Assembly: GCA_007115975.1 (NCBI GenBank)
Contig: SKJJ01000096.1
Coordinates: 1 to 64,000, forward strand
Length of the DNA: 64,000 nt
Direction of reading: 5' to 3'
Origin: Chitinispirillum sp.
GTDB taxonomy: Bacteria; Fibrobacterota; Chitinivibrionia; Chitinivibrionales; Chitinispirillaceae
Part shown: positions 1 to 64,000 of the stretch, piece after piece
Layout of the letters: each line of letters opens with the position of its first letter
Position numbering within the stretch: the first letter of the stretch is position 1
Notes under the pieces: generated by a model
The model's database searches: none
What the model was told of the DNA's origin: nothing
The model's input: only the letters and a program-made list of their open reading frames with translations
Translations under genes and position numbers: made by a program

Positions 1-44
1 CGGACCTGATCACTCGGGGAGCTTTATGTGCCGCCCCCCCCCTC

Positions 45-1814
45 TCACTCACCAACAACAAACTTCTCCCTAAACACCACACCCCTATACGTCGCAAATA
101 AAAAATAGAGCCCCGGAGCAACCCGCCTTCCCCCCACGGTACAGTCCCATTCAAAATCCATGACAACCGAAGGATCCGGGTGAAACGCCCTGGTCCACAC
201 AAGTTTCCCATCCAAGCTTCTTATGCTTATATTTGCAGATGAAAAAGGATGATCTGCTGTGCCAACAGAAAATTCCCCCTGTAGTTTACCTCCTCTGGGT
301 ACCAAAGTGGGATAGACTTTCAGATAGGGCGTTTCAATTTCATCCCGCCCCATCACGGCATACAGTGCATCGGGCATTCCATACCCATGATAATTATCGA
401 TGCTGTCCTGCCCGGTTACAAAAAAGCAGGAGGAGTAGAGCCTTTCTCTCACAAAATCGCTCGTTTTCTGATTAGTGGACTGCATGATAAGAGCAGCGAT
501 ACCCGTAACAATCGGTGCGGAAAAGGATGTTCCCGAATTTAATGTATAGCGATCTTCAGAATATGCTGCAGGAACCAGAATACTCACTCCGGGTGCAACC
601 ACATCCGGTTTGATCCGCCCGTCATAGGTAGGACCAATACTGCTCCAAAAAGCCCTCACCCCATTTGAATTTACCGCCCCAACAGCCACTACCCCATCCA
701 CATCAGCAGGAGCGATGATAGTCCCGGGCTCGTAACCTTCCTCATTTCCGGCCGAATTAACAATCAATACCCCGCGTCTGACAGCCTCATGTGCAGCAAT
801 CGACACAACCGTGCTTACCCCATCCATCTGTTCATAGGTATAATTCGAGTCCGGATCATCGAAAAAATCCCTGTACCCCAATGAACTTGATATTATATCC
901 ACTCCCAGACTTTCGGCCCAAACAACTGCCGCCGCCCAGTTGTCTTCCTCAGTACGCACCTCAAGATAATAATCCTCTGTTCTGGCCAGTAAAAACTGCG
1001 CGCCCCAGGCAGTTCCCATGAATCTGCCCGGTTCATATCCGGCAACTAAAGAGAGGGTCTGGGTACCATGAACATCACTTTCGTGATAAGGGTGCCCCGG
1101 ATCATTCATTATAGAATCATGATCGTGCACATCGATTTTATTCTCCACAAAGTCATAGGTCGCAATCACACCATCTCTTTGTCTGAGATGATCATAGCAG
1201 CGATGGTCAAGCCTGAAACCGCTGTCGAAAAAAGCGACAATCACCCCTTTTCCCGGTGGTTCCCCCTTTTTTCTCTCTATATAATGATGTGCCTGCTTTA
1301 TCCGTTGCATTTCCAGGTGATACTGGTCTCCATAATCAGAACCATCCCAACTCCTTTTTGGTATACCGCTATCATCACCCCTGCGTGTATAAACCCCGAC
1401 AGGCCTGATCTCAGCCACAAAAGGCATTGAGGCCAGCAGCTCAAGACTGCCCGCATGAACCGAAAAACTGGCAGCATTTCCCCACGGGAATCGGTGACGC
1501 AACGTTGCACCAGACCGTACAATCTGCTCAATATAGACCTCATTTAAAGGAGTATCAGTCACGTTTTCTATATATGAATTATCTCTGCGCCTCTCAAGAG
1601 CCCTCTTACTTAATGGTGTGTTACCCACATCCGGTTTGTCTTTAAAAAACACCCACACATTACATACGGTATCTGAGGCTGCAAGCCTCGCAAGAGACGC
1701 TGGCAACTCTGCAGACAAAGAGTGTACCGCCAGGCAAAACAGTAACAAAAAAGCTATTTTGCACAATAAATCTATACGAGAACAAAAACTTTTAGCGTAC
1801 CTTTTTTCAGCCAC
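45..1814 (-). CDS. Secreted subtilisin-like serine protease (peptidase S8) with C-terminal beta sorting-type domain
   Basis: Predicted exported endopeptidase of 589 residues. A hydrophobic stretch at about residues 18-35 looks like a signal peptide. The S8 catalytic triad is visible as Asp197 (in FFDSG), His249 (in SDVHGT) and Ser430 (in NSGTSFSAP), with the oxyanion Asn357 in NSAGN. Residues 50-140 probably form an inhibitor/propeptide domain. The last 90 residues, after about 498, start with YPT and end with a GLYF segment followed by a short beta strand. This resembles the FlgD-like or type-A sorting domains found at the C-terminus of secreted FCB-group proteins. The start is GTG with an AAGG site about ten bases upstream; the hydrophobic signal follows in frame. 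The gene stands alone, divergent from the HDOD gene. The protease call is secure; the sorting-domain assignment is inference from shape. Confidence 0.93.
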   Translation of the reverse strand: MAEKRYAKSFCSRIDLLCKIAFLLLFCLAVHSLSAELPASLARLAASDTVCNVWVFFKDKPDVGNTPLSKRALERRRDNSYIENVTDTPLNEVYIEQIVRSGATLRHRFPWGNAASFSVHAGSLELLASMPFVAEIRPVGVYTRRGDDSGIPKRSWDGSDYGDQYHLEMQRIKQAHHYIERKKGEPPGKGVIVAFFDSGFRLDHRCYDHLRQRDGVIATYDFVENKIDVHDHDSIMNDPGHPYHESDVHGTQTLSLVAGYEPGRFMGTAWGAQFLLARTEDYYLEVRTEEDNWAAAVVWAESLGVDIISSSLGYRDFFDDPDSNYTYEQMDGVSTVVSIAAHEAVRRGVLIVNSAGNEEGYEPGTIIAPADVDGVVAVGAVNSNGVRAFWSSIGPTYDGRIKPDVVAPGVSILVPAAYSEDRYTLNSGTSFSAPIVTGIAALIMQSTNQKTSDFVRERLYSSCFFVTGQDSIDNYHGYGMPDALYAVMGRDEIETPYLKVYPTLVPRGGKLQGEFSVGTADHPFSSANISIRSLDGKLVWTRAFHPDPSVVMDFEWDCTVGGRRVAPGLYFLFATYRGVVFREKFVVGE

Positions 1815-2105
1815 TTTTGATTACCTTTTATTCCTATTGCTATCTACGACCTGAAATTCAACAACCGTCTAAAAAATAGTACAAAGAATACACCCTTTAG
1901 TAGCATATCCAAAAACTGCTCTTAAGATCACATAGAATTTTTTTGGCAATACAAAAAAAATTGGCAACTGAAACGGTGACCATACGTTAGCCCTATTCTC
2001 ATTCAATGCGCAGAATCCTCCAATGACCATAATATTCAAAAAAATAACTTTAAAAATCCATACCACCTATTTATAATTAAACATAGTTGAACATGCAAAG
2101 AAAGA

Positions 2106-2999
2106 ATGGTGACATTAATGAGTATAGATCCCGCCTTCCACGATAAAATCCAGAACATCGCAAACCTTCCCACTCTCCCTCAGGTGGCGTCGCACCTGAT
2201 GAGAATAATCAATGATCCACAAACATCTCTAAATGATGTTACAAACATAGTAAGCCAGGACCTTTCTCTTAGCGCAAAAATCTTACGTCTGGCAAACAGC
2301 GCGTTTTACGGCATACCAAAATCTATAACCAGCATCAACAGTGCAATTGTGATACTGGGCTTTAAAGTAATCCATACGATGGTCCTGAGCCTAACGGTTT
2401 TCGATATGTTTCCAGAAGAAAACAAAACTTCATCCAAACTCTTTAACAGAAGCTCTTTCTGGATTCACTCTCTGTGTTGCGGTCTGGCAGCAAAAATGCT
2501 TGCCACCAGAATCCAAAACCGCACCCTGTTTGACCCTGATGAAGCATTCTGTGCGGGGCTACTCCATGATATCGGCAAAGTTGTTATGGAACAATATATG
2601 CATGAGGATTTTCACAGAGCTCTCAAAACAGCCAAAGAAGAAAAAATTCCGGTGTGGGAAGCCGAGAAAAAAATATTGGGCTACACCCATACAGACATAG
2701 CTGAAGTCCTTATTGCCAGCTGGGGCTTACCCCTGGAGATCGAAATGCCCATAATAAGGCACCACTCACCACTTGAAAAGAATGACTATACCGACATAAT
2801 TATCTTATGCCATCTTGCTGACGTGATCTGCTATGAGTCCGGAAAAAGTATGAATCCAGAGCTTATAGCGCCACAGATCGATGATGCTGCATTGAGAAAG
2901 CTCAATATCTCAAGGCTGGATATCGAATCCATTAAAGAACAGCTCCCGTCAGAACTTGAAAAATCTGCCGTCTATCTGGACATCGCCTCAGGATACTGA
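2106..2999 (+). CDS. HDOD domain protein (signal transduction)
   Basis: The 297-residue protein is almost entirely one HDOD domain, a regulatory relative of HD phosphohydrolases often linked to cyclic-di-GMP, chemotaxis or stress signalling. It begins with the typical LPTLP segment at 21-25, followed by the helix containing LRLANSAFYG (60-69). An HD-like pair His154-Asp155 lies in GLLHDIGKV. No receiver, GGDEF or other output domain is attached, so the partner is unknown. A second in-frame ATG lies at 2121 behind GGTGA and could be the true start. The gene converges on the radical SAM gene and the two coding ends overlap by 12 bases. The substrate and signal cannot be told from sequence. Confidence 0.88.
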   Translation: MVTLMSIDPAFHDKIQNIANLPTLPQVASHLMRIINDPQTSLNDVTNIVSQDLSLSAKILRLANSAFYGIPKSITSINSAIVILGFKVIHTMVLSLTVFDMFPEENKTSSKLFNRSSFWIHSLCCGLAAKMLATRIQNRTLFDPDEAFCAGLLHDIGKVVMEQYMHEDFHRALKTAKEEKIPVWEAEKKILGYTHTDIAEVLIASWGLPLEIEMPIIRHHSPLEKNDYTDIIILCHLADVICYESGKSMNPELIAPQIDDAALRKLNISRLDIESIKEQLPSELEKSAVYLDIASGY

Positions 3000-3899
3000 A
3001 CAGTATCGCCTACCCTGTACGAAACTGATTTTTTCCATATAGCCGTGGATAAATGAAAGCGATCGCTGTTTGTCTATGCTCCAAAGGGGTGCTATCAGGC
3101 CCATATCCGGCTTTGAATCTGCCATCAGACGATGAATATGCTGCTCTGGACGCAACAAAGATAGAAAACGACACAACATATCGCTATATCTGCAAATATC
3201 ATAAAGTTCAATCTCATCTTTGTGATATGACTGTGCCAAAGAGGTCCCCGCAATGACCATAAGCTGATGTACTTTTACCCCCCCAACACACTCCATCGAT
3301 CCAAGCATTCTGGCTGTCTGCTCCATCATCTCTTCTGTCTCGGACGGTAATCCCAATATCACATGTGCCACAACTTCTGCTCCAATTGAGTAAAGGCGCT
3401 GCGCAACACTACAAAACTCTTCCACACTATGACCACGATTAACTCTCTCAAGAACCGAATTATGTCCACTCTGAAGCCCAAGCTCTATCGATAGATATGT
3501 TCTACCCGAAAGATCCTCAAGATACTCAAATACCTCTTCACTGAAACAGTCGGGCCGGGTACCAACAGCCAGACCGATAACCCCTGGTACCTGTACCAAA
3601 GGCTCATAAATCTCCCTAAGTTGCTGAGCACTCCCATAAGTGTTGGAAAAAGGCTGAAGATAGGGCAAAAAGTGTTTGAACCGATATTTACAGCGATCCA
3701 TGACATCTGTCAGCTGTTTTACAACCGGCTCTACAGAACCAAGTGCCGGACTGAAAGAGCGGTTGTCACAAAAAGAACAGCCTTCCACACTTTTGGTCCC
3801 ATCACGGTTAGGGCAGGAAAAGCCTGCACTCAAAGATATCTTCATAACCGGAGCACCAAAACGATTCTTCATATAGGATCGGTAAGAATTATAGAGCAA
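2988..3899 (-). CDS. Radical SAM protein, TIGR01212/YhcC family
   Basis: The 303-residue protein carries the [4Fe-4S] cluster cysteines of this radical SAM family, Cys29, Cys41 and Cys44, with the wide first gap (C-x11-C-x2-C) typical of YhcC/TIGR01212 rather than the usual CxxxCxxC. Downstream segments LSIELGLQSG and HVILGLPSET are the expected SAM-binding strands. YhcC-type proteins have no firmly settled substrate. The start is TTG at 3899, chosen because a near-perfect AAAGGAGGT site sits five bases upstream and residues MLYNSYRSYMKNRFG match the family N-terminus. The 3' end overlaps the convergent HDOD gene by 12 bases. Confidence 0.9.
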   Translation of the reverse strand: MLYNSYRSYMKNRFGAPVMKISLSAGFSCPNRDGTKSVEGCSFCDNRSFSPALGSVEPVVKQLTDVMDRCKYRFKHFLPYLQPFSNTYGSAQQLREIYEPLVQVPGVIGLAVGTRPDCFSEEVFEYLEDLSGRTYLSIELGLQSGHNSVLERVNRGHSVEEFCSVAQRLYSIGAEVVAHVILGLPSETEEMMEQTARMLGSMECVGGVKVHQLMVIAGTSLAQSYHKDEIELYDICRYSDMLCRFLSLLRPEQHIHRLMADSKPDMGLIAPLWSIDKQRSLSFIHGYMEKISFVQGRRYCSVS

Positions 3900-3983
3900 C
3901 TGTACCTCCTTTAAATCCGTACTGCATCAATACATTTCCCTTTTAATAGTATTCACCAGCTCATAGTAAAAAGGGTGTTCAAA

Positions 3984-4137
3984 AAGTATATTATTACTCC
4001 AAAACGACAAACCTCTTTAACTCTTTCACCCAAGGATTTAAGGAGATCAGTTGACAGCAAAGTAATATATAACCAAAATGACAGACTCTTTAAGTCCCCC
4101 CACCCGGGGATTGAGGGGGCACCGCTCAACCGGAGAT
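3984..4137. repeat. Degenerate tandem duplication in the purB leader
   Basis: Two imperfect copies of a roughly 65-75 base unit lie head to tail at about 3984-4050 and 4060-4137. Each begins AAGTA(A)TAT, continues through CCAAAA(C/T)GACA and CTCTTTAA, then a CACCC(A/G)(A/G)GGATT segment, and ends near GGAGATC. Copy two has become GC-rich (CCCCCCACCCGGGGATTGAGGGGG). The unit keeps purB frame open upstream of the likely start, so a longer N-terminus is an artefact of the repeat. It may be a mobile intergenic repeat of the kind that carries AAGTCCCCC/GGGGGATT boxes; origin is uncertain. Confidence 0.55.
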
Positions 4138-4145
4138 CAAAAAAT

Positions 4146-5594
4146 ATGACAAACCACCCCACAAACCAATACAGCAACCCTCTTCTTGAACGTTACGCCA
4201 GTAAGCAGATGTCATACATCTTCTCTCCAAAATTTAAGTTCAGCACCTGGCGAAGACTCTGGGTTGCTCTTGCTGAGTGCCAAAAAGAGCTTGGGCTGTC
4301 GATAAGCGATGAGCAAATCGATGAGATGAAGAGTAATATTGAAAACGTCGACTTTGAAGTTGCAAGAGATTTTGAAAAACAGACCCGCCACGATGTTATG
4401 GCACATATTCATACTTTTGGTCAGTTGTGCCCTAAGGCCAAACCGATTATCCACCTTGGAGCAACAAGTGCATTTGTCGGGGATAACACCGACCTCATTC
4501 AACTCAGGGAAGCAACCAGACTGCTGACCGGACGCCTTGCCCAGCTAATTACAATCCTGCGCTCCTTTGCATCCGATTATGCTGAGCTGCCGACCCTTGG
4601 TTTTACCCACTTTCAACCCGCGCAGCTCACGACAGTGGGCAAGAGGGCATGCCTTTGGCTCTACGACCTGACCATGGATTATGATGCTCTGGAGCAATTT
4701 GAATCGACTCTTCCATTCAGAGGTGTTAAAGGTACTACAGGTACACAAGCCAGCTTTCTGTCCCTTTTTGAAGGTGACCACGAAAAAGTCAAAAAACTGG
4801 ACCAGATGGTTACCCAAAAAATGGGCTTTGATAATGTTATTCCTGTTACAGGCCAAACCTACACCAGAAAAATCGATTCTCAGGCTACAGCAATTCTCTC
4901 GGGGCTCGCTCAGACCCTGCATAAAATAGCCAATGATATCCGCCTGCTTCAAAATCTCAAGGAGATCGAAGAGCCATTTGAAAAAAGTCAAATCGGTTCA
5001 TCAGCCATGGCGTACAAAAGAAACCCTATGCGCTCAGAACGGCTTACTGCCCTGTGCAGATTTATAATCTCCAGCGCTCTCTCACCGGCAATGACTGCTG
5101 CTGAGCAATGGTTTGAGCGTACCCTTGATGACTCTGCCAACAAAAGACTAGCCATCCCGGAAGCCTTTCTCGCTGCAGATGCATCACTCATACTGGGCAC
5201 GAACATTTCCGATGGTCTTGTTGTCTATCCAAAGGTGATCGCCAAACACATTCAGGAAGAGCTGCCCTTTATGGCTACAGAAAACATCATCATGGCAGCT
5301 GTAAAAAAAGGGGGTGATCGTCAGGATATACATGAAAGGATCCGACTCCACTCCATGGAAGCAGGTAAGAAGGTAAAACTTCAGGGAGAGAGAAACGACC
5401 TGCTCGACCGCATCGCAACAGATGAGGCATTCGCAATGTCCAAAGACGACCTTTCTGAGCTGCTCAATGTAAAAGACTTTGTAGGACGGGCCCCTCAGCA
5501 GGTTTCTGAGTTTCTTGGGCATATCATCGATCCGCTCTTAACAAGATCAAAAAAATATGGTAACAACATACACCAACAGAATTTAAACGTCTGA
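4146..5594 (+). CDS. purB: Adenylosuccinate lyase
   Basis: Fumarase/aspartase-superfamily lyase of 482 residues that acts twice in purine synthesis: it cleaves SAICAR to AICAR and adenylosuccinate to AMP, each time releasing fumarate. The superfamily signature is present as [14 protein letters not shown], the flexible loop carrying the catalytic serine; HDVMAH and a TSAFVGDN segment are the other conserved blocks. I place the start at the ATG at 4146, after a GGAGA site, giving [17 protein letters not shown]. The frame stays open to 3975, but that stretch is a degenerate DNA repeat and does not resemble a lyase. The length and sequence resemble the longer, eukaryote-like purB subgroup. A 14-base gap to the next gene suggests co-transcription with the PHP gene. 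Confidence 0.95.
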
Positions 5595-5608
5595 GGGGAA
5601 CTACTACA

Positions 5609-6442
5609 TTGCTTGCTGACTATCACGTACACACAGCTTATTGCAGACATGCCAAAGGTTCTATTAATGAATACATAGAGAAGGCAATCGCTCTAGGCCT
5701 TAACGAAATAGGTTTCACCGACCATCTCGGCCGCTATTACCTCACTCCATCACAAAAAAGAAAACACTGGGACTGGGGCATAAAGGACGGTGACCTGCCC
5801 CGTTACTTCGATGATCTCTGTACGCTTAAAGAGAATTACAAAAAGGATATCAGAATAAGCATAGGCCTTGAAGTCGATTACGTAAAGGGGACGGAACAAA
5901 CCGCAGCAGAAATAATGTCGGCTTACCCACTTGATTATGCGATATGCTCTGTGCACTGCCTTCCATATTTTGGCTGGAAACACATCTTCCAATACAGCGA
6001 TCAGGACCCCCTTACCCTGTTCACCGAATACTTCAGCACAGTTAAAGATGCGCTCAATTGTGGGGTGTTTCAGGTGATTGCACACATGGATCTCATTTGG
6101 CGCTATGTCCCCTGGGATTGGGAAAATGACACTCAGATGTCTGAGCTCATTCGCAATACTGTTCAGGTTGCCGCCAAATCCCCAACCATAGTCGAGATCA
6201 ATGCTAATGGGTACCACTGGTTCACCGAAAACAATCCCGATGATAATAACCCGTTTGCCATTATGACCGAAGAGATCGGGAAACGTAACGTGCTTATCAC
6301 CCTGGCCTCGGATGCACATGAACCTTCATCGGTGGGAAATCATTTTACTCCAATGATCAAGTTTCTGAAAAAACAAGGTGTACACAGCTTCTGCACTTTT
6401 GATAAAAAGAAACTGCTAAAACACGATCTGAATGTAAAGTAG
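5609..6442 (+). CDS. PHP-domain phosphatase, histidinol-phosphatase (HisJ) family
   Basis: A 277-residue polymerase-and-histidinol-phosphatase (PHP) domain. The metal-binding residues are visible: His6 and His8 in DYHVHT, a His in GFTDH, a Glu in GLEVDY, a His in CSVHC, a His in IAHMD and an Asp-His pair in SDAHEP. By family it would hydrolyse L-histidinol phosphate in histidine synthesis, but related PHP proteins act on other phosphoesters. It starts with TTG at 5609 behind a GAGGGGAA site, 14 bases after purB, so the two probably share a transcript. No other his gene is nearby. Confidence 0.85.
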   Translation: MLADYHVHTAYCRHAKGSINEYIEKAIALGLNEIGFTDHLGRYYLTPSQKRKHWDWGIKDGDLPRYFDDLCTLKENYKKDIRISIGLEVDYVKGTEQTAAEIMSAYPLDYAICSVHCLPYFGWKHIFQYSDQDPLTLFTEYFSTVKDALNCGVFQVIAHMDLIWRYVPWDWENDTQMSELIRNTVQVAAKSPTIVEINANGYHWFTENNPDDNNPFAIMTEEIGKRNVLITLASDAHEPSSVGNHFTPMIKFLKKQGVHSFCTFDKKKLLKHDLNVK

Positions 6443-6452
6443 AACAACGGGT

Positions 6453-7154
6453 TCAGTACTCCTGACCCCGAATAAAACAGTTTACAGATGCCCTGCGGAA
6501 CTGATCACACCACTGTTGTACAGTTTCAAGGGGAAAAGCTTCAAGCCGCGTTAAAGACCGGTCCAGTAATTCAGCATCGTTTTTGAACGGTTGAAGAAAA
6601 ACCTTATTGACCCCTTTGAGAAGATCAATAAGTTCATCTATATCATCATTTTCAATGATACCCGGTACCACAGGAATACGAACCTCTCCGTCAGAGCCCA
6701 TCTTTTCAACAAGTTTGATCGACGCTTTTAATCTCTGCTCCACATCGCAATACCCGGCGCCAAGGAGACTATATCTCGATGGGACCGCTTTGATATCCAT
6801 TGCAAGATAATCTGCAGAACAACTCTCCACAACTTTTGGTTCAAGCCCGTTTGTATCGACCTTTACACGTACCCCTATGTTGCGCAGTTTTTTGACCAGA
6901 TCAGGGAGATTACTGTAAATAGTGGGCTCCCCACCAGTGATTACAACTCCGTCTACAATCCCTTTTCGTTTATACAAATAGAACATTATCTCAGAAAAAG
7001 AAATTTCCGGCAGCTCATCTCTTACTATAGAAGGATTATGACAAAACGGACAGCGGAGATTGCACCCGGAAAGAAAAAGGACGGTTGACACCGTCCCGGG
7101 ATAATCAATAAAAGAACTTTTTATCCAGCCTGCTATCTTTATATCTTTACACAT
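6453..7154 (-). CDS. nrdG: Anaerobic ribonucleoside-triphosphate reductase activating protein
   Basis: Radical SAM activase of 233 residues that installs the glycyl radical on NrdD. The cluster cysteines Cys31, Cys35 and Cys38 form the standard CxxxCxxC in SGCNLRCPFCHNP. The VVITGGEPT segment is the SAM-binding motif. The ATG start lies inside the 3' end of nrdD (16-base overlap), so the two are translationally coupled. It is oriented convergently with the upstream PHP gene, with only 10 bases between stops. Confidence 0.95.
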   Translation of the reverse strand: MCKDIKIAGWIKSSFIDYPGTVSTVLFLSGCNLRCPFCHNPSIVRDELPEISFSEIMFYLYKRKGIVDGVVITGGEPTIYSNLPDLVKKLRNIGVRVKVDTNGLEPKVVESCSADYLAMDIKAVPSRYSLLGAGYCDVEQRLKASIKLVEKMGSDGEVRIPVVPGIIENDDIDELIDLLKGVNKVFLQPFKNDAELLDRSLTRLEAFPLETVQQWCDQFRRASVNCFIRGQEY

Positions 7155-9259
7155 GACTTTTCTTGAGTGAGATCTTTTTCCGCAACCACCTCTTTGCCAG
7201 ACTCATCAGACAAAAAAACCTGACGCTCTGTATATTCAGACTTTTTACCAGGATTCCAGTTCTTCACCGGTCTGTAATAACCAACGATTCTTGCGTAAAC
7301 CTCTGCTTCTTCAGAACATGTCGGACAGGAGAAGTGCTCCCCTTTAAGATAACCGTGAAGTTTACATACAGAGAAGACGGGTGAAAGGGTAAAGTATGGT
7401 ATGCCATAACTATAAGCAATCTTGCGCACAAGCTGCTTACATGTTTCTATATCGTCAATGGATTCACCAATATGTGCGTGAAACACAGTACCTCCGGTAT
7501 ATTGCTTCTGAATTTCATTCTGCATATCCAGTGCCTCAAAAATATCGGGAGTTGAATTAACCGGCAACTGTGTCGAATTGGTATAATAGGGTTCTTTATC
7601 ACCGGAAACAATCATCCTGGAAAAACGACTTTTGTCAAGCTTGGCTAACCTGTATGACGTCCCCTCACCAGGAGTTGCTTCAAGATTATACAGGTGACCG
7701 GTCTGCTCCTGATAGGATATGAGCCTTTCACGCATATGATTCAACACCTCCATCGCAAATTCACGAGCTTCCTGATCAGTAAGGTCCTTACCCATGAAAT
7801 TCAATGTCGATTCGTTCATCCCTATGAGACCAATGGTGGAAAAATGATTGTTCCAGTGCCGCAAATAGCGCTGAGTATATGGAAACAGTCCCTGATCCAT
7901 CAATTTGGTTATCACCTTACGTTTAATTTCAAGGGAATCTCTGGCAATATCCATATAATGGTTCAATTGATTGAAATACTCATCCTTTGTATGAGAAAAA
8001 TACCCTATACGTGGTAGATTAATTGTTACAACCCCAATAGAACCGGTGAACTCATCTGCACCAAACAAACCACCACCCCTGTTGCGAAGCTCTCTTTTAT
8101 CAAGCTGGAGCCTGCAACACATCGAACGGACATCACCGGGATTCAGTGTTGAATTAATAAAATTCTGAAAATAGGGGGTACCATATTTACCGGTCATTTT
8201 AAAAAGCAAATTAGCGTTTTCGCTATCCCAATTGAAACTCTCTGTAATATTGTAGGTGGGTATAGGATAAGAAAACCCTCTCCCATCAGCATCACCTTCG
8301 ATAAACACCTCAAGAAAAGCCTTGTTTATCATATCCATTTCATGCTGAAAATCACCATATGTAACATCAAGCGGTTCACCGCCAACTATCGCCGGCTGAT
8401 CTTTAAGATCTTCAGGAACAACCCAGTCCAGAGTAATATTAGTAAAAGGTGCCTGAGAACCCCAGCGAGATGGAATATTTACACCAAAGATAAATGACTG
8501 TATTTGCTGTTTCAATTCGCTGTAGCTTAGTTTGTCCACTCTTACAAATGGGGCAAGATACGTATCGAAAGAGGAAAAAGCCTGAGCACCAGCCCACTCG
8601 TTTTGTAAAATGCCAAGGAAGTTAACCATCTGCTGTATGAGTGTAGAAAGATGCTTTGGAGCGCTTGAAGATATTTTACCCTGAACACCTCCAAGTCCTT
8701 CTGATATCAACTGTCTTAAAGACCACCCTGCACAGTAACCGGAAAACATACTTAGATCATGGAGATGAATATCACCGTTTCTGTGAGCTGATGAAATGTC
8801 GTGCCCATAAATATTCTCAAGCCAGTAATTAGCAGTAATGGCGCCACTATTATGGAGAATCAGTCCTCCAAGTGAGTAATTAACATTGGAGTTCTCATTA
8901 ACCCTCCAGTCCTCCTGTTTCAAATACCCGTTCATAGTATTGGCAATATCCAAAAGTAGGTCATTGGTTTTACGGAGACGACGATGCTGTTCCCTGTATA
9001 AAATGTACGCTTTAGCAACACGAGCATGTCCTTGCTCAATAAGAACCTTCTCTACGACATCCTGGATCTCCTCAACAGCTGGTATTGAATTGGAATGAAA
9101 TTTTTTCTTTATTACCTCTTCAACTTCCTTTGCAAGATGCAATGATAACCCAAAATCACTGCCACCTACCGCCTCTGCAGATTTAAAAACAGCATTGGCA
9201 ATTTTAAAATTATCATACGGAACAAGTTTGCCATCTCTTTTTCGGATTGTGGAGATCAT
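7139..9259 (-). CDS. nrdD: Anaerobic (class III) ribonucleoside-triphosphate reductase
   Basis: Oxygen-sensitive glycyl-radical enzyme (706 residues) that reduces ribonucleoside triphosphates to deoxy forms. An ATP-cone occupies about the first 90 residues, starting STIRKRDGKLVPYD. The C-terminal part has the Zn-site cysteines (VCKLHGY and SCPTC) and the glycyl-radical loop RIVGYYRPVKNWNPGKK. The ATG at 9259 was chosen because it begins directly at the ATP-cone; the frame extends 30 residues further up but that part is Cys-rich and family-unlike. The presence of only class III RNR here fits an anaerobe, though other RNR classes may be encoded elsewhere. Confidence 0.96.
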   Translation of the reverse strand: MISTIRKRDGKLVPYDNFKIANAVFKSAEAVGGSDFGLSLHLAKEVEEVIKKKFHSNSIPAVEEIQDVVEKVLIEQGHARVAKAYILYREQHRRLRKTNDLLLDIANTMNGYLKQEDWRVNENSNVNYSLGGLILHNSGAITANYWLENIYGHDISSAHRNGDIHLHDLSMFSGYCAGWSLRQLISEGLGGVQGKISSSAPKHLSTLIQQMVNFLGILQNEWAGAQAFSSFDTYLAPFVRVDKLSYSELKQQIQSFIFGVNIPSRWGSQAPFTNITLDWVVPEDLKDQPAIVGGEPLDVTYGDFQHEMDMINKAFLEVFIEGDADGRGFSYPIPTYNITESFNWDSENANLLFKMTGKYGTPYFQNFINSTLNPGDVRSMCCRLQLDKRELRNRGGGLFGADEFTGSIGVVTINLPRIGYFSHTKDEYFNQLNHYMDIARDSLEIKRKVITKLMDQGLFPYTQRYLRHWNNHFSTIGLIGMNESTLNFMGKDLTDQEAREFAMEVLNHMRERLISYQEQTGHLYNLEATPGEGTSYRLAKLDKSRFSRMIVSGDKEPYYTNSTQLPVNSTPDIFEALDMQNEIQKQYTGGTVFHAHIGESIDDIETCKQLVRKIAYSYGIPYFTLSPVFSVCKLHGYLKGEHFSCPTCSEEAEVYARIVGYYRPVKNWNPGKKSEYTERQVFLSDESGKEVVAEKDLTQEKSCVKI

Positions 9260-9329
9260 AAATCCTAATACCCTTCCAAAAATTATGTGAAAACGATAAA
9301 CCACAACAGGTGCTACACTCTTGCCAAAG

Positions 9330-9359
9330 AACATACAACATATACACACAAAGTGTCAA
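9330..9359 (-). promoter_or_regulatory. Candidate sigma70-type promoter for nrdDG
   Basis: Read on the minus strand, TTGACA (9354-9359) is followed after 18 bases by TATGTT (9330-9335), about 70 bases before the nrdD ATG. The -35 matches consensus exactly. An ACACTTTGTGT segment lies across the -35 region and is faintly NrdR-box-like, but it is not a convincing site. Confidence 0.45.
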
Positions 9360-9542
9360 TTCAAAATTTCTATTTTCCTCAGCGTTATTTTCAACTATAG
9401 AAATAGAGTCATAATCGAAGATCGCAGCAGAATTTTCTGAGTTTATTTCCAACAAAAATGATATCGTTTAGAATAGAAACAGAATCTATCAAAATCGTCC
9501 TGATATTGAAACCAAATCGGCTAATTGGGATTAAATATAAAT

Positions 9543-9579
9543 AAAAAAAGCCTGTCCCCAACCAGGTGGAGACAGGCTT
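9543..9579 (-). terminator. Rho-independent terminator ending the ribosomal superoperon after fba
   Basis: On the minus strand a 9-base perfect stem (AAGCCTGTC/GACAGGCTT, extendable through pairing in the loop) is followed immediately by a run of seven T. It lies 25 bases past the fba stop codon and is the first strong terminator I see downstream of the tRNA-tuf promoter at 40.9 kb. Confidence 0.85.
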
Positions 9580-9604
9580 CGAAAACAGTTATAGTAAGGT
9601 ATAG

Positions 9605-10600
9605 TTATGCTTTTCCAGCACTACCCAGTACATTTTCATTCTTATCAATCATCATCTTGACAAGCTCCTCACGAGCCGGACCAAGATACTTTCTCGGATC
9701 AAACTCTGCAGGTGAGTCAGCGAAAACTTTTCTGACCAGTGCAGTCATTACAAGACGACCATCAGAGTCGATGTTTATTTTGCATACCGCAGATTTTGCA
9801 GCACGACGAAGCTGCTCAGAAGGGATCCCAATAGCAGCATTTAATTTTCCACCATGATTGTTGATAACATCAACGTATTCAGGTAACACAGAACTTGAAC
9901 CGTGCAACACAATAGGAAATCCGGGTATACGCTTTTCTATCTCTTCAAGAATATCAAAACGTAACGGCGGTGGTACAAGAACACCTTCCTCATTTTTGGT
10001 GCACTGTTCAGGCTTGAACTTGAAAGCACCATGAGAAGTACCTATTGAAATAGCAAGTGAATCAACGCCTGTTTTCTTAACAAAATCTTCAACCTGTTCA
10101 GGTTGTGTGTAGATAGATTTTGCAGCAACGACATCATCCTCTATACCAGCAAGAACACCAAGCTCACCCTCAACAGTCACATCATACTTATGAGCATATT
10201 CAACCACTTTAGATGTAAGCTCAACATTTTTTTCATAATCATGATGAGATCCATCAATCATCACAGATGAAAAACCGCTCTCAATACAGGAGATACAGAG
10301 CTCGAGAGTGTCACCATGATCGAGATGAAGCGCAATTGGAATATCATGTCCAGCTTCACGTGCCATCTGCACTGCACCCTGTGCCATGTAACGAAGAAGT
10401 GTAGAATTGGCATATTTTCTGGCACCACTTGAAACCTGCATAATGACGGGTGAGTTCGATTTGCCACAAGCAGTTACTATCGACTGGATCTGTTCCATGT
10501 TATTGAAGTTGTAAGCTGGTATGGCATAACCACCTTCAAAAGCTTTTTTAAACATATCTTTAGTATTTACAAAGCCTAAATCTTTATAACTAACTGCCAT
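9605..10600 (-). CDS. fba: Class II fructose-bisphosphate aldolase
   Basis: Zinc-dependent aldolase (331 residues) that interconverts fructose 1,6-bisphosphate with dihydroxyacetone phosphate and glyceraldehyde 3-phosphate. The active-site block LHLDHGDT (91-98), the SHHDYEKN block and EGELG are class II hallmarks, and HGSSS near residue 234 is a phosphate/metal-binding segment. It begins 42 bases after the rplQ stop with AAAGGATC as ribosome-binding site and no terminator between. It therefore looks like the last gene of the ribosomal-protein block, an unusual place for a glycolytic gene. An independent promoter inside rplQ cannot be excluded. Confidence 0.95.
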   Translation of the reverse strand: MAVSYKDLGFVNTKDMFKKAFEGGYAIPAYNFNNMEQIQSIVTACGKSNSPVIMQVSSGARKYANSTLLRYMAQGAVQMAREAGHDIPIALHLDHGDTLELCISCIESGFSSVMIDGSHHDYEKNVELTSKVVEYAHKYDVTVEGELGVLAGIEDDVVAAKSIYTQPEQVEDFVKKTGVDSLAISIGTSHGAFKFKPEQCTKNEEGVLVPPPLRFDILEEIEKRIPGFPIVLHGSSSVLPEYVDVINNHGGKLNAAIGIPSEQLRRAAKSAVCKINIDSDGRLVMTALVRKVFADSPAEFDPRKYLGPAREELVKMMIDKNENVLGSAGKA

Positions 10601-10642
10601 AATTAGATCCTTTCAAAGATGGTATCAAAAAATCCTGATTAT

Positions 10643-11212
10643 CTATTTCTCTTCTTCCTGGGCCTTGTCTTCAGAAGCATCCGCCAGATCCATTTTTTCC
10701 TGTTTAACGGCTTCTTCAGAAATGTGTGGCTTTTGCTCTTCTACCGCATCGACCTTTTCCATTGGTTGTTCAGTTGTAGTTTCAGGCGCTGCTGTTTTTT
10801 GGGGAGCAGATTTGGTTTTAGCCTTTTTCTTGGACTTGCGCACGGGGTCAGGGTTTCCTCTTCCCACCAATTCAATAATGGACATTGGTGCATTATCACC
10901 CTTACGTTCCCCAATTTTGATAATCCTAGTGTAACCGCCTTCACGATCTTTATACCCAGGGGCTATATCTTCGAAAAGCTTCTTCAAAACAGTTTTATCG
11001 TTAATTCTGCGTGAAGCCAAACGAATACCGTGAAGGTCACCCTTCTTACCATAAGTTATGAGCCGCTCTACAACACCTCTAACCTCCTTTGCCTTGGTGA
11101 GAGTTGTAGTGATTCTCTCTTTCTCAAGTATAGAGGTAGCCATATTGGAGAACATAGCACTACGATGACTTGAAGTCCTGTTTAATTTTCGTCCAGATAC
11201 TAAGTGACGCAT
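10643..11212 (-). CDS. rplQ: 50S ribosomal protein L17 with long charged C-terminal tail
   Basis: The first about 120 residues are a standard L17 ([50 protein letters not shown]), which lines the exit-tunnel end of the large subunit. The protein is 189 residues, against about 127 in E. coli. The extra 65-70 residues form a low-complexity tail, first Lys/Ala-rich ([10 protein letters not shown]) then Glu/Lys-rich ending EEEK, probably disordered. It closes the alpha operon after rpoA. Confidence 0.96.
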
Positions 11213-11260
11213 GATTCTAACCTTTTCTCTTAATGCTTTTGTTACATGTTAAAATAGAAA

Positions 11261-12250
11261 TCAGATAGTCTCTACTTCCTGACCCATGATTTTATCCACA
11301 TCCATACCAAATGTCAAACCGAGATTACCAAGTACATGGTTTAATTCAACAAGTGATTTACGTCCAAAATTCTTATACTTTAACATATCTGCCTCCTGAT
11401 TACGGACCAGATCAGCAAGAGTATGGATATTGGCCGCACGCAGACAATTGTTCGAGCGAACCGAGAGTTCAAGTTCATCAACCCTCATCTTTAAAAGCTG
11501 TTTCAGTTTTTCTGCCTTTTCATCATGAACAGATTCCTCAACAGGTTCGAATTCTCCCTCGACATTGATAAATATCTCAAGTTGGTCGTAAAAGAGTTTT
11601 GCCCCGTATCCAATGGCATCCTCAACACTGAGACTTGCGTCTGTCCAAACATCAAAAATAATTTTATCCAAATCGGTACGCTGCCCCACACGGGTATTTT
11701 CAACAGTAAAATTCACTTTGACAACCGGTGAAAATATCGCATCAATGGGAATAGCCCCAACCGGATCATCCTCACGTTTGTTCATTTCAGCACTTACATA
11801 TCCTCTACCATCAGAGACCCGCATAGTCATTCTCAGTTTGGCGTCAGAATTGATTGTAGCAATATGAAGATCAGGATTCAAAATTTCAACATCAGAATTT
11901 ACTTCAATATCAGAAGCCTTGATTTCTCCCTCTCCACTTACATCCAATTTTAAATAAGTGTCCTGATCTGATATCATTTTTAATCGCAACTGTTTAAGAT
12001 TAAGAATAATATCACTCACATCCTCTACCACACCGTCGATAGTAGAATACTCATGTGAAACCCCTTCAATCTGCACAGAGATAACTGCGGCACCCTGGAG
12101 GGAGGAAAGCATGATTCTTCTTAAAGAATTACCTATAGTGTGCCCCCAACCTCTTTCCAATGGCTCAACAACTATGCGCCCGTAATTTGGAATTCCATCG
12201 GGGTTTTCTATCTGGATGCCCTTTGGCATCAATAAGCTCTTCCATTTCAT
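11261..12250 (-). CDS. rpoA: RNA polymerase alpha subunit
   Basis: 329 residues. The N-terminal domain nucleates polymerase assembly (EPLERGWGHTIGNSLRRIMLSS is the conserved dimerisation segment). A linker around 230-250 leads to the C-terminal domain that contacts UP elements and activators (LELSVRSNNCLRAANI, FGRKSLVELN). It lies between rpsD and rplQ as in most alpha operons. Confidence 0.98.
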   Translation of the reverse strand: MKWKSLLMPKGIQIENPDGIPNYGRIVVEPLERGWGHTIGNSLRRIMLSSLQGAAVISVQIEGVSHEYSTIDGVVEDVSDIILNLKQLRLKMISDQDTYLKLDVSGEGEIKASDIEVNSDVEILNPDLHIATINSDAKLRMTMRVSDGRGYVSAEMNKREDDPVGAIPIDAIFSPVVKVNFTVENTRVGQRTDLDKIIFDVWTDASLSVEDAIGYGAKLFYDQLEIFINVEGEFEPVEESVHDEKAEKLKQLLKMRVDELELSVRSNNCLRAANIHTLADLVRNQEADMLKYKNFGRKSLVELNHVLGNLGLTFGMDVDKIMGQEVETI

Positions 12251-12271
12251 CTTGTATCGGGTCTCCCTTTT

Positions 12272-12895
12272 TTATCTGGAGTACAGTTCAACGACAAGCT
12301 GTTCTTGTACAGTTTCAGGTATTGCGTCTCTGTCAGGTACGCGTACAACCTGACCAGAAAGTTTAACCTTGTCTACAGTAAGCCACTCAGGAACATCTTT
12401 CATGCTCTTCAATGAACTATGAATTAACTCGAGATTATTACTTTTCTCCTTGACCTGCACTGTCTCCCCAGCTTTAAGCCGATAGGAAGGAATATTGACC
12501 TTCTTACCGTTAACAAGAAAGTGATTATGAAGGACAAGCTGACGGGCACTACTTCTAGATGGTGCAAATCCTAAACGATAAATAATGTTATCAAGACGCA
12601 TCTCAAGAATCTGAAGCAATGCTTCACCTGTAACAGTCGAAGATTTAGCAGCCGATTGAAAGTACAATCTGAACTGTTTTTCCAGAACGCCGTATATACG
12701 ACGAATTTTCTGCTTTTCCCTTAGCTGTAAATTGTACTCTGTCGATGCACGTCTGCGTTTGGAAACACGAGCTCCTGGGGGAAATGGTCTACGTTCTACA
12801 GCACATTTCTCAGTTTTACAACGCTCCCCTTTGAGCATTAATTTTGTACCCTCCCTCCGGCATTGTCTGCACCGAGGGCCGTGATATACCGCCAT
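12272..12895 (-). CDS. rpsD: 30S ribosomal protein S4, zinc-binding type
   Basis: 207-residue primary 16S-binding protein that initiates assembly of the small-subunit body. Four N-terminal cysteines, Cys9, Cys12, Cys26 and Cys31, have the same spacing as the zinc-binding S4 of Thermus, unlike the cysteine-free E. coli form. The S4 RNA-binding domain follows (MRLDNIIYRLGFAPSR, LVNGKKVNIPSYRL). In E. coli S4 autoregulates this operon; no leader pseudoknot was identified here. Confidence 0.97.
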   Translation of the reverse strand: MAVYHGPRCRQCRREGTKLMLKGERCKTEKCAVERRPFPPGARVSKRRRASTEYNLQLREKQKIRRIYGVLEKQFRLYFQSAAKSSTVTGEALLQILEMRLDNIIYRLGFAPSRSSARQLVLHNHFLVNGKKVNIPSYRLKAGETVQVKEKSNNLELIHSSLKSMKDVPEWLTVDKVKLSGQVVRVPDRDAIPETVQEQLVVELYSR

Positions 12896-12963
12896 GACAT
12901 TCTCCTCTACTCGAACGACGAATAATTTTCTACATTAATCAGCACCAACGCACAACAATAAAT

Positions 12964-13353
12964 TCAGACTCTGCGCTTTTTAGGAGGACGACACCCATTA
13001 TGAGGTACAGCAGTAAAGTCCTTGATCGCTGAAATCTTTAACCCTGCAGCAGCAAGTGACCGAATCGCATTCTCACGTCCATTTCCAGCTCCGCGCAATT
13101 GAACTTCCAACTTCCGGACTCCGGCATCATATGCAAGTTTCCCAACAACCTCGGCGGCAATTCCTGCAGCAAAGGGAGTGCTCTTGCGCGATCCCTTGAA
13201 CCCGGATTTACCTGGAGTATTCCACGCAATCACATTACCGTTTGAGTCGGTGATGTTGATAATGGTATTGTTGAAAGTAGACCTAATATGCGCAACTCCC
13301 TCAGAAGTGACCTTTTTCTTAATCTTCTTGGCTGCACTTTTGTCTTTGTTCAT
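12964..13353 (-). CDS. rpsK: 30S ribosomal protein S11
   Basis: 129 residues, the usual length. Platform protein near the mRNA exit; recognised by [36 protein letters not shown] and the C-terminal [13 protein letters not shown]. Second gene of the alpha operon after rpsM, with 28 bases between them. Confidence 0.98.
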
Positions 13354-13381
13354 CTAATAAAACCTCTTATTTGAAAAAATA

Positions 13382-13759
13382 TTACTTAGTAGCTTTTTTC
13401 TTATTCGCGATTGTACGTCTTGGACCTTTTCTGGTACGACTGTTTGTTTTGGTACGCTGCCCTCTTGCCGGAAGACCCTTGCGATGCCTCAAACCACGAT
13501 AGCATCCAATATCCATCAACCGCTTTATGTTCATCCTGGTAGCAGCTCTGAGTGTTCCTTCAGTCTGGTACTCTTCATCAATGATTTTTCTTATCTGATC
13601 AAGTTCTTCCTCAGAATAGTCCTTTACCTTTTTTTGAGAATCAATACCAGCCTTAGCAAGAATCTTAGCGGCAGATGTCAACCCTACACCAAAGATATAG
13701 GTAAGAGATATTGGACCTCTTTTATTATTAGGAATATCGACTCCAGCAACACGAGCCAT
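13382..13759 (-). CDS. rpsM: 30S ribosomal protein S13
   Basis: 125 residues. Head protein contacting P-site tRNA and the intersubunit bridge. [20 protein letters not shown] at the start, the [22 protein letters not shown] block and the basic tail [15 protein letters not shown] are typical. First gene of the alpha-operon group, 70 bases after rpmJ. Confidence 0.98.
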
Positions 13760-13829
13760 CGGTGCTCCCCCTCTTTAACAATTCAAATAGATTAATTTTT
13801 AGTAAACAACATACAAAACTTCCGGGATT

Positions 13830-13946
13830 TTATCCCTGACGTTGTTTATGCTTCTGAGTTTTGCTACAAATAACCCGTACAACTCCTTTACGACGTATCA
13901 CTTTACATCCATTGCATATCTTTTTAACCGAAGCCCTGACTTTCAA
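13830..13946 (-). CDS. rpmJ: 50S ribosomal protein L36 (zinc-ribbon type), TTG start
   Basis: A 38-residue protein starting [13 protein letters not shown] and ending [10 protein letters not shown]. It has the full zinc ribbon Cys11, Cys14, Cys27 and His33. The start codon is TTG at 13946: it is the only start that gives the universally conserved N-terminus, and AAGGAGA lies six bases upstream. The gene is short and easily missed. It sits between infA and rpsM, its standard place at the spc/alpha junction. Confidence 0.95.
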
Positions 13947-13960
13947 CTTTTTCTCCTTCT

Positions 13961-14179
13961 TTACTTGTACCGGTATACTATCCTGCCACGCGTCAGATCA
14001 TATGGCGACAACTCCACTAGCACTTTATCCCCAGGCAATATACGGATGTAATTCATACGCATTTTGCCTGAAATGTGTGCTAAAATCTCATGTTTACCTT
14101 CGAGCTGCACCTTAAAAGAAGCATTTGGTAATGTTTCCGTTATAGTGCCTTCAACCTGTATTGAGTCATGTTTTGCCAT
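13961..14179 (-). CDS. infA: Translation initiation factor IF-1
   Basis: 72-residue single OB-fold protein that binds the 30S A site during initiation. Conserved blocks are [21 protein letters not shown], the [19 protein letters not shown] loop and the ending [14 protein letters not shown]. It follows secY directly; the adk and map genes often found between secY and infA are absent. Confidence 0.97.
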
Positions 14180-14197
14180 AGTTACTCTCTTACGAGA

Positions 14198-15517
14198 TTA
14201 ATTTCTCCTTCCCCGTAAGCGTCCTTTTTTCATAAAGCCTTCATAATTGCGACTCTGCAGATGTGATTCAAGCTGCTGAAGTGTATCAAGCGCAACCCCC
14301 ACAACAATGAGAACACTGGTTCCACCAAAATAAAAGTCAATCCGCATACCACTCATCACCATAAACGGTGCAACTGCAATGAACGCCAGGAAAAACGAGC
14401 CTGGTAATGTTATTCTTGTTAGTACATTATCTAAAAATTCTGCAGTCTTTTTCCCTGGACGAATGCCTGGTATAAAACCACCCTGACGTTTCAAATTATC
14501 AGCAATATCTACTGGATTGAAAATTATCGCTGTATAAAAATAGGTAAAGAATATAATTAATAGCGCGTATATGATTGAATAAAGAAATCCTCCGGGAGCA
14601 AAAAGTCTGGAAATATCCTCCATAACCAACGATTCCGGAAAGAAATTTCTTATCATGCCGGGAAATGTCATTAGTGACGATGCAAATATGATCGGTATTA
14701 CACCCGCCATATTTAAGCGCAGTGGTAGAACGGTGTTCTGACCAGCATACATTTTTGTTCCAACGACCTTTTTAGGAGTCTGAATCGGAATTCTCCTCAT
14801 AGCCTGAGTCATCATAACGATAAAGGCGGTCATACCGACGACAATTGCAAGTATCAGAAGAGAGATCATAGGGTGTCTTGCCCCTACCAAAACCTGTTGA
14901 ATCTCGCTGTAAACAGCTTCGGGCAATCGTGCGATAATACCAATAAAGATAATAAGTGAGATACCGTTTCCAAGACCGCGACTGGTAATTTGTTCTCCAA
15001 GCCACATTATAAGAATAGTACCAGTGGTAAGACTAATCGCGGTTGTAAATGTAAAACGAAACCCCTGCATAAAAGGTATCACTGCACTCGCACCTGTTTC
15101 AGAAGTTATACTGTGTATAAATACACTTATGCCTACAGCCTGTATCAAGGCCAGAAGCACAGTTCCATAGCGCGTGTACTGAGTAATCTTCTTTTTCCCT
15201 TCAGCACCTTCACGCTGAAGTTTATGAAAGTAGGGAAAAACAGTTCCCATCAACTGAATTATGATAGATGCGCTTATATAGGGCATAATTCCGAGAGCGA
15301 ACACGGAAAAACGCATAAAAGCTCCACCCACAAACATATCGTATAGTCCAAACAGTGAGTTTTGTGTTCTTCCGAAAAACTCCGCCAGAACCTGTGGATT
15401 AACTCCTGGTGTAGGAACGTGTCCGCCAATCCTATAGATGAAAACGATAACCAGAGTAAATATAATCCGCTTACGAAGTTCAGGTATTCTGAAAATATTT
15501 TTTACAGTTTCTACCAC
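14198..15517 (-). CDS. secY: Protein translocase subunit SecY
   Basis: 439-residue channel subunit of the Sec translocon with ten predicted membrane helices. The start (FRIPELRKRIIFTLVIVFIYR), the plug-side GGAFMRFSVFALGIMPYISASIIIQLM segment and the cytosolic loop RRIPIQTPKK are typical. It partners SecE (encoded at 38641) and an unseen SecG. It follows rplO by a single base, as in the classical spc operon. Confidence 0.98.
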   Translation of the reverse strand: MVETVKNIFRIPELRKRIIFTLVIVFIYRIGGHVPTPGVNPQVLAEFFGRTQNSLFGLYDMFVGGAFMRFSVFALGIMPYISASIIIQLMGTVFPYFHKLQREGAEGKKKITQYTRYGTVLLALIQAVGISVFIHSITSETGASAVIPFMQGFRFTFTTAISLTTGTILIMWLGEQITSRGLGNGISLIIFIGIIARLPEAVYSEIQQVLVGARHPMISLLILAIVVGMTAFIVMMTQAMRRIPIQTPKKVVGTKMYAGQNTVLPLRLNMAGVIPIIFASSLMTFPGMIRNFFPESLVMEDISRLFAPGGFLYSIIYALLIIFFTYFYTAIIFNPVDIADNLKRQGGFIPGIRPGKKTAEFLDNVLTRITLPGSFFLAFIAVAPFMVMSGMRIDFYFGGTSVLIVVGVALDTLQQLESHLQSRNYEGFMKKGRLRGRRN

Positions 15518-15518
15518 T

Positions 15519-15965
15519 TCAAACTACCTCTGCTTTCCCTTTTGCTTTTTCTATTTTTTCTTTAGCAGATTTGGAAAAAGCATGAGCCTTAATGTTCACC
15601 GCTTTGTTGATCTCACCAACTCCAAGAATCTTAACCGGTGATTTCAACTCGTGGATTATACCAAGTTCATGAAGTGTTTCAGGAGTAATCTCAGTAATTT
15701 TGGAATCAAGCTTCTCAATTGTACTGATATTTACAATCTGGTACTCAGTTTTAAAAGGGCTGTGAAATCCTTTTTTGGGTAACCTTCTTGTAAGTGGTGT
15801 CTGTCCTCCTTCAAAGTAAGCTTTGAAAGAAGGCCCGCTTCTGGCTTTGTGACCGTTCATACCGTGGCCAGCCGTCGTTCCGGTTCCACTACCCTGACCC
15901 CGTCCAACTCTTTTTTTACCCTTATTCGATCCTGGTGCCGGCTTGATAGTATTAATTGTAAGCAT
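15519..15965 (-). CDS. rplO: 50S ribosomal protein L15
   Basis: 148 residues. Glycine/arginine-rich N-terminal extension reaching into 23S rRNA (GSNKGKKRVGRGQGSGTG, followed by GMNGHKARSG and FEGGQTPLTRRLPKKGF), then the globular C-terminal domain. It lies between rpmD and secY. Confidence 0.98.
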   Translation of the reverse strand: MLTINTIKPAPGSNKGKKRVGRGQGSGTGTTAGHGMNGHKARSGPSFKAYFEGGQTPLTRRLPKKGFHSPFKTEYQIVNISTIEKLDSKITEITPETLHELGIIHELKSPVKILGVGEINKAVNIKAHAFSKSAKEKIEKAKGKAEVV

Positions 15966-15976
15966 TATATTCTCCG

Positions 15977-16159
15977 TTATACTTCTTCTATTTTTACCAG
16001 ATGTTTCACAGTTTCAACCATACCCCTTATCACAGGTGTATCATCATGGATCCTGGATTTGTTCATTTTACAAATCCCCAACGCTTTTATAGTTCTTTTC
16101 TGATTTTCAAGTCTTCCAATAGCACTCTTAATCTGAGTAACTTTAATTTTCTTGCTCAT
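15977..16159 (-). CDS. rpmD: 50S ribosomal protein L30
   Basis: 60 residues, the normal bacterial length. KKIKVTQIKSAIGRLENQKR with the following GICKMNKS and the VKHLVKIEEV ending are characteristic. Small surface protein near the central protuberance, encoded between rpsE and rplO. Confidence 0.96.
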   Translation of the reverse strand: MSKKIKVTQIKSAIGRLENQKRTIKALGICKMNKSRIHDDTPVIRGMVETVKHLVKIEEV

Positions 16160-16173
16160 TGCTATTCTCCACC

Positions 16174-16674
16174 TCAGGCAGCTATCTGCCGCAGTTTACG
16201 TATCTGATCCTTGGTTTTCAGTTGTTTAAGACCATCAAGGGTAGCCTTAACCACATTGTGAGCATTTGTAGTTCCCAGACATTTAGTAAGGATATTTTTT
16301 ACCCCCACCAACTCAAGGACAGCTCTTGCTGGTCCACCAGCTATAACTCCTGTACCCGGAGCAGCAGGTTTAAGCACGATTTTTCCTGCACCGAAATGTC
16401 CAAGAACTTCGTGGGGAACTGTTCCATCCACAATACTTACCTTAACCAAATGTTTCTTTGCACTCTGTACTGCCTTGCGTATGGCTTCAGTAACATCATT
16501 AGCCTTACCCATTCCAATACCAATAGTACCGTTGCCATCACCAACTGCAACGAGAGCATTAAATCCGAAACGACGTCCACCTTTAACTACTTTTGCACAT
16601 CTGTTAACTGCAATAAGCCTGTCATTTAACTGTGCTTCAGCAGTTCCTACATTGATTTTTTCATCATTTACCAA
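16174..16674 (-). CDS. rpsE: 30S ribosomal protein S5
   Basis: 166 residues. Decoding-fidelity protein at the mRNA entry. The double-stranded RNA-binding N-terminal part ([20 protein letters not shown]) and the [15 protein letters not shown] and [20 protein letters not shown] blocks are visible. Encoded between rplR and rpmD. Confidence 0.98.
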
Positions 16675-16696
16675 AGGAATTACCCCTTTCCCTTCC

Positions 16697-17074
16697 TCAA
16701 AAAACTAGCCCTTTACTTCGTGCAGCTTCTGCCAATGCTTTTACACGACCATGATACAAATAGCCTTTTCTATCAAAAACAACCGAAGATATTCCCTTTT
16801 CTACAGCGATCTGAGCAATAGCCTCACCGACAGCTTTGGCAATTTCTGTTTTAGAGAGGTTGCCGCCACTATTTTTACTTTCGCTGAAGGACTTGCCGTA
16901 GCTTGTGACCTGAGCAATAGTCTCCCCTTTTATGTCATCTACCAACTGAGCGTAGATATGATTGATACTACGCCTTACACATAAGCGAGGACGATCGGTT
17001 GTACCTTCAATTTTTTTCCGCACCCGAAAGGCACGACGTTTACGTTCAATCACTCTTATTTTTGACTTATTCAT
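16697..17074 (-). CDS. rplR: 50S ribosomal protein L18
   Basis: 125 residues. 5S rRNA-binding protein; basic N-terminus ([15 protein letters not shown]) followed by [20 protein letters not shown] and the conserved ending [20 protein letters not shown]. Encoded between rplF and rpsE. Confidence 0.98.
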
Positions 17075-17095
17075 TTACCTAATGCTCCCTATTCC

Positions 17096-17635
17096 TTACT
17101 TTCCTGCTGCTTTACCAGCTTTTCTCTGTATCTGCTCACCAAAATACCTTATACCCTTACCTTTATAAGGTTCAGGCGGTCTTAACCTTCTGATATCAGC
17201 AGCAACCTGACCGACGGCCTGCTTGTCGATACCTTCAACGACTATCCGTGTAGGGCTTGCAGTACTGAGCGTCACCCCTGGTAAAGTTTTAAACAATACC
17301 GGTGTTGAGTGACCAGCGGCAATAAGAACATCTTTACCTTTTAATTCAGCCTTGTAACCAACACCGACAATTTCAAGCTCTTTTTTGTAACCCTCGGTAA
17401 CACCGATTACCATGTTGTTGATAAGTACACGATAAAGACCCCATAATGCTCTTGTTTCCTTAAGATCGTCATTAATTGTACATTTGATCTCTTTTTCAGA
17501 AATTTCAACATTAATCTGCTCTGGTATCTGCCGACTCAAATTTCCTTTATTTCCCTTAATCTCCAGCTGTGTTCCATTCAACTTGACCTGTACACCAGCA
17601 GGGATTGCAACGGGTAATTTACCTATGCGAGACAA
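17096..17635 (-). CDS. rplF: 50S ribosomal protein L6
   Basis: 179 residues with the two L6 repeats. MSRIGKLPVAIPAGVQV at the start, NMVIGVTEGYKKELEIVGVG in the middle and RPPEPYKGKGIRYFGEQI near the end are diagnostic. It sits at the factor-binding side of the large subunit. Encoded between rpsH and rplR. Confidence 0.98.
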   Translation of the reverse strand: MSRIGKLPVAIPAGVQVKLNGTQLEIKGNKGNLSRQIPEQINVEISEKEIKCTINDDLKETRALWGLYRVLINNMVIGVTEGYKKELEIVGVGYKAELKGKDVLIAAGHSTPVLFKTLPGVTLSTASPTRIVVEGIDKQAVGQVAADIRRLRPPEPYKGKGIRYFGEQIQRKAGKAAGK

Positions 17636-17701
17636 GTCTCAACTCCTCATGATAAATGTTTACTTCAAACATGACATTCTATAATTAATCAGGATATCAC
17701 C

Positions 17702-18097
17702 CTACCATACCTGACCGACAATTTCTCCACCGATATTTGACTTACGACAATCTCTGTCAATCATTACGCCTTTTGATGTAGTGACGATTGCGATACCCAT
17801 ACCGTTTCTGACTCTGGGTATTTCAGAGGCTCCTGAATACATTTTTCTCCCGGGCGTACTGACTCTCTTAAGGCCTTGTATAGAGTTGTTCATGTCTTCA
17901 TCATATTTAAGAAGAATCTTTATAACTCCCTGCTTACCATCATCAACAAATGCATACTTGCTAATGAAATGGTTTTCAAAAAGGATTCTTGTAATCTCTT
18001 TTTTAATTTTTGACGCAGGTACATCAACCGTACGTTTTTTTGCCTGGACAGCATTTCTGATTCTATTAAACATGTCGGCAATTTGATCTGTTAACAT
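17702..18097 (-). CDS. rpsH: 30S ribosomal protein S8
   Basis: 131 residues. Central-domain 16S-binding protein and, in E. coli, the repressor of the spc operon. TDQIADMFNRIRNA at the start and the ending SNIGGEIVGQVW are typical, as is the GMGIAIVTTSKGVM segment. Encoded between rpsN and rplF. Confidence 0.98.
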   Translation of the reverse strand: MLTDQIADMFNRIRNAVQAKKRTVDVPASKIKKEITRILFENHFISKYAFVDDGKQGVIKILLKYDEDMNNSIQGLKRVSTPGRKMYSGASEIPRVRNGMGIAIVTTSKGVMIDRDCRKSNIGGEIVGQVW

Positions 18098-18131
18098 CCC
18101 TTAAACCCCTTATGGATTATTGATTCTACCA

Positions 18132-18317
18132 CTACCAGCTTGATTTAACCACCCCAGGGATCTCCCCCTTTAAGGCTAACTGTCTGAAACAAATTCTACA
18201 AACTCCAAAATCCCTATAAATTGCTCTTGGCCTTCCACACCTTCTGCATCGAATATACGCACGGGTGGAGAATTTTGGTTTTTTTCTGGACTTTTCAATA
18301 AGAGCTTTACGCGCCAC
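18132..18317 (-). CDS. rpsN: 30S ribosomal protein S14, zinc-binding (type Z)
   Basis: 61 residues, the short zinc-containing form. Cys24, Cys27, Cys40 and Cys43 make the zinc ribbon in RCRRCGRPR and [11 protein letters not shown]. The protein binds the 30S head near S3 and S10. Encoded between rplE and rpsH. Confidence 0.98.
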
Positions 18318-18332
18318 TCTACTCCCCCTGTT

Positions 18333-18893
18333 TTATTTCCGGAACGGCATACCTAATTCTTCAAGTAAAGCAAGACCCTCTTCATTTGAGGCAGCAGTCG
18401 TTGCAATACAAATATCCATTCCCGATATTTTGGAAATCTTATCTCTATCAATCTCAAGAAACACAATTTGTTCTTTAACACCCATCGTATAGTTACCATT
18501 ACCGTCAAATGATTTTCTTGGCAATCCGCGAAAATCTCTAATTCTGGGAATAGTAATTGCCACAAGTCTGTCAAAAAACTCCCACATCATATTCCCCCTG
18601 AGGGTAACCTTGCATCCAATAGGCATTCCTTCACGGAGTTTAAAGTTTGAAATGGCATTTTTTGCCTTGGTGACAACGGGTTTTTGCCCTGAAATTTCTC
18701 TCAGACACATCACCGCCTCATCAAGCAGTTTTGCGTCAGCCACGGCTCCACCTACCCCAATATTAATGACAATCTTATCCAAAGATGGTACCTGCATTAC
18801 ATTGCTGTAACTGAACTTTTTTTGGAGCGCAGGCACTACATTTTTCTGGTATTTATCCCTCATTCTGGGTTGAATATTTGTTCCCGTACTCAC
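18333..18893 (-). CDS. rplE: 50S ribosomal protein L5
   Basis: 186 residues. 5S rRNA-binding protein contacting P-site t[36 protein letters not shown] and [20 protein letters not shown] are conserved. The start is GTG at 18893, overlapping the rplX stop by four bases (GTGA), so translation is coupled. Confidence 0.97.
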
Positions 18894-19207
18894 TCTATTG
18901 ACTCCTTAGCCTTTTTTGAAAATCTTACTCTCTTGCCATTTTCAAGCACACTCACACCAATCCTGGTCGGTTCACCAGTTTTTGGACACTTAAGCATCAA
19001 GTTGGAGAGGTGTAAAGCTGCTTCCTTCTCCATGATACCGCCCTGCTGATTTTTTGGACTTGGTTTGGTATGACGCTTCACCATATTGATACCTTCAACA
19101 ATGGCTCTGTTTTTTTCTTTATCAACCTTTAGAATACGACCGGTTTTGCCTTTGTATTCACCAGTGATAACCTGAACCACATCATCTTTCCGTAACTTTA
19201 AAGCCAT
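18890..19207 (-). CDS. rplX: 50S ribosomal protein L24
   Basis: 105 residues with an N-terminal KOW motif ([20 protein letters not shown]) and the loop [20 protein letters not shown]. Assembly-initiator protein of the large subunit. The stop codon overlaps the GTG start of rplE. Confidence 0.97.
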
Positions 19208-19225
19208 AACATCTCCTCGTACCCT

Positions 19226-19594
19226 TTATAGTACTTCCGGTGCAAGCGAAACAATACGCATAAATTTCTTTTCTCTCAATTCCCTCGCAACAGGGCCAAA
19301 AATTCTTGTACCCTTCGGCTCGCCAGTTTCATTAATAATGACAGCAGCATTGTCACTGAACCTGATATAGGTACCGTTTTTCCGTCCATACTCTTTTGTA
19401 GTACGAACAACAACAGCCCTTGCAACCGTTCCCTTTTTAACCGCTCCGTTAGGAGTTGCGTCTTTAACGGCAACTATAATTATATCACCTACACGAGCAT
19501 ATCGACGCCGAGTACCACCCAGAACTCTTATACACTGTACTTTTTTTGCGCCGGAATTATCGGCAACAATAAGATTTGTTTCTACCTGTATCAT
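19226..19594 (-). CDS. rplN: 50S ribosomal protein L14
   Basis: 122 residues, exactly the typical length. [20 protein letters not shown] at the start and [20 protein letters not shown] near the end are diagnostic. It forms an intersubunit bridge. Encoded between rpsQ and rplX. Confidence 0.98.
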
Positions 19595-19643
19595 GATTTT
19601 TTATCCTCAACCTGCTTATCAAATGCAATGATAAAGTGCTGTG

Positions 19644-19901
19644 TTATTTTGCCCGCTCAATAACTTGCCCTATTCTCCAACGCTTCAATTTTGAAAGAGG
19701 GCGAGTTTCTAAAATCTTTACTTTATCGCCAACTTTACAGTCATTACTCTCGTCGTGTGCGATATAGCGTTTCTTTAACCTGATGGTACGTCCGTACTTA
19801 GAGTGTTTCAATTGTCGTTCAATACTGACAACCACACTCTTGTCCATACTATCACTTACAACAATTCCAATTCTTTCTTTTCTATAATTTCTTTCTGACA
19901 T
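19644..19901 (-). CDS. rpsQ: 30S ribosomal protein S17
   Basis: 85 residues when started at the ATG at 19901 (MSERNYRKERIGIVVSD), close to the 84 of E. coli. GAGG lies five bases upstream of this ATG. An adjacent ATG at 19904 is too close to the same site, and the open frame further upstream would overlap rpmC. OB-fold protein binding 16S domain I; conserved blocks DSMDKSVVVSIERQLKH and GDKVKILETRPLSKLKRW. Confidence 0.95.
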   Translation of the reverse strand: MSERNYRKERIGIVVSDSMDKSVVVSIERQLKHSKYGRTIRLKKRYIAHDESNDCKVGDKVKILETRPLSKLKRWRIGQVIERAK

Positions 19902-19920
19902 CATTTCCTCGCACCAGAAG

Positions 19921-20127
19921 TTAAGCCTGTGCAACAGCACTCTTTTCTTTCAGAATGGTTTTTGCCCTAGCAATATCTTTTTTAATCATCCTAAGCTGTA
20001 TGGGATTACTCAACTGCCCCATCTTTGCCTGAAATCTTAAGTTGAAAAATTCTTCTTCCAAACTATCAATCTTCTCAAGAATTTCTTTTTCAGAAAGATC
20101 TCTAAATTCATTTGATTTCATTTTCAA
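19921..20127 (-). CDS. rpmC: 50S ribosomal protein L29
   Basis: 68 residues, a helical hairpin at the tunnel exit near L23. [26 protein letters not shown] and the [14 protein letters not shown] segment are typical. The start overlaps the end of rplP by four bases. Confidence 0.97.
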
Positions 20128-20546
20128 ACATCCTGTTTCTCAAGTTCAATGAACTTTACCTGAATAGGGAGTTTCTGGGCAGCAAGACGCAATGCTTCTT
20201 TTGCAATATCAGATTTAACCCCAGCCATTTCAAACATTACAGTACCAGGCCGCACAACAGCGACCCATCCTTCTGGAGACCCCTTACCTTTTCCCATACG
20301 CGACTCGGCAGGATGCTTGGTAATAGGTTTATCAGGAAAGATCCTTATCCATACTTTTCCACCACGCTTAATATATCGTGTCATTGCGATACGGGCGGCT
20401 TCAATCTGGCGGTTATTAATCCATGCAGGCTGCAAGGCTTGTAATCCATACTCCCCAAAGGAGATTTCATTACACTTTGTTGCAGGCTTGCCACGCATTC
20501 GGCCTTTTTGCGTTTTTCTCCATTTAACTTTTTTGGGCGACAGCAT
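20124..20546 (-). CDS. rplP: 50S ribosomal protein L16
   Basis: 140 residues. A-site-side large-subunit protein, recognised by [55 protein letters not shown] and the following VRPG. It overlaps the start of rpmC by four bases and follows rpsC. Confidence 0.98.
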
Positions 20547-20559
20547 TTTTAATCTCCTC

Positions 20560-21228
20560 TTAAGCCTTCATGCTTTCACTAACAGGGCTCTGTTTTTCAG
20601 TCCGGTTAATAACCTCACCTTTACAAATCCAGATTTTAACACCAACACAGCCATAAGTAGTATGCGCGGTTGAAGTAGCATAATCAATGACTGCGCGCAT
20701 CGTGTGCAAAGGAATTCGTCCCTCTTTATATGTTTCTGTTCGGGCGATTTCTGCTCCGTTTAGTCTTCCGGATATCATCACCTTGATTCCTTCTGCCCCC
20801 ATACGCATGGCAGTTGAAATGGCCTTTTTGGTAGCCTTTTTATAAGAGACACGTTTCTCAACCTGACGAGCGATATTATCAGCAACAAGCTGAGCGTCCA
20901 TTTCAGGTTTTTTAACCTCACGAATATTAATCTGTATCTCTTTTTGGGTAATATGCTGAAGTTCAGCTTTAAGTCTCTCGACCTCTTCACCCTTTTTTCC
21001 AATAACAATTCCCGGACGGGAAGTATGGATTCCAACAGTAACCCGCTTAGCTGTACGCTCTATTTCAAGGGTACTTATTCCACCATGATCCAAACGTTTT
21101 TTAAGGTAATTTCTGATTACAATATCTTCATAAAGATAATCAGCAAAACGCTCTTTGGCGAACCAGTTTGATGACCAGGTTCTTGTAATTCCCAGTCTGA
21201 AACCTACCGGATTCGTTTTTTGACCCAC
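20560..21228 (-). CDS. rpsC: 30S ribosomal protein S3
   Basis: 222 residues. mRNA-entry protein with a KH domain ([20 protein letters not shown]) and the C-terminal S3 domain ([33 protein letters not shown]). Starts [16 protein letters not shown]. Encoded between rplV and rplP. Confidence 0.98.
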
Positions 21229-21239
21229 AACTCCTCCTG

Positions 21240-21581
21240 TTAATTAGAAACGGTAACGGTGATATGGCACATACGTTTAATGATCTGTGATGCACGGCCT
21301 CTGGCCCGCGGACGAAATCGCTTCATCACCGGTCCTTCATCAACTTTGATCTCTTTAATTTTAAGACCATCCACCTCAACAGCAGCCTCAGCATTCTTAC
21401 TTTGCATATTAGCCACAGCCGATTTTATCAACTTGGCAACATCTGTAGCTACCTCTTTTTTAACTCCAAACTCCAGTATACTCAATGCCTCACCTACCAT
21501 TTTTCCCCTTACAACATCAACTACCAGACGTGCTTTTCTGGGTGTTGCTTTAAGGTACCTGATAGTCGCTTGTGATTCCAC
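21240..21581 (-). CDS. rplV: 50S ribosomal protein L22
   Basis: 113 residues. Exit-tunnel protein whose hairpin carries macrolide contacts. [20 protein letters not shown] and the hairpin-end [20 protein letters not shown] are conserved. Encoded between rpsS and rpsC. Confidence 0.98.
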
Positions 21582-21598
21582 CTTACACTCCTCCTAAA

Positions 21599-21883
21599 CT
21601 ATTTCTTTGCAGACCTGTCTGATTTACCACCACTGTGGCCACGGAAATTTCTTGTAGGTGCAAATTCCCCAAGCTTATGACCAACCATATTCTCGCTCAC
21701 ATACACAGGGATAAACTTATTCCCGTTGTGAACCGCAAATGTATGCCCCACAAACTCCGGAAGGATAGTTGAACGCCTTGACCAGGTCTTTATTACCTTC
21801 TTCTGACCCGTGGTGTTAGCCTCTTCAACCTTTTTATTTACATGAACATCTACAAACGGACCTTTTTTAACTGAACGAGCCAT
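21599..21883 (-). CDS. rpsS: 30S ribosomal protein S19
   Basis: 94 residues. Head protein next to S13. [38 protein letters not shown] and [18 protein letters not shown] are the family signatures. Encoded between rplB and rplV. Confidence 0.98.
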
Positions 21884-21893
21884 ATCTTATTCC

Positions 21894-22721
21894 TTACTTG
21901 GATCTACGTCTAACAATGTATTTACTTGATTGCTTACGTGCTTTTCTGGTCTTGAGCCCCTTTGCCTTTTGTCCCCATGGTGACACCGGATGTCCTCCAC
22001 CTGATGTCTTTCCTTCTCCACCACCCATCGGATGGTCAACCGGATTCATAGCAACACCTCTAACCCTTGGACGAATACCCATATGTCTTTTTCGACCGGC
22101 AGACCCTAATACCACATTCATGTTTTCAGGATTACTTACCTGTCCTATGGTTGCCATACAGGCTTGGTGGACATTGCGGATTTCACTTGAAGGGAACTTC
22201 AACTGAACCATGTTACCCTCTTTAGCCAAAATAGTGGCGTAGGATCCGGCACTCCTGACAACCTGTCCGCCCTTTTTTTCTCTGAGTTCGATGTTATGAA
22301 CCTGAGTTCCGGCAGGTATTCTTGACAGAGGCATACAGTTGCCCTCAGTAATATCTGCATCGGGACCAGAAATGATCTTCTGACCAACTTTCATATTCGT
22401 TGTTGCAAGAATATAACGCCTCTCACCATCCAAGTACTTAATCAAAGCGATGAAAGCTGTGCGATTAGGATCGTATTCAATAGTTTCGACGATCCCAGGA
22501 ATGTTGATTTTGTTTCTTTTAAAATCAATAATCCTGATAAAACGTTTTTCACCGCCACCTCTGTGCCGTACAGTAATGATACCTCTATTATTACGCCCAC
22601 TGGTTCTTTTTTTGGGCACAAGGAGAGGCTTATGCGGTTCGTCAGTAGTGATCTGGTCATAACTAACGTTAGATCTGTACCTTAAAGTAGGGGTCACAGG
22701 CCTGAAAGATTTAATTGCCAT
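21894..22721 (-). CDS. rplB: 50S ribosomal protein L2
   Basis: 275 residues when started at the ATG at 22721 ([15 protein letters not shown]), which matches the family N-terminus; the frame is open eight codons further but those residues are not L2-like. The peptidyl-transferase-proximal [21 protein letters not shown] loop is intact, with its conserved histidine. It is needed for subunit joining. Encoded between rplW and rpsS. Confidence 0.97.
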
Positions 22722-22768
22722 AGAAATAACTCCGCTCTCCAGCATTACGATTTGAGTATGAACTCATA

Positions 22769-23059
22769 TTAGACTTCACCAAACTTGGCGATACTCTCGC
22801 CCTCTTTTACTTTAACGATTGCCTTTTTCCAGTCAGATCGGTACCCGCTAAATCGGCCCATGCGTTTTTTCTTTCCCTTAACGATCATAGTATTAACCGC
22901 TTCCACAGACACATCGAAGATCTGTTCAACAGCTTTCTTGATCTGCTGCTTGTTTGCATCCTTTGCTACCTCAAATACATACTTGTTCTCAACAGAACGC
23001 AAATTGGTATTCTTCTCAGTAATGGAAGGATAGCGAATGATAGAATGATTTTTACTCAC
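22769..23059 (-). CDS. rplW: 50S ribosomal protein L23
   Basis: 96 residues. Tunnel-exit docking site for trigger factor and SRP. IIRYPSITEKNTNLRSVENKY, then FEVAKDANKQQIKKAVEQIF are conserved. The start overlaps the rplD stop by four bases (coupled translation). Confidence 0.97.
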   Translation of the reverse strand: MSKNHSIIRYPSITEKNTNLRSVENKYVFEVAKDANKQQIKKAVEQIFDVSVEAVNTMIVKGKKKRMGRFSGYRSDWKKAIVKVKEGESIAKFGEV

Positions 23060-23688
23060 GATGCCACCACCTCTTCAACTGTTGCGATCAGTTTTTCGCC
23101 GCCGAAAATGATGTTTTCATTGTTCACCACATCATAGGCATTAATTTCTGAGATCGGCTTAATTTCAAGACCTTTTATGTTTCGGCCCGACAAATATATG
23201 TTTTTGCTACCACTAGTATCAACCACTAAAAGATTCTTTTTTCCAGAAACAGCGAGTGCTTCAAGCATCTGTGTGATTAATTTTGTTTTCGGTTCCTTGC
23301 ATTCGACCTCATCAACAACGATAATCTTCTCTTCTTTGGCTCTAGACGAGAGCGCTGAAACAAGCGCAATCTTCTTTAATCTTTTGGGAATAACTGTATA
23401 ATAGTCGCGTGGATCCGGCCCAAAAGCTTTACCACCTCTAACCCAGATAGGTGAGGTATTGGATCCGGCTCGTGCTCTTCCAGTCCCTTTCTGTCGCCAG
23501 GGTTTTCTGCCACCACCGCTTACTTCTGCACGACCCTTTGTTTTAGATGTACCCTGTCTTTTATTTGCAAGATAGGATTTTATCACCTGATACAAAACCG
23601 GTTCGTTCACTTCCGCATTAAAAGCTGTTCCGGGCAGATCGATGTCGCCTTTCACAGTTCCATTTTGTTGATACAATTTAGCCTTCAT
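23056..23688 (-). CDS. rplD: 50S ribosomal protein L4
   Basis: 210 residues. The tunnel-lining extended loop is visible (GGGRKPWRQKGTGRARAGS, then PIWVRGGKAFGP). In E. coli L4 represses the S10 operon through the leader; here only 44 bases separate fusA from rpsJ, too little for such a leader. Confidence 0.97.
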   Translation of the reverse strand: MKAKLYQQNGTVKGDIDLPGTAFNAEVNEPVLYQVIKSYLANKRQGTSKTKGRAEVSGGGRKPWRQKGTGRARAGSNTSPIWVRGGKAFGPDPRDYYTVIPKRLKKIALVSALSSRAKEEKIIVVDEVECKEPKTKLITQMLEALAVSGKKNLLVVDTSGSKNIYLSGRNIKGLEIKPISEINAYDVVNNENIIFGGEKLIATVEEVVAS

Positions 23689-23709
23689 TAATAAATATCC
23701 TGGTAGAAG

Positions 23710-24348
23710 CTACTGCTGCTGTTTATAGTTATTTTTAAAAATATGTACAATGCCTTTATTGGGACCGGGTACAGCACCGTTAATATATATCAGGCCAGCC
23801 TCTTTATCGATCCCTGCTACCTTAAGCCTTTTTACAGTAACACTTTCAGCACCCATGTGCCCAGACATCTTCAGTCCTGGAAAAACTCTTGCAGGATAAG
23901 TACCGGCACCGGAAGAGCCACGTTCACGTTTATTTGTGTTTCCATGCGTTTTGCGACCAATCGTAAAGTTGTATTTCTTCACGGTTCCAGCATGTCCCCG
24001 TCCCTTAGACGTTCCCTGAACATCGACAAACTTTACATCTTCAAAAACCTCAACACCAACAGTCTGACCGGATTGCAACTCTTCCTTATCGCTGTCAAGT
24101 TGAAACTCTTTTACCACCATAGTGGGTGAAGAATTGTGTTTTTCAAAATGTCCCAGCATCGGTTTGGTAAGCTTTCTTGATGCGATTCCTCCAAAACCAA
24201 GCTGTACTGCAGTGTAACCGTCTTTTTCATCAGATTTTACCTGGTGAACAACATTGTTTCCAGTTTGGATAACAGTGACGGGAATCGACTTACCTTCATC
24301 ATCAAAGATGCGAGTCATTCCAATTTTCTTTCCTATCAAACCCTTCAT
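23710..24348 (-). CDS. rplC: 50S ribosomal protein L3
   Basis: 212 residues. Starts MKGLIGKKIGMTRIFDDEGK; the W-finger region near the peptidyl-transferase centre (GRKTHGNTNKRERGSSGAGT, PARVFPGLKMSGHMG) is present. Second gene of the S10 group, 55 bases after rpsJ. Confidence 0.98.
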   Translation of the reverse strand: MKGLIGKKIGMTRIFDDEGKSIPVTVIQTGNNVVHQVKSDEKDGYTAVQLGFGGIASRKLTKPMLGHFEKHNSSPTMVVKEFQLDSDKEELQSGQTVGVEVFEDVKFVDVQGTSKGRGHAGTVKKYNFTIGRKTHGNTNKRERGSSGAGTYPARVFPGLKMSGHMGAESVTVKRLKVAGIDKEAGLIYINGAVPGPNKGIVHIFKNNYKQQQ

Positions 24349-24403
24349 AGCACACCTGTTCGTTATTCTGAATTTTTTCTATACCTGAGTATAGGGTAAA
24401 TTT

Positions 24404-24712
24404 TTAGACCTTAATTTCTACATCAACGCCTGAAGGCAAATCCAGCTTCATCAGTGAATCAACAGTCTGAGGTGTTGATTCAAGAATATCAATAAGCCTC
24501 TTGTGGATTCTTGTCTCAAACTGCTCACGAGATTTCTTATTTACATGTGGTGAACGAAGCACCGTGTAAATAGTTTTTTCCGTAGGCAAAGGTATCGGAC
24601 CTGAAATTCTGGCACCAGTTCCCTTAGCTGTACGGACAATATCCGATGCGGATTTGTCCAGGATATTGTGGTCAAACGACTTAAGCCGAATGCGAATTTT
24701 TTCACCTGGCAT
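24404..24712 (-). CDS. rpsJ: 30S ribosomal protein S10
   Basis: 102 residues. Head protein that also pairs with NusB in antitermination. [46 protein letters not shown] and the [15 protein letters not shown] ending are typical. It directly follows fusA: no tuf gene lies between, unlike the E. coli str operon. Confidence 0.98.
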
Positions 24713-24756
24713 GAAACAATGCTCCTTGTTATCAAACTTTCTTCTTTGTAATATTA

Positions 24757-26844
24757 CTAATCAATTATTCTGCCGATTCTTCGAAGTATACTGTTCTGAA
24801 CGGCTACTGATGCAATTTCATATCTGTCAAATTGCATTGTATAGACAGCTCTTCCCTGAGTTAGAGAGCGCAGTGCAGTTGCATATCCAAACATTTCCGA
24901 AAGAGGGGCCTCAGCATCTACCACCTGAGCGTCTTTGCGTGGGTTGATACCTGCGATTTTCCCCCTGCGTCCATTGAGATCATTAATAACCGATCCCATA
25001 TAATCAGCAGGAACCACTACCTCTATTTTCATCACCGGTTCAAGAATCACCGGTTGCGCTTTCATGCATGCTTCTTTAAAAGCCATACTGGAAGCTATTT
25101 TGAAACCAATCTCAGTTGAATCATCTTCTCTGTACGTAACATCAAGCAACTCAACCTTAACACCGGAAACCTGAAATCCTGAAAGCTCACCACCACTGGA
25201 AGCCTCCATCACACCTTGCTCTACAGCTTCTATATATAAATTGGGAACAACACCTTCCACAATCTTATTTTCAAATTGAATACCCTTTGAAGGGTCAATA
25301 GGACCAACAGACAAAACGACGTGCCCATGGTGCCCCTTTCCGCCGATTATCTGAGAAAACTCGATCTCTTTTTTAGCTGAATCACTTACAGCTTCTCTGT
25401 AGGACACCTGGGGTTTACCTACGTGAACATTAACATTAAACTCTCTTACTAACCTGTCTACTAAAATCTCTACGTGAAGTTCGCCCATACCCGATATTAG
25501 TCGTTGCCCCGTTTCAGGGTCTATGTAAACCTTACAAGTAGGATCTTCTTCTGCAAGCCTTTCGAGTGATATCTTCAACTTTTCTTCATCAGCAGTACTT
25601 CTAGGTTCTATTGAACGAGCCAGTACGGGTTCTGGAAAAGTCATCTTTTCATACACAATCTGTTCATTGTTATCGCAAAGAGTGTCTCCTGTAGTAGTAT
25701 CTTTCAGGCCAACAAGAGCAACTATATCCCCAACACGCATACTGGTATCCTGATGTCTGCGGTTAGAGTGCATTCTGAAAATACGTGAAGCTCTCTCTTT
25801 TGTTCCAGTCCTTGGATTATAGAGCGAGTTCTTAAAACCCGCTTTCCCAGAATATACCCTTGCATAAGCGAGGCGCCCGACATGGGTATCTGAAGCTACT
25901 TTAAAAACCAACGCAGAAAAAGGCTGATTTTCATCGGGCGTACGTGTAATACGTTCCCCTTTTTCGGGACTGGTACCAGTTATGGCACCTCTATCAACAG
26001 GTGAAGGCAAATACTCTATGATTGCATCTAGTAATTGCTGCACACCCTTATTTTTAAAGGCAGATCCACAAAGTACAGGACAGATTTTGTTTTCCAAAAC
26101 AGCAACTCTAATCGCTGATTTAACTGAATCTACCTGAATATCTTCTCCCTCAAGCATCTGAGTCATGAGTTGCTCATCGTAATCACAAACAACTTCAAGC
26201 ATCTCTTCCCTTTTTTGGACCGCTTCATCGTGAAATTGAGCGGGTACATCTTCTTTAAAAAACTTTACACCCAAAGTAGAGTCATCATAGCGATAGGCAC
26301 ACATAGTAACCAGGTCAATCACTCCCCTATATTCGGATTCTTTACCGTAGGGTATCTGTATAGCTATTGATTTTACAGAAAACTTTAAGTTCATCATTCG
26401 AATACAGCTATCAAAGTCTGCACCGATACGATCCATTTTGTTTATAAAGGCAATTCGGGGAACGTTATATTTATCAGCCTGTCTCCAGACAGTTTCTGAT
26501 TGAGGTTCTACGCCTCCAACCGAATCAAATACGGCAACTGCGCCATCCAAAACTCTCAAAGAACGTTCAACTTCTATTGTAAAATCAACATGGCCAGGAG
26601 TATCAATTATATTAATCCTGCTATTGTTCCATAAACATGTTGTCGCTGCCGAGGTAATGGTGATACCTCTCTCTCTTTCCTGTAACATCCAATCCATAAC
26701 AGCGTTGCCGTCATGGACTTCTCCCATTCTGTGTACAATACCAGAATAGAAGAGCATCCGTTCAGTAGTAGTTGTCTTACCGGCATCAATGTGAGCCATT
26801 ATACCAATATTTCTGACAGCGGGAAGATTATATTCATCACTCAT
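24757..26844 (-). CDS. fusA: Elongation factor G
   Basis: 695-residue translocation GTPase. G1 is [10 protein letters not shown], the switch-II block is DTPGHVDF, G4 is NKMD, and switch I contains [13 protein letters not shown]. Domains II-V follow ([21 protein letters not shown]). Length and motifs fit the canonical EF-G. Encoded between rpsG and rpsJ in the str group. Confidence 0.98.
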
Positions 26845-26930
26845 AGTAATAACACCACATTCAGATTAATAGAATATTCTCCAACACCCAGCAGACACCA
26901 CTAAATTACAGGTCAAAGAGCAACGAAAAA

Positions 26931-27401
26931 CTACCAGCGAAAATGAGCAAATGCCTTATTGGCTTCCGCCATTTTATGTGTCTCAACTTTTTTTCTAACT
27001 GCGCCACCCTCATTTTTAGAGGCTTGGACAAACTCGTTCGCAAGTTTTTCAGCCATACTCTTTTCAGAACGACTTTTAGAGTATGTAATGAGCCACCGGA
27101 TAGCCAAAGCTACTCGTCTTTCGGGCTGAACTTCTACAGGAACCTGATAATTTGCACCACCGATCCTGCGGGATTTCACCTCCAGAACTGGCTTCACATT
27201 ATCTACAGCCTTCTTGAAAACTGTAACCCCATCTTGTCCAGTACGCTGAGCGGCTAACTCAACAGCATCATAAAAGAGCTTCTCAGCAAGACGCTTTTTA
27301 CCATCGCGTGTAACACAATTTACAAACTGAGTCACAAGGATGCTGTTAAATTTTGGATCACCGACAATTTTGCGTTTTTCAGCTTTTCTTCTTCTTGACA
27401 T
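26931..27401 (-). CDS. rpsG: 30S ribosomal protein S7
   Basis: 156 residues, the usual length. Head-nucleating 16S-binding protein at the mRNA exit. SRRRKAEKRKIVGDPKFNS, GANYQVPVEVQPERR and the MAEANKAFAHFRW ending are diagnostic. Encoded between rpsL and fusA. Confidence 0.98.
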   Translation of the reverse strand: MSRRRKAEKRKIVGDPKFNSILVTQFVNCVTRDGKKRLAEKLFYDAVELAAQRTGQDGVTVFKKAVDNVKPVLEVKSRRIGGANYQVPVEVQPERRVALAIRWLITYSKSRSEKSMAEKLANEFVQASKNEGGAVRKKVETHKMAEANKAFAHFRW

Positions 27402-27410
27402 AATTATTTC

Positions 27411-27785
27411 CTATTTTTTAGGTCGCTTTACACCGTATTTAGAACGGCTGCGTTTACGATCCTGCACCCCTTGAGTATCAAGTGCCCCGCGAACAATGTG
27501 ATATCTCACACCAGGCACATCCTTTACACGACCACCACGAATCAAGACAATTGAATGCTCCTGCAGATTATGCCCTTCACCAGGGATATATGCATTAACT
27601 TCCATATGATTTGTTAGACGAACACGGGCGATCTTCCTCAAAGCAGAATTCGGCTTTTTGGGAGTAGTTGTAAAAACCCTTGTACAAACACCACGACGTT
27701 GCGGACAACTGTGCAATGCAGGCGACTTACTTCTCTCCTGCAGATTGACGCGTCCTTTACGTATAAGTTGACTAATAGTAGGCAC
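27411..27785 (-). CDS. rpsL: 30S ribosomal protein S12
   Basis: 124 residues. Decoding-centre protein. The [13 protein letters not shown] loop keeps the lysine at which streptomycin resistance mutations map, and [21 protein letters not shown] is intact, so the gene looks wild-type. First gene of the str group, 76 bases after rpoC. Confidence 0.98.
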
Positions 27786-27861
27786 TCAGATCCTCCAAAA
27801 AAAAGATAGTCACTAAATATAATTTAACACGAACAATAATCAAACACATTATTCATATTTT

Positions 27862-30800
27862 TTAAAATTCACCGCCAATTTCAACAAAATCATCACTTCT
27901 TTCATGTTTTTCAGCAGAAGTCATCTCTGATTCAAGGTCTTTGACACTAAGATTCTTATAAATCCTTGTACCAGTTCCTGCAGGTATCAGATTACCCATA
28001 ATAAGATTCTCCTTTAAACCAGCGAGATTATCAGTCTTACCTTCAACCGCAGCCCTTGAGAGAACCTTGGTGGTCTCCTGGAATGAAGCAGCACTGAGGA
28101 ATGATTCTGTAGTTATCGAAGCTTTTGTTATACCGAGCAGAAGAGGTTTGAATGTAGCAGGTTCACCACCCTCCTCTATAATTCTCTCGTTGACAATTCT
28201 GAGCTTTCTTCTATCCACATCGTCCCCTTCGAGAAACTCAGTGTCTCCAGCCTTTTCGATCCTTACCTTACGCAGCATCTGTGCAACGATCACCTCCACG
28301 TGCTTATCGTTGATAGTAACACCCTGAAGCCTGTATACAGCCTGAATCTCATCAAGAAGATATTGCTGCACAGCATTTTCTCCCTTGATTCTTAGGATAT
28401 CATGTGGATCAATTGACCCCTCACTTAAGCGGTCTCCTGCTCTCACTCTATCATTCTCATGCACTCTGAGATGTTTATTCAAAGGGATCAGATACTCTTT
28501 TGTTTCTCCACCCTCATCTTTAACGATAATTCTCCTACTTGCACGCTCAATATCACCAAACTCAACAAAACCGTCGATTTCACTTACAATAGCAGTGTCT
28601 TTTGGTTTGCGGGCCTCAAACAACTCTGCAACCCTTGGCAAACCACCGGTAATGTCTCTGCTTTTACTACTCTCTCTGGGGATTTTTACCAGGATGTCAC
28701 CTGGAAGTATATCCTGACCATTTCTTACCTGCAAAAAACAGCCTGAGGGTACAGATAGATTTGCCAGCCTTTTGTCCTCTTCGTCAACTATCTGGATATG
28801 TGGGTGAAGCTTGCGTTCCCGGTGCTCAACAACCACTACATTTGTAATACCGGAACGCTCATCATAAATTTCACGTAATGTATCGCCTTCGACCAGATCA
28901 GCGAATTTAATTTTTCCCTGCCTTGGTGCAACAATAGCGTTATTATAAGGATCCCAGCCAAAAAGGTCCTGCCCTTTTGTAACCTTCTGATTATCGGCAA
29001 CTTTCATTAATGAACCATACGGAATATTGTAACGATAACGTTCTCTTTCCTGTTCATCTAGAACCGCAAGTTCTGCAGTTCTGTTCATAACCACGACGCC
29101 GGTTTTATGCTCAACAGTTTCAACGTTAATAAACCGTACTTCACCATCGATTTTAGCAATTTCCTTTGACTGTGCAATGAGACGTGAAGCAGTACCACCG
29201 ATGTGAAAAGTACGTAAGGTCAGCTGAGTACCCGGTTCTCCGATACTCTGTGCGGCCATGATACCAACAGCCTCGCCCTTATCAACAACCTTACCGGTAG
29301 CCAGGTTTCTTCCGTAACATTTCTCACAGACCCCCTGCACAGCTTCACAAGTAAGGACGGAGCGTATCTTAACTATTTCGATCCCTACCGACTCAATCAA
29401 TTTAGCGATCTCTTCGTCAATCAAGGTATTAATAGGACATATAAGTTCTTCAGTTACAGGATCGTAAACATCTTCCTGAGTGTAACGGCCAAGGATTCTG
29501 GTAGACAATGTCTCCATCACCTCATCCCCTTCCTTCAACTCAGTGATTTCAATACCCTTACTTGTACCACAATCATCGGAATATATTACAACATCCTGAA
29601 CAACATCAACGAGTCTTCTGGTAAGGTATCCCGCATCAGCAGTTTTCAAAGCAGTATCGGCAAGCCCCTTACGAGCACCATGGGTAGAGATAAAATACTC
29701 CAACACTGTCAGTCCGTCTTTGAAGTTGGAGATAATTGGGTTTTCAATAATTTCACCTACAGCACCAGTAATTTTTTTCTGAGGTTTCTGCATCAACCCC
29801 CTCATACCAGCAAGCTGCTTTATCTGATCTTTACTACCCCTTGCCTGTGAATCCATCATAATGTAAACGGGGTTAAAGCCGTTTTTATCACTTGCAAGTC
29901 GATCATGCATCTTATCCGCAACATCGTTAGTGGTATGAGTCCACAAGTCGATAAGTTTATTGTACCTCTCACCTTCGGTGATAATACCCCTGTCATACTG
30001 TTTTCTTATTCTTGATACCTCTTCAAGAGATTTATCAATAATACCCTGCTTTTCCTCAGGAATAATGAGGTCATCAGCGCCAAAGGTGATGCCGGCTCTT
30101 GTTGAATATTCATACCCCATGGTTTTGATATCATCGAGGAATTTACACGTAGCCTTTACTCCTGCACGCTTATACACATCATCAACAAGTCCCTGGACCC
30201 GTTTTTTATTTAAAAGCTCGTTTGCGAAACCAATTCCTTCGGGCATAGCCATATTGAAAATAACCCTGCCGGGGGTAGTTTCAACAAGTTTGCCATCGAT
30301 ACGGAGTTTTATTTTGGCATGAATGTCAAGCTGTTTATCATTGAGCGCATGCATCACTTCATCAGGGCTATAAAAAGCGCGGCCCTGTCCCTTTCGGTCG
30401 GGTGACATTTTTGTCAGATAATAGATACCAAGTACTATATCCTGGGTTGGCACCATAACCGGCTGCCCCGAGGCAGGTGAAAGCAAATTATTAGCACTCA
30501 ACATCAGCAGTCTGCACTCAAGCTGTGACTCAAAGGAGAGCGGAACGTGGACGGCCATCTGGTCTCCGTCAAAGTCAGCATTGAAAGCGGAACATACCAT
30601 TGGATGGAGGCGGATAGCTTTTCCTTCAACCAAGACGGGGAAAAAAGCCTGAATTCCGAGTCGGTGAAGAGTAGGTGCACGGTTTAGAAGGACGGGATGA
30701 TCCTTTATAACTTCTTCAAGTATATCCCAAACCTCCGGGCGCTCCTTTTCAACAAATTTTTTAGCGCTCTTTACAGTTTGAACAAATCCTTTCTCTTCAA

Positions 30801-31944
30801 GCTTTTGAATGACAAAAGGTTTGAACAGTTCCAGAGCCATCATTTTAGGCAATCCGCATTGATGCAGTTTAAGCTCTGGACCAACAACAATAACGCTTCT
30901 TCCGGAATAGTCGACACGTTTACCGAGAAGATTCTGTCTAAATCTACCCTGCTTACCTTTTAGAAGATCACTAAGGGATTTTAGTGGTCGTTTTCCTTCA
31001 CCCTTAACAGAAAAGGTTCTTCTGCCATTATCAAAAAGAGTATCAACAGATTCCTGTAGCATTCTCATTTCATTACGCAGAATAACATCAGGGGCTTTAA
31101 TTTCAATGAGCTTTTTAAGTCTGTTGTTTCTATTGATTACACGTCTGTAGAGATCGTTAAGATCAGAAGTAGCAAATCTTCCGCCTTCAAGAGGGACAAG
31201 AGGACGCAGATCAGGAGGCAAAACCGGAAGCGTTCTGAGGACCATATGTTCTGGCCTGTTTTTTGAGCGTAAGAGAGCTTCAACAACACGCAAACGTTTA
31301 AGATGATCCTGTCTTCTCTGCTCTGAGGATTCAATTTTTATTTTCGAACGCAGATCAAAGGAGAGTTCTTCCAGATCAATAGTAGCAAGCATTTCCAGGA
31401 CAGCTTCTCCACCCATTTTTGCAACAAACTGTTTGTCCTGCTCTTCAAGTTCCAAAAATTCATCTTCACTTAAAAGCATCCCCTTACGGAGGCTTGTATT
31501 ACCGGGATCAATTACGACATACGACTCATAGTAAACGATTCGCTCAAGAGTTGATCCTGGAAGCCCTAAAAGGTAACTAATGTGAGAAGGGACGCTTTTA
31601 AGAAACCAGATATGAATAACCGGTACAGCAAGTTCGATATGCCCCATGCGTTCCCTACGCACTTTTGAGTGAGTAACTTCGACACCACATCGGTCACATA
31701 CTACACCTCTGTAACGGATTCTTTTATACTTACCACAATTACATTCCCAGTTTCTGACAGGGCCAAAGATCTTTTCACAGAAAAGGCCATCTTTCTCTGG
31801 TTTAAACGAGCGGTAATTTATGGTTTCAGGTTTGGTAACCTCACCAAAAGACCAGTTTCTAATAATATCAGGTGAAGACAATCTGATTGAAACACCTGTT
31901 ATTTCTTGTGATTTTCTTTCCAATTGGCTAAAAAACTCTGCCAC
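27862..31944 (-). CDS. rpoC: RNA polymerase beta' subunit
   Basis: 1360 residues. The N-terminal zinc ribbon ([20 protein letters not shown]), the catalytic [12 protein letters not shown] loop that binds the active-site magnesium, the bridge helix/trigger-loop region ([10 protein letters not shown]) and the second zinc site ([13 protein letters not shown]) are all visible. Encoded 54 bases after rpoB and before rpsL. Confidence 0.98.
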
Positions 31945-31998
31945 TTAGTACCCCCCTGTTTTGGGCTCCCATACAATTGAAAACATTTAGAAGCTAAT

Positions 31999-34900
31999 TT
32001 ATTCTTCCGTCAATATCTTTACATCAAGTGCAAGTGCCTGTATTTCTCTAATAAGCACTTTGAAAGATTCAGGCACACCAGCAGGTGGAGCATTCTCCCC
32101 TTTAACAATGGCCTCGTAGGTTTTTGATCGTCCAGTCAGGTCATCACTCTTAACAGTAAGTACCTGTTGAAGAGTATATGCTGCCCCGTATGCCTCAAGT
32201 GCCCACACCTCCATTTCACCAAATCGTTGTCCACCAAATTGTGATTTTCCTCCAAGAGGCTGTTGAGTAACAAGAGAGTATGGTCCGATTGAACGCGCAT
32301 GGATTTTATCATCGATAAGATGACAAAGCTTTAACATGTAAATCGGTCCGACCGTAACTTCCCGTTCAAAAGGTTCTCCGGTTCTTCCGTCTCTCAATTC
32401 AATTTTGCCATTGGTGGGAAGCTTTGCTTTTTCGAGCAGATCGGTAATATCCTCATAACTTGCTCCGTCGAAGACGGGTGTGGCTATTTTCATACCCAAT
32501 TCTTTTGCAGCCCATCCCATATGAGTTTCAAGAATCTGTCCCACGTTCATTCTGGAAGGAACCCCAAGAGGATTAAGGACAATATCAACGGGTGTACCAT
32601 CTGGCAGGAATGGTAATTCCTCAACCGGAAGTACTTTTGATATGACACCTTTGTTTCCGTGACGTCCGGCCATTTTGTCACCAACAGAGAGTTTTCTCTT
32701 TTTAGCGACATATACTTTTACAAGTTGGAGTACACCGGGTTTAAGTTCATCTCCCCTTACGATCTTATCGATTTCTTTTTCAAGCTTATCTTCCAACTTT
32801 GATATCAGGTCATTTGCCTTATAGAAGACTTCCTCTGCACTGGCATTATTCTTTTCATTCTGACAAAGTCCTTCCTTAAAGGATATAGCAGAATAGTCAA
32901 GCTTTAGAAGCATTGCTTTTGTCCACTTTTTACCTTCAGAAACAATCACCTCACCAGTATGAAAATTAGCAATCTCTTTTGAGGTAGTGTCCACAAGAAA
33001 GTCTGCCAAACGATTGATTCGAAGTCTTTCAATCTCAGCAATCTGTTTTGTTATATCTGCCTTGAGTTCATCAATACGCTTTTTATCCATTTTCTTGGAG
33101 CGTTTGTCCCGTTCTTTTCTGGAGTAGACACGGGTATCAATGACTACTCCCTTAAGTCCGGGGGAAGCCTTGAGAGATGAATCACGGACATCGCCGGCTT
33201 TTTCTCCAAAAATAGCTCTAAGCAATCTTTCCTCGGGAGAAAGCTCGGTTTCACCTTTTGGTGTAACTTTACCAACCAGAATATCTCCTGGATTCACTTC
33301 AGTGCCGACTCTGATAACACCGTTTTCATCGAGATTGCTCAGTGCCTCTTCAGAAACATTTGGAATTTCTCTGGTCAGCTCCTCTGGTCCTCGTTTAGTA
33401 TCCCGTACCTCAGTTTCAAAAACTTCAATATGAACAGAGGTGTAGATATCTTCAGCTACCAGCCTTTCTGATACCACGATGGCATCCTCAAAGTTGTAAC
33501 CCCGCCAAGGCATAAAAGCAGCTATAACATTTCTCCCCAGAGCCAATTCACCATCCTTGGTAGCATGTCCATCAGCAAGGACATCGCCTTTTTCAATCTT
33601 CTGTCCGGCCCTGACGATTACTTTCTGGTTAATACAGGTATCCTGATTAGAACGCTCATATTTAACCAGTTCATACGTATCAAATTCAGTGAGCCCGAGA
33701 ATGTCTGCGGAGTATTTTTCTTTTGTTTTTTTCACCACGATTCTGTTGGCATCGACTTTTTCAACAACACCGGAATTTTTAGCAACTATCATACAACCTG
33801 AATCAACAGCAGCTCTTTTTTCCAGACCAGTACCAATAAAAGGAGGTTCTGTTCTTAGCAAGGGGACAGCCTGACGCTGCATATTGGAACCCATAAGAGC
33901 ACGGTTTGCATCATCATGTTCTAAAAACGGAATGAGTCCAGCGGCAATACTTACCAGCTGCATCGGCGAAATATCCATAAAAGAAATTTCTTTTGGTGAT
34001 ACAACCGGAAAGTCACCTCTATACCGTGCAAAAACGAGCTCTTCAGCGATCTTACGTTTACTGTCAATTGGCGTATTAGCCTGTGCAATGATGTAATTAT
34101 CTTCCTGATCAGCAGTAAGGTATATAACCTCTTCAGTCAAAACACCGTCTTCAACTTTCTGATAGGGTGTTTGAATGAATCCGAAATCATTAACTTTAGC
34201 GAAAGTACTTAACGAAGCAATAAGCCCGATATTTGGTCCTTCCGGTGTTTCAATCGGACAGAGGCGTCCATAATGGGTATGATGTACGTCACGCACCTCA
34301 AACCCAGCTCTTTCTCTGGTCAGCCCACCGGGCCCTAGTGCACTCACCCTTCTCTTGTGGGTAAGCTCGGAGAGGGGGTTTGTCTGATCGAGGAACTGAG
34401 ACAACTGACTGGAGCCGAAAAAGGCCTGAACAACGGTTGAGACAGTACGAGCATTAATAAGATCCTGAGGTGTGATATTCTCGGTATCACGCAGGCTTAA
34501 TCTTTCTTTAATAGTTCGAACCATTCTTGTAAGCCCAACAGTGAACTGTGCAGCAAGTAGTTCTCCAACGGAACGGACACGTCTGTTGCCAAGGTGATCG
34601 ATATCATCAATAAAGCCTTCACCGGCACTGAGTCCGGTGATATATTTGAAAGCCGCGATGAGATCATCTCTCATCAGTGTGTTTACCTCTTCAGGTGATG
34701 TAACACCCAACCTGGTGTTGATCCGATACCGCCCGACATTGCCCAGATCGTATCGTTTTTCATCAAAGAACATTCGTTGAATGAGGTTTCTGGCGGTCTC
34801 AACATTGGGGGGATCACCAGGTCTCATAGTACCATACATATAGAAGAGAGCTTCTTCTTCCGATTTTGTAGGGTCAACAGCCAGAGTATTTCTAATGACC

Positions 34901-35754
34901 ATATTTTCTGGGTTAAATACCTCAACGAACATAATTTTGTTATTTACCAGAATGTCAAATTTTTCTTGATTGATTACTTCATTTGCATCGAGTATTATTT
35001 CGCCGGTCTGCTCATTGAAGAGAGTTTTTGCATTAATGGTCCCAAGCACTTCATCATTATTGCCTTGCTCAATTTTCATCCGTGTGGTGTCATAGAAAAG
35101 CGAGAGAATGTCTTCATCACTTGAAAAGCCTAATGCCCTTAGAAGAATTGTGGCGGGCATTTTCTTTCTTCTGTCGATATTAACGGTAAGCACATCATCA
35201 ACATCAACAAGCAGCTCAATCCATGACCCTCTTTGAGGGATAATTCTTGCGGTAAGGAGTCTTTTTCCATTGGGGTGGAATGTTTCATCAAAGGTGATAC
35301 CCGGCGACCTGTGCAGCTGACTAACAATAACCCTCTCGGCACCGTTTATGACAAAGGTACCCCTTTCGGTCATAAGAGGGATCTCCCCGATATAAACTTC
35401 ATTGGAGATTTTTTCCACAAACTTCTTTGTCTCGCCATCCTGCTCATACACCAGCAGCGACATATCGACTTTTAAAGGAGCGGCGTAAGTCATCCCCCTC
35501 TCTTTACACTCTTTTAGAGTATACTTAGGGATTCCTAACTTATAGCCATCATATTCAAGAGAATAATATCCTTTAACATCATTTACCGGAAAGAGACTCA
35601 GAAAAGAACCGTGTAACCCCTGCTTTTTTCTTAACCCGGCGGGGGTTTCAGGCTGAAGAAACAGATCGTATGAAGTAGTCTGAATCTCGAGCAGGTTGGG
35701 AAGCTCTGCACCCCGTTTAATCCGGGAATAGCTTGTTCTATCTGTCATTCGCAC
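31999..35754 (-). CDS. rpoB: RNA polymerase beta subunit
   Basis: 1251 residues. The rifampicin-pocket region reads [20 protein letters not shown], then [10 protein letters not shown], which is the sensitive-type sequence. The conserved [28 protein letters not shown] and [13 protein letters not shown] blocks follow. It is preceded by a perfect 16-base hairpin in the rplL-rpoB gap and followed by rpoC. Confidence 0.98.
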
Positions 35755-35799
35755 ATCCCCTCACTTATCAATTTGGCAAAGGCCATAAAGTACAATAAC

Positions 35800-35837
35800 G
35801 ACACAAAACATCTTGAACCAACAAGATGTTTTGTGTC
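35800..35837 (-). promoter_or_regulatory. Perfect 16-bp hairpin between rplL and rpoB
   Basis: GACACAAAACATCTTG (35800-35815) and its exact complement CAAGATGTTTTGTGTC (35822-35837) flank a 6-base loop. No T-run follows on the minus strand, so it is not a normal intrinsic terminator. The position matches the E. coli rplL-rpoB gap, where a partial terminator and an RNase III processing stem tune rpoBC output; a similar role here is inference. Confidence 0.7.
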
Positions 35838-35899
35838 TTACTCTGATTTAAGATCTGGATAATATCAGTACTGCAGCAATCTCTCCTGCGGGAGCAGAT

Positions 35900-36286
35900 T
35901 TATTTAACCTCAACGTTGCCGCCGACTTCTTCAATTTTCTTTTTGATAGCTTCAGCCTCTTCTTTAGCAGCGCCTTCCTTAATAGTTTTAGGCGCGCCAT
36001 CCACCATGTCTTTAGCTTCTTTAAGGCCTAAACCAGTGATTTCACGAACTACTTTGATAACCTGGATTTTCTTTGCACCCGCACTTGTGAGTACAACATC
36101 GAATTCAGTTTTCTCTTCAGCAGATTCAGCAGCAGCACCACCACCAGCAGCAGGAGCCACAACAGCTGTCGGTGCAGCAGCTTTGACATCAAATTTTTCT
36201 TCGATTGCCTTTATAAGGTCAGACAATTCCAGGACTGTCATGCCTCCGATGGCATCGACAAGTTCTTCCTTTGTTAGGGTAGCCAC
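35900..36286 (-). CDS. rplL: 50S ribosomal protein L7/L12
   Basis: 128 residues. Stalk protein: N-terminal dimerisation helices ([18 protein letters not shown]), an alanine/glycine-rich hinge around 36-55, and the factor-recruiting C-terminal domain ([20 protein letters not shown], followed by VDGAP). Encoded 59 bases after rplJ. Confidence 0.98.
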
Positions 36287-36345
36287 AATAAACCTCCATT
36301 AAGATGAAAAAAAGTAATATTTTTTATAGTCAACACTAAAATTAT

Positions 36346-36864
36346 TTAGCTCTTGTGCTCTTTAAGTGCATCAAGAGTCCGTACGAATTTTGTCATAATA
36401 CCATTTAGGACACCGGCCATATTGCCAATAGGAGCTTTCATAGCACTGAGCAACATTGATAACAGGACTTCTCTGGAAGGCAAATCTGCAAGTTCAGCAG
36501 CCTGCTGTGAACTAAACACCGTTCCATCAACATAAGCAGCTTTAACCGCCAGGAGTTTGTGTTCTTTCTGGAAGTTTTTCAGGATTTTAGCGGGTGCAGC
36601 TCCATCCTCATCGGCTACCACCACAGCAGTTTGTCCTGTAAAATGTTGTTCAAGTTCTTGAATACCCAGTCTTTTACAGGCTTCCCTTGCCAGGTTATTT
36701 TTAACGACTTTAAACTTTATACCCTCTTTACGCAGATCAGTCCTTAACCTGGTGATTTTTTCCACGTTTATTTTGTTATGATCAGTGAGAAAAATCCCAC
36801 TGGCCTTTTTAAACTCCTGCTCCAAACCGTCAATTACAGTTGTTCTCTCAGCTCTTGTTGACAT
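36346..36864 (-). CDS. rplJ: 50S ribosomal protein L10
   Basis: 172 residues started at the ATG at 36864 (MSTRAERTTVIDGL). A TTG three codons upstream overlaps the GAGGA ribosome-binding site, so it is less likely. L10 anchors L7/L12 dimers to the stalk base; FLTDHNKINVEKITRLRTDLR and FKVVKNNLAREA are conserved, and the C-terminal helix ends LDALKEHKS. Confidence 0.94.
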   Translation of the reverse strand: MSTRAERTTVIDGLEQEFKKASGIFLTDHNKINVEKITRLRTDLRKEGIKFKVVKNNLAREACKRLGIQELEQHFTGQTAVVVADEDGAAPAKILKNFQKEHKLLAVKAAYVDGTVFSSQQAAELADLPSREVLLSMLLSAMKAPIGNMAGVLNGIMTKFVRTLDALKEHKS

Positions 36865-36897
36865 CTTTATCAATCCTCAGTTGTAAATGTTTTTCCA

Positions 36898-36916
36898 CCC
36901 GATAATTTGTATCGGG
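36898..36916 (-). promoter_or_regulatory. Small hairpin in the rplJ leader
   Basis: On the minus strand CCCGATA pairs with TATCGGG around a 5-base loop, between the rplA stop and the rplJ start. rplJ leaders in other bacteria bind the L10-L12 complex for feedback control. Whether this stem is part of such a site is not shown by sequence alone. Confidence 0.4.
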
Positions 36917-36926
36917 ACGGAGCACA

Positions 36927-37616
36927 TTATTTCAGATCATTTACATTAACTTTTAAACCCTGACCCATAGTGCTCGAAAAGATAACTTTTTTAACATACT
37001 GTCCCTTAGCAGTAGAAGGCTTTGCTTTAAGGATAGCCTCAAAAAAAGCTTTGGCATTATCAACGATTTTGGTGGAATCGAATGATAATTTACCAAGGGG
37101 AGCGTGTATAATAGCACCTTTATCAACCCTAAACTCAACTTTTCCTTTTTTCAGTTCTGATACAGCTTTACTGATATCCATTGTAACGGTACCAACCTTA
37201 GGATTGGGCATAAGTCCCCTGGTTCCGAGGATTTTTCCGAGTTTACCGACAACCTTCATCATATCAGGGGTAGCCACAACAGCATCAAATTCTAACCATC
37301 CCTCTTTAATTTTTTCAGCGATATCTTCTCCGCCAGTATAATCAGCTCCAGCCTCCTTTGCCTCAGTTTCTTTTTCACCCTGAACAAAAGCAAGAACTCT
37401 TATAGTTTTACCCAGGCCATGGGGAAGTAAAGCAGCACCTCTGACAGCCTGATCACTTTTTCTTGGGTCCACACCAAGCTTAACAGCTACCTCTACTGTT
37501 TCATCAAATTTTACAGTAGAGTTGGTTTTAAGAAACTCTATCGCTTCGACAGCACCGTACTCTTTGAATCGGTCTACTTTTTCATAGACACTATTGTATT
37601 TTTTTCCGTGTTTCAT
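36927..37616 (-). CDS. rplA: 50S ribosomal protein L1
   Basis: 229 residues. L1-stalk protein. [41 protein letters not shown] and the [21 protein letters not shown] segment are diagnostic. In many bacteria it feedback-represses rplKA. Encoded between rplK and rplJ. Confidence 0.98.
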
Positions 37617-37655
37617 GAAATGCTCTCCACTCTAATTTCTTTGCCCGTCGGCAGA

Positions 37656-38078
37656 TTACTTTATGTCAACACCCATACTACGGGCAGTGCCAGCGATGAT
37701 ATTCACAGCCGCTTCAACAGTGGCAGAATTCAGATCGGCCATTTTGAGTTCGGCAATTTTTTTAACCTGCTCTTTTGAGATGGTACCGATTTTCTCTTTA
37801 TTGGGAACACCAGACCCTTTGTCCTTACCCAGTTCTTTAAGTATAAGAACAGAGGCAGGCGGTGTCTTGGTGATAAATGTAAATGAGCGGTCTGCATATA
37901 CGGTTATCACCACAGGGATAACCATGCCCTGAGAATCTTTGGTCTTGGCGTTAAAAGCCTTACAGAACTCCATAATGTTAACACCCTTTTGACCAAGAGC
38001 GGGTCCAACCGGCGGAGCAGGAGTAGCTTTTCCACCAGGAATCTGCAATTTGATCTGACCTATTACTTTCTTAGCCAC
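37656..38078 (-). CDS. rplK: 50S ribosomal protein L11
   Basis: 140 residues. GTPase-centre protein with the proline-rich N-terminal thiostrepton-facing segment ([20 protein letters not shown]) and the rRNA-binding C-terminal domain ([24 protein letters not shown]). Encoded between nusG and rplA. Confidence 0.98.
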
Positions 38079-38099
38079 TTTCGTAAACCCCTTTTATGT

Positions 38100-38627
38100 T
38101 CAACTGATAGGAGTCACATGCATGAAGTCAACTTCAACAGGAGTTGATCTACCAAATACACTGACCATTACTTTTATTTTACCTTTTTCAGGATGAATTT
38201 CATCAACCACACCATCAAAATCCTTAAAAGGTCCTTCCTTTATTTTAACCGCATCCCCTATTTCAAAGGGGACCTCGGAGACCTGCTGACGTGAGCTTTT
38301 TTCTGTTTGCCCAAGGATTCTTCTAACCTCTTCATCACGTAACGGTTGCGGTTTATTACCACCCACGAAACCTGCTACTCCAGGAGTATTCCTGACGATG
38401 TGAATAGAATCTTTGTTCAAGTCCATTTCAACGAGAACATAACCCGGAAAAAACTTTCTCGTTGTCTTCATTTTTTTACCGTTTTTTACCTGAACGACAT
38501 CCTGGGTAGGCATCAGAACATTGCTTATAAGTTCACCGTAATCACCGGCCTCAATAAGCTCTTGAAGATGCGTTAGCACCTTTGTTTCCTGACCAGAATA
38601 TGTATGTACTACATACCATTTTGGCAT
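38100..38627 (-). CDS. nusG: Transcription termination/antitermination factor NusG
   Basis: 175 residues from the ATG at 38627 (MPKWYVVHTYSGQE), preceded by GGAG at six bases; a longer TTG-started frame overlaps that site. The NGN domain binds the polymerase clamp (RKFFPGYVLVEMDLN) and a C-terminal KOW domain (VKIKEGPFKDFDGVVDEIHPEKG) binds Rho or S10. Encoded 13 bases after secE. Confidence 0.97.
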   Translation of the reverse strand: MPKWYVVHTYSGQETKVLTHLQELIEAGDYGELISNVLMPTQDVVQVKNGKKMKTTRKFFPGYVLVEMDLNKDSIHIVRNTPGVAGFVGGNKPQPLRDEEVRRILGQTEKSSRQQVSEVPFEIGDAVKIKEGPFKDFDGVVDEIHPEKGKIKVMVSVFGRSTPVEVDFMHVTPIS

Positions 38628-38640
38628 CAATAACTCCAAA

Positions 38641-38829
38641 CTAACCAGTTCTGAGAAAAAAGCCTATGATCGACATTAATACCCTGTCACAGGCAAACAC
38701 GTATAAAGACATCACAACACTCAGAGCGACGACTAGAACAGTCGCCCCGGTGACTTCACTTCTGGTTGGCCAACTGACTTTTGCCAACTCAGCGCGAACA
38801 TCTTTTAGATACTGAATAAACTTCTGCAT
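38641..38829 (-). CDS. secE: Preprotein translocase subunit SecE
   Basis: 62 residues from the ATG at 38829 (MQKFIQYLKDVRAELAKVSW), the single-helix bacterial form. KVSWPTRSEV is the amphipathic signature and a transmembrane helix follows (ATVLVVALSVVMSLYVFAC). The open frame extends further upstream, but that part would lie inside the tRNA-Trp gene and is rejected. Confidence 0.95.
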   Translation of the reverse strand: MQKFIQYLKDVRAELAKVSWPTRSEVTGATVLVVALSVVMSLYVFACDRVLMSIIGFFLRTG

Positions 38830-38849
38830 ATTACAACTACCAAGGTTAA

Positions 38850-38922
38850 CAGGCCTGGAGGGACTTGAACCCCCAACCAACGGTTTTGGAGACCGTTACT
38901 CTACCAATTGAGCTACAGACCT
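38850..38922 (-). tRNA. tRNA-Trp (anticodon CCA)
   Basis: 73-base cloverleaf. The acceptor AGGTCTG pairs with CAGGCCT; the discriminator is G; the anticodon stem ACGGT/ACCGT encloses CTCCAAA, giving CCA; the T-loop is GGTTCAAGTCC. The CCA tail is not encoded. It lies between rpmG and secE, a common place for trnW. Confidence 0.96.
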
Positions 38923-38994
38923 ATTCTCCGGAAAGAATTTTTCCAAATCTGTTCTGTGTTTCTGTAAACAAACCCTTTCCCAAGACAAAAAGAA

Positions 38995-39147
38995 CTAACG
39001 CGTTTCCTTATGAGCAGTTCTTTTACGTTCAAAAGGGCAATACTTAACAAATTCAACACGACCAGAATGCTTACGTTTATTTTTGGTCATCTGATAGTTT
39101 CTTTGTTTACAAGAAGTACATTCCAGTATTATTCTATCTCGAGGCAT
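38995..39147 (-). CDS. rpmG: 50S ribosomal protein L33, with one zinc ligand replaced
   Basis: A 50-residue protein starting MPRDRIILECTSCKQRNY and ending RKRTAHKETR. It keeps Cys10, Cys13 and Cys37 of the zinc-ribbon form, but the fourth ligand (position 40 in KYCPFERK) is Glu instead of Cys. This makes it intermediate between zinc-binding and zinc-free L33. Encoded between tuf and tRNA-Trp, its usual neighbourhood next to secE. Confidence 0.95.
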   Translation of the reverse strand: MPRDRIILECTSCKQRNYQMTKNKRKHSGRVEFVKYCPFERKRTAHKETR

Positions 39148-39193
39148 ACTTTACCATTTCCCTTATATTTTAAGCATTTATGGCAAAAAGTGC

Positions 39194-40399
39194 CTATTCA
39201 ATGATATCAGTAACAACACCAGCGCCAACAGTTCTGCCACCCTCACGGATTGCAAATCTGAGTTCTTTTTCCATAGCAACAGGTGCAATAAGCTCAACTT
39301 CAATCTGAGCATTATCACCGGGCATAATCATCTCAATACCATCAGCAAGTTTTAGTGAACCGGTAACATCTGTTGTACGGAAATAAAACTGAGGACGATA
39401 GCCGCTGAAGAAAGGTGTATGGCGACCGCCCTCTTCTTTAGAAAGTACAACAACCTCAGCCTTAAATTTCTTGTGCGGTGTTATGGATCCGGGTTTTGCC
39501 AAAACCATACCACGTTCAATATCGTTTTTGTCTACACCGCGAAGAAGTGTACCGATATTATCACCAGCTTCAGCTTTATCGAGAAGCTTACGGAACATTT
39601 CGACACCGGTAACTACTGATTTTCTTGAGTCTCTGAGCCCGATAAGTTCAACCTCATCACCAACCTTAACCGCACCACGTTCTACACGGCCAGTAGCAAC
39701 GGTTCCACGTCCGGTGATTGAGAACACATCCTCAACCGACATGAGAAAAGGTTTGTCAACATCACGTTCAGGAGTAGGAATGTATGAGTCGATAGCAGCG
39801 AGAAGGTCGACAATACACTTAGCTTTTTCATCATCTTCAGGATTGGTAAGAGCACCGACAGCACTTCCTGGAATGATAGGAATATCATCACCAGGGAATT
39901 CGTATTTGCTCAATAACTCACGCACCTCAAGCTCAACCAGCTCAAGCAATTCAGGGTCATCAACCACATCAACCTTATTAAGGAATACAACGATATAGGG
40001 CACACCAACCTGACGAGCAAGAAGGATATGTTCTCTTGTCTGAGGCATAGGACCATCAGCAGCACTAACAACAAGTATAGCACCGTCCATCTGAGCCGCA
40101 CCAGTGATCATATTCTTCACATAATCAGCATGTCCCGGACAGTCAACGTGAGCGTAATGGCGGTTTTCTGACTCATATTCGACATGTGAAGTAGCGATAG
40201 TCAAAATCTTTGTATCGTCACGGCGTCCCTGTGATTCAGAAGCCTTGGCGACCTCATCATAAGAAATGGCTGTTGCAAGACCTTTTGCAGCCATAACACG
40301 AGTAATAGCAGCTGTCAGCGTCGTCTTACCATGATCCACATGACCGATCGTACCGACATTGACATGGGGTTTGGAGCGATCAAATTTTTCCTTTGACAT
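39194..40399 (-). CDS. tuf: Elongation factor Tu
   Basis: 401-residue GTPase that delivers aminoacyl-tRNA. G1 is GHVDHGKTT, switch II is [13 protein letters not shown]4 is [16 protein letters not shown] starts domain II and [12 protein letters not shown] lies in domain III. It is the only tuf in the window, placed after four tRNA genes as E. coli tufB is, and not after fusA. Confidence 0.98.
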
Positions 40400-40487
40400 G
40401 GAAACCTCTCAGTACTGATGGATGAATGAAAAATTACATTTTTAAATTGTTAATTAACCTGATACCAAACAATCAACTTCTGGTAAA

Positions 40488-40561
<74 letters not shown>

Positions 40562-40565
40562 AAAG

Positions 40566-40638
40566 AGCGGGCAATGAGATTCGAACTCACAACAACCACC
40601 TTGGAAGGGTGGAGCTCTACCAGTTGAGCTATGCCCGC
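40566..40638 (-). tRNA. tRNA-Gly (anticodon TCC)
   Basis: Acceptor GCGGGCA pairs with TGCCCGC; anticodon stem CCACC/GGTGG encloses CTTCCAA, giving TCC; T-loop AGTTCGAATCT. Only four bases separate it from the following tRNA-Thr. Confidence 0.96.
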
Positions 40639-40657
40639 CGGCATAAAAAAAGTATAA

Positions 40658-40740
40658 TGGGCAGGGGTGGTTTCGAACCACCGTAGGCGTAAGCCAATGG
40701 ATTTACAGTCCATCCCCTTTAACCACTCGGGCACCTACCC
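40658..40740 (-). tRNA. tRNA-Tyr (anticodon GTA)
   Basis: 83 bases with the long variable arm expected of a class II tRNA. Acceptor GGGTAGG pairs with CCTGCCC; anticodon loop CTGTAAA gives GTA; discriminator A; T-loop GGTTCGAAACC. Confidence 0.96.
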
Positions 40741-40750
40741 TTATATCTGG

Positions 40751-40823
40751 AGCCGATGGAGGGATTCAAACCCCCGACCATTCGATTACAAGTCGAACGC
40801 TCTATCAACTGAGCTACATCGGC
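40751..40823 (-). tRNA. tRNA-Thr (anticodon TGT)
   Basis: Acceptor GCCGATG pairs with CATCGGC; anticodon stem TTCGA/TCGAA encloses CTTGTAA, giving TGT; T-loop GGTTTGAATCC. First gene of the tRNA-tuf transcript. Confidence 0.96.
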
Positions 40824-40853
40824 AAAAACTTCCCTGAAGAAAAAAGTCTACCA

Positions 40854-40882
40854 AAAATAGATTGTGAAGACAACACAGTCAA
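40854..40882 (-). promoter_or_regulatory. Sigma70-type promoter of the tRNA-tuf-ribosomal block
   Basis: On the minus strand TTGACT (40877-40882) is followed after exactly 17 bases by TATTTT (40854-40859). The first tRNA begins about 30 bases further on. It lies just past the clpP stop codon and is the only clear promoter I see ahead of the 31 kb block; internal promoters are likely but were not assigned. Confidence 0.7.
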
Positions 40883-40904
40883 ATGATTTCCGCTATTTTT
40901 TTCA

Positions 40905-41495
40905 TTATCTTTTATTTATGACTTTATCGATGAGTCCATATTTTTTCGCTTCCGAAGAGGACATAAAGAAATCTCTATCAGTATCTTGTATAATTTTCTT
41001 TAACGATTGCCCGGAATTTGAGGACAAAATCTGATTTAGCTCATCCCGTATACGCAACATCTCCTCAGCCTGAATTTCAATATCACTTGCAGGCCCAAAC
41101 ATATTACCCGAAATAAGTGGCTGATGGATTAACACTCTGGCATGAGGCCATGCGTACCGTTTCCCCTTTTCTCCAGAACAGAGAAGCAAAGCCCCCATAC
41201 TTGCAGCCTGCCCCATGCAAACGGTTACAACATCGGATTTGGCATTCTGCATAGCGTCATAGATTGCCAGTCCAGAAGATATAACCCCTCCAGGACTATT
41301 GATGTAGATGGTAATATCATCACTGCCAATACCATCGAAGAAGAGTATCTTTTTCACAATCTCTTCAGCAGATTCGTCTCTTATTTCTCCCCAGAGAAAG
41401 ATCTCTCTGCGTTTTAAAAACTGCTCCTCCATCTCGGAGCCAAACACAATGTTTTTCATTTTGTTGACGAGTTCGTCATCTTTACCCTTGTTCAT
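40905..41495 (-). CDS. clpP: ATP-dependent Clp protease proteolytic subunit
   Basis: 196-residue serine peptidase that forms the tetradecameric chamber fed by ClpX/ClpA-type unfoldases. The catalytic Ser99 (MGQAASMGA) and His124 (VLIHQP) are visible and the acidic DTDRD segment (171-175) supplies the Asp. INSPGG (66-70 region) is the substrate-binding strand. Start ATG behind AAGGAG, 50 bases after cysS; probably the last gene of a purM-cysS-clpP transcript. No clpX or tig is adjacent. Confidence 0.96.
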   Translation of the reverse strand: MNKGKDDELVNKMKNIVFGSEMEEQFLKRREIFLWGEIRDESAEEIVKKILFFDGIGSDDITIYINSPGGVISSGLAIYDAMQNAKSDVVTVCMGQAASMGALLLCSGEKGKRYAWPHARVLIHQPLISGNMFGPASDIEIQAEEMLRIRDELNQILSSNSGQSLKKIIQDTDRDFFMSSSEAKKYGLIDKVINKR

Positions 41496-41545
41496 TGATT
41501 TTATCTCCTTTTTCGGGACAGTTGTCCATTAGTTTTAGTTCAACC

Positions 41546-43033
41546 CTATTCACACAAAACCGCTTGTGCCTTATCGAAATTTTCAACCATACACTCCGTA
41601 GAGCCATCCGGTAAATCTTTAACCACAACACCTGCAAGCTGCAATTCATCTCTGATACTGTCAGCTGCTCCATATTTTTTTTCAGCACGAGCGACTTTGC
41701 GCTGCAAAGCCTTTTGCACCAGCACATCTCTAAGAGGACCAATGATCTGCGTATCTGCTATAAACATTATTTTATACCCGTCTTTTTCCCAGAGCGATTC
41801 AACATGCTGCACCCCTACCAACAGATCAAGACCCAGAACAGCATCAGCCTGTTTGATTGCCTCAAGCTTTTCTGCCCCGGAGAGGTTGTTATTTTTCAAC
41901 AGCTCCCATACAGCAGCCACCGCCCTTGGCATGTTGAGATCATCACACACCGCTCCCCAGAAGTGCACCAATGCATCCTGAACACTTTGTTGTGAAACAA
42001 CTCCTTGACTGCCCAAAGAAGCGATACCTTTGCGCAGATTACTGAGACTCTGCACCGATGCTCTCACCCCTTCCCAGGAAAACCTCAGCGGAGACCTGTA
42101 GTGGGCGGAATAACAGAAAAATTTGTACGCCTCAGGCGAAATGCCCTCACTTTTCAGTGCTTCGAGCGTAACAAAATTGCCGCCAGATTTGGCCATTTTA
42201 CCCTTATCCAGAACGAGAAATTCCCCATGGAGCCAATATTTTGCAAATGGTTTGCCCGTGGCAGCCTCAGACTGTGCAATTTCATTTGAATGGTGGACCC
42301 TCACATGATCCATGCCCCCGCAGTGTATATCAAGGGGAGCACTGAGATAGGCAAGAGCCATAGCACTGCACTCAATGTGCCACCCCGGAAAGCCCTTCCC
42401 CCAGGGGCTGTCCCACTCCATTTGCCTCTTTTTATCTTTGGGAGAGATTTTCCAGAGGGCAAAATCCGTGACCATTCTCTTTTCGCCCATATCCACCCTC
42501 TCCCCCGCCTTGAGCGCGTTGGGATCAAGGTTTGCAAATTCACAATATTGGGGAAATTTCCCGGTATCAAAGTAGACACCATCACTGGTTGTGTAGGTGT
42601 AGCCCTTTTGTTCCAACGTGCTGACCATATCAATCATTTGACTTATATGATCAGTGGCTTTTGGCCATAAATCGGGTTGAAGGAGCAGTAGGTCTCTGAA
42701 ATTTTTCATAAATTCACCGGTATAAAAGGCAGCAATATCCCAAACGGTTTTACCTTCCCTCAGTGCACCGCTCTCCATTTTGTCCTCACCGGTGTCTGCA
42801 TCAGAGGTGAGATGGCCGACATCGGTAATATTAATCAAATGTTTAACCTTATACCCAAGTGCAATCAGTGTTCTTTTAAGCACATCTTCGAAAATGTAGG
42901 TACGCAGGTTTCCTATGTGCGCATAGTTATAGACTGTTGGTCCACAGCAGTAGATGCTCACCGGATCATTAACCGGCTGGAAACACTCTTTTTTGCTGCT
43001 TGCTGTATTAAACAGGTAAAGTTCTCTTTTCAC
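41546..43033 (-). CDS. cysS: Cysteinyl-tRNA synthetase
   Basis: Class I aminoacyl-tRNA synthetase of 495 residues. HIGN signature at 39-42; zinc-site residues Cys29 or Cys30, Cys231 (GWHIECSAMA) and the HHSNEIAQ block near 257-261. The second ATP loop is KMAKS (289-293) instead of the common KMSKS. The C-terminal anticodon-binding domain is of normal size. The start is GTG at 43033, one base after the purM stop, with GGAG seven bases upstream. Confidence 0.96.
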   Translation of the reverse strand: MKRELYLFNTASSKKECFQPVNDPVSIYCCGPTVYNYAHIGNLRTYIFEDVLKRTLIALGYKVKHLINITDVGHLTSDADTGEDKMESGALREGKTVWDIAAFYTGEFMKNFRDLLLLQPDLWPKATDHISQMIDMVSTLEQKGYTYTTSDGVYFDTGKFPQYCEFANLDPNALKAGERVDMGEKRMVTDFALWKISPKDKKRQMEWDSPWGKGFPGWHIECSAMALAYLSAPLDIHCGGMDHVRVHHSNEIAQSEAATGKPFAKYWLHGEFLVLDKGKMAKSGGNFVTLEALKSEGISPEAYKFFCYSAHYRSPLRFSWEGVRASVQSLSNLRKGIASLGSQGVVSQQSVQDALVHFWGAVCDDLNMPRAVAAVWELLKNNNLSGAEKLEAIKQADAVLGLDLLVGVQHVESLWEKDGYKIMFIADTQIIGPLRDVLVQKALQRKVARAEKKYGAADSIRDELQLAGVVVKDLPDGSTECMVENFDKAQAVLCE

Positions 43034-43034
43034 A

Positions 43035-44072
43035 TCAATACTCCAGATTCACCTTTCCACCACCTTTGGTAACCGATCCTATCAACGCAGGTTGAAACTG
43101 TTTCAACTCCTCAGAATTGAGCACTTTTCCGACATCACCCTTTGCGACAGCCAGCACCATCCCTATACCCATATTGAAGGTGTGGTACATTTCGGCGTTC
43201 TCGACATTGGCAGCTTTTTGCAAAAACTTGAAGATGGGGTCGGGCTCCCAACTTTTGACATCAATCAGGGCATCACAGCCTTGTGGTAAAATTCTATCTA
43301 CATTGTCTGGAAACCCCCCCCCGGTAATATGAGCACACCCCTTGATGATCCCGCGATGGATAAGCGAAAGGATCTGGATGTAGGATCGATGAGGACGGAG
43401 AAGCTCCTGGCCGAAAGTGTTTCCGGTCTCTTGGAAGGTATCGGTGTACTCCTTTTTTGCCAGTTCACGGACAATCTTTCGCGCCATACTGTAGCCATTT
43501 GTGTGCAGTCCGTTGGAACGAAGCCCTATGAGACAATCTCCAACACCGATTTTGCTGCCATCCACAATCTGGGATTTGTCCACTACTCCCACAATACACC
43601 CGACGAGATCAAATTCTCCTGAATGGTACACATCGGGCATCTCAGCAGTCTCTCCCCCAATGAGCACACAATCATTTTCCCTGCATGCCCCAGCAAGCCC
43701 GGAAACAATCTGTTCTGCAATTTCAGGTACCAATTTCCCGATTCCGATATAATCGAGAAAGAAGAGAGGTTTAGCTCCCATTACAAGGATGTCATCAACG
43801 CAATGGTTAACAATGTCCTGGCCGACGGTGTCGTACACACCTGTTTCAAATGCGATTTTCACTTTAGTTCCCACACTGTCGGTTGAAGAGACCAGTATAG
43901 GAGCCTGCATATCTTTAAGGGCAGAGATGTCATACATCCCCCCGAACTGCCCGAACTGCCCCTGCACGGCGTTGTTATAAGTTGATGAGACAAGTTTACC
44001 TATACGCCCCTTGACGGCATTCCAGGCATCAATACTTACTCCTGCATCTGAGTACTTTAGCGATTCAGCCAT
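43035..44072 (-). CDS. purM: Phosphoribosylformylglycinamidine cyclo-ligase (AIR synthetase)
   Basis: 345 residues; converts FGAM plus ATP to AIR in purine synthesis. It starts with KYSDAGVSIDAWNAV; the nucleotide-binding segments STDSVGTKVKIAFE, NHCVDDILVMGAKPLFFLDY and GGETAEMPDVY are conserved, and HITGGGFPDNVDRILP lies near the C-terminus. It heads the purM-cysS-clpP group and abuts cysS (1-base gap). Confidence 0.97.
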   Translation of the reverse strand: MAESLKYSDAGVSIDAWNAVKGRIGKLVSSTYNNAVQGQFGQFGGMYDISALKDMQAPILVSSTDSVGTKVKIAFETGVYDTVGQDIVNHCVDDILVMGAKPLFFLDYIGIGKLVPEIAEQIVSGLAGACRENDCVLIGGETAEMPDVYHSGEFDLVGCIVGVVDKSQIVDGSKIGVGDCLIGLRSNGLHTNGYSMARKIVRELAKKEYTDTFQETGNTFGQELLRPHRSYIQILSLIHRGIIKGCAHITGGGFPDNVDRILPQGCDALIDVKSWEPDPIFKFLQKAANVENAEMYHTFNMGIGMVLAVAKGDVGKVLNSEELKQFQPALIGSVTKGGGKVNLEY

Positions 44073-44208
44073 AGATCAATCTTTTCTGAAAAAGTTTATT
44101 CACGACCTGCCACCGTGACGGGGACTGGTATAAAAAGCTTGGACGGTACGATTGCAATTAAATCAGAAAAAAATAGGTTAAGCAAATAGTGGAGTCAAAT
44201 TGCAAATG

Positions 44209-45720
44209 CTAAACCAGTTCCCTGAATCTGGAGGGAGAAAACCTGCATCTCTCATTTTTGGGACCTGTTTTTGCAAAACAGGTAAACAGAAAAAGGAATC
44301 TCTGCGCTCTTGTGATTCCAACGTAAAACAGCCTTAACTCCTCCTCCATAGTTTCACTATCAACGTCAGCTCTGTTTTTATGGAGCAAACTTCGCATCAA
44401 ATCAATCCAGGACTTAAACTCCTTTCTTTTGTTGATCCTGTAATGGGGAAAGACACCTTCCTCCAAATCACAAAGAAAAACTACCGGATACTCAAGCCCC
44501 TTGCTCGAGTGTACCGTTTGAGCTTTTGGGATATAGTTTCCATTGGGTTCAATCTGGCTGAACAGTTTCACCATTGTGTCAAGCGTTCTGTTGACTCTGA
44601 AAAGAGCGACCATTGAGTCTACCCTGATATGGTGTTTTTTGTGGATCAGCTTTGCAGTTTTTAATATTCTAAGGGCAAGCTGTTTCTCATCCTTGCATTT
44701 TCTCCAAAGAGGTCGGTTGCACCCCGCGGGGTGTGATGTTCTTCCACTTTTAAGAAGTTTTTTGTACTCGGGCGGCTTATCGACCCACAACCTGTTTGCG
44801 TAGTTAAGTATCGATGGGATACTTCTGTAGTTTGTCTGCAGTTTGATAATTTGAGCACCGGCAAATAACTGTTTAAATTCTCTGGTCGGCCGTATATCCG
44901 CACCCTGGAATCCATAGATGGCCTGATCATCATCCCCCACCGCAAAGAGTGACGCTTTGGACTGCAACATAAATCGAAGCATTTGAATCTGTATTGGATT
45001 GGTATCCTGAAACTCATCTACCAGGACTGATTCATACGTTCTGCTGTAGCGCGCGGCAATAGTGGGATAAGTTTTAAACAGAGACAACACCCCGGCTACC
45101 AGATCAGAAAACTCCCACAATCCAGCCTTCATTTTATATTCAGATACTTTTTTTTCGATTCGGGTGAAGAGCAGCCATTGCGAAGGGGTGAAGGATCTCT
45201 TGAGTTTGTCCGGAAAAACCTCCATTTTCTTAAGCTGATTATCAAGTTCACACAGTGACAGCTCCAGAAACTTACGTTCAGAGACAGTTACCACTCGCCC
45301 AATCAATTCCAGCCGCTCCCTTTGCCCCATTAATCGAATCGTACCGGAAAATCCGATACGCTCAAAATTTGATTTGCCATCAAAAGTGGTGCTTAGAATC
45401 CTGAGAGCAAAACTGTGAAAGGTGGTAATGAGTGGAGATTGGGAGTTTTTAAAAGCCGGCAGGAGTGTGATAATCCGCTCTTTCATCTCCTGCGCAGCTT
45501 TTCTGGAGAAGGTGAGGGCGATAATCCGCTTAGGATCGATTCCGGATGCAGTCAGGAAAATTATGCGTCGTGTGAGAACAGCAGTTTTTCCGCACCCAGC
45601 TCCGGCTAAAACCAAAACCGGATCATTGTGTTTGACGGTCACAGCAGAAAGCTGCTCATCATTGAGTGTTTTCAGGAGGGCATCAAGGCTTACCTGTTGG
45701 ATAAGGGTACCGTTTGACAT
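44209..45720 (-). CDS. Compact UvrD/Rep-family (SF1A) helicase
   Basis: All SF1A motifs are present in order: Q-motif LNDEQLSAV, Walker A GAGCGKT, Ia TFSRKAAQEM, II VDEFQDTNP, III VGDDDQAIYGFQGAD, IV QTNYRS, V VHSSKGLEYP and VI YVGITRAQ. At 503 residues it is about 200 shorter than UvrD/PcrA/Rep. Only about 100 residues separate motifs IV and V, so most of the regulatory 2B domain is missing. It should translocate 3'-5' on single-stranded DNA; whether it is a DNA-repair helicase or something else is unknown. No neighbour explains its role. Confidence 0.9.
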   Translation of the reverse strand: MSNGTLIQQVSLDALLKTLNDEQLSAVTVKHNDPVLVLAGAGCGKTAVLTRRIIFLTASGIDPKRIIALTFSRKAAQEMKERIITLLPAFKNSQSPLITTFHSFALRILSTTFDGKSNFERIGFSGTIRLMGQRERLELIGRVVTVSERKFLELSLCELDNQLKKMEVFPDKLKRSFTPSQWLLFTRIEKKVSEYKMKAGLWEFSDLVAGVLSLFKTYPTIAARYSRTYESVLVDEFQDTNPIQIQMLRFMLQSKASLFAVGDDDQAIYGFQGADIRPTREFKQLFAGAQIIKLQTNYRSIPSILNYANRLWVDKPPEYKKLLKSGRTSHPAGCNRPLWRKCKDEKQLALRILKTAKLIHKKHHIRVDSMVALFRVNRTLDTMVKLFSQIEPNGNYIPKAQTVHSSKGLEYPVVFLCDLEEGVFPHYRINKRKEFKSWIDLMRSLLHKNRADVDSETMEEELRLFYVGITRAQRFLFLFTCFAKTGPKNERCRFSPSRFRELV

Positions 45721-46220
45721 AGCAGATCCAGGCTCGATTTAATGATTGTTTCGGATCGTAACAGAACCAAAAAGCAGTAGCTATTTACATGCCAATTTAA
45801 GTGCATTGCCATTTTGAAGTGTGAATCGTTATACACGAAATACGGTTATAAGGCCGCGGGCAATGGCCTCACCAAGAGGGCCCCACTGTGAGTATGGTGG
45901 TTTTGTGGCTTGATGATCGGTGCTTCCTGATGGTTCTGCCTTGATTAAAGAAGGTAATAGCGAACCAAAATGAATATAAGTAAGAAAATTGTTTGCTAAA
46001 CTTTCAGCCAAAGTGGTGATCGAGTATCGGGGAGGCCATCCGGGTTTACTGTTTTTTTTCCGCTTTTATTGAGACCCAGCCCCGATCCCCGAAGCGAGAG
46101 GGGGTCCGCCTTATGGCGGGATCAATACAGGGGGGAGCCAAATAGAACACGACAGGAATTGGGTTACAACTCCTGAAATTTAACGTTCTGCAGTTGAGCC
46201 CGACTAGTCATACCGACGTA
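45721..46220. other. 500-base intergenic stretch without a recognisable gene
   Basis: Between the helicase and malQ. The only open frame (60 codons, 45829-46011 minus) has no features of a known protein. Parts around 46075-46135 are GC-rich (CCCGATCCCCGAAGCGAGAGG) and a short imperfect palindrome CAGGAATTG/CAACTCCTG lies near 46150-46175 without a T-run. It may be remnant or repeat DNA. Confidence 0.5.
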
Positions 46221-47702
46221 TTAGTTATCCCCTGAATTTGCAACCCTCCCATATATAACGGAGTATTTTTCGATGCGTTTGAGCTTCCCTTCAGAGATCA
46301 TCTCTTTAGTGAATCTCCAGTTCCAATTTCCACCAAAGGTTCCCGGGGTGTTCATTCTGTGCGTTGAATCGAGTTCAAGCACATCCTGCAGAGGAATGAT
46401 ACAGATTTCAGAAGGAGAACTGTAAACACAGCGCAAGAAATTTTTCAGGAAGTTTGCAGGGGTGCAACCGAGGAAACCACAGACTCTTTTTCTCTCCTGA
46501 TCATCCAGCTGATTGAACCACCCCATAGACGTATCGTTATCGTGTGTTCCGGTGTAGGCGATGCTGTTTTGATCGATATTATAGGGCAGGTAGGGATTAT
46601 CGGGCTTTCCGTCAAAGGCAAATTGCAGAATTTTCATACCGGGTGCTCCCACTTCATTTCGCAGGTCGAGAACCTGAGGAGTGATAACCCCCAGATCTTC
46701 AGCTATAAGCGGCAGTTCACCAAGCTGGCGTTTAACCGATTGGAAAAAATCGATCCCCGGTCCTTTTTCCCAAATACCGTGAACAGCGGAAGTGTGGTCG
46801 GCAGGAACCGCCCAGTAGGATTCAAAAGCTCTGAAATGATCCAAGCGAATCAGGTCAACCAACTCAAGCGTTTTTTTCAATCGGCGTACCCACCAGGAGT
46901 AACCATCCTTTTTCATCTCATCCCATCTGTAGAGTGGGTTACCCCATAGTTGCCCAGTGGCACTGAAATAATCAGGCGGAACCCCAGCGACCCTCAAAGG
47001 TTTAGCAGATTGGTCAAATTCAAAGAAGTGAGGTTCAGCCCACGTGTCGCTGCTATCATAAGCAGTATAATATGGCAAATCCCCGATTATTTGTATATTT
47101 TTAGAGGCTGCATAGGTACGCAATTCATTCCACTGATTATCGAAGAGAAACTGGAGGAATTTGTGGTACATGATTTTTTCATTGTGATCGTTCACCACTT
47201 CCTTGAGGGCACGTTGATCTCGCAATCTGAATTTTCCCTCCCATAACCACCATGGATTACCAAGTTGTATCTCTTTTATCACCCTAAACAGAGCATAATC
47301 GTCAAGCCACCACTTCTGATTTTCACAGTAGTGGAGGAATTGGTCATTGTGGACAAAATTGTTGAATGCGGTCAGGAAGAGTTTTTCTTTTTCCCTGATT
47401 ACGGCTCCATAATCGATAAAGTTCTCGCACAAATTTGGAAATGCCCTCAGATCCTCATCAGCAAGCAGCCCCTGATCAAGGAGGATATCCGGCGAGATCA
47501 GAAGTGTATTACCCGCAAAAGAGCATAGGGTCTGATAGGGAGAATCACCATATCCGGTTGGACCAAGCGGACAGATCTGCCAGAAAGTCTGTCTTTTTGA
47601 AGAGAGCAAATCTATCCACCATCTTGCGTTAGTGCCCATATCACCAATGCCGTATGGAGAAGGCAGACTGGTGGGGTGAAGGAAAATACCTGAAGTTCTC
47701 AT
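46221..47702 (-). CDS. malQ: 4-alpha-glucanotransferase (amylomaltase, GH77)
   Basis: 493 residues; transfers 1,4-glucan segments in maltodextrin and glycogen metabolism. The GH77 blocks are present: SLPSPYGIGDMG, PLGPTGYGDSPYQ, GDLPYY, the catalytic aspartate in LIRLDHFRAFESYWAVP, the acid/base glutamate in IAEDLG, and TGTHDND. Length fits the short bacterial amylomaltases. It lies 84 bases downstream of the Rrf2 gene on the same strand and may share its transcript. Confidence 0.96.
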   Translation of the reverse strand: MRTSGIFLHPTSLPSPYGIGDMGTNARWWIDLLSSKRQTFWQICPLGPTGYGDSPYQTLCSFAGNTLLISPDILLDQGLLADEDLRAFPNLCENFIDYGAVIREKEKLFLTAFNNFVHNDQFLHYCENQKWWLDDYALFRVIKEIQLGNPWWLWEGKFRLRDQRALKEVVNDHNEKIMYHKFLQFLFDNQWNELRTYAASKNIQIIGDLPYYTAYDSSDTWAEPHFFEFDQSAKPLRVAGVPPDYFSATGQLWGNPLYRWDEMKKDGYSWWVRRLKKTLELVDLIRLDHFRAFESYWAVPADHTSAVHGIWEKGPGIDFFQSVKRQLGELPLIAEDLGVITPQVLDLRNEVGAPGMKILQFAFDGKPDNPYLPYNIDQNSIAYTGTHDNDTSMGWFNQLDDQERKRVCGFLGCTPANFLKNFLRCVYSSPSEICIIPLQDVLELDSTHRMNTPGTFGGNWNWRFTKEMISEGKLKRIEKYSVIYGRVANSGDN

Positions 47703-47786
47703 TTATGTATCCCAATAAAAAACCGGTTAAAAAAAAGAAAAAAAACAGTACTCACTTATCTAAAAAGGCGCAATTCTGAACAACAA

Positions 47787-48221
47787 CTAAATACTGAAAC
47801 ATTCTGCCACCTTTTGGTTTTCACTGTCAAGGAGGTCCTGAAGCGTTTTGGTGCTCAGTACAGATTGCCACGCTTGTGACATCTCTTTCCACAAAAGCCG
47901 GGTAGTACAATTGGTGTGTTTTTCACAACAATCAGGAGCGCTGACACAATCCACCAAATCGAGAGATCCTTCAAGTGCCTCTACAATTTCCAGAAGAATG
48001 ATATCAGCGGGTTTTTTTGCCAACAGATAGCCACCTTTAGCACCTCTGGTAGTTTTGATGATTCCGTTTGTTTTTAGGATTATAAGGATGTTTTCAAGAT
48101 ATGAATCACTTATCCCCTCACTTTTGGCGATATCTTTCCTTTTACAGGAGCCAGATTCGTGCATCTGTGCAATCTGGATAACAGCACGCATACCGTAGCG
48201 GCATTTTGTAGAGAGTTTCAT
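47787..48221 (-). CDS. Rrf2-family transcriptional regulator
   Basis: 144 residues. Winged-helix DNA-binding domain at the N-terminus (MKLSTKCRYGMRAVIQIAQM, IAKSEGISDSYLENIL, TTRGAKGGYLLAKKPADI). A cysteine cluster follows (DCVSAPDCCEKHTNC, C-x5-CC-x5-C), close to the Fe-S cluster site of IscR. It probably senses iron-sulfur or redox state. No isc/suf genes are nearby; the divergent PII-antiporter operon starts about 450 bases away and is one possible target. Confidence 0.92.
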   Translation of the reverse strand: MKLSTKCRYGMRAVIQIAQMHESGSCKRKDIAKSEGISDSYLENILIILKTNGIIKTTRGAKGGYLLAKKPADIILLEIVEALEGSLDLVDCVSAPDCCEKHTNCTTRLLWKEMSQAWQSVLSTKTLQDLLDSENQKVAECFSI

Positions 48222-48672
48222 GATTATTCCCGAAAAGGTTATTGTGTTGGCTTATTACGAGGTTTACCCCGAAGTATTCACTTAAAGTAAAAATATCATA
48301 TTACTGTTGTATCATCAAATCCTATATTTAAAGCGTGAATGATTTATCTTATGAAATATGGCGTAACTAACCAGTCATATGGTACCTGTTGAGAATCGAC
48401 ATGGGAGAAGGATCCTTCATTTCTGTTTATCCGGACTTAGCTCGATAGCCAGGTGCAGAAATTTATCTTATCCTCATTTTTCCAGGATAGATACCCGATA
48501 AAGCGGTTTAATAGAGTGAGTGCTTCTTAGTAATGGATACCTTACACTTAAACAGGGGCATTGAGAACTGAACTGTGGCATGGCGACAACCAGCCGCTTA
48601 TGAACGTGAAACAGATACGTATGGACCATCTTGTTCTGTTTACTTAAATAGAGATTAATTGCGGATAAAGTG
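48222..48672. other. 450-base divergent intergenic region between the Rrf2 gene and the PII-like gene
   Basis: No supported gene on either strand; the minus-strand frame at 48474-48797 mostly overlaps the PII-like gene and is a shadow. The Rrf2-proximal half is AT-rich and probably holds the divergent promoters, but I could not fix -35/-10 pairs with confidence. Confidence 0.5.
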
Positions 48673-49014
48673 ATGAAACTGCTGATTTTCGTGTTGAACA
48701 AAGAAGAACTGCTTGATGATGTAATGGCTGCGTTTATCGAGGCAGATGTCCCTGGTGCCACAATAATAGATTCAGAGGGCATGGGCCATTTTCTCACCTA
48801 CGAAGTCCCCCTGTTTGCCGATTTCAAAGATTTCATGAAAGGCAACAAGCCTTACAATAAGACCATAATCTCGGTCATAAAAAATGAGGAGACGATTCCT
48901 GTTGTCGTTAAGCTTTTAAACCAGGTATGTGGCGATCTGTCCAAACCCGGAACGGGCATACTATTTACAATCCCTGTGGATTTTTGTCAGGGGTTATTTG
49001 AAGAGGAGAATTAA
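48673..49014 (+). CDS. PII-like signalling protein
   Basis: 113 residues with the ferredoxin-like PII layout: beta strand MKLLIFVLNKEELLDDVMAAF, a short T-loop region around 35-60, and a C-terminal strand PGTGILFTIPVDFCQGL that corresponds to the GDGKIFV strand of GlnB/GlnK. The tyrosine that is uridylylated in GlnB and the classical T-loop sequence are absent, so it is a divergent PII-like protein, not GlnB. First gene of the antiporter operon, three bases before the EIIA start, which suggests a regulatory role in ion transport. A GTG one codon upstream is an alternative start. Confidence 0.75.
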   Translation: MKLLIFVLNKEELLDDVMAAFIEADVPGATIIDSEGMGHFLTYEVPLFADFKDFMKGNKPYNKTIISVIKNEETIPVVVKLLNQVCGDLSKPGTGILFTIPVDFCQGLFEEEN

Positions 49015-49017
49015 CCA

Positions 49018-49479
49018 GTGGATAAGATATCAGAACTTCTTGAATTAAATTGTATATCACTGGATTTGCAATCAAAAAAGAGACATGAGGTGATACCAGA
49101 ACTTGTAGAAATACTGGCTTCGGCAGGGAAAATCGATAACCGTGATTTTTTCGTACAAGAGCTTCTGGAACGGGAAAAACTTTCATCAACAGGCATAGGC
49201 AACGGCATTGCCATTCCCCATAAGCTGACCAGCCATATTTCCTCAACAGTTTTGGCGCTGGGCAAGACAACAAGAGGGATCAATTTTGGTTCACTTGACA
49301 AAAAACCGGTACATCTGTTCTTTTTGATCTTGGGCCCCGAAGGGAAACACACCGAGCATCTTAAACTGTTAAGTAAGCTGTCGCGTTTACTTCATGACCG
49401 GCAGTTTTGTGATCAACTGTTCCGGGCACAGAGTCCCTCTGAGGTTATAGCCCTTATCAAAGCAAAGGAAGAGTATTAA
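49018..49479 (+). CDS. PTS EIIA domain protein (PtsN/fructose EIIA-like)
   Basis: 153 residues, a stand-alone EIIA(Ntr/Fru) domain. The phosphorylatable His68 lies in GNGIAIPHKL, preceded by the STGIGNG loop typical of the family. It starts with GTG behind GAGGAGAAT. No EIIB, EIIC, HPr or EI gene is near, so it is more likely regulatory (as PtsN is for potassium transport in E. coli) than a sugar-transport component. Followed two bases later by mrpE. Confidence 0.88.
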   Translation: MDKISELLELNCISLDLQSKKRHEVIPELVEILASAGKIDNRDFFVQELLEREKLSSTGIGNGIAIPHKLTSHISSTVLALGKTTRGINFGSLDKKPVHLFFLILGPEGKHTEHLKLLSKLSRLLHDRQFCDQLFRAQSPSEVIALIKAKEEY

Positions 49480-49481
49480 GA

Positions 49482-49994
49482 ATGAATGCTTCGACTAAGT
49501 GGAAGCTGGTCCGGATACTATTTACAGCAGTATATCTTTTTGCAGGATGGTTACTTTTTACGGCATCACTCGATCTTTCATCAGTACTTTTGGGCATCGC
49601 GCTCTCCTCGATTGTATCACTTGTCATGTTTGATCTGTTCATTCAGGAATCAGAAGTAGCGCGGCGATCTCTTGTGCCCCATCTTCATCTGTTTGTGCTC
49701 TTTATCCTGGTTGTCCTGTTTAAGATGTATGTGGCTAGTTTCAAAGTGGCCTGGAATGTGATACGGGGCAGGATAAACCCAAGAATTGTTCATTTCCGTA
49801 CGCGCCTTCGAACGGATATGTCTCGGGTGGTACTTACCAATGCCATAACACTTACTCCAGGAACAATCACCTTGAACCTTGATGATGACCATCTCATAGT
49901 GCACTGGCTTGATGCAAAGACCACGCATTCAAAATATGCCGGTAAGCTTATAAAGGGGTCGTTTGAAAAGTTGCTCGGAAGGATCTGGGTGTGA
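49482..49994 (+). CDS. mnhE: Na+/H+ antiporter subunit E (MrpE/MnhE; MbhA-like)
   Basis: 170-residue membrane protein. Three hydrophobic segments fill the first half (about 10-80). The second half contains the conserved ITLTPGTITLNLDDDHLIVH block of the MnhE family. It overlaps mnhF by four bases. First antiporter gene of the operon, as MbhA is in Pyrococcus. Confidence 0.9.
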   Translation: MNASTKWKLVRILFTAVYLFAGWLLFTASLDLSSVLLGIALSSIVSLVMFDLFIQESEVARRSLVPHLHLFVLFILVVLFKMYVASFKVAWNVIRGRINPRIVHFRTRLRTDMSRVVLTNAITLTPGTITLNLDDDHLIVHWLDAKTTHSKYAGKLIKGSFEKLLGRIWV

Positions 49995-50260
49995 ACCTGC
50001 TCTCTTTTGATCTGGTAGTATACATTCTTCTAGGCACTGTTGTGTTCAGTATGATAAGGGTTGTGATAGGTCCAACAGTTGTGGACCGTCTTATTGGGCT
50101 TAATCTTATATCAGCCCAGGTGCTGGCAATTTTTGTGCTGGTAGCCGTAAAGGAGCACCTCACGGTATATCTCGACGTTGCACTTGTTTATGACATTTTC
50201 GGTTTTATAGGTATACTGGCAATAACCAAATATTATAAAACTATTAAGGAGAGTAACTGA
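49991..50260 (+). CDS. mnhF: Na+/H+ antiporter subunit F (MrpF/MnhF; MbhB-like)
   Basis: 89 residues, three transmembrane helices. The loop MIRVVIGPTVVDRLIGLNLIS and the later YLDVALVYDIFGFIGILAITKY are the MnhF signatures. It begins with GTG overlapping mnhE and its TGA abuts the mnhG start. Confidence 0.92.
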   Translation: MNLLSFDLVVYILLGTVVFSMIRVVIGPTVVDRLIGLNLISAQVLAIFVLVAVKEHLTVYLDVALVYDIFGFIGILAITKYYKTIKESN

Positions 50261-50593
50261 ATGATGGATTGGTTTGTTCAGCTTTTTCTCTTATTGGGGA
50301 TTGTGTTTGCGGTTATGGGTAACGTCGGCGTTCTGGTTTTCCCTGACGTTTACACCAGACTTCAGGCGTCCTCAACCTGCAGCACAACTTCTGTAATCTC
50401 ATTTTTCATAGCAGCGATGATAGAATCCGGCATATCAGCCATGAGTGGAAAGATCATGGTTCTTCTGTTGTTTTTCTTTATTTCGAATCCTGTCAGCACG
50501 CACATTATTGCCCGGTATGCATGGAATATGGGTATAATGCCCTGGCGCAAGCAGATGGTACAAATAACAAGTGAGACAGACCGATGCTTATGA
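50261..50593 (+). CDS. mnhG: Na+/H+ antiporter subunit G (MrpG/MnhG; MbhC-like)
   Basis: 110 residues, three helices. GNVGVLVFPDVYTRLQASS and the LFFFISNPVSTHIIARYAW segment are typical of PhaG/MnhG. It overlaps the next gene by ten bases. Confidence 0.92.
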   Translation: MMDWFVQLFLLLGIVFAVMGNVGVLVFPDVYTRLQASSTCSTTSVISFFIAAMIESGISAMSGKIMVLLLFFFISNPVSTHIIARYAWNMGIMPWRKQMVQITSETDRCL

Positions 50594-50823
50594 CCGTTGT
50601 ACTTCTGATGCTGCATATTATTACTGCATTTCTTGCCCTTCAAACCCGCAATCTTGTAAGCATGGTGATTTTTATGGCGGTATTCAGTCTCCTGAGCTCA
50701 CTGCTCTTTTTTCATCTTCATGCACCCGATGTAGCTCTGACCGAAGCTGCAGTCGGGGCGGGTATTTCTACTTTTATCTACGTGTGGATAATCCTTAAGA
50801 CAGGCCGGAGAGATGAGACATGA
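50584..50823 (+). CDS. DUF4040 subunit (MrpA C-terminal/MbhD-like)
   Basis: 79 residues with three hydrophobic segments. The block FFHLHAPDVALTEAAVGAG is the DUF4040 signature, found in the C-terminal part of MrpA and in MbhD of membrane-bound hydrogenases, where it resembles NuoJ. Here it is a separate gene. It overlaps the next gene by four bases. Confidence 0.88.
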   Translation: MLMTVVLLMLHIITAFLALQTRNLVSMVIFMAVFSLLSSLLFFHLHAPDVALTEAAVGAGISTFIYVWIILKTGRRDET

Positions 50824-51086
50824 GGGTTTTGCAAATTAAACAGTTACTGTACTTGTTTATCATACTTGCTGCGGGTGTATTGCTGATCCAGGTTATCGAT
50901 GCACAACAGGCAGCTCAAACGCTTGCAAGAGAGTACTTGCTGATTTTCGGAACGAGCGAAACCGGAGCGATCAACCTTGTTTCTTCGATCTATCTTGGCT
51001 ACAGGACATTTGATACTCTTGGTGAGACGATAGTGCTATTTCTTGGAGTGTCCGGAACAATCCTTTATATGAGGACCAAAGATTGA
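50820..51086 (+). CDS. MbhE-like subunit (MrpA extreme C-terminal domain)
   Basis: 88 residues, two hydrophobic segments. The soluble middle contains ETGAINLVSSIYLGYRTFDTLGETIVLFLGV, written here as the consecutive motifs ETGAINLVSSIYLGYR and FDTLGETIVLF; this is the MbhE/MrpA-tail signature. Coupled by four-base overlaps to both neighbours. Confidence 0.85.
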   Translation: MRVLQIKQLLYLFIILAAGVLLIQVIDAQQAAQTLAREYLLIFGTSETGAINLVSSIYLGYRTFDTLGETIVLFLGVSGTILYMRTKD

Positions 51087-51499
51087 GGAAAACAGATATT
51101 CTTGAAGTAACCTCACGTAAACTTGCTCCTTTCATTTTGATGTTTGGTTTTTATGTGGTTTCATACGGACATCTCTCTCCCGGCGGTGGGTTTCAGGGTG
51201 GGGTTGTTCTGGCTTCGGCGATTGTTCTTCTTTTCCTGTGTCATGATACAGAATTGATAAAAAGATATATACCAGTAAGGATCTTTATCATAATCGAAGC
51301 GTCCGCATTCATGCTCTTTCTCATCATGGGGATGCTTGGTCTTTTTCTGGAGGGGCACTTCATGGCTATATTTTTACCGGTCGTTCGGGATGGGGAAATC
51401 CCTGCGGCCAGTTACATTTTAATTATGAATTTCATAATCGGCCTTAAGGTTGGAGCAGGGATCAGCCTTATTTGCTACTACTTGTTCAGGAAAGATTAA
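51083..51499 (+). CDS. mnhB: Na+/H+ antiporter subunit B (MrpB/MnhB; MbhF-like)
   Basis: 138 residues, four helices. The loop GHLSPGGGFQGGVVLASAIV is the MnhB hallmark. The start is TTG at 51083, inside the stop of the preceding gene (TTGA overlap). The stop abuts mnhC with no gap. Confidence 0.92.
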   Translation: MRKTDILEVTSRKLAPFILMFGFYVVSYGHLSPGGGFQGGVVLASAIVLLFLCHDTELIKRYIPVRIFIIIEASAFMLFLIMGMLGLFLEGHFMAIFLPVVRDGEIPAASYILIMNFIIGLKVGAGISLICYYLFRKD

Positions 51500-51844
51500 A
51501 TGACGATCACGGCATTGATTTTAACTCTTCTGCTGCTTGGTTTCTGGGGTATTCTCAGTAAAAGACACCTTGTAAAGAAAATAGTGGCGCTTAACATTAT
51601 AAACAGTGCAGTCATAATTCTTTTTATCAACATGGGATCCCGATCTGGTGAAACAGCTCCGATACTTGTCAAGGAGATGATGGATATTGTAGACCCTCTC
51701 CCTCAGGCACTTATGCTCACAGCAATAGTTATCGGGGTAAGTATTACCGCATTTGGGGTATGCCTCATATACCTTATTTTTCAGAAGTACGGCACTCTGG
51801 ACATAGACAAAATTGAACGGGAACATATTGGTGAACACGAATAA
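51500..51844 (+). CDS. mnhC: Na+/H+ antiporter subunit C (MrpC/MnhC, NuoK-like; MbhG-like)
   Basis: 114 residues, three helices. The segment DPLPQALMLTAIVIGVSITA is the NuoK/MnhC signature. It ends in a hydrophilic tail (IEREHIGEHE) whose coding sequence overlaps the start of mnhD. Confidence 0.92.
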   Translation: MTITALILTLLLLGFWGILSKRHLVKKIVALNIINSAVIILFINMGSRSGETAPILVKEMMDIVDPLPQALMLTAIVIGVSITAFGVCLIYLIFQKYGTLDIDKIEREHIGEHE

Positions 51845-53477
51845 TCTGATAATCCTTCTTGTGGTGATTCCACTTTTGGGGAGTGCAGTCTGTTCAGTGG
51901 GTAAGATTACCTCAAAACTTATCATATGCAAAATAAGCATTGCTGCGGCAATGCTTTGTAATCTATATGTTCTGATTTTAACCTATCCACTGATAAGCGG
52001 CGGCAATGAGCTAACGTTTATAATCGGTGGTTGGGAACCGGTGGCAGGAATTGCTTTTGGCTTTGATATGCTAGGCTGGATAGTGTCGCTTCTTATTCTT
52101 GTAATCACGTCTATGAGTATGTTGTTTGCCTTTTCAGAAGACCACTATTCACCGATGTTCTATTTTACCATTTTGGTTTTGCTTGCAGGAATGAAAGGCA
52201 TTCTTTTAACGCGGGATCTTTTTAATCTTTTTGTCTTTTTTGAAATACTTGCAATCACCTCTTACATACTTATAGCCTACCTTCAGAAGAGCCATTCTGT
52301 TCTGGCAAGCTTTAAATATCTTATCGTAGGTTCAGCGGCGATGCTTATTTATCTGCTTGGTGTCTTTATAATTTATCAATCTACAGGAAGCCTTTCGTTT
52401 TCAGCGATAGAACAGATGAGACTTAGTGGGGAGTACGTCAAGTTGCATTTTGCAATTGTGGCGATTTTTACCGGCATAGGAGTCCGCTGCGCATTTATCC
52501 CTTTCCATACATGGCTTCCGGAAGCACACGCCTATGCACCGCATCCTGTTTCGGCGATACTCAGTGGTGTTATGATCAAAGCAGCGTTTATTTCGCTGTG
52601 GAGAATACTCGCCACGGGAGGTTTGAGTGACCTCAATTCCATTTTTTTGATTATCGGTGTTGTGACAGCTTTTCTAGGAGCATTTTGGGCACTTTGCGAA
52701 AATGATGCAAAGAAAATACTGGCATTTTCATCGGTTTCACAGATAGGGTATATCGTTTCAGCATTCAGTATTGCAACAACCCTTTCACGAAGCGCTTCAC
52801 TGTATCATATCATCAGCCATGCCTTTTCAAAGAGTCTTCTTTTCCTATCGGTTGGCTGTGTGGTCTGGATGACCGGTGAACGAAACATCAGAAAACTTGG
52901 CGGTTTCTGGAAGAGTAACCCTTTTTTAACGATACTTTTTCTCACTGCAGCCCTATCCATTACAGGTGTTCCTCCCTTTGGGGGTTTTGTGAGCAAGAAA
53001 ATGATCCTTGAATCATCTCTTGACATACCCTTTGTTTATAGTCTTCTGTTTGCCACCAGCATTATCACTTTTGGGGCATACATAAAAATCTCATCAATAT
53101 TTTTCGGACCTTTTCGCAATAGAATAGAAGAGTGTTCAAAGGCCAGAAAGATTCCGGTTTCAGCGTATTTACCACTAATGCTTCTGAGTGCATTGTGTAT
53201 CGGCACCGGTTTGTTTCCCGATTTCTGGACAGGATTTTTTCACTCAGGTATCAATGCGGGACAACCGATGATAGCATCAGGAGTGTATAGTATCAAGGGG
53301 TTTTTAGAATTGGTACCGGTAATCATTGGTGGCATACTGCTCTATTCAGGCACCACTCAAAAAACCGGCATACTTATAGCAAAGACGGTCAGAGCGACCA
53401 ACGCCACTCTCAGTGATGCAGTATTTTTTGTTCTCACAGGATTTGTTGCCATACTTTTGATTTTATGGTACAATTAA
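51831..53477 (+). CDS. mnhD: Na+/H+ antiporter subunit D (MrpD/MnhD, NuoN/M-like; MbhH-like)
   Basis: About 548 residues with some 14 predicted helices; the proton- or sodium-translocating core. The conserved glutamate lies in FNLFVFFEILAITSYIL, and the HTWLPEAHAYAPHPVSAILS block followed by GVMIKAAF carries the helix-8 lysine. ENDAKKILAFSSVSQIGYI and GVPPFGGFVSKKMI are further signatures. I chose the GTG at 51831; a TTG at 51813 would add six residues within mnhC. It is the only NuoL/M/N-type subunit in the operon: no mrpA N-terminal part is present. Confidence 0.92.
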   Translation: MNTNNLIILLVVIPLLGSAVCSVGKITSKLIICKISIAAAMLCNLYVLILTYPLISGGNELTFIIGGWEPVAGIAFGFDMLGWIVSLLILVITSMSMLFAFSEDHYSPMFYFTILVLLAGMKGILLTRDLFNLFVFFEILAITSYILIAYLQKSHSVLASFKYLIVGSAAMLIYLLGVFIIYQSTGSLSFSAIEQMRLSGEYVKLHFAIVAIFTGIGVRCAFIPFHTWLPEAHAYAPHPVSAILSGVMIKAAFISLWRILATGGLSDLNSIFLIIGVVTAFLGAFWALCENDAKKILAFSSVSQIGYIVSAFSIATTLSRSASLYHIISHAFSKSLLFLSVGCVVWMTGERNIRKLGGFWKSNPFLTILFLTAALSITGVPPFGGFVSKKMILESSLDIPFVYSLLFATSIITFGAYIKISSIFFGPFRNRIEECSKARKIPVSAYLPLMLLSALCIGTGLFPDFWTGFFHSGINAGQPMIASGVYSIKGFLELVPVIIGGILLYSGTTQKTGILIAKTVRATNATLSDAVFFVLTGFVAILLILWYN

Positions 53478-53647
53478 GAAAAATCATTTTGAAAGTATTG
53501 TGAAAATTAGTTTCGGGGCACCCAACATAGCCTCTAACCAACTAAGAATTTTGTTTTTTTTGCTTGTTGTATCAATTTATTGTACATTAGTGTAGGTTGT
53601 CATACTTTATACGACCCTCTTTTTTTTAATCCTATACACGAGCTCTT

Positions 53648-54859
53648 ATGAACAAAAAAACTATAAGTCTGTACGATTTTTATGACATTATTCAAAGGAC
53701 CGTTTTACCACGGAAAAGGTTAACCAGAGACATTTTTAACGACGGCACCACCAACCGCCAGGAAGACATTTCTGTTCTCAGGGAAGCCTACGCTCAACTA
53801 GGTTGTATTCCTGAGCGGGGGGGGAAGAAACTTCTCTCAATCGGATCAAGGATCATTTCAACAGATTTAGGTTACGAGATCGAGGAGTTAAAGCGAGATG
53901 TCATGTATCTTGAGCAGGGTGAAGATGCACTTAACAAATACCTTAAAGAGTTCCACCCTGCTTTTGACATTGAGGTTGAAAAAGGAGTTGCATTTTTAGA
54001 CGATTTATCTATCCGGGTTTTTATATCCGACAGAGACGGCACCGTTAACAATTACTGCGGGCGATATCTTTCCTCACTACAATCAATCTACAACTCAGTT
54101 TTTCTCAGCAGGTTTTCAACCCGTGTAGAGGAGAGTGTACTATTGACAGCTGCCCCTCTTGATGATATTGGTATAGTTGATATCAGTATAAACCCTCCCG
54201 GGTTATTTACTTATGCCGGTTCAAAGGGACGTGAATATATCGACAAAAAGGGGGAAAAGTTTTCATTTCCGATATCTGCAGAAAAGCAGGACGCACTGGA
54301 CCGGTTGAACCAAGAGCTTTCAGCTCTTGTTAACAATAAAGAGTACGAGATATACACCTACATTGGTTCGGGCCTGCAGTTCAAATTCGGTCAGACCACA
54401 CTTGCCAGACAAGATATCTATTCATCCATACCTGCGGACAAGTCAGAGGCATTACTTGAAACCGTGCGGGATTTAATTGACAGAATTGATCCACAGGGAG
54501 CAACGTTCAAGATTGAGGATACCGGCAAAGACATAGAGATTATTTTGACCGTCGAAGGCGGTAGTGCAGATGCCAAGGATTATGACAAGGGTGATGGTGT
54601 CAGGTATCTTGACCAGCAAATCCCATTGCATTTGAAAAGAGGTACTCCTCTGATATGCGGGGACACCCAATCAGATCTTTCGATGGTGAAGGCCTCAATG
54701 GAACAGAATCCACAAACAAGAGTAATTTTTGTAACCCAAGATATACATCTCATCGACCAGCTTAAGGAAATCTGTTCAAGGAGTCTCACCGTCAGTTCAC
54801 CGGATGTACTTATTACCATTCTTGACAAATTCAGCAAAGGACGATGTAGTTATGTTTGA
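53648..54859 (+). CDS. HAD-superfamily phosphatase, trehalose-6-phosphate-phosphatase-like
   Basis: 403 residues. The first about 120 have no recognised domain. HAD motif I is ISDRDGTV (Asp128, Asp130), motif II Thr167 in LLTAAP, motif III Lys314 in YDKGDGVRYL (the spacing and sequence seen in trehalose-6-phosphate phosphatases), motif IV Asp339/Asp343 in CGDTQSD. All catalytic positions are kept. Its stop overlaps the start of the fused phosphoglucomutase/GH65 gene by eight bases, so both are probably made together. Substrate is inferred: trehalose 6-phosphate is likely but unproven. Confidence 0.78.
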   Translation: MNKKTISLYDFYDIIQRTVLPRKRLTRDIFNDGTTNRQEDISVLREAYAQLGCIPERGGKKLLSIGSRIISTDLGYEIEELKRDVMYLEQGEDALNKYLKEFHPAFDIEVEKGVAFLDDLSIRVFISDRDGTVNNYCGRYLSSLQSIYNSVFLSRFSTRVEESVLLTAAPLDDIGIVDISINPPGLFTYAGSKGREYIDKKGEKFSFPISAEKQDALDRLNQELSALVNNKEYEIYTYIGSGLQFKFGQTTLARQDIYSSIPADKSEALLETVRDLIDRIDPQGATFKIEDTGKDIEIILTVEGGSADAKDYDKGDGVRYLDQQIPLHLKRGTPLICGDTQSDLSMVKASMEQNPQTRVIFVTQDIHLIDQLKEICSRSLTVSSPDVLITILDKFSKGRCSYV

Positions 54860-57800
54860 ACTAAAGGGAGCAATATTTGACCTTGATGGAGTAGTCACGA
54901 AAACAGCCAGAGTTCATTCCGTTGCCTGGAAGAAGATTTTTGATGACCTTTTGAAAAAACGCTCAGAAGAGCACTGTACTGAATTTATTCCCTTTACTAG
55001 GGATGAAGATTACCTTGTCTATGTTGATGGCAAGCCCAGACTTCAGGGAATCTGTAGTTTTCTTGAATCCCGCGAGATTGAATTGCCCATGGGGTCACCC
55101 GACGACGGTCCAGAAATCCTAACCGCACACGGCCTGGCCAACAAAAAGAACTACATATTCCGTGAAATTATCGCACAGCACGGGGCAGATATATTTGAAA
55201 GTACGGTAAAGTTGGTCAAGCAGATGAGAGAAGAGGGTATAAGGACCGGAGTTGCTTCTTCAAGCAAAAATTGCAGGTATATTCTTGAGACGACCAAACT
55301 CATTGAGCTTTTTGAAACAGTGGTAGACGGCAATGAGTCAACAGAACTTGGGCTCAAGGGCAAACCGGAACCTGACATTTTTATCAAAGCCGCAGAAAAC
55401 ATGGGTTTGACACCCAAAGAGTGTGTAATGGTTGAGGATGCAATCTCAGGTGTACAGTCGGGGAAAAATGGCAATTTTGCACTTGTTCTTGGTGTCAGCA
55501 GAGCTGGCGATAAGGAGCACCTTCTTGCAAACGGAGCGGATATTTGTGTGGATGATCTCAGTGAGATCAGCCTTGAAGAGATAAAGGAGTGGTTTAAAAC
55601 GGGGATAGCTCAGGATAGCTGGAAAATTACCTACAAGGGGGCAGATCCGGAAAATGAGAATCTCAGGGAGACATTGACAACTACGGGGAACGGCTATTTT
55701 GGTACACGAGGCGCATTTGCAGGAACCAAAGCAGTCCGGGATACCCACTACCCCGGGACCTATATTGCAGGTGTGTACAATAATATTGCTACAGAAGTTC
55801 ACGGAAAGCCAATTTACAACAATGATTTCGTTAATTGCCCTAACTGGCTTCTTGTCGAATTAAAAATTGGTGACGGTGAATTCTTTAACCCCCTCACAAC
55901 TGACATCATCTCCTGCAGCCATGAACTTGACATGAAAAAAGCCGTTGTTGAGCGGTCGGTGACGTTTAAAGATTCAGAAGAAAGAGTAACAACAATAGAG
56001 ACTTGGAATTTTGCATCCATGGCTAATCCTCATATAGGTGCGCTCAGATACAGAATAACTCCTCAGAATTACAGTTGTTCAATAACCCTACGTTCCTCAA
56101 TAGATGGTTCTGTTATAAATGATGGAGTCCCGAGATACAGAAGCCTGGAGTCCAAACATCTTAAAACTGTCGTCAATGAAATCCAACAAAACACAGTCCT
56201 TCTGCACACAAAAACAACTGCATCGGATATAGATATTTACATAAGAGCGAAGCATGTCTTCACCGGTGAATGTGAGATGCAAAAGGGTATCGTGGAGGCA
56301 GATGAAATAATCGGTGAAGATTTGACTTTTATCGCCAGGGAGGGCAAAGAGTACACACTGGATAAGTTGGTAACCATCTATACCTCTTTGGATCAGGACA
56401 CAGAGTCCGCTGAAAAGGACTCTATTGAATTAATTAAGCAGATGAAAGATTTCGAACAGTTGAAGGCAGAACATCTCCAAAAATGGAGTAATTTATGGGA
56501 AAAGGGAGATGTCATTATTGAAGATGACCGACTCAGCCAAAAAACTCTTCGCCTCCATATCTATCACCTTTTTGTAACCGCCTCGGAGCACAACAAATTC
56601 ATAGATGCCGGAATGCCTGCACGGGGATTATCCGGAGAAGCCTACAGGGGACACGTTTTCTGGGATGAGCTCTATATTTTCCCGTTCTATAACCAGCACT
56701 CCCCGGAGATCACCAAGGCGCTTCTGATGTATCGATACAGGCGTCTTGACCAGGCGCGTGACAATGCTGTTGAATACGGTTTTAAAGGAGCGATGTATCC
56801 ATGGCAAACAGCAGATACCGGGCTTGAAGAGACTCAGATAGTCCACTATAATCCGGTTTCAGGAAACTGGGATCCGGATTTAAGTAGAAATCAACGGCAT
56901 GTATCCCTTGCTATTGCCTACAATATCTGGGAGTATTTTTATTGCACTTATGACATGGATTTTCTTCACAACTACGGTGCAGAGATGATGATTGAAATAA
57001 CCAGAATGTGGGCAAGCATGGCTAAGCTTGACAAAAAGACCGGTCGCTATTCTATAAGCGGAGTTATGGGTCCTGATGAATTTCATGAATGTTACCCCTG
57101 TACAGAAGAAGCCGGAGTAAAGGATAATGCATACACAAATATTATGGTAAGCTGGTTGATACACAAAACAATCGAGATGGCTGAACACTTACCGAAAAGC
57201 GCACTAGAAGATCTTGAAAAAAAGATCGGGTTTACAGTTTGCGAAACAAAGGAGTGGGATCACCTGATCCATAAACTCAATGTGAGCATCACCGAAGATG
57301 GAATTCTGGAACAATTTGAGGGATATATGGATCTCAGGGAGTTAGACTGGGATGCATACAGAGAGCAATACGGTGATATACACCGTATGGACAGACTTCT
57401 GAAATCGGAAAATGACTCTCCTGACAATTACAAGTTAGCTAAACAAGCCGACGTTCTGATGCTTTTCTATCTCCTTTCACCCGGGCAGGTTTGCAAAATC
57501 CTTTCACTTATGGGGTACACCATCCCTGATGAGCTTTCGTTTATGGAGAAGAACTATGAGTACTATGTAAAGAGAACGAGTCATGGTTCAACATTAAGCC
57601 ATGTGGTGCATTCTGCAGTTCTTAAATATCTCGATACTCACCAAGAAGATAAGTGGAGCTGGTTTTATTCTGCTTTAAAGAGTGATATAGGTGATACTCA
57701 GGGAGGAACAACCAGAGAAGGTATACACACCGGAGTGATGGGTGGCACAGTAGATATGGTGATCAAAAGTTTTTCAGGAATAAGCAGATACAAAGATCAC

Positions 57801-58055
57801 CTAGAGGTCTCTCCTCAACTACCTGAGCAGTGGAACCGAATAGCATTCAAAATTCTTCACAAGGGCTACTGGTTACATTTCTCAATCAGTAAAACTACTA
57901 TCATTGTAACTCAACTTGCCGGTGATTCTGAACCTTTCGGGATTGTTGTTGAGGGAGAATATTATACTCTTAAAGATAGTGAGTCACTGGAAATCACCTA
58001 CTTTACCAGCGATATCACTGAGAGAGCAGACACCAGCACGGTGTCTCAGAGCTGA
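54852..58055 (+). CDS. Fusion of beta-phosphoglucomutase (HAD) and GH65 disaccharide phosphorylase
   Basis: 1067 residues from the ATG at 54852, which follows AAAGGA and gives MFELKGAIFDLDGVV. Residues 1-250 are a beta-phosphoglucomutase-type HAD domain: Asp10 and Asp12 (FDLDG), Lys171 (GKPEPD), Glu195-Asp196 (VEDAISG). From about 260 the protein is a GH65 inverting phosphorylase: TTTGNGYFGTRGAF, GHVFWDELY, and the general-acid Glu743 in GVMGPDEFHE, then VKDNAYTN. GH65 enzymes split trehalose, maltose or kojibiose with phosphate into glucose and beta-glucose 1-phosphate, which the mutase half turns into glucose 6-phosphate, so one chain can channel both steps. The exact disaccharide cannot be read from sequence; the neighbour suggests trehalose. 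Confidence 0.92.
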   Translation: MFELKGAIFDLDGVVTKTARVHSVAWKKIFDDLLKKRSEEHCTEFIPFTRDEDYLVYVDGKPRLQGICSFLESREIELPMGSPDDGPEILTAHGLANKKNYIFREIIAQHGADIFESTVKLVKQMREEGIRTGVASSSKNCRYILETTKLIELFETVVDGNESTELGLKGKPEPDIFIKAAENMGLTPKECVMVEDAISGVQSGKNGNFALVLGVSRAGDKEHLLANGADICVDDLSEISLEEIKEWFKTGIAQDSWKITYKGADPENENLRETLTTTGNGYFGTRGAFAGTKAVRDTHYPGTYIAGVYNNIATEVHGKPIYNNDFVNCPNWLLVELKIGDGEFFNPLTTDIISCSHELDMKKAVVERSVTFKDSEERVTTIETWNFASMANPHIGALRYRITPQNYSCSITLRSSIDGSVINDGVPRYRSLESKHLKTVVNEIQQNTVLLHTKTTASDIDIYIRAKHVFTGECEMQKGIVEADEIIGEDLTFIAREGKEYTLDKLVTIYTSLDQDTESAEKDSIELIKQMKDFEQLKAEHLQKWSNLWEKGDVIIEDDRLSQKTLRLHIYHLFVTASEHNKFIDAGMPARGLSGEAYRGHVFWDELYIFPFYNQHSPEITKALLMYRYRRLDQARDNAVEYGFKGAMYPWQTADTGLEETQIVHYNPVSGNWDPDLSRNQRHVSLAIAYNIWEYFYCTYDMDFLHNYGAEMMIEITRMWASMAKLDKKTGRYSISGVMGPDEFHECYPCTEEAGVKDNAYTNIMVSWLIHKTIEMAEHLPKSALEDLEKKIGFTVCETKEWDHLIHKLNVSITEDGILEQFEGYMDLRELDWDAYREQYGDIHRMDRLLKSENDSPDNYKLAKQADVLMLFYLLSPGQVCKILSLMGYTIPDELSFMEKNYEYYVKRTSHGSTLSHVVHSAVLKYLDTHQEDKWSWFYSALKSDIGDTQGGTTREGIHTGVMGGTVDMVIKSFSGISRYKDHLEVSPQLPEQWNRIAFKILHKGYWLHFSISKTTIIVTQLAGDSEPFGIVVEGEYYTLKDSESLEITYFTSDITERADTSTVSQS

Positions 58056-58120
58056 TTTGAAAGAGAACGTTTCAACTATGAGTGGTTGAGCTATTTTTTG
58101 CAGGTAAAAGTGGCGTGTAT

Positions 58121-58157
58121 AGTTGGAAAGCAATGGTTTTGCTTTCCAACTATTTTT
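58121..58157 (+). terminator. Rho-independent terminator after the GH65 fusion gene
   Basis: A 13-base perfect stem AGTTGGAAAGCAA/TTGCTTTCCAACT with a 5-base loop is followed by ATTTTTA on the plus strand, 65 bases past the stop codon. The convergent barrel gene ends 18 bases further on. Confidence 0.85.
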
Positions 58158-58174
58158 ACTTATAAGAAGATCGT

Positions 58175-59326
58175 TTACATCAGCAGTGATGAGAATCTTA
58201 AACCAAGCCCAAGGTCTTTAAGAGTATTGGATTCTGGATTTGAGAAGACACTGATACTGAACAGGGTTCTTTCTCCAATGCTTTTTGTAGCGAACAATGC
58301 AGCGTCTAACTTTTTACCATCTGATGCTTCTCTAATATTTCTAAACTGCACTTCCAAAGCAAGTAAATCAAGATATCCACCCGTGGGGATTTTCATTCCA
58401 AGCAAGAGAGGAGCGGTTCTCTCATATGTTCTTGGAAAAGATGTTTTGTACCATTCAGCGGTCCAATCTTCAAACGTGACCCAATTTTCCTGAACAAGAG
58501 TATCGGCCATATAAAGATCCCAAAGTTTGTCAAAAGGAAACTTTGGGATTTTAACTTTTGAATCGATTATGCCAAGATCCAAATAAGATACCAGACCTTT
58601 AACTATTTCAAACGAGAGTTTTGCATTCATCCGGTGAGAGAGTTCCTGGTCCTTGAAATGCACTCTGTCAAATATATTTGAGCGATACCCCAGAGCGATT
58701 GTGAGATTTTCAGTAGGCTTGATCTCTTCATGTATACGCAGGTAGCCGCGATTGAGTTTTTCATCCCCTACGCCCAGCATGATACTTGATGTAACCGGTC
58801 CGGTTGTATTTGTAAGCATCAATGCATTATGGCTGTGGTAGTGCGATAGAAATTTGGGATCGGGGTCAAGATCTAAGTAGTTACCAAAATAGGAAAAAAC
58901 CGAGTTGTCGGTGTTGAAACGGCCGATCTTTACAGATAGATTCGGGAAGACATATTGCGCCCATGCTTCCAAAACCTGGATTTTAGAAACCTGTTCTCTC
59001 TCTTCTTTGAGTACCCAGTCCCAGTCATCAAATTCTACATGTATCAAGGGAGAATAACCAAAACCAGCAGGATATGAACGGAGAATAAGACCGGCATTGA
59101 AAGACTCTGAATTGTAGCGCATTCCAAAATTCGCTCTTCCAAAGAGTTGATCAAGGTTGTCAGAATCCTCGATTTCACCAAGAAACAGTTTTTGTGCCTG
59201 AATATCCATGCTGACGTGTGGGTTAAAGTTACTCTCTGCGGTTTTATCTTTTATGAGATCAACATTTTGAGCAAAAGATGCTGAAACCAATAACGAAACG
59301 ATACACAATACCATAAAAATCTTCAT
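58175..59326 (-). CDS. Predicted outer-membrane beta-barrel protein of unknown function
   Basis: 383 residues from the ATG at 59326, behind GGAG at six bases. A clear signal peptide MKIFMVLCIVSLLVSASFAQ is present. The rest has alternating aromatic/polar strands typical of barrels (ANFGMRYNSESFNAGLILRS, LTIALGYRSN, LSVKIGRF), ending LGLGLRFSSLLM. The IGRFN-type segment recalls porin-like proteins. I do not recognise the family; the substrate is unknown. It is convergent with the disaccharide phosphorylase operon, which may be coincidence. Confidence 0.7.
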   Translation of the reverse strand: MKIFMVLCIVSLLVSASFAQNVDLIKDKTAESNFNPHVSMDIQAQKLFLGEIEDSDNLDQLFGRANFGMRYNSESFNAGLILRSYPAGFGYSPLIHVEFDDWDWVLKEEREQVSKIQVLEAWAQYVFPNLSVKIGRFNTDNSVFSYFGNYLDLDPDPKFLSHYHSHNALMLTNTTGPVTSSIMLGVGDEKLNRGYLRIHEEIKPTENLTIALGYRSNIFDRVHFKDQELSHRMNAKLSFEIVKGLVSYLDLGIIDSKVKIPKFPFDKLWDLYMADTLVQENWVTFEDWTAEWYKTSFPRTYERTAPLLLGMKIPTGGYLDLLALEVQFRNIREASDGKKLDAALFATKSIGERTLFSISVFSNPESNTLKDLGLGLRFSSLLM

Positions 59327-59726
59327 TTGTAGCTCCAACTAATAGGTGAATGTAATTTTTACTGCCCAAAAAGCTTGTTTTTGAAATTACAATTGACTTT
59401 TTGGATAATACGATGTGGTCTCACAGGCTTTTTTACCCCTGGTACCCCTCCTTTGTCAACTATTGAAAGTTTTTTTTTATTAAGCTAGGCACATCATAAT
59501 TATACGCAAACCATCTACATCGAACTGCATTATGCAGTTTATATTACTGCAAAATAAAGGTCAATCTAATTTTGTTTATTTTAAAGCCAAGATGTTGCGT
59601 GCAGGATTAATCGAAATTTTCCTTCCGGGCCGTGGTTGCTTTGACTGGACCCATCGCGGTCAAAAGGGGCAGTGAAGTCAAAGGAAAAAAACAACCGGGC
59701 AGAGAAACGTAGTTTTCGTGACCTGA
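59327..59726. other. 400-base intergenic stretch upstream of the barrel gene
   Basis: No supported gene. The first half is AT-rich with a TTTTTTTTT run near 59470 and probably contains the barrel-gene promoter. The second half (59610-59700) is GC-richer with TTGACT/AGTCAA segments that do not form a convincing hairpin. Confidence 0.5.
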
Positions 59727-60539
59727 TCAGTACATTTCTCCTCCCGAACCAACCATGGGAACAAACCGTACGGGGATAATAGCGTGTTCATGCAACTCCC
59801 CATCTTTTTTAGTCATGAGCACCAACTCCTGAGCCCCGGCCTCACCTACCGGAATGATCATTCTTCCTCCGTCGGTGAGTTGATCGATAAGGGGTTGAGG
59901 AACACGAGAGGGTGCACAGGTTACAACTATGGCATCAAAGGGTGCGTTCTCTTCCCAGCCCCTGAAACCATCACCAATTTTCACATGTACATTATCATAT
60001 CCCAGATCAGAAAGCAGCTTTTTTGAACGCTCGCCCAGGGATTCGACTATTTCAATGGTATATACAGATTTGCACAATTCAGCAAGTACAGCGGCCTGAT
60101 AGCCTGAACCGGTCCCGATTTCAAGAACCTTCATGCTGCTGTGGGGTTTTATAACCTCGGTCATCAGGGCTACGATGTAGGGCTGAGAGATTGTTTGCCC
60201 CTCACCGATGGGCAGAGGAAAGTCGCCGTATGCGCTTGACTGAATTTGTTCAGGAACAAATTTATGCCGTTCCACTGCCATCATTGCCTTAAGGATTCTG
60301 GGATCCTGAATGCCACGGTTTTTAATATGTTGTGTTACCATATGCTCACGAAGATGTATAAAGGTATCTGTTTTGTCTTCTGAATCCTGGGCATTGCAAC
60401 CGAAAAACAGCGGGCCCATGAAGAGGGATACACAGAGATAGAGGGCACAGGGTGAAGAGATAGATTTTAAAAGACGGGTGAAAGGAGTGATGGGTGAATC
60501 ATCTGATTTAAGGTTATCTGAGCGTTGAGTTTTTTTCAT
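59727..60539 (-). CDS. Protein-L-isoaspartate O-methyltransferase with N-terminal export/lipoprotein-like signal
   Basis: 270 residues. From about 62 on it is a full PIMT: RGIQDPRILKAMMAVERHKF, LPIGEGQTISQPYIVALM and the SAM-binding VLEIGTGSGYQAA (138-150). The first 60 residues are an extra leader with a hydrophobic stretch (30-47) ending FFGC at Cys48, which looks like a lipoprotein signal, although Phe at -3 is not ideal. PIMTs repair isoaspartyl residues using SAM and are normally cytosolic, so an exported form is unexpected. Called for the methyltransferase with confidence; localisation is inferred. Confidence 0.88.
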   Translation of the reverse strand: MKKTQRSDNLKSDDSPITPFTRLLKSISSPCALYLCVSLFMGPLFFGCNAQDSEDKTDTFIHLREHMVTQHIKNRGIQDPRILKAMMAVERHKFVPEQIQSSAYGDFPLPIGEGQTISQPYIVALMTEVIKPHSSMKVLEIGTGSGYQAAVLAELCKSVYTIEIVESLGERSKKLLSDLGYDNVHVKIGDGFRGWEENAPFDAIVVTCAPSRVPQPLIDQLTDGGRMIIPVGEAGAQELVLMTKKDGELHEHAIIPVRFVPMVGSGGEMY

Positions 60540-60616
60540 ATTTATTCTCCTTTCAATGGAAGGTAGATATCTCTATCAGTAGTTTCTTTTCCCCTGTCGG
60601 GTACGGATTCTGTTTT

Positions 60617-60666
60617 CGCTTCCGGGTTTCGTGCTTTTCTTCTGGGTTTTTCGAAACCCGGAAGCG
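60617..60666. repeat. 15-bp perfect inverted repeat
   Basis: CGCTTCCGGGTTTCG (60617-60631) and CGAAACCCGGAAGCG (60652-60666) are exact complements around a 20-base spacer, which itself contains CTGGGTTTTT. It lies in the gap between the two methyltransferase genes. Transcribed from either strand it would form a stable GC-rich stem. Confidence 0.75.
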
Positions 60667-60691
60667 GTCCCGTTCCCGGAAGGGAGGTGAA

Positions 60692-60724
60692 GAAGAAAAC
60701 GATAAAAAACCTATCGTTTTCTTC
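60692..60724 (-). terminator. Hairpin between the two exported methyltransferase genes
   Basis: GAAGAAAACGATA (60692-60704) pairs exactly with TATCGTTTTCTTC (60712-60724) around a 7-base loop. It begins 12 bases past the stop of the upstream (60736-61308) gene. The stem is AT-rich with T-stretches inside the arm, so it may act as a weak terminator or an mRNA-stabilising stem. Confidence 0.5.
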
Positions 60725-60735
60725 CAACGGATGTC

Positions 60736-61308
60736 TCAGTCTATTTTGTTCAGAGGAGTTGTCCATAGGTATACATTGCTGTGTCCTCCGTTTTCTCGTC
60801 TGACTCTGGCAGTGACATCTGGCTGAACACCGGCCATTCCGAAATCATGGGAAACGATTCTGGAACCAGGAGCGAGTTGTTCAAGTTGAGGAATGAGTCT
60901 CACATTTAGTTCAGGTAACAGGTACAGGGTGATAACAGATGCCTCACTGAGATCAAGTTCAAAGACATCAGCTTCTTCGATTGTAACTAAATGTTCCAGA
61001 TTGTTTTTCTTTACATTTTCAATAGATTTTTCGACCATTTTGGGATCGATGTCATAACCAATTGCTTTGCATCCGACTTTTTTAGCTGCAGCAATAACGA
61101 TTCTCCCATCCCCGCACCCCAGATCATACACCAAATCGTCCTCTTTCACATCCGCCAAACGGAGCATCACCTCCACCACTTCGTGGGGAGTAGGTACAAA
61201 GTGTATATCTGGTCTGCGGGACGGTTTTTTTTCGGTATTTTCAGCGAAAACAGAAAACTGCATAGCGGCAAAGGCTACCAGCACTATCAGAGATATTTTT
61301 GTAAACAT
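60736..61308 (-). CDS. Exported class I SAM-dependent methyltransferase
   Basis: 190 residues from the ATG at 61308. A typical cleavable signal peptide comes first (MFTKISLIVLVAFAAMQFSV, then FA|EN). The remainder is a Rossmann methyltransferase: motif I YDLGCGDGRIVIAAAKK (61-77), acidic end of strand two in GYDIDP, then LLPELNVRLIPQLEQLAPG. Substrate unknown; similar fold to RNA-, ribosomal- or histone-lysine-type methyltransferases. It lies 58 bases after the permease stop on the same strand and upstream of the PIMT gene. Confidence 0.82.
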   Translation of the reverse strand: MFTKISLIVLVAFAAMQFSVFAENTEKKPSRRPDIHFVPTPHEVVEVMLRLADVKEDDLVYDLGCGDGRIVIAAAKKVGCKAIGYDIDPKMVEKSIENVKKNNLEHLVTIEEADVFELDLSEASVITLYLLPELNVRLIPQLEQLAPGSRIVSHDFGMAGVQPDVTARVRRENGGHSNVYLWTTPLNKID

Positions 61309-61366
61309 TACATTTCCCTTCCTTTCAGAGAAAATGATTATATGAAATGAGCGTGACATCTATAAT

Positions 61367-62815
61367 TTACTTTTTTCTGCCGACGATGTAAAAGGGTGCC
61401 CCAAGAATCATAAGTGCCACACCAAAAATCATCAGTCCTTTTGCATAGATGATACTACTGTAGAGCATGTATAAACATGTCATACAAAAAATCCCTGGCA
61501 GTATCGGGAAAAATGGAACGGAAAAGACCCGTTGAGTTTTTTTCTCCCTGAAGCGTAAAACAAACAGGGAACTACCGGTAAGCAGAAGGAACGTCCAGAA
61601 CACAGGAGCGGTTCCCGCTATCAGTGTTCCAAATCCTCCCCCATAACTGCTCCATGGCAATTTACTTAATCCAATGAATTGGAGAAATGTATCTAGCACA
61701 TTCTGACCAAACTGGGTACCCACACCGAAGATCATAATGACTGTAATTGCACCCTGAAAAATGAAAGACCACATCGGGGTGTTAAATTTCGGAGACCATC
61801 GCCCCATAATGGAGAATATTTTGTGGTCCTCCCCCATTGCAGCATACACTCTTGAGCCGGTAAGGATCGTTCCATTGAGAGCTCCCAAAACAGAGAGAAC
61901 AATTATGGTGCTCATTATCCCAGCACCCCATGGCCCAAGCATCAACTCAAGTATATCCGCTGCCGGCGCACGTGAGGATCTCAACCCCTCAAATCCGAGT
62001 CCGTATAGATAGGCAAGATTTATTACCAGGTACACAATTGTAATAGCACTTATACTGACGATTAATGCTTTGGGGATATTTTTTAGTGGATCACGCATTT
62101 CCGCAGCAACAAAAGCTGCTTCATTCCATCCCCCGAAGGCATAGAGGATCATAATCATGGCAAATCCAAAACCGGCACTTCCGACGGAATTAACAACCAC
62201 AAAAGCCTCCCCGCTGTTCACAAAGAAACCGGCAACAATGATAGCGATTATCCCCACAACTTTAAGGGAAGTGAGCAGATTTTGAGCGCTTTTTCCGAAT
62301 TTAACACCTAAAATATTTACAAAAGTAAGAAGAATCACAACTACTGCTGCAAACCAGACCGGATCAATGCCGGTAAAAATTCGGTTGGCGTAATTGGCAA
62401 ATACATAGGCAAGCGCTCCGATACTGCCAGTCTGCATAACACCGAGGCGCCCCCAGCCGAAAAGATAACCGACATAGGGGCTGAATGCCTTTGTCAAATA
62501 GCTGTAATCTCCGCCCATTTTGGGATAGGTTGTGGCCAGTTCTGCGTAGCAGAGGGCTCCGATCAGGGATAGAATCCCCCCCAAAAGCCATGCTCCTAAT
62601 CCTCGCAGGGGAGTGGCAACATTACCGAACACCAGAAAGGGGACCTCAAAAACAGACACACCAATAACAATACCAATGATAATACTGCTACATCCCCAGG
62701 ATCCCATATGGGGTTTGACCACACGATGGGTTTCATTTGGTATTGAAGCGTTCTTTTTATCACCTTTGACTTCTTTACTGACAATAGCAGAGATTTTAGA
62801 TAACGAAGAATCCAT
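61367..62815 (-). CDS. Amino-acid permease, APC superfamily
   Basis: 482 residues with about 12-13 predicted membrane helices after a polar 30-residue N-terminus. The first-helix signature GIVIGVSVFEVPFLVFG (unwound substrate site), GGDYSYLTKAFSPYVGYLFGW and FGGWNEAAFVAAEMRDPLKN are typical of the APC family, close to LAT-type exchangers. Substrate not predictable. Could share a transcript with the downstream methyltransferase. Confidence 0.9.
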   Translation of the reverse strand: MDSSLSKISAIVSKEVKGDKKNASIPNETHRVVKPHMGSWGCSSIIIGIVIGVSVFEVPFLVFGNVATPLRGLGAWLLGGILSLIGALCYAELATTYPKMGGDYSYLTKAFSPYVGYLFGWGRLGVMQTGSIGALAYVFANYANRIFTGIDPVWFAAVVVILLTFVNILGVKFGKSAQNLLTSLKVVGIIAIIVAGFFVNSGEAFVVVNSVGSAGFGFAMIMILYAFGGWNEAAFVAAEMRDPLKNIPKALIVSISAITIVYLVINLAYLYGLGFEGLRSSRAPAADILELMLGPWGAGIMSTIIVLSVLGALNGTILTGSRVYAAMGEDHKIFSIMGRWSPKFNTPMWSFIFQGAITVIMIFGVGTQFGQNVLDTFLQFIGLSKLPWSSYGGGFGTLIAGTAPVFWTFLLLTGSSLFVLRFREKKTQRVFSVPFFPILPGIFCMTCLYMLYSSIIYAKGLMIFGVALMILGAPFYIVGRKK

Positions 62816-63047
62816 TATGAATCAACCTGTGTTAGATTTGAATGATTAGCCATTGAGAGGTAAGTTTTTTTAATAGCAGCTCAATAATTATAGGTTTTTG
62901 AGAATACCTTAAGCAAGCCGGAATCCTTTTTCAGGTAAAATGCAATCTCCAAATGTTAAAAACAGTACAACCCAAATGGCCGGATTTATATTACAGTGTC
63001 AATTTATAACTAATAATGTGCACTTTTGGTTAATGCAGGTATATACA

Positions 63048-63647
63048 ATGAAAATAATTTACTGTGCAGGTCTGTTAGTCATCTCACTTTTAGTAACTCC
63101 CCTATATTGTCGCGCCTATACGGTGGAAAAACAACATATGAATGGTTCCTATTTCGGTAACCATCTGATTAATCCGGGATTATCCTATTCTTTCAACTAT
63201 GCTTTATTGCGACATGAAAGGAAAAAAACCAAACAACTTGAAAACGGCTATGAGGTTTTATGGAACAGATGGTGGGTAATAAACAGTGAAGCTTTTCTTT
63301 GCAGTTTCTGGCATCCCGGCAGCTACTCCCTTCTCTCCAACACCTATGGATTTAATGTCCAGCGGCTTTCACGACGCCGTTTCATTTATCAATTTGGAAC
63401 CAATGCAGGTTTTACCCGTACTTTTTTACCGGAGACCTACAAGATAACCTACGATAACAGAGTGCAGCAGGTTTTTCTTCCCGGGTATCTGTTCCCCACA
63501 ACGCACATCTTTTTCGGCACCGGAAGATACTTGGCCAAACAGGAACAGATCAAGGGCTGGACTGCACAGTTTCACCTGCTCAATCTCCATAACTATAATA
63601 CATTTACCCTGCCACTGATAAACCTTAGCACCGGGATAATATTCTAA
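63048..63647 (+). CDS. Exported hypothetical protein
   Basis: 199 residues from the ATG at 63048 (MKIIYCAGLLVISLLVTPLY), which begins directly with a signal peptide; the frame is open for 36 more codons upstream but that part is not signal-like. The mature part is aromatic-rich and strand-like (GLSYSFNYALL, RRFIYQFGTNAGFTRTF, YLFPTTHIFFGTGRYL), suggesting a small outer-membrane or periplasmic beta protein. No family recognised. It ends 32 bases before the alpha/beta hydrolase start. Confidence 0.6.
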   Translation: MKIIYCAGLLVISLLVTPLYCRAYTVEKQHMNGSYFGNHLINPGLSYSFNYALLRHERKKTKQLENGYEVLWNRWWVINSEAFLCSFWHPGSYSLLSNTYGFNVQRLSRRRFIYQFGTNAGFTRTFLPETYKITYDNRVQQVFLPGYLFPTTHIFFGTGRYLAKQEQIKGWTAQFHLLNLHNYNTFTLPLINLSTGIIF

Positions 63648-63679
63648 ACCGATATCTATCAGGAGAAGGAATTCTTTTT

Positions 63680-64000
63680 ATGCTTCGCGTTTTTACAATT
63701 ATATGCCTTTTAATTTTTTCTGTGTGCACTCCAGATCCGAGCAGAATAAGTGACGTTGTATATGTGAGAAACGATGATTCCGACATGCCGGCCTACATCT
63801 ACGGAAACAGGCACTCAAAGGAGTTTATCGTTGTATTACATGGAGGTCCGGGTGGAAGCGGGCTGGAGTACAGGGCAGGTTTGTTCTCCGAGATACTTGA
63901 AGATCGCTATGTTGTTGTTTATTGGGATCAGCGCGGGCAGGGTATGTCTCAGGGCAAATACTTTCCTCGTAACGTAACAATCAATCAACTTACCCAAGAC
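63680..64000 (+). CDS. Alpha/beta hydrolase (proline-iminopeptidase-like), N-terminal part, cut by window end
   Basis: 107 codons are visible. The ATG at 63680 follows AGGAGAAGGA. The N-terminus MLRVFTIICLLIFSVCTPDP looks like a lipoprotein signal with Cys16. Then come the oxyanion-hole HGGPGGSG and the DQRGQGMSQG block typical of alpha/beta hydrolases near proline iminopeptidase. The nucleophile and rest lie outside the window. Confidence 0.8.
   Translation, partial: MLRVFTIICLLIFSVCTPDPSRISDVVYVRNDDSDMPAYIYGNRHSKEFIVVLHGGPGGSGLEYRAGLFSEILEDRYVVVYWDQRGQGMSQGKYFPRNVTINQLTQD

Follow-up and report, generated by a model that had tools for sequence, protein, structure and literature searches.

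A PII-like and an EIIA gene lead the operon of a predicted stand-alone group 3 Mrp antiporter in Chitinispirillum sp.: a candidate two-input regulator

Background

How sodium/proton exchange is coupled to the metabolic state of a cell is a largely open question. The nearest described relative of the antiporter treated here is the stand-alone group 3 Mrp of Pyrococcus furiosus (PF1147-53, mrpEFGBB'CD), and the driving force of such an MrpA-less complex has been stated to be unknown (PMC8415708). The Mbh and Mbs complexes of the Thermococcales have their eight membrane subunits in the order and split found here, together with hydrogenase or sulfane reductase genes.

Precedents for control come from two sides. 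In E. coli, PtsN, an EIIA-type protein with a conserved phospho-acceptor His, binds in its unphosphorylated form to a monovalent cation/proton antiporter, i.e. the K+/H+ antiporter YcgO, and inhibits it (PMC11808508); YcgO, unlike Mrp, consists of one chain, belongs to CPA1 and carries a cytoplasmic tail, and no PII-like partner has been described for it. Small PII-fold proteins, on the other side, are encoded with membrane transporters in the GlnK–AmtB and SbtB–SbtA systems, and YbcC–NuoL (DabAB-type) operons contain a PII gene, their membrane subunit being a NuoL/MrpA homolog (PMC5700660). None of these three has an EIIA partner, unlike the operon described below, in which genes for both kinds of protein precede an antiporter. 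A literature search, with most subscription journals outside its reach, found no description of such a PII–EIIA pair with an antiporter.

Results

The window, i.e. the whole stretch of DNA analysed, comprises positions 1 to 64,000 of contig SKJJ01000096.1 of Chitinispirillum sp. (GCA_007115975.1; forward strand). Ten open reading frames on its plus strand (48673-53477) adjoin closely, with neighbours that overlap by up to 14 bases or are separated by at most 3. A PII-like protein of 113 amino acids (48673-49014) and an EIIA of 153 amino acids (49018-49479) are followed by the antiporter subunits MnhE/MbhA (49482-49994; PF01899, MNHE, 120 bits), MnhF/MbhB (49991-50260; PF04066, MrpF, 49 bits), MnhG/MbhC (50261-50593; PF03334, MnhG, 77 bits), MbhD and MbhE, each of which corresponds to part of the MrpA C-terminal region (50584-50823; PF13244, MbhD, 69 bits; and 50820-51086; PF20501), MnhB/MbhF (51083-51499; PF04039, MnhB, 93 bits), MnhC/MbhG (51500-51844; PF00420, Oxidored_q2, 82 bits) and MnhD/MbhH (51831-53477; PF00361, Proton_antipo_M, 221 bits). 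All eight Mrp/Mbh families are thus matched by Pfam, with MbhE a borderline case whose 25.3 bits lie slightly below the cut-off of 27 and whose assignment also draws on position and conservation. About 70 further genomes show the same gene order, which rules out an arrangement by chance.

The D subunit has its best PDB match in MbhH (6cfw_H, E 2.7e-50), the closest among solved structures, and keeps the proton-path residues Glu138, Lys250 and Lys389, with Arg219 in place of the TM7 Lys. It is also the sole Proton_antipo_M protein in the genome assembly (3.89 Mb, 97.5% complete), and for this reason MrpA, NuoL or complex I are not encoded elsewhere in it; the complete Breznakiella genome likewise has a single Proton_antipo_M protein and none of the three. 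Downstream of the operon lie genes for a trehalose-6-phosphate phosphatase and a HAD-GH65 protein, and hydrogenase genes are absent beside it. An earlier note on this DNA had proposed ten tightly coupled genes, membrane subunits in the order and split of archaeal MbhA-H, a missing large MrpA subunit and no hydrogenase behind them, all of which is borne out. By its sequence, then, the module is a stand-alone group 3 Mrp, i.e. an MbhA-H set with a single antiporter-like subunit and without an energy-input module, and it is predicted to carry out Na+/H+ antiport with Na+ as the coupling ion. It shares with the P. furiosus Mrp the set of subunits and their succession (E, F, G, MbhD/E region, B, C, D), the one antiporter subunit and the lack of both MrpA and a redox module, but differs in its bacterial host, in having MbhD and MbhE as separate genes and in the presence of the EIIA and PII genes, which the P. 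furiosus operon as described does not contain (PMC8415708). Compared with Thermococcales Mbh/Mbs, the sensor pair is found instead of the hydrogenase or sulfane reductase genes.

The EIIA is of the PTS fructose/Ntr type, as seen from a PTS_EIIA_2 domain match of 133 bits and the active-site His in the motif GIAIPH, the putative phospho-acceptor His68. It scores above the cut-off of the fruA family TIGR00848 (111.5 versus 103.5) and resembles PtsN in the PDB (2a0j, E 5e-19); unlike E. coli PtsN, however, it stays below the PtsN equivalog cut-off (TIGR01419, 90.3 versus 138.7 bits). The active-site His is kept in all Mrp-linked EIIAs examined. HPr is encoded in 12 of 12 cassette genomes tested, and the window's own genome encodes both HPr and EI.

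For the PII-like protein, the Pfam P-II match of 26.8 bits is so little above the cut-off of 25 that it is weak evidence taken alone. Its AlphaFold2 model (mean pLDDT 86.7), however, finds only PII proteins among its 50 best PDB structure matches (TM about 0.5-0.6), and the modelled protein has a PII (ferredoxin-like) fold. In a profile alignment with 2eg1, the canonical signature of T-loop Gln39 and B-loop GDGK is replaced, with Phe at Gln39 and GTG at DGK, so that the canonical ATP/2-oxoglutarate residues are missing, and neither these nor the canonical T-loop sequence are shared by this subfamily. The label of a nitrogen sensor, which the earlier note had given to this protein, therefore finds no support, and that it senses a ligand at all is an assumption. 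Its T-loop region, EVPLFADFKDFMKGNKPYNKTI, is nearly invariant across Mrp cassettes, and the segment KGNKPYN is invariant. Conservation of the loop region PGTGI suggests that a ligand site has been retained. For c-di-AMP, considered as a possible obligatory ligand, the synthase domain occurs in 11 of the 12 cassette genomes and was not found in the remaining one (G170). Borrelia BB0017 was considered as a relative and set aside, its PII-like domain belonging to another family, DUF2179 (PMC6516651).

Across GTDB genomes, which are mostly metagenome assemblies and phylogenetically non-independent, EIIA directly follows the PII-like gene at 70 of 75 loci and MnhE comes next at 69 of 75; carriers of this order include Spirochaetota, Aerophobetes, Fermentibacterota and others. 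The linkage of the sensor pair to a single-D stand-alone Mrp as a self-contained block is shown by these genomes, related and unrelated, in keeping with what the earlier note had expected. In two Mrp cassettes (L014, L015) no EIIA gene separates PII from E, and in another (L060) the two sensors are fused in reverse relative to the EIIA–PII fusions mentioned below; a 755-residue frame in G239, taken at first sight for a triple fusion, is an artefact that arises in the reading of GC-rich DNA, with EIIA as a separate gene behind it. The pair was found at none of six other Mrp/Mbh clusters in the window's own phylum and at none of 20 sampled in Spirochaetota, and most of these 26 clusters have two antiporter-like subunits, NuoH or hydrogenase. 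Clustering of flank genes revealed no additional conserved operon member on either side of the cassette, including no redox gene, and no conserved DNA-binding gene in the operon. Upstream, no Rfam match lies nearby that would indicate an RNA switch, and a promoter scan gave no more sites than shuffled sequences. The Rfam matches consist of five tRNAs only (38850-40823).

The same pair also stands beside an unrelated antiporter family. In 393 sampled Spirochaetota genomes, 60 places with a PII-like gene divide into 24 Mrp cassettes, 22 neighbourhoods with a PF00999 antiporter, 20 of them including EIIA, and 14 others. With five loci from the own phylum and L086, the PF00999-type neighbourhoods total 28; EIIA is present in 26, as an EIIA–PII fusion in 18, and PII stands alone in two. 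Eight of nine neighbouring antiporters tested belong to PF00999. This recurrence supports a role of the pair in antiport control. The link is not absolute, because L014 and L015 lack EIIA at its usual place and because a few pairs are found where no antiporter is seen (L156, L194, L180-L182).

Discussion

The earlier note had seen in the combined unit a candidate for an undescribed regulatory system. This applies to the sensor pair, but not to an Mrp that lacks both MrpA and a redox partner, since the stand-alone group 3 Mrp of P. furiosus has already been described (PMC8415708): the antiporter is of a known kind, and the pair is the new part. In our reading, which we consider fairly probable, the stand-alone group 3 Mrp-type Na+/H+ antiporter shares its operon with a dedicated two-input regulator, i.e. 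EIIA and the PII-like protein, which would gate it by direct binding. With PEP plentiful, the PTS relay of EI and HPr would phosphorylate EIIA on His68, while the PII-like protein, presumably a trimer, would report a second signal via a ligand in a pocket unlike that of canonical PII. The two may then act jointly on the antiporter by binding it directly, with EIIA in its unphosphorylated form and PII in one of its ligand states keeping transport activity low and phosphorylation or a change of ligand releasing it. Complex formation, the direction of control and the ligand are inferred here; PtsN and YcgO provide the precedent. The weak point of this precedent is that YcgO, as a CPA1 antiporter, has a cytoplasmic CorC/RCK region, which Mrp does not have.

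In other bacteria many targets of PtsN and PII proteins are known, and orphan pairs without an antiporter exist, as would be expected if the pair, acting in trans on regulators or enzymes, set the amount of antiporter or controlled other transporters and shared the operon for co-expression under pH or sodium stress. We regard this as unlikely, since a conserved DNA-binding gene is absent from the operon, the sensors accompany two unrelated antiporter families and, despite fusions and changes of order, they stay beside the antiporter. More doubtful still is that both proteins have lost sensing and serve the structure or assembly of the antiporter: the replaced canonical PII residues and an almost invariant T-loop region, as expected of a fixed protein contact, would fit such a role, but an EIIA active-site His kept throughout, HPr in every cassette genome tested and the conserved PGTGI loop speak against it.

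Most Mbh-type modules sit in redox complexes, also in this phylum, and the Mrp could accordingly be the membrane part of a larger complex, with its soluble part encoded elsewhere and both sensors belonging to it. Yet the single Proton_antipo_M protein in both the window's assembly and the complete Breznakiella genome, as well as cassette flanks without a conserved redox gene, make this very improbable, and a stand-alone Mrp that has no redox partner is already on record (PMC8415708). Direct gating by the sensor pair thus remains the reading that we prefer.

Whether this extends to cation/proton antiporters generally seems to us evenly balanced: EIIA and this PII-like subfamily could be a portable two-input gate, attached separately to the multi-subunit Mrp and to single-chain PF00999 proteins, that combines PTS phosphorylation with a second metabolite and in Mrp occupies the position of the energy-input or redox module of other complexes. 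The presence of the pair beside two unrelated ion exchangers suggests such a portable unit, which would control pH and sodium in the cell. With two signals, two unrelated antiporter families and natural fusions, the sensor pair in the operon offers a testable handle, and Sphaerochaeta and Breznakiella are examples of culturable hosts. If our reading is true, antiporters would join the targets of PII-fold proteins, the PtsN–YcgO principle would reach far beyond enterobacteria, and a phosphorelay protein together with a ligand-binding trimer would define a two-input gate, by which membrane ion exchange would track the energy and carbon state of the cell.

Organization and conservation of the operon

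Ten plus-strand genes at 48673-53477 are joined by overlaps of 4 to 14 bases or gaps of at most 3 bases and, because they overlap or nearly touch, can be read as one translationally coupled operon. Pfam assigned the two leading products, a PII-like protein (48673-49014) and an EIIA (49018-49479), to P-II (26.8 bits, a weak match) and PTS_EIIA_2 (133 bits), and the other eight to MNHE, MrpF, MnhG, MbhD, MbhE (just below the cut-off), MnhB, Oxidored_q2 and Proton_antipo_M; the gene-by-gene description in the earlier note was thus right. When GTDB genomes were searched with the PII-like protein as query, 75 relatives that share 49-75% identity emerged from Spirochaetota, Aerophobetes, Fermentibacterota, Calditrichota and others. 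The gene after PII encodes an EIIA in 70 of these 75 loci and MnhE then follows in 69, which confirms the co-occurrence across genomes that the earlier note had proposed looking for. The order PII-EIIA-E-F-G-MbhD-MbhE-B-C-D recurs in nearly all loci on long enough contigs. Variants include an MbhE-B fusion in many spirochaete cassettes, two cassettes without EIIA in its usual place (L014, L015), a PII/EIIA pair located between MbhD and B within the Mrp operon of genome G025, and a PII-EIIA fusion of reverse domain order within the Mrp cassette of locus L060. Since the flanking genes vary between loci, the ten genes are the unit.

The PII copy of the window groups with those of a Guaymas spirochaete and of G004, a genome of the same family that has the same genes upstream of the cassette (PurM, helicase, MalQ, Rrf2), so a binning error does not explain the cassette; it is absent from the same-genus genome G005. 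The divergent Rrf2-type regulator gene (47787-48221) is kept in G004 (L087) and is not a conserved neighbour in other cassettes. Downstream, a trehalose-6-phosphate phosphatase gene is followed, with an overlap of 56 bases, by a HAD-GH65 fusion of sugar phosphorylase type, and the two probably form a trehalose operon (53648-58055); elsewhere, an orphan PII-like gene (L094) adjoins another GH65-like gene.

A stand-alone Mrp antiporter

By its subunits, the antiporter appears to be a complete group 3 Mrp. The earlier note had stressed that MrpA is missing, and this absence holds: a single Proton_antipo_M protein and one copy of MbhD are present in the assembly (3.89 Mb, 97.5% complete), where no second antiporter-like partner was found, and Breznakiella homolactica, whose complete chromosome also has the cassette, likewise encodes one Proton_antipo_M protein and no further one. 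The absence itself is not new, because the mrpEFGBB'CD operon of P. furiosus, which like the operon here lacks both MrpA and a redox module, has already been described, and deletion experiments tied that operon to growth in acid, with Na+ as the coupling ion (PMC8415708). Of the 55 resolved cassettes, 51 have a single D gene and the other four have two. The solved structure nearest to the D subunit (51831-53477) is that of the Pyrococcus hydrogenase subunit MbhH (6cfw, E 2.7e-50), and the proton-path residues Glu138, Lys250 and Lys389 are retained. At the TM7 position where the aligned MbhH and MrpD structures have Lys, the window has Arg, as do 54 of 59 cassettes in total.

Six further Mrp-gene clusters read in the same phylum, Fibrobacterota (L199-L203, L205), contain neither PII nor EIIA and are accompanied by genes that were called NuoH-like or NiFe-hydrogenase-type from similarity and inspection by eye. 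In Spirochaetota, neither gene occurs in any of the 20 MnhE clusters read outside the cassette, 16 of which have NuoH, hydrogenase or at least two antiporter-like subunits; of the other four, three are truncated at a contig end and one is ambiguous. Among the Mrp/Mbh clusters read, the pair is therefore specific to stand-alone, mostly single-D Mrp, where we infer that it takes the place of an energy-input module.

A second form of the module

The same kind of PII domain adjoins PF00999-type cation/proton antiporters in five genomes of Chitinivibrionales, the order to which the window belongs, in Tritonobacter (L086) and at 22 places in a sample of 393 Spirochaetota genomes, accompanied by EIIA in all but two of these neighbourhoods. 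Eight of nine neighbouring antiporters tested matched PF00999 at 87-242 bits; Pfam gave no match for the ninth (L092). At 18 loci EIIA forms the N-terminal part of a single EIIA-PII fusion protein, and at six the gene order is EIIA, antiporter, PII. Fusions or separate genes beside PF00999 antiporters are seen, among further loci, at L089-L093 and L164-L176 (Spirochaetota and the window's order). This is a second, separate form of the module. Because Mrp and PF00999 antiporters belong to different protein families, it is their function that they share.

The Spirochaetota sample contains 60 PII-like places: 46 lie next to an Mrp or PF00999 antiporter, six have an EIIA-PII pair on its own, three are next to DUF1538 operons or resemble them (one of these checked with Pfam), and five are unassigned. 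Pairs without an antiporter include L180, L181 and L182; in the first two, the neighbouring genes, judged by eye, are probably an rpsF-ssb cluster. At L191:2633-4796 (also L193, L190), a DUF1538 membrane protein gene precedes a gene whose product has a P-II domain at its C-terminus (48 bits); DUF1538 is another uncharacterized membrane family with a PII partner.

Proposed inputs to the antiporter

The PII-like protein is modelled with a PII fold (pLDDT 86.7), and each of the 50 best PDB matches listed is a PII protein. Its profile matches known PII sequences weakly (best E 0.009), with Phe at the Gln39 position and GTG at the ligand-loop DGK position in the profile alignment, so ATP/2-oxoglutarate sensing cannot be assumed. 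Its T-loop region, predicted with moderate confidence to form two helices, carries the motif MKGNKPYNKTI (T permitted for the first K, H for the second). Of the 99 Mrp-linked copies counted (with some loci entered twice), 92 match this motif exactly, whereas none of the 26 copies next to PF00999 antiporters does; it has diverged in two orphan pairs without an antiporter in sight (L156, L194) that group with the Mrp copies. This pattern fits a T-loop shaped by its partner, although part of it is explained by shared descent. In the PII tree, Mrp-linked copies except that of G025 lie in one part, and PF00999-linked ones outside it or in a neighbouring branch. The tree requires at least three changes of antiporter partner, at low support because the protein is short.

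The EIIA belongs to the fructose/Ntr superfamily, scoring above the fruA subfamily cut-off and below that of PtsN. Its putative phospho-acceptor histidine (His68) is retained in all Mrp-linked EIIAs looked at and, wherever the alignment covers the position, in those beside PF00999 antiporters. All 12 cassette genomes tested encode HPr; in that of the window (G000), HPr has two matches and EI seven. The EI matches, to the PEP-utiliser N-terminal domain (contigs C215, C216, C56, C194, C146, C220), are an unusually large set.

These associations are best read as a probable direct gating of the antiporter, with the EIIA and the PII-like protein as its two inputs. PII-fold proteins commonly bind transporters (AmtB, SbtA). 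The nearest experimental parallel comes from E. coli, where unphosphorylated PtsN binds to YcgO, a K+/H+ antiporter, and inhibits it (PMC11808508). Some YbcC-NuoL operons contain PII genes (PMC5700660). Cyclic di-AMP is a possible ligand of the PII-like protein, because SbtB has been recovered among c-di-AMP-binding proteins (PMC10117731); a c-di-AMP synthase domain occurs in 11 of 12 cassette genomes, a count compatible with c-di-AMP being the ligand or not. Each half of the system has a precedent, and our search of open-licence papers retrieved no description of an EIIA-PII pair or fusion with antiporters. The association of this pair with antiporters is strong and testable.
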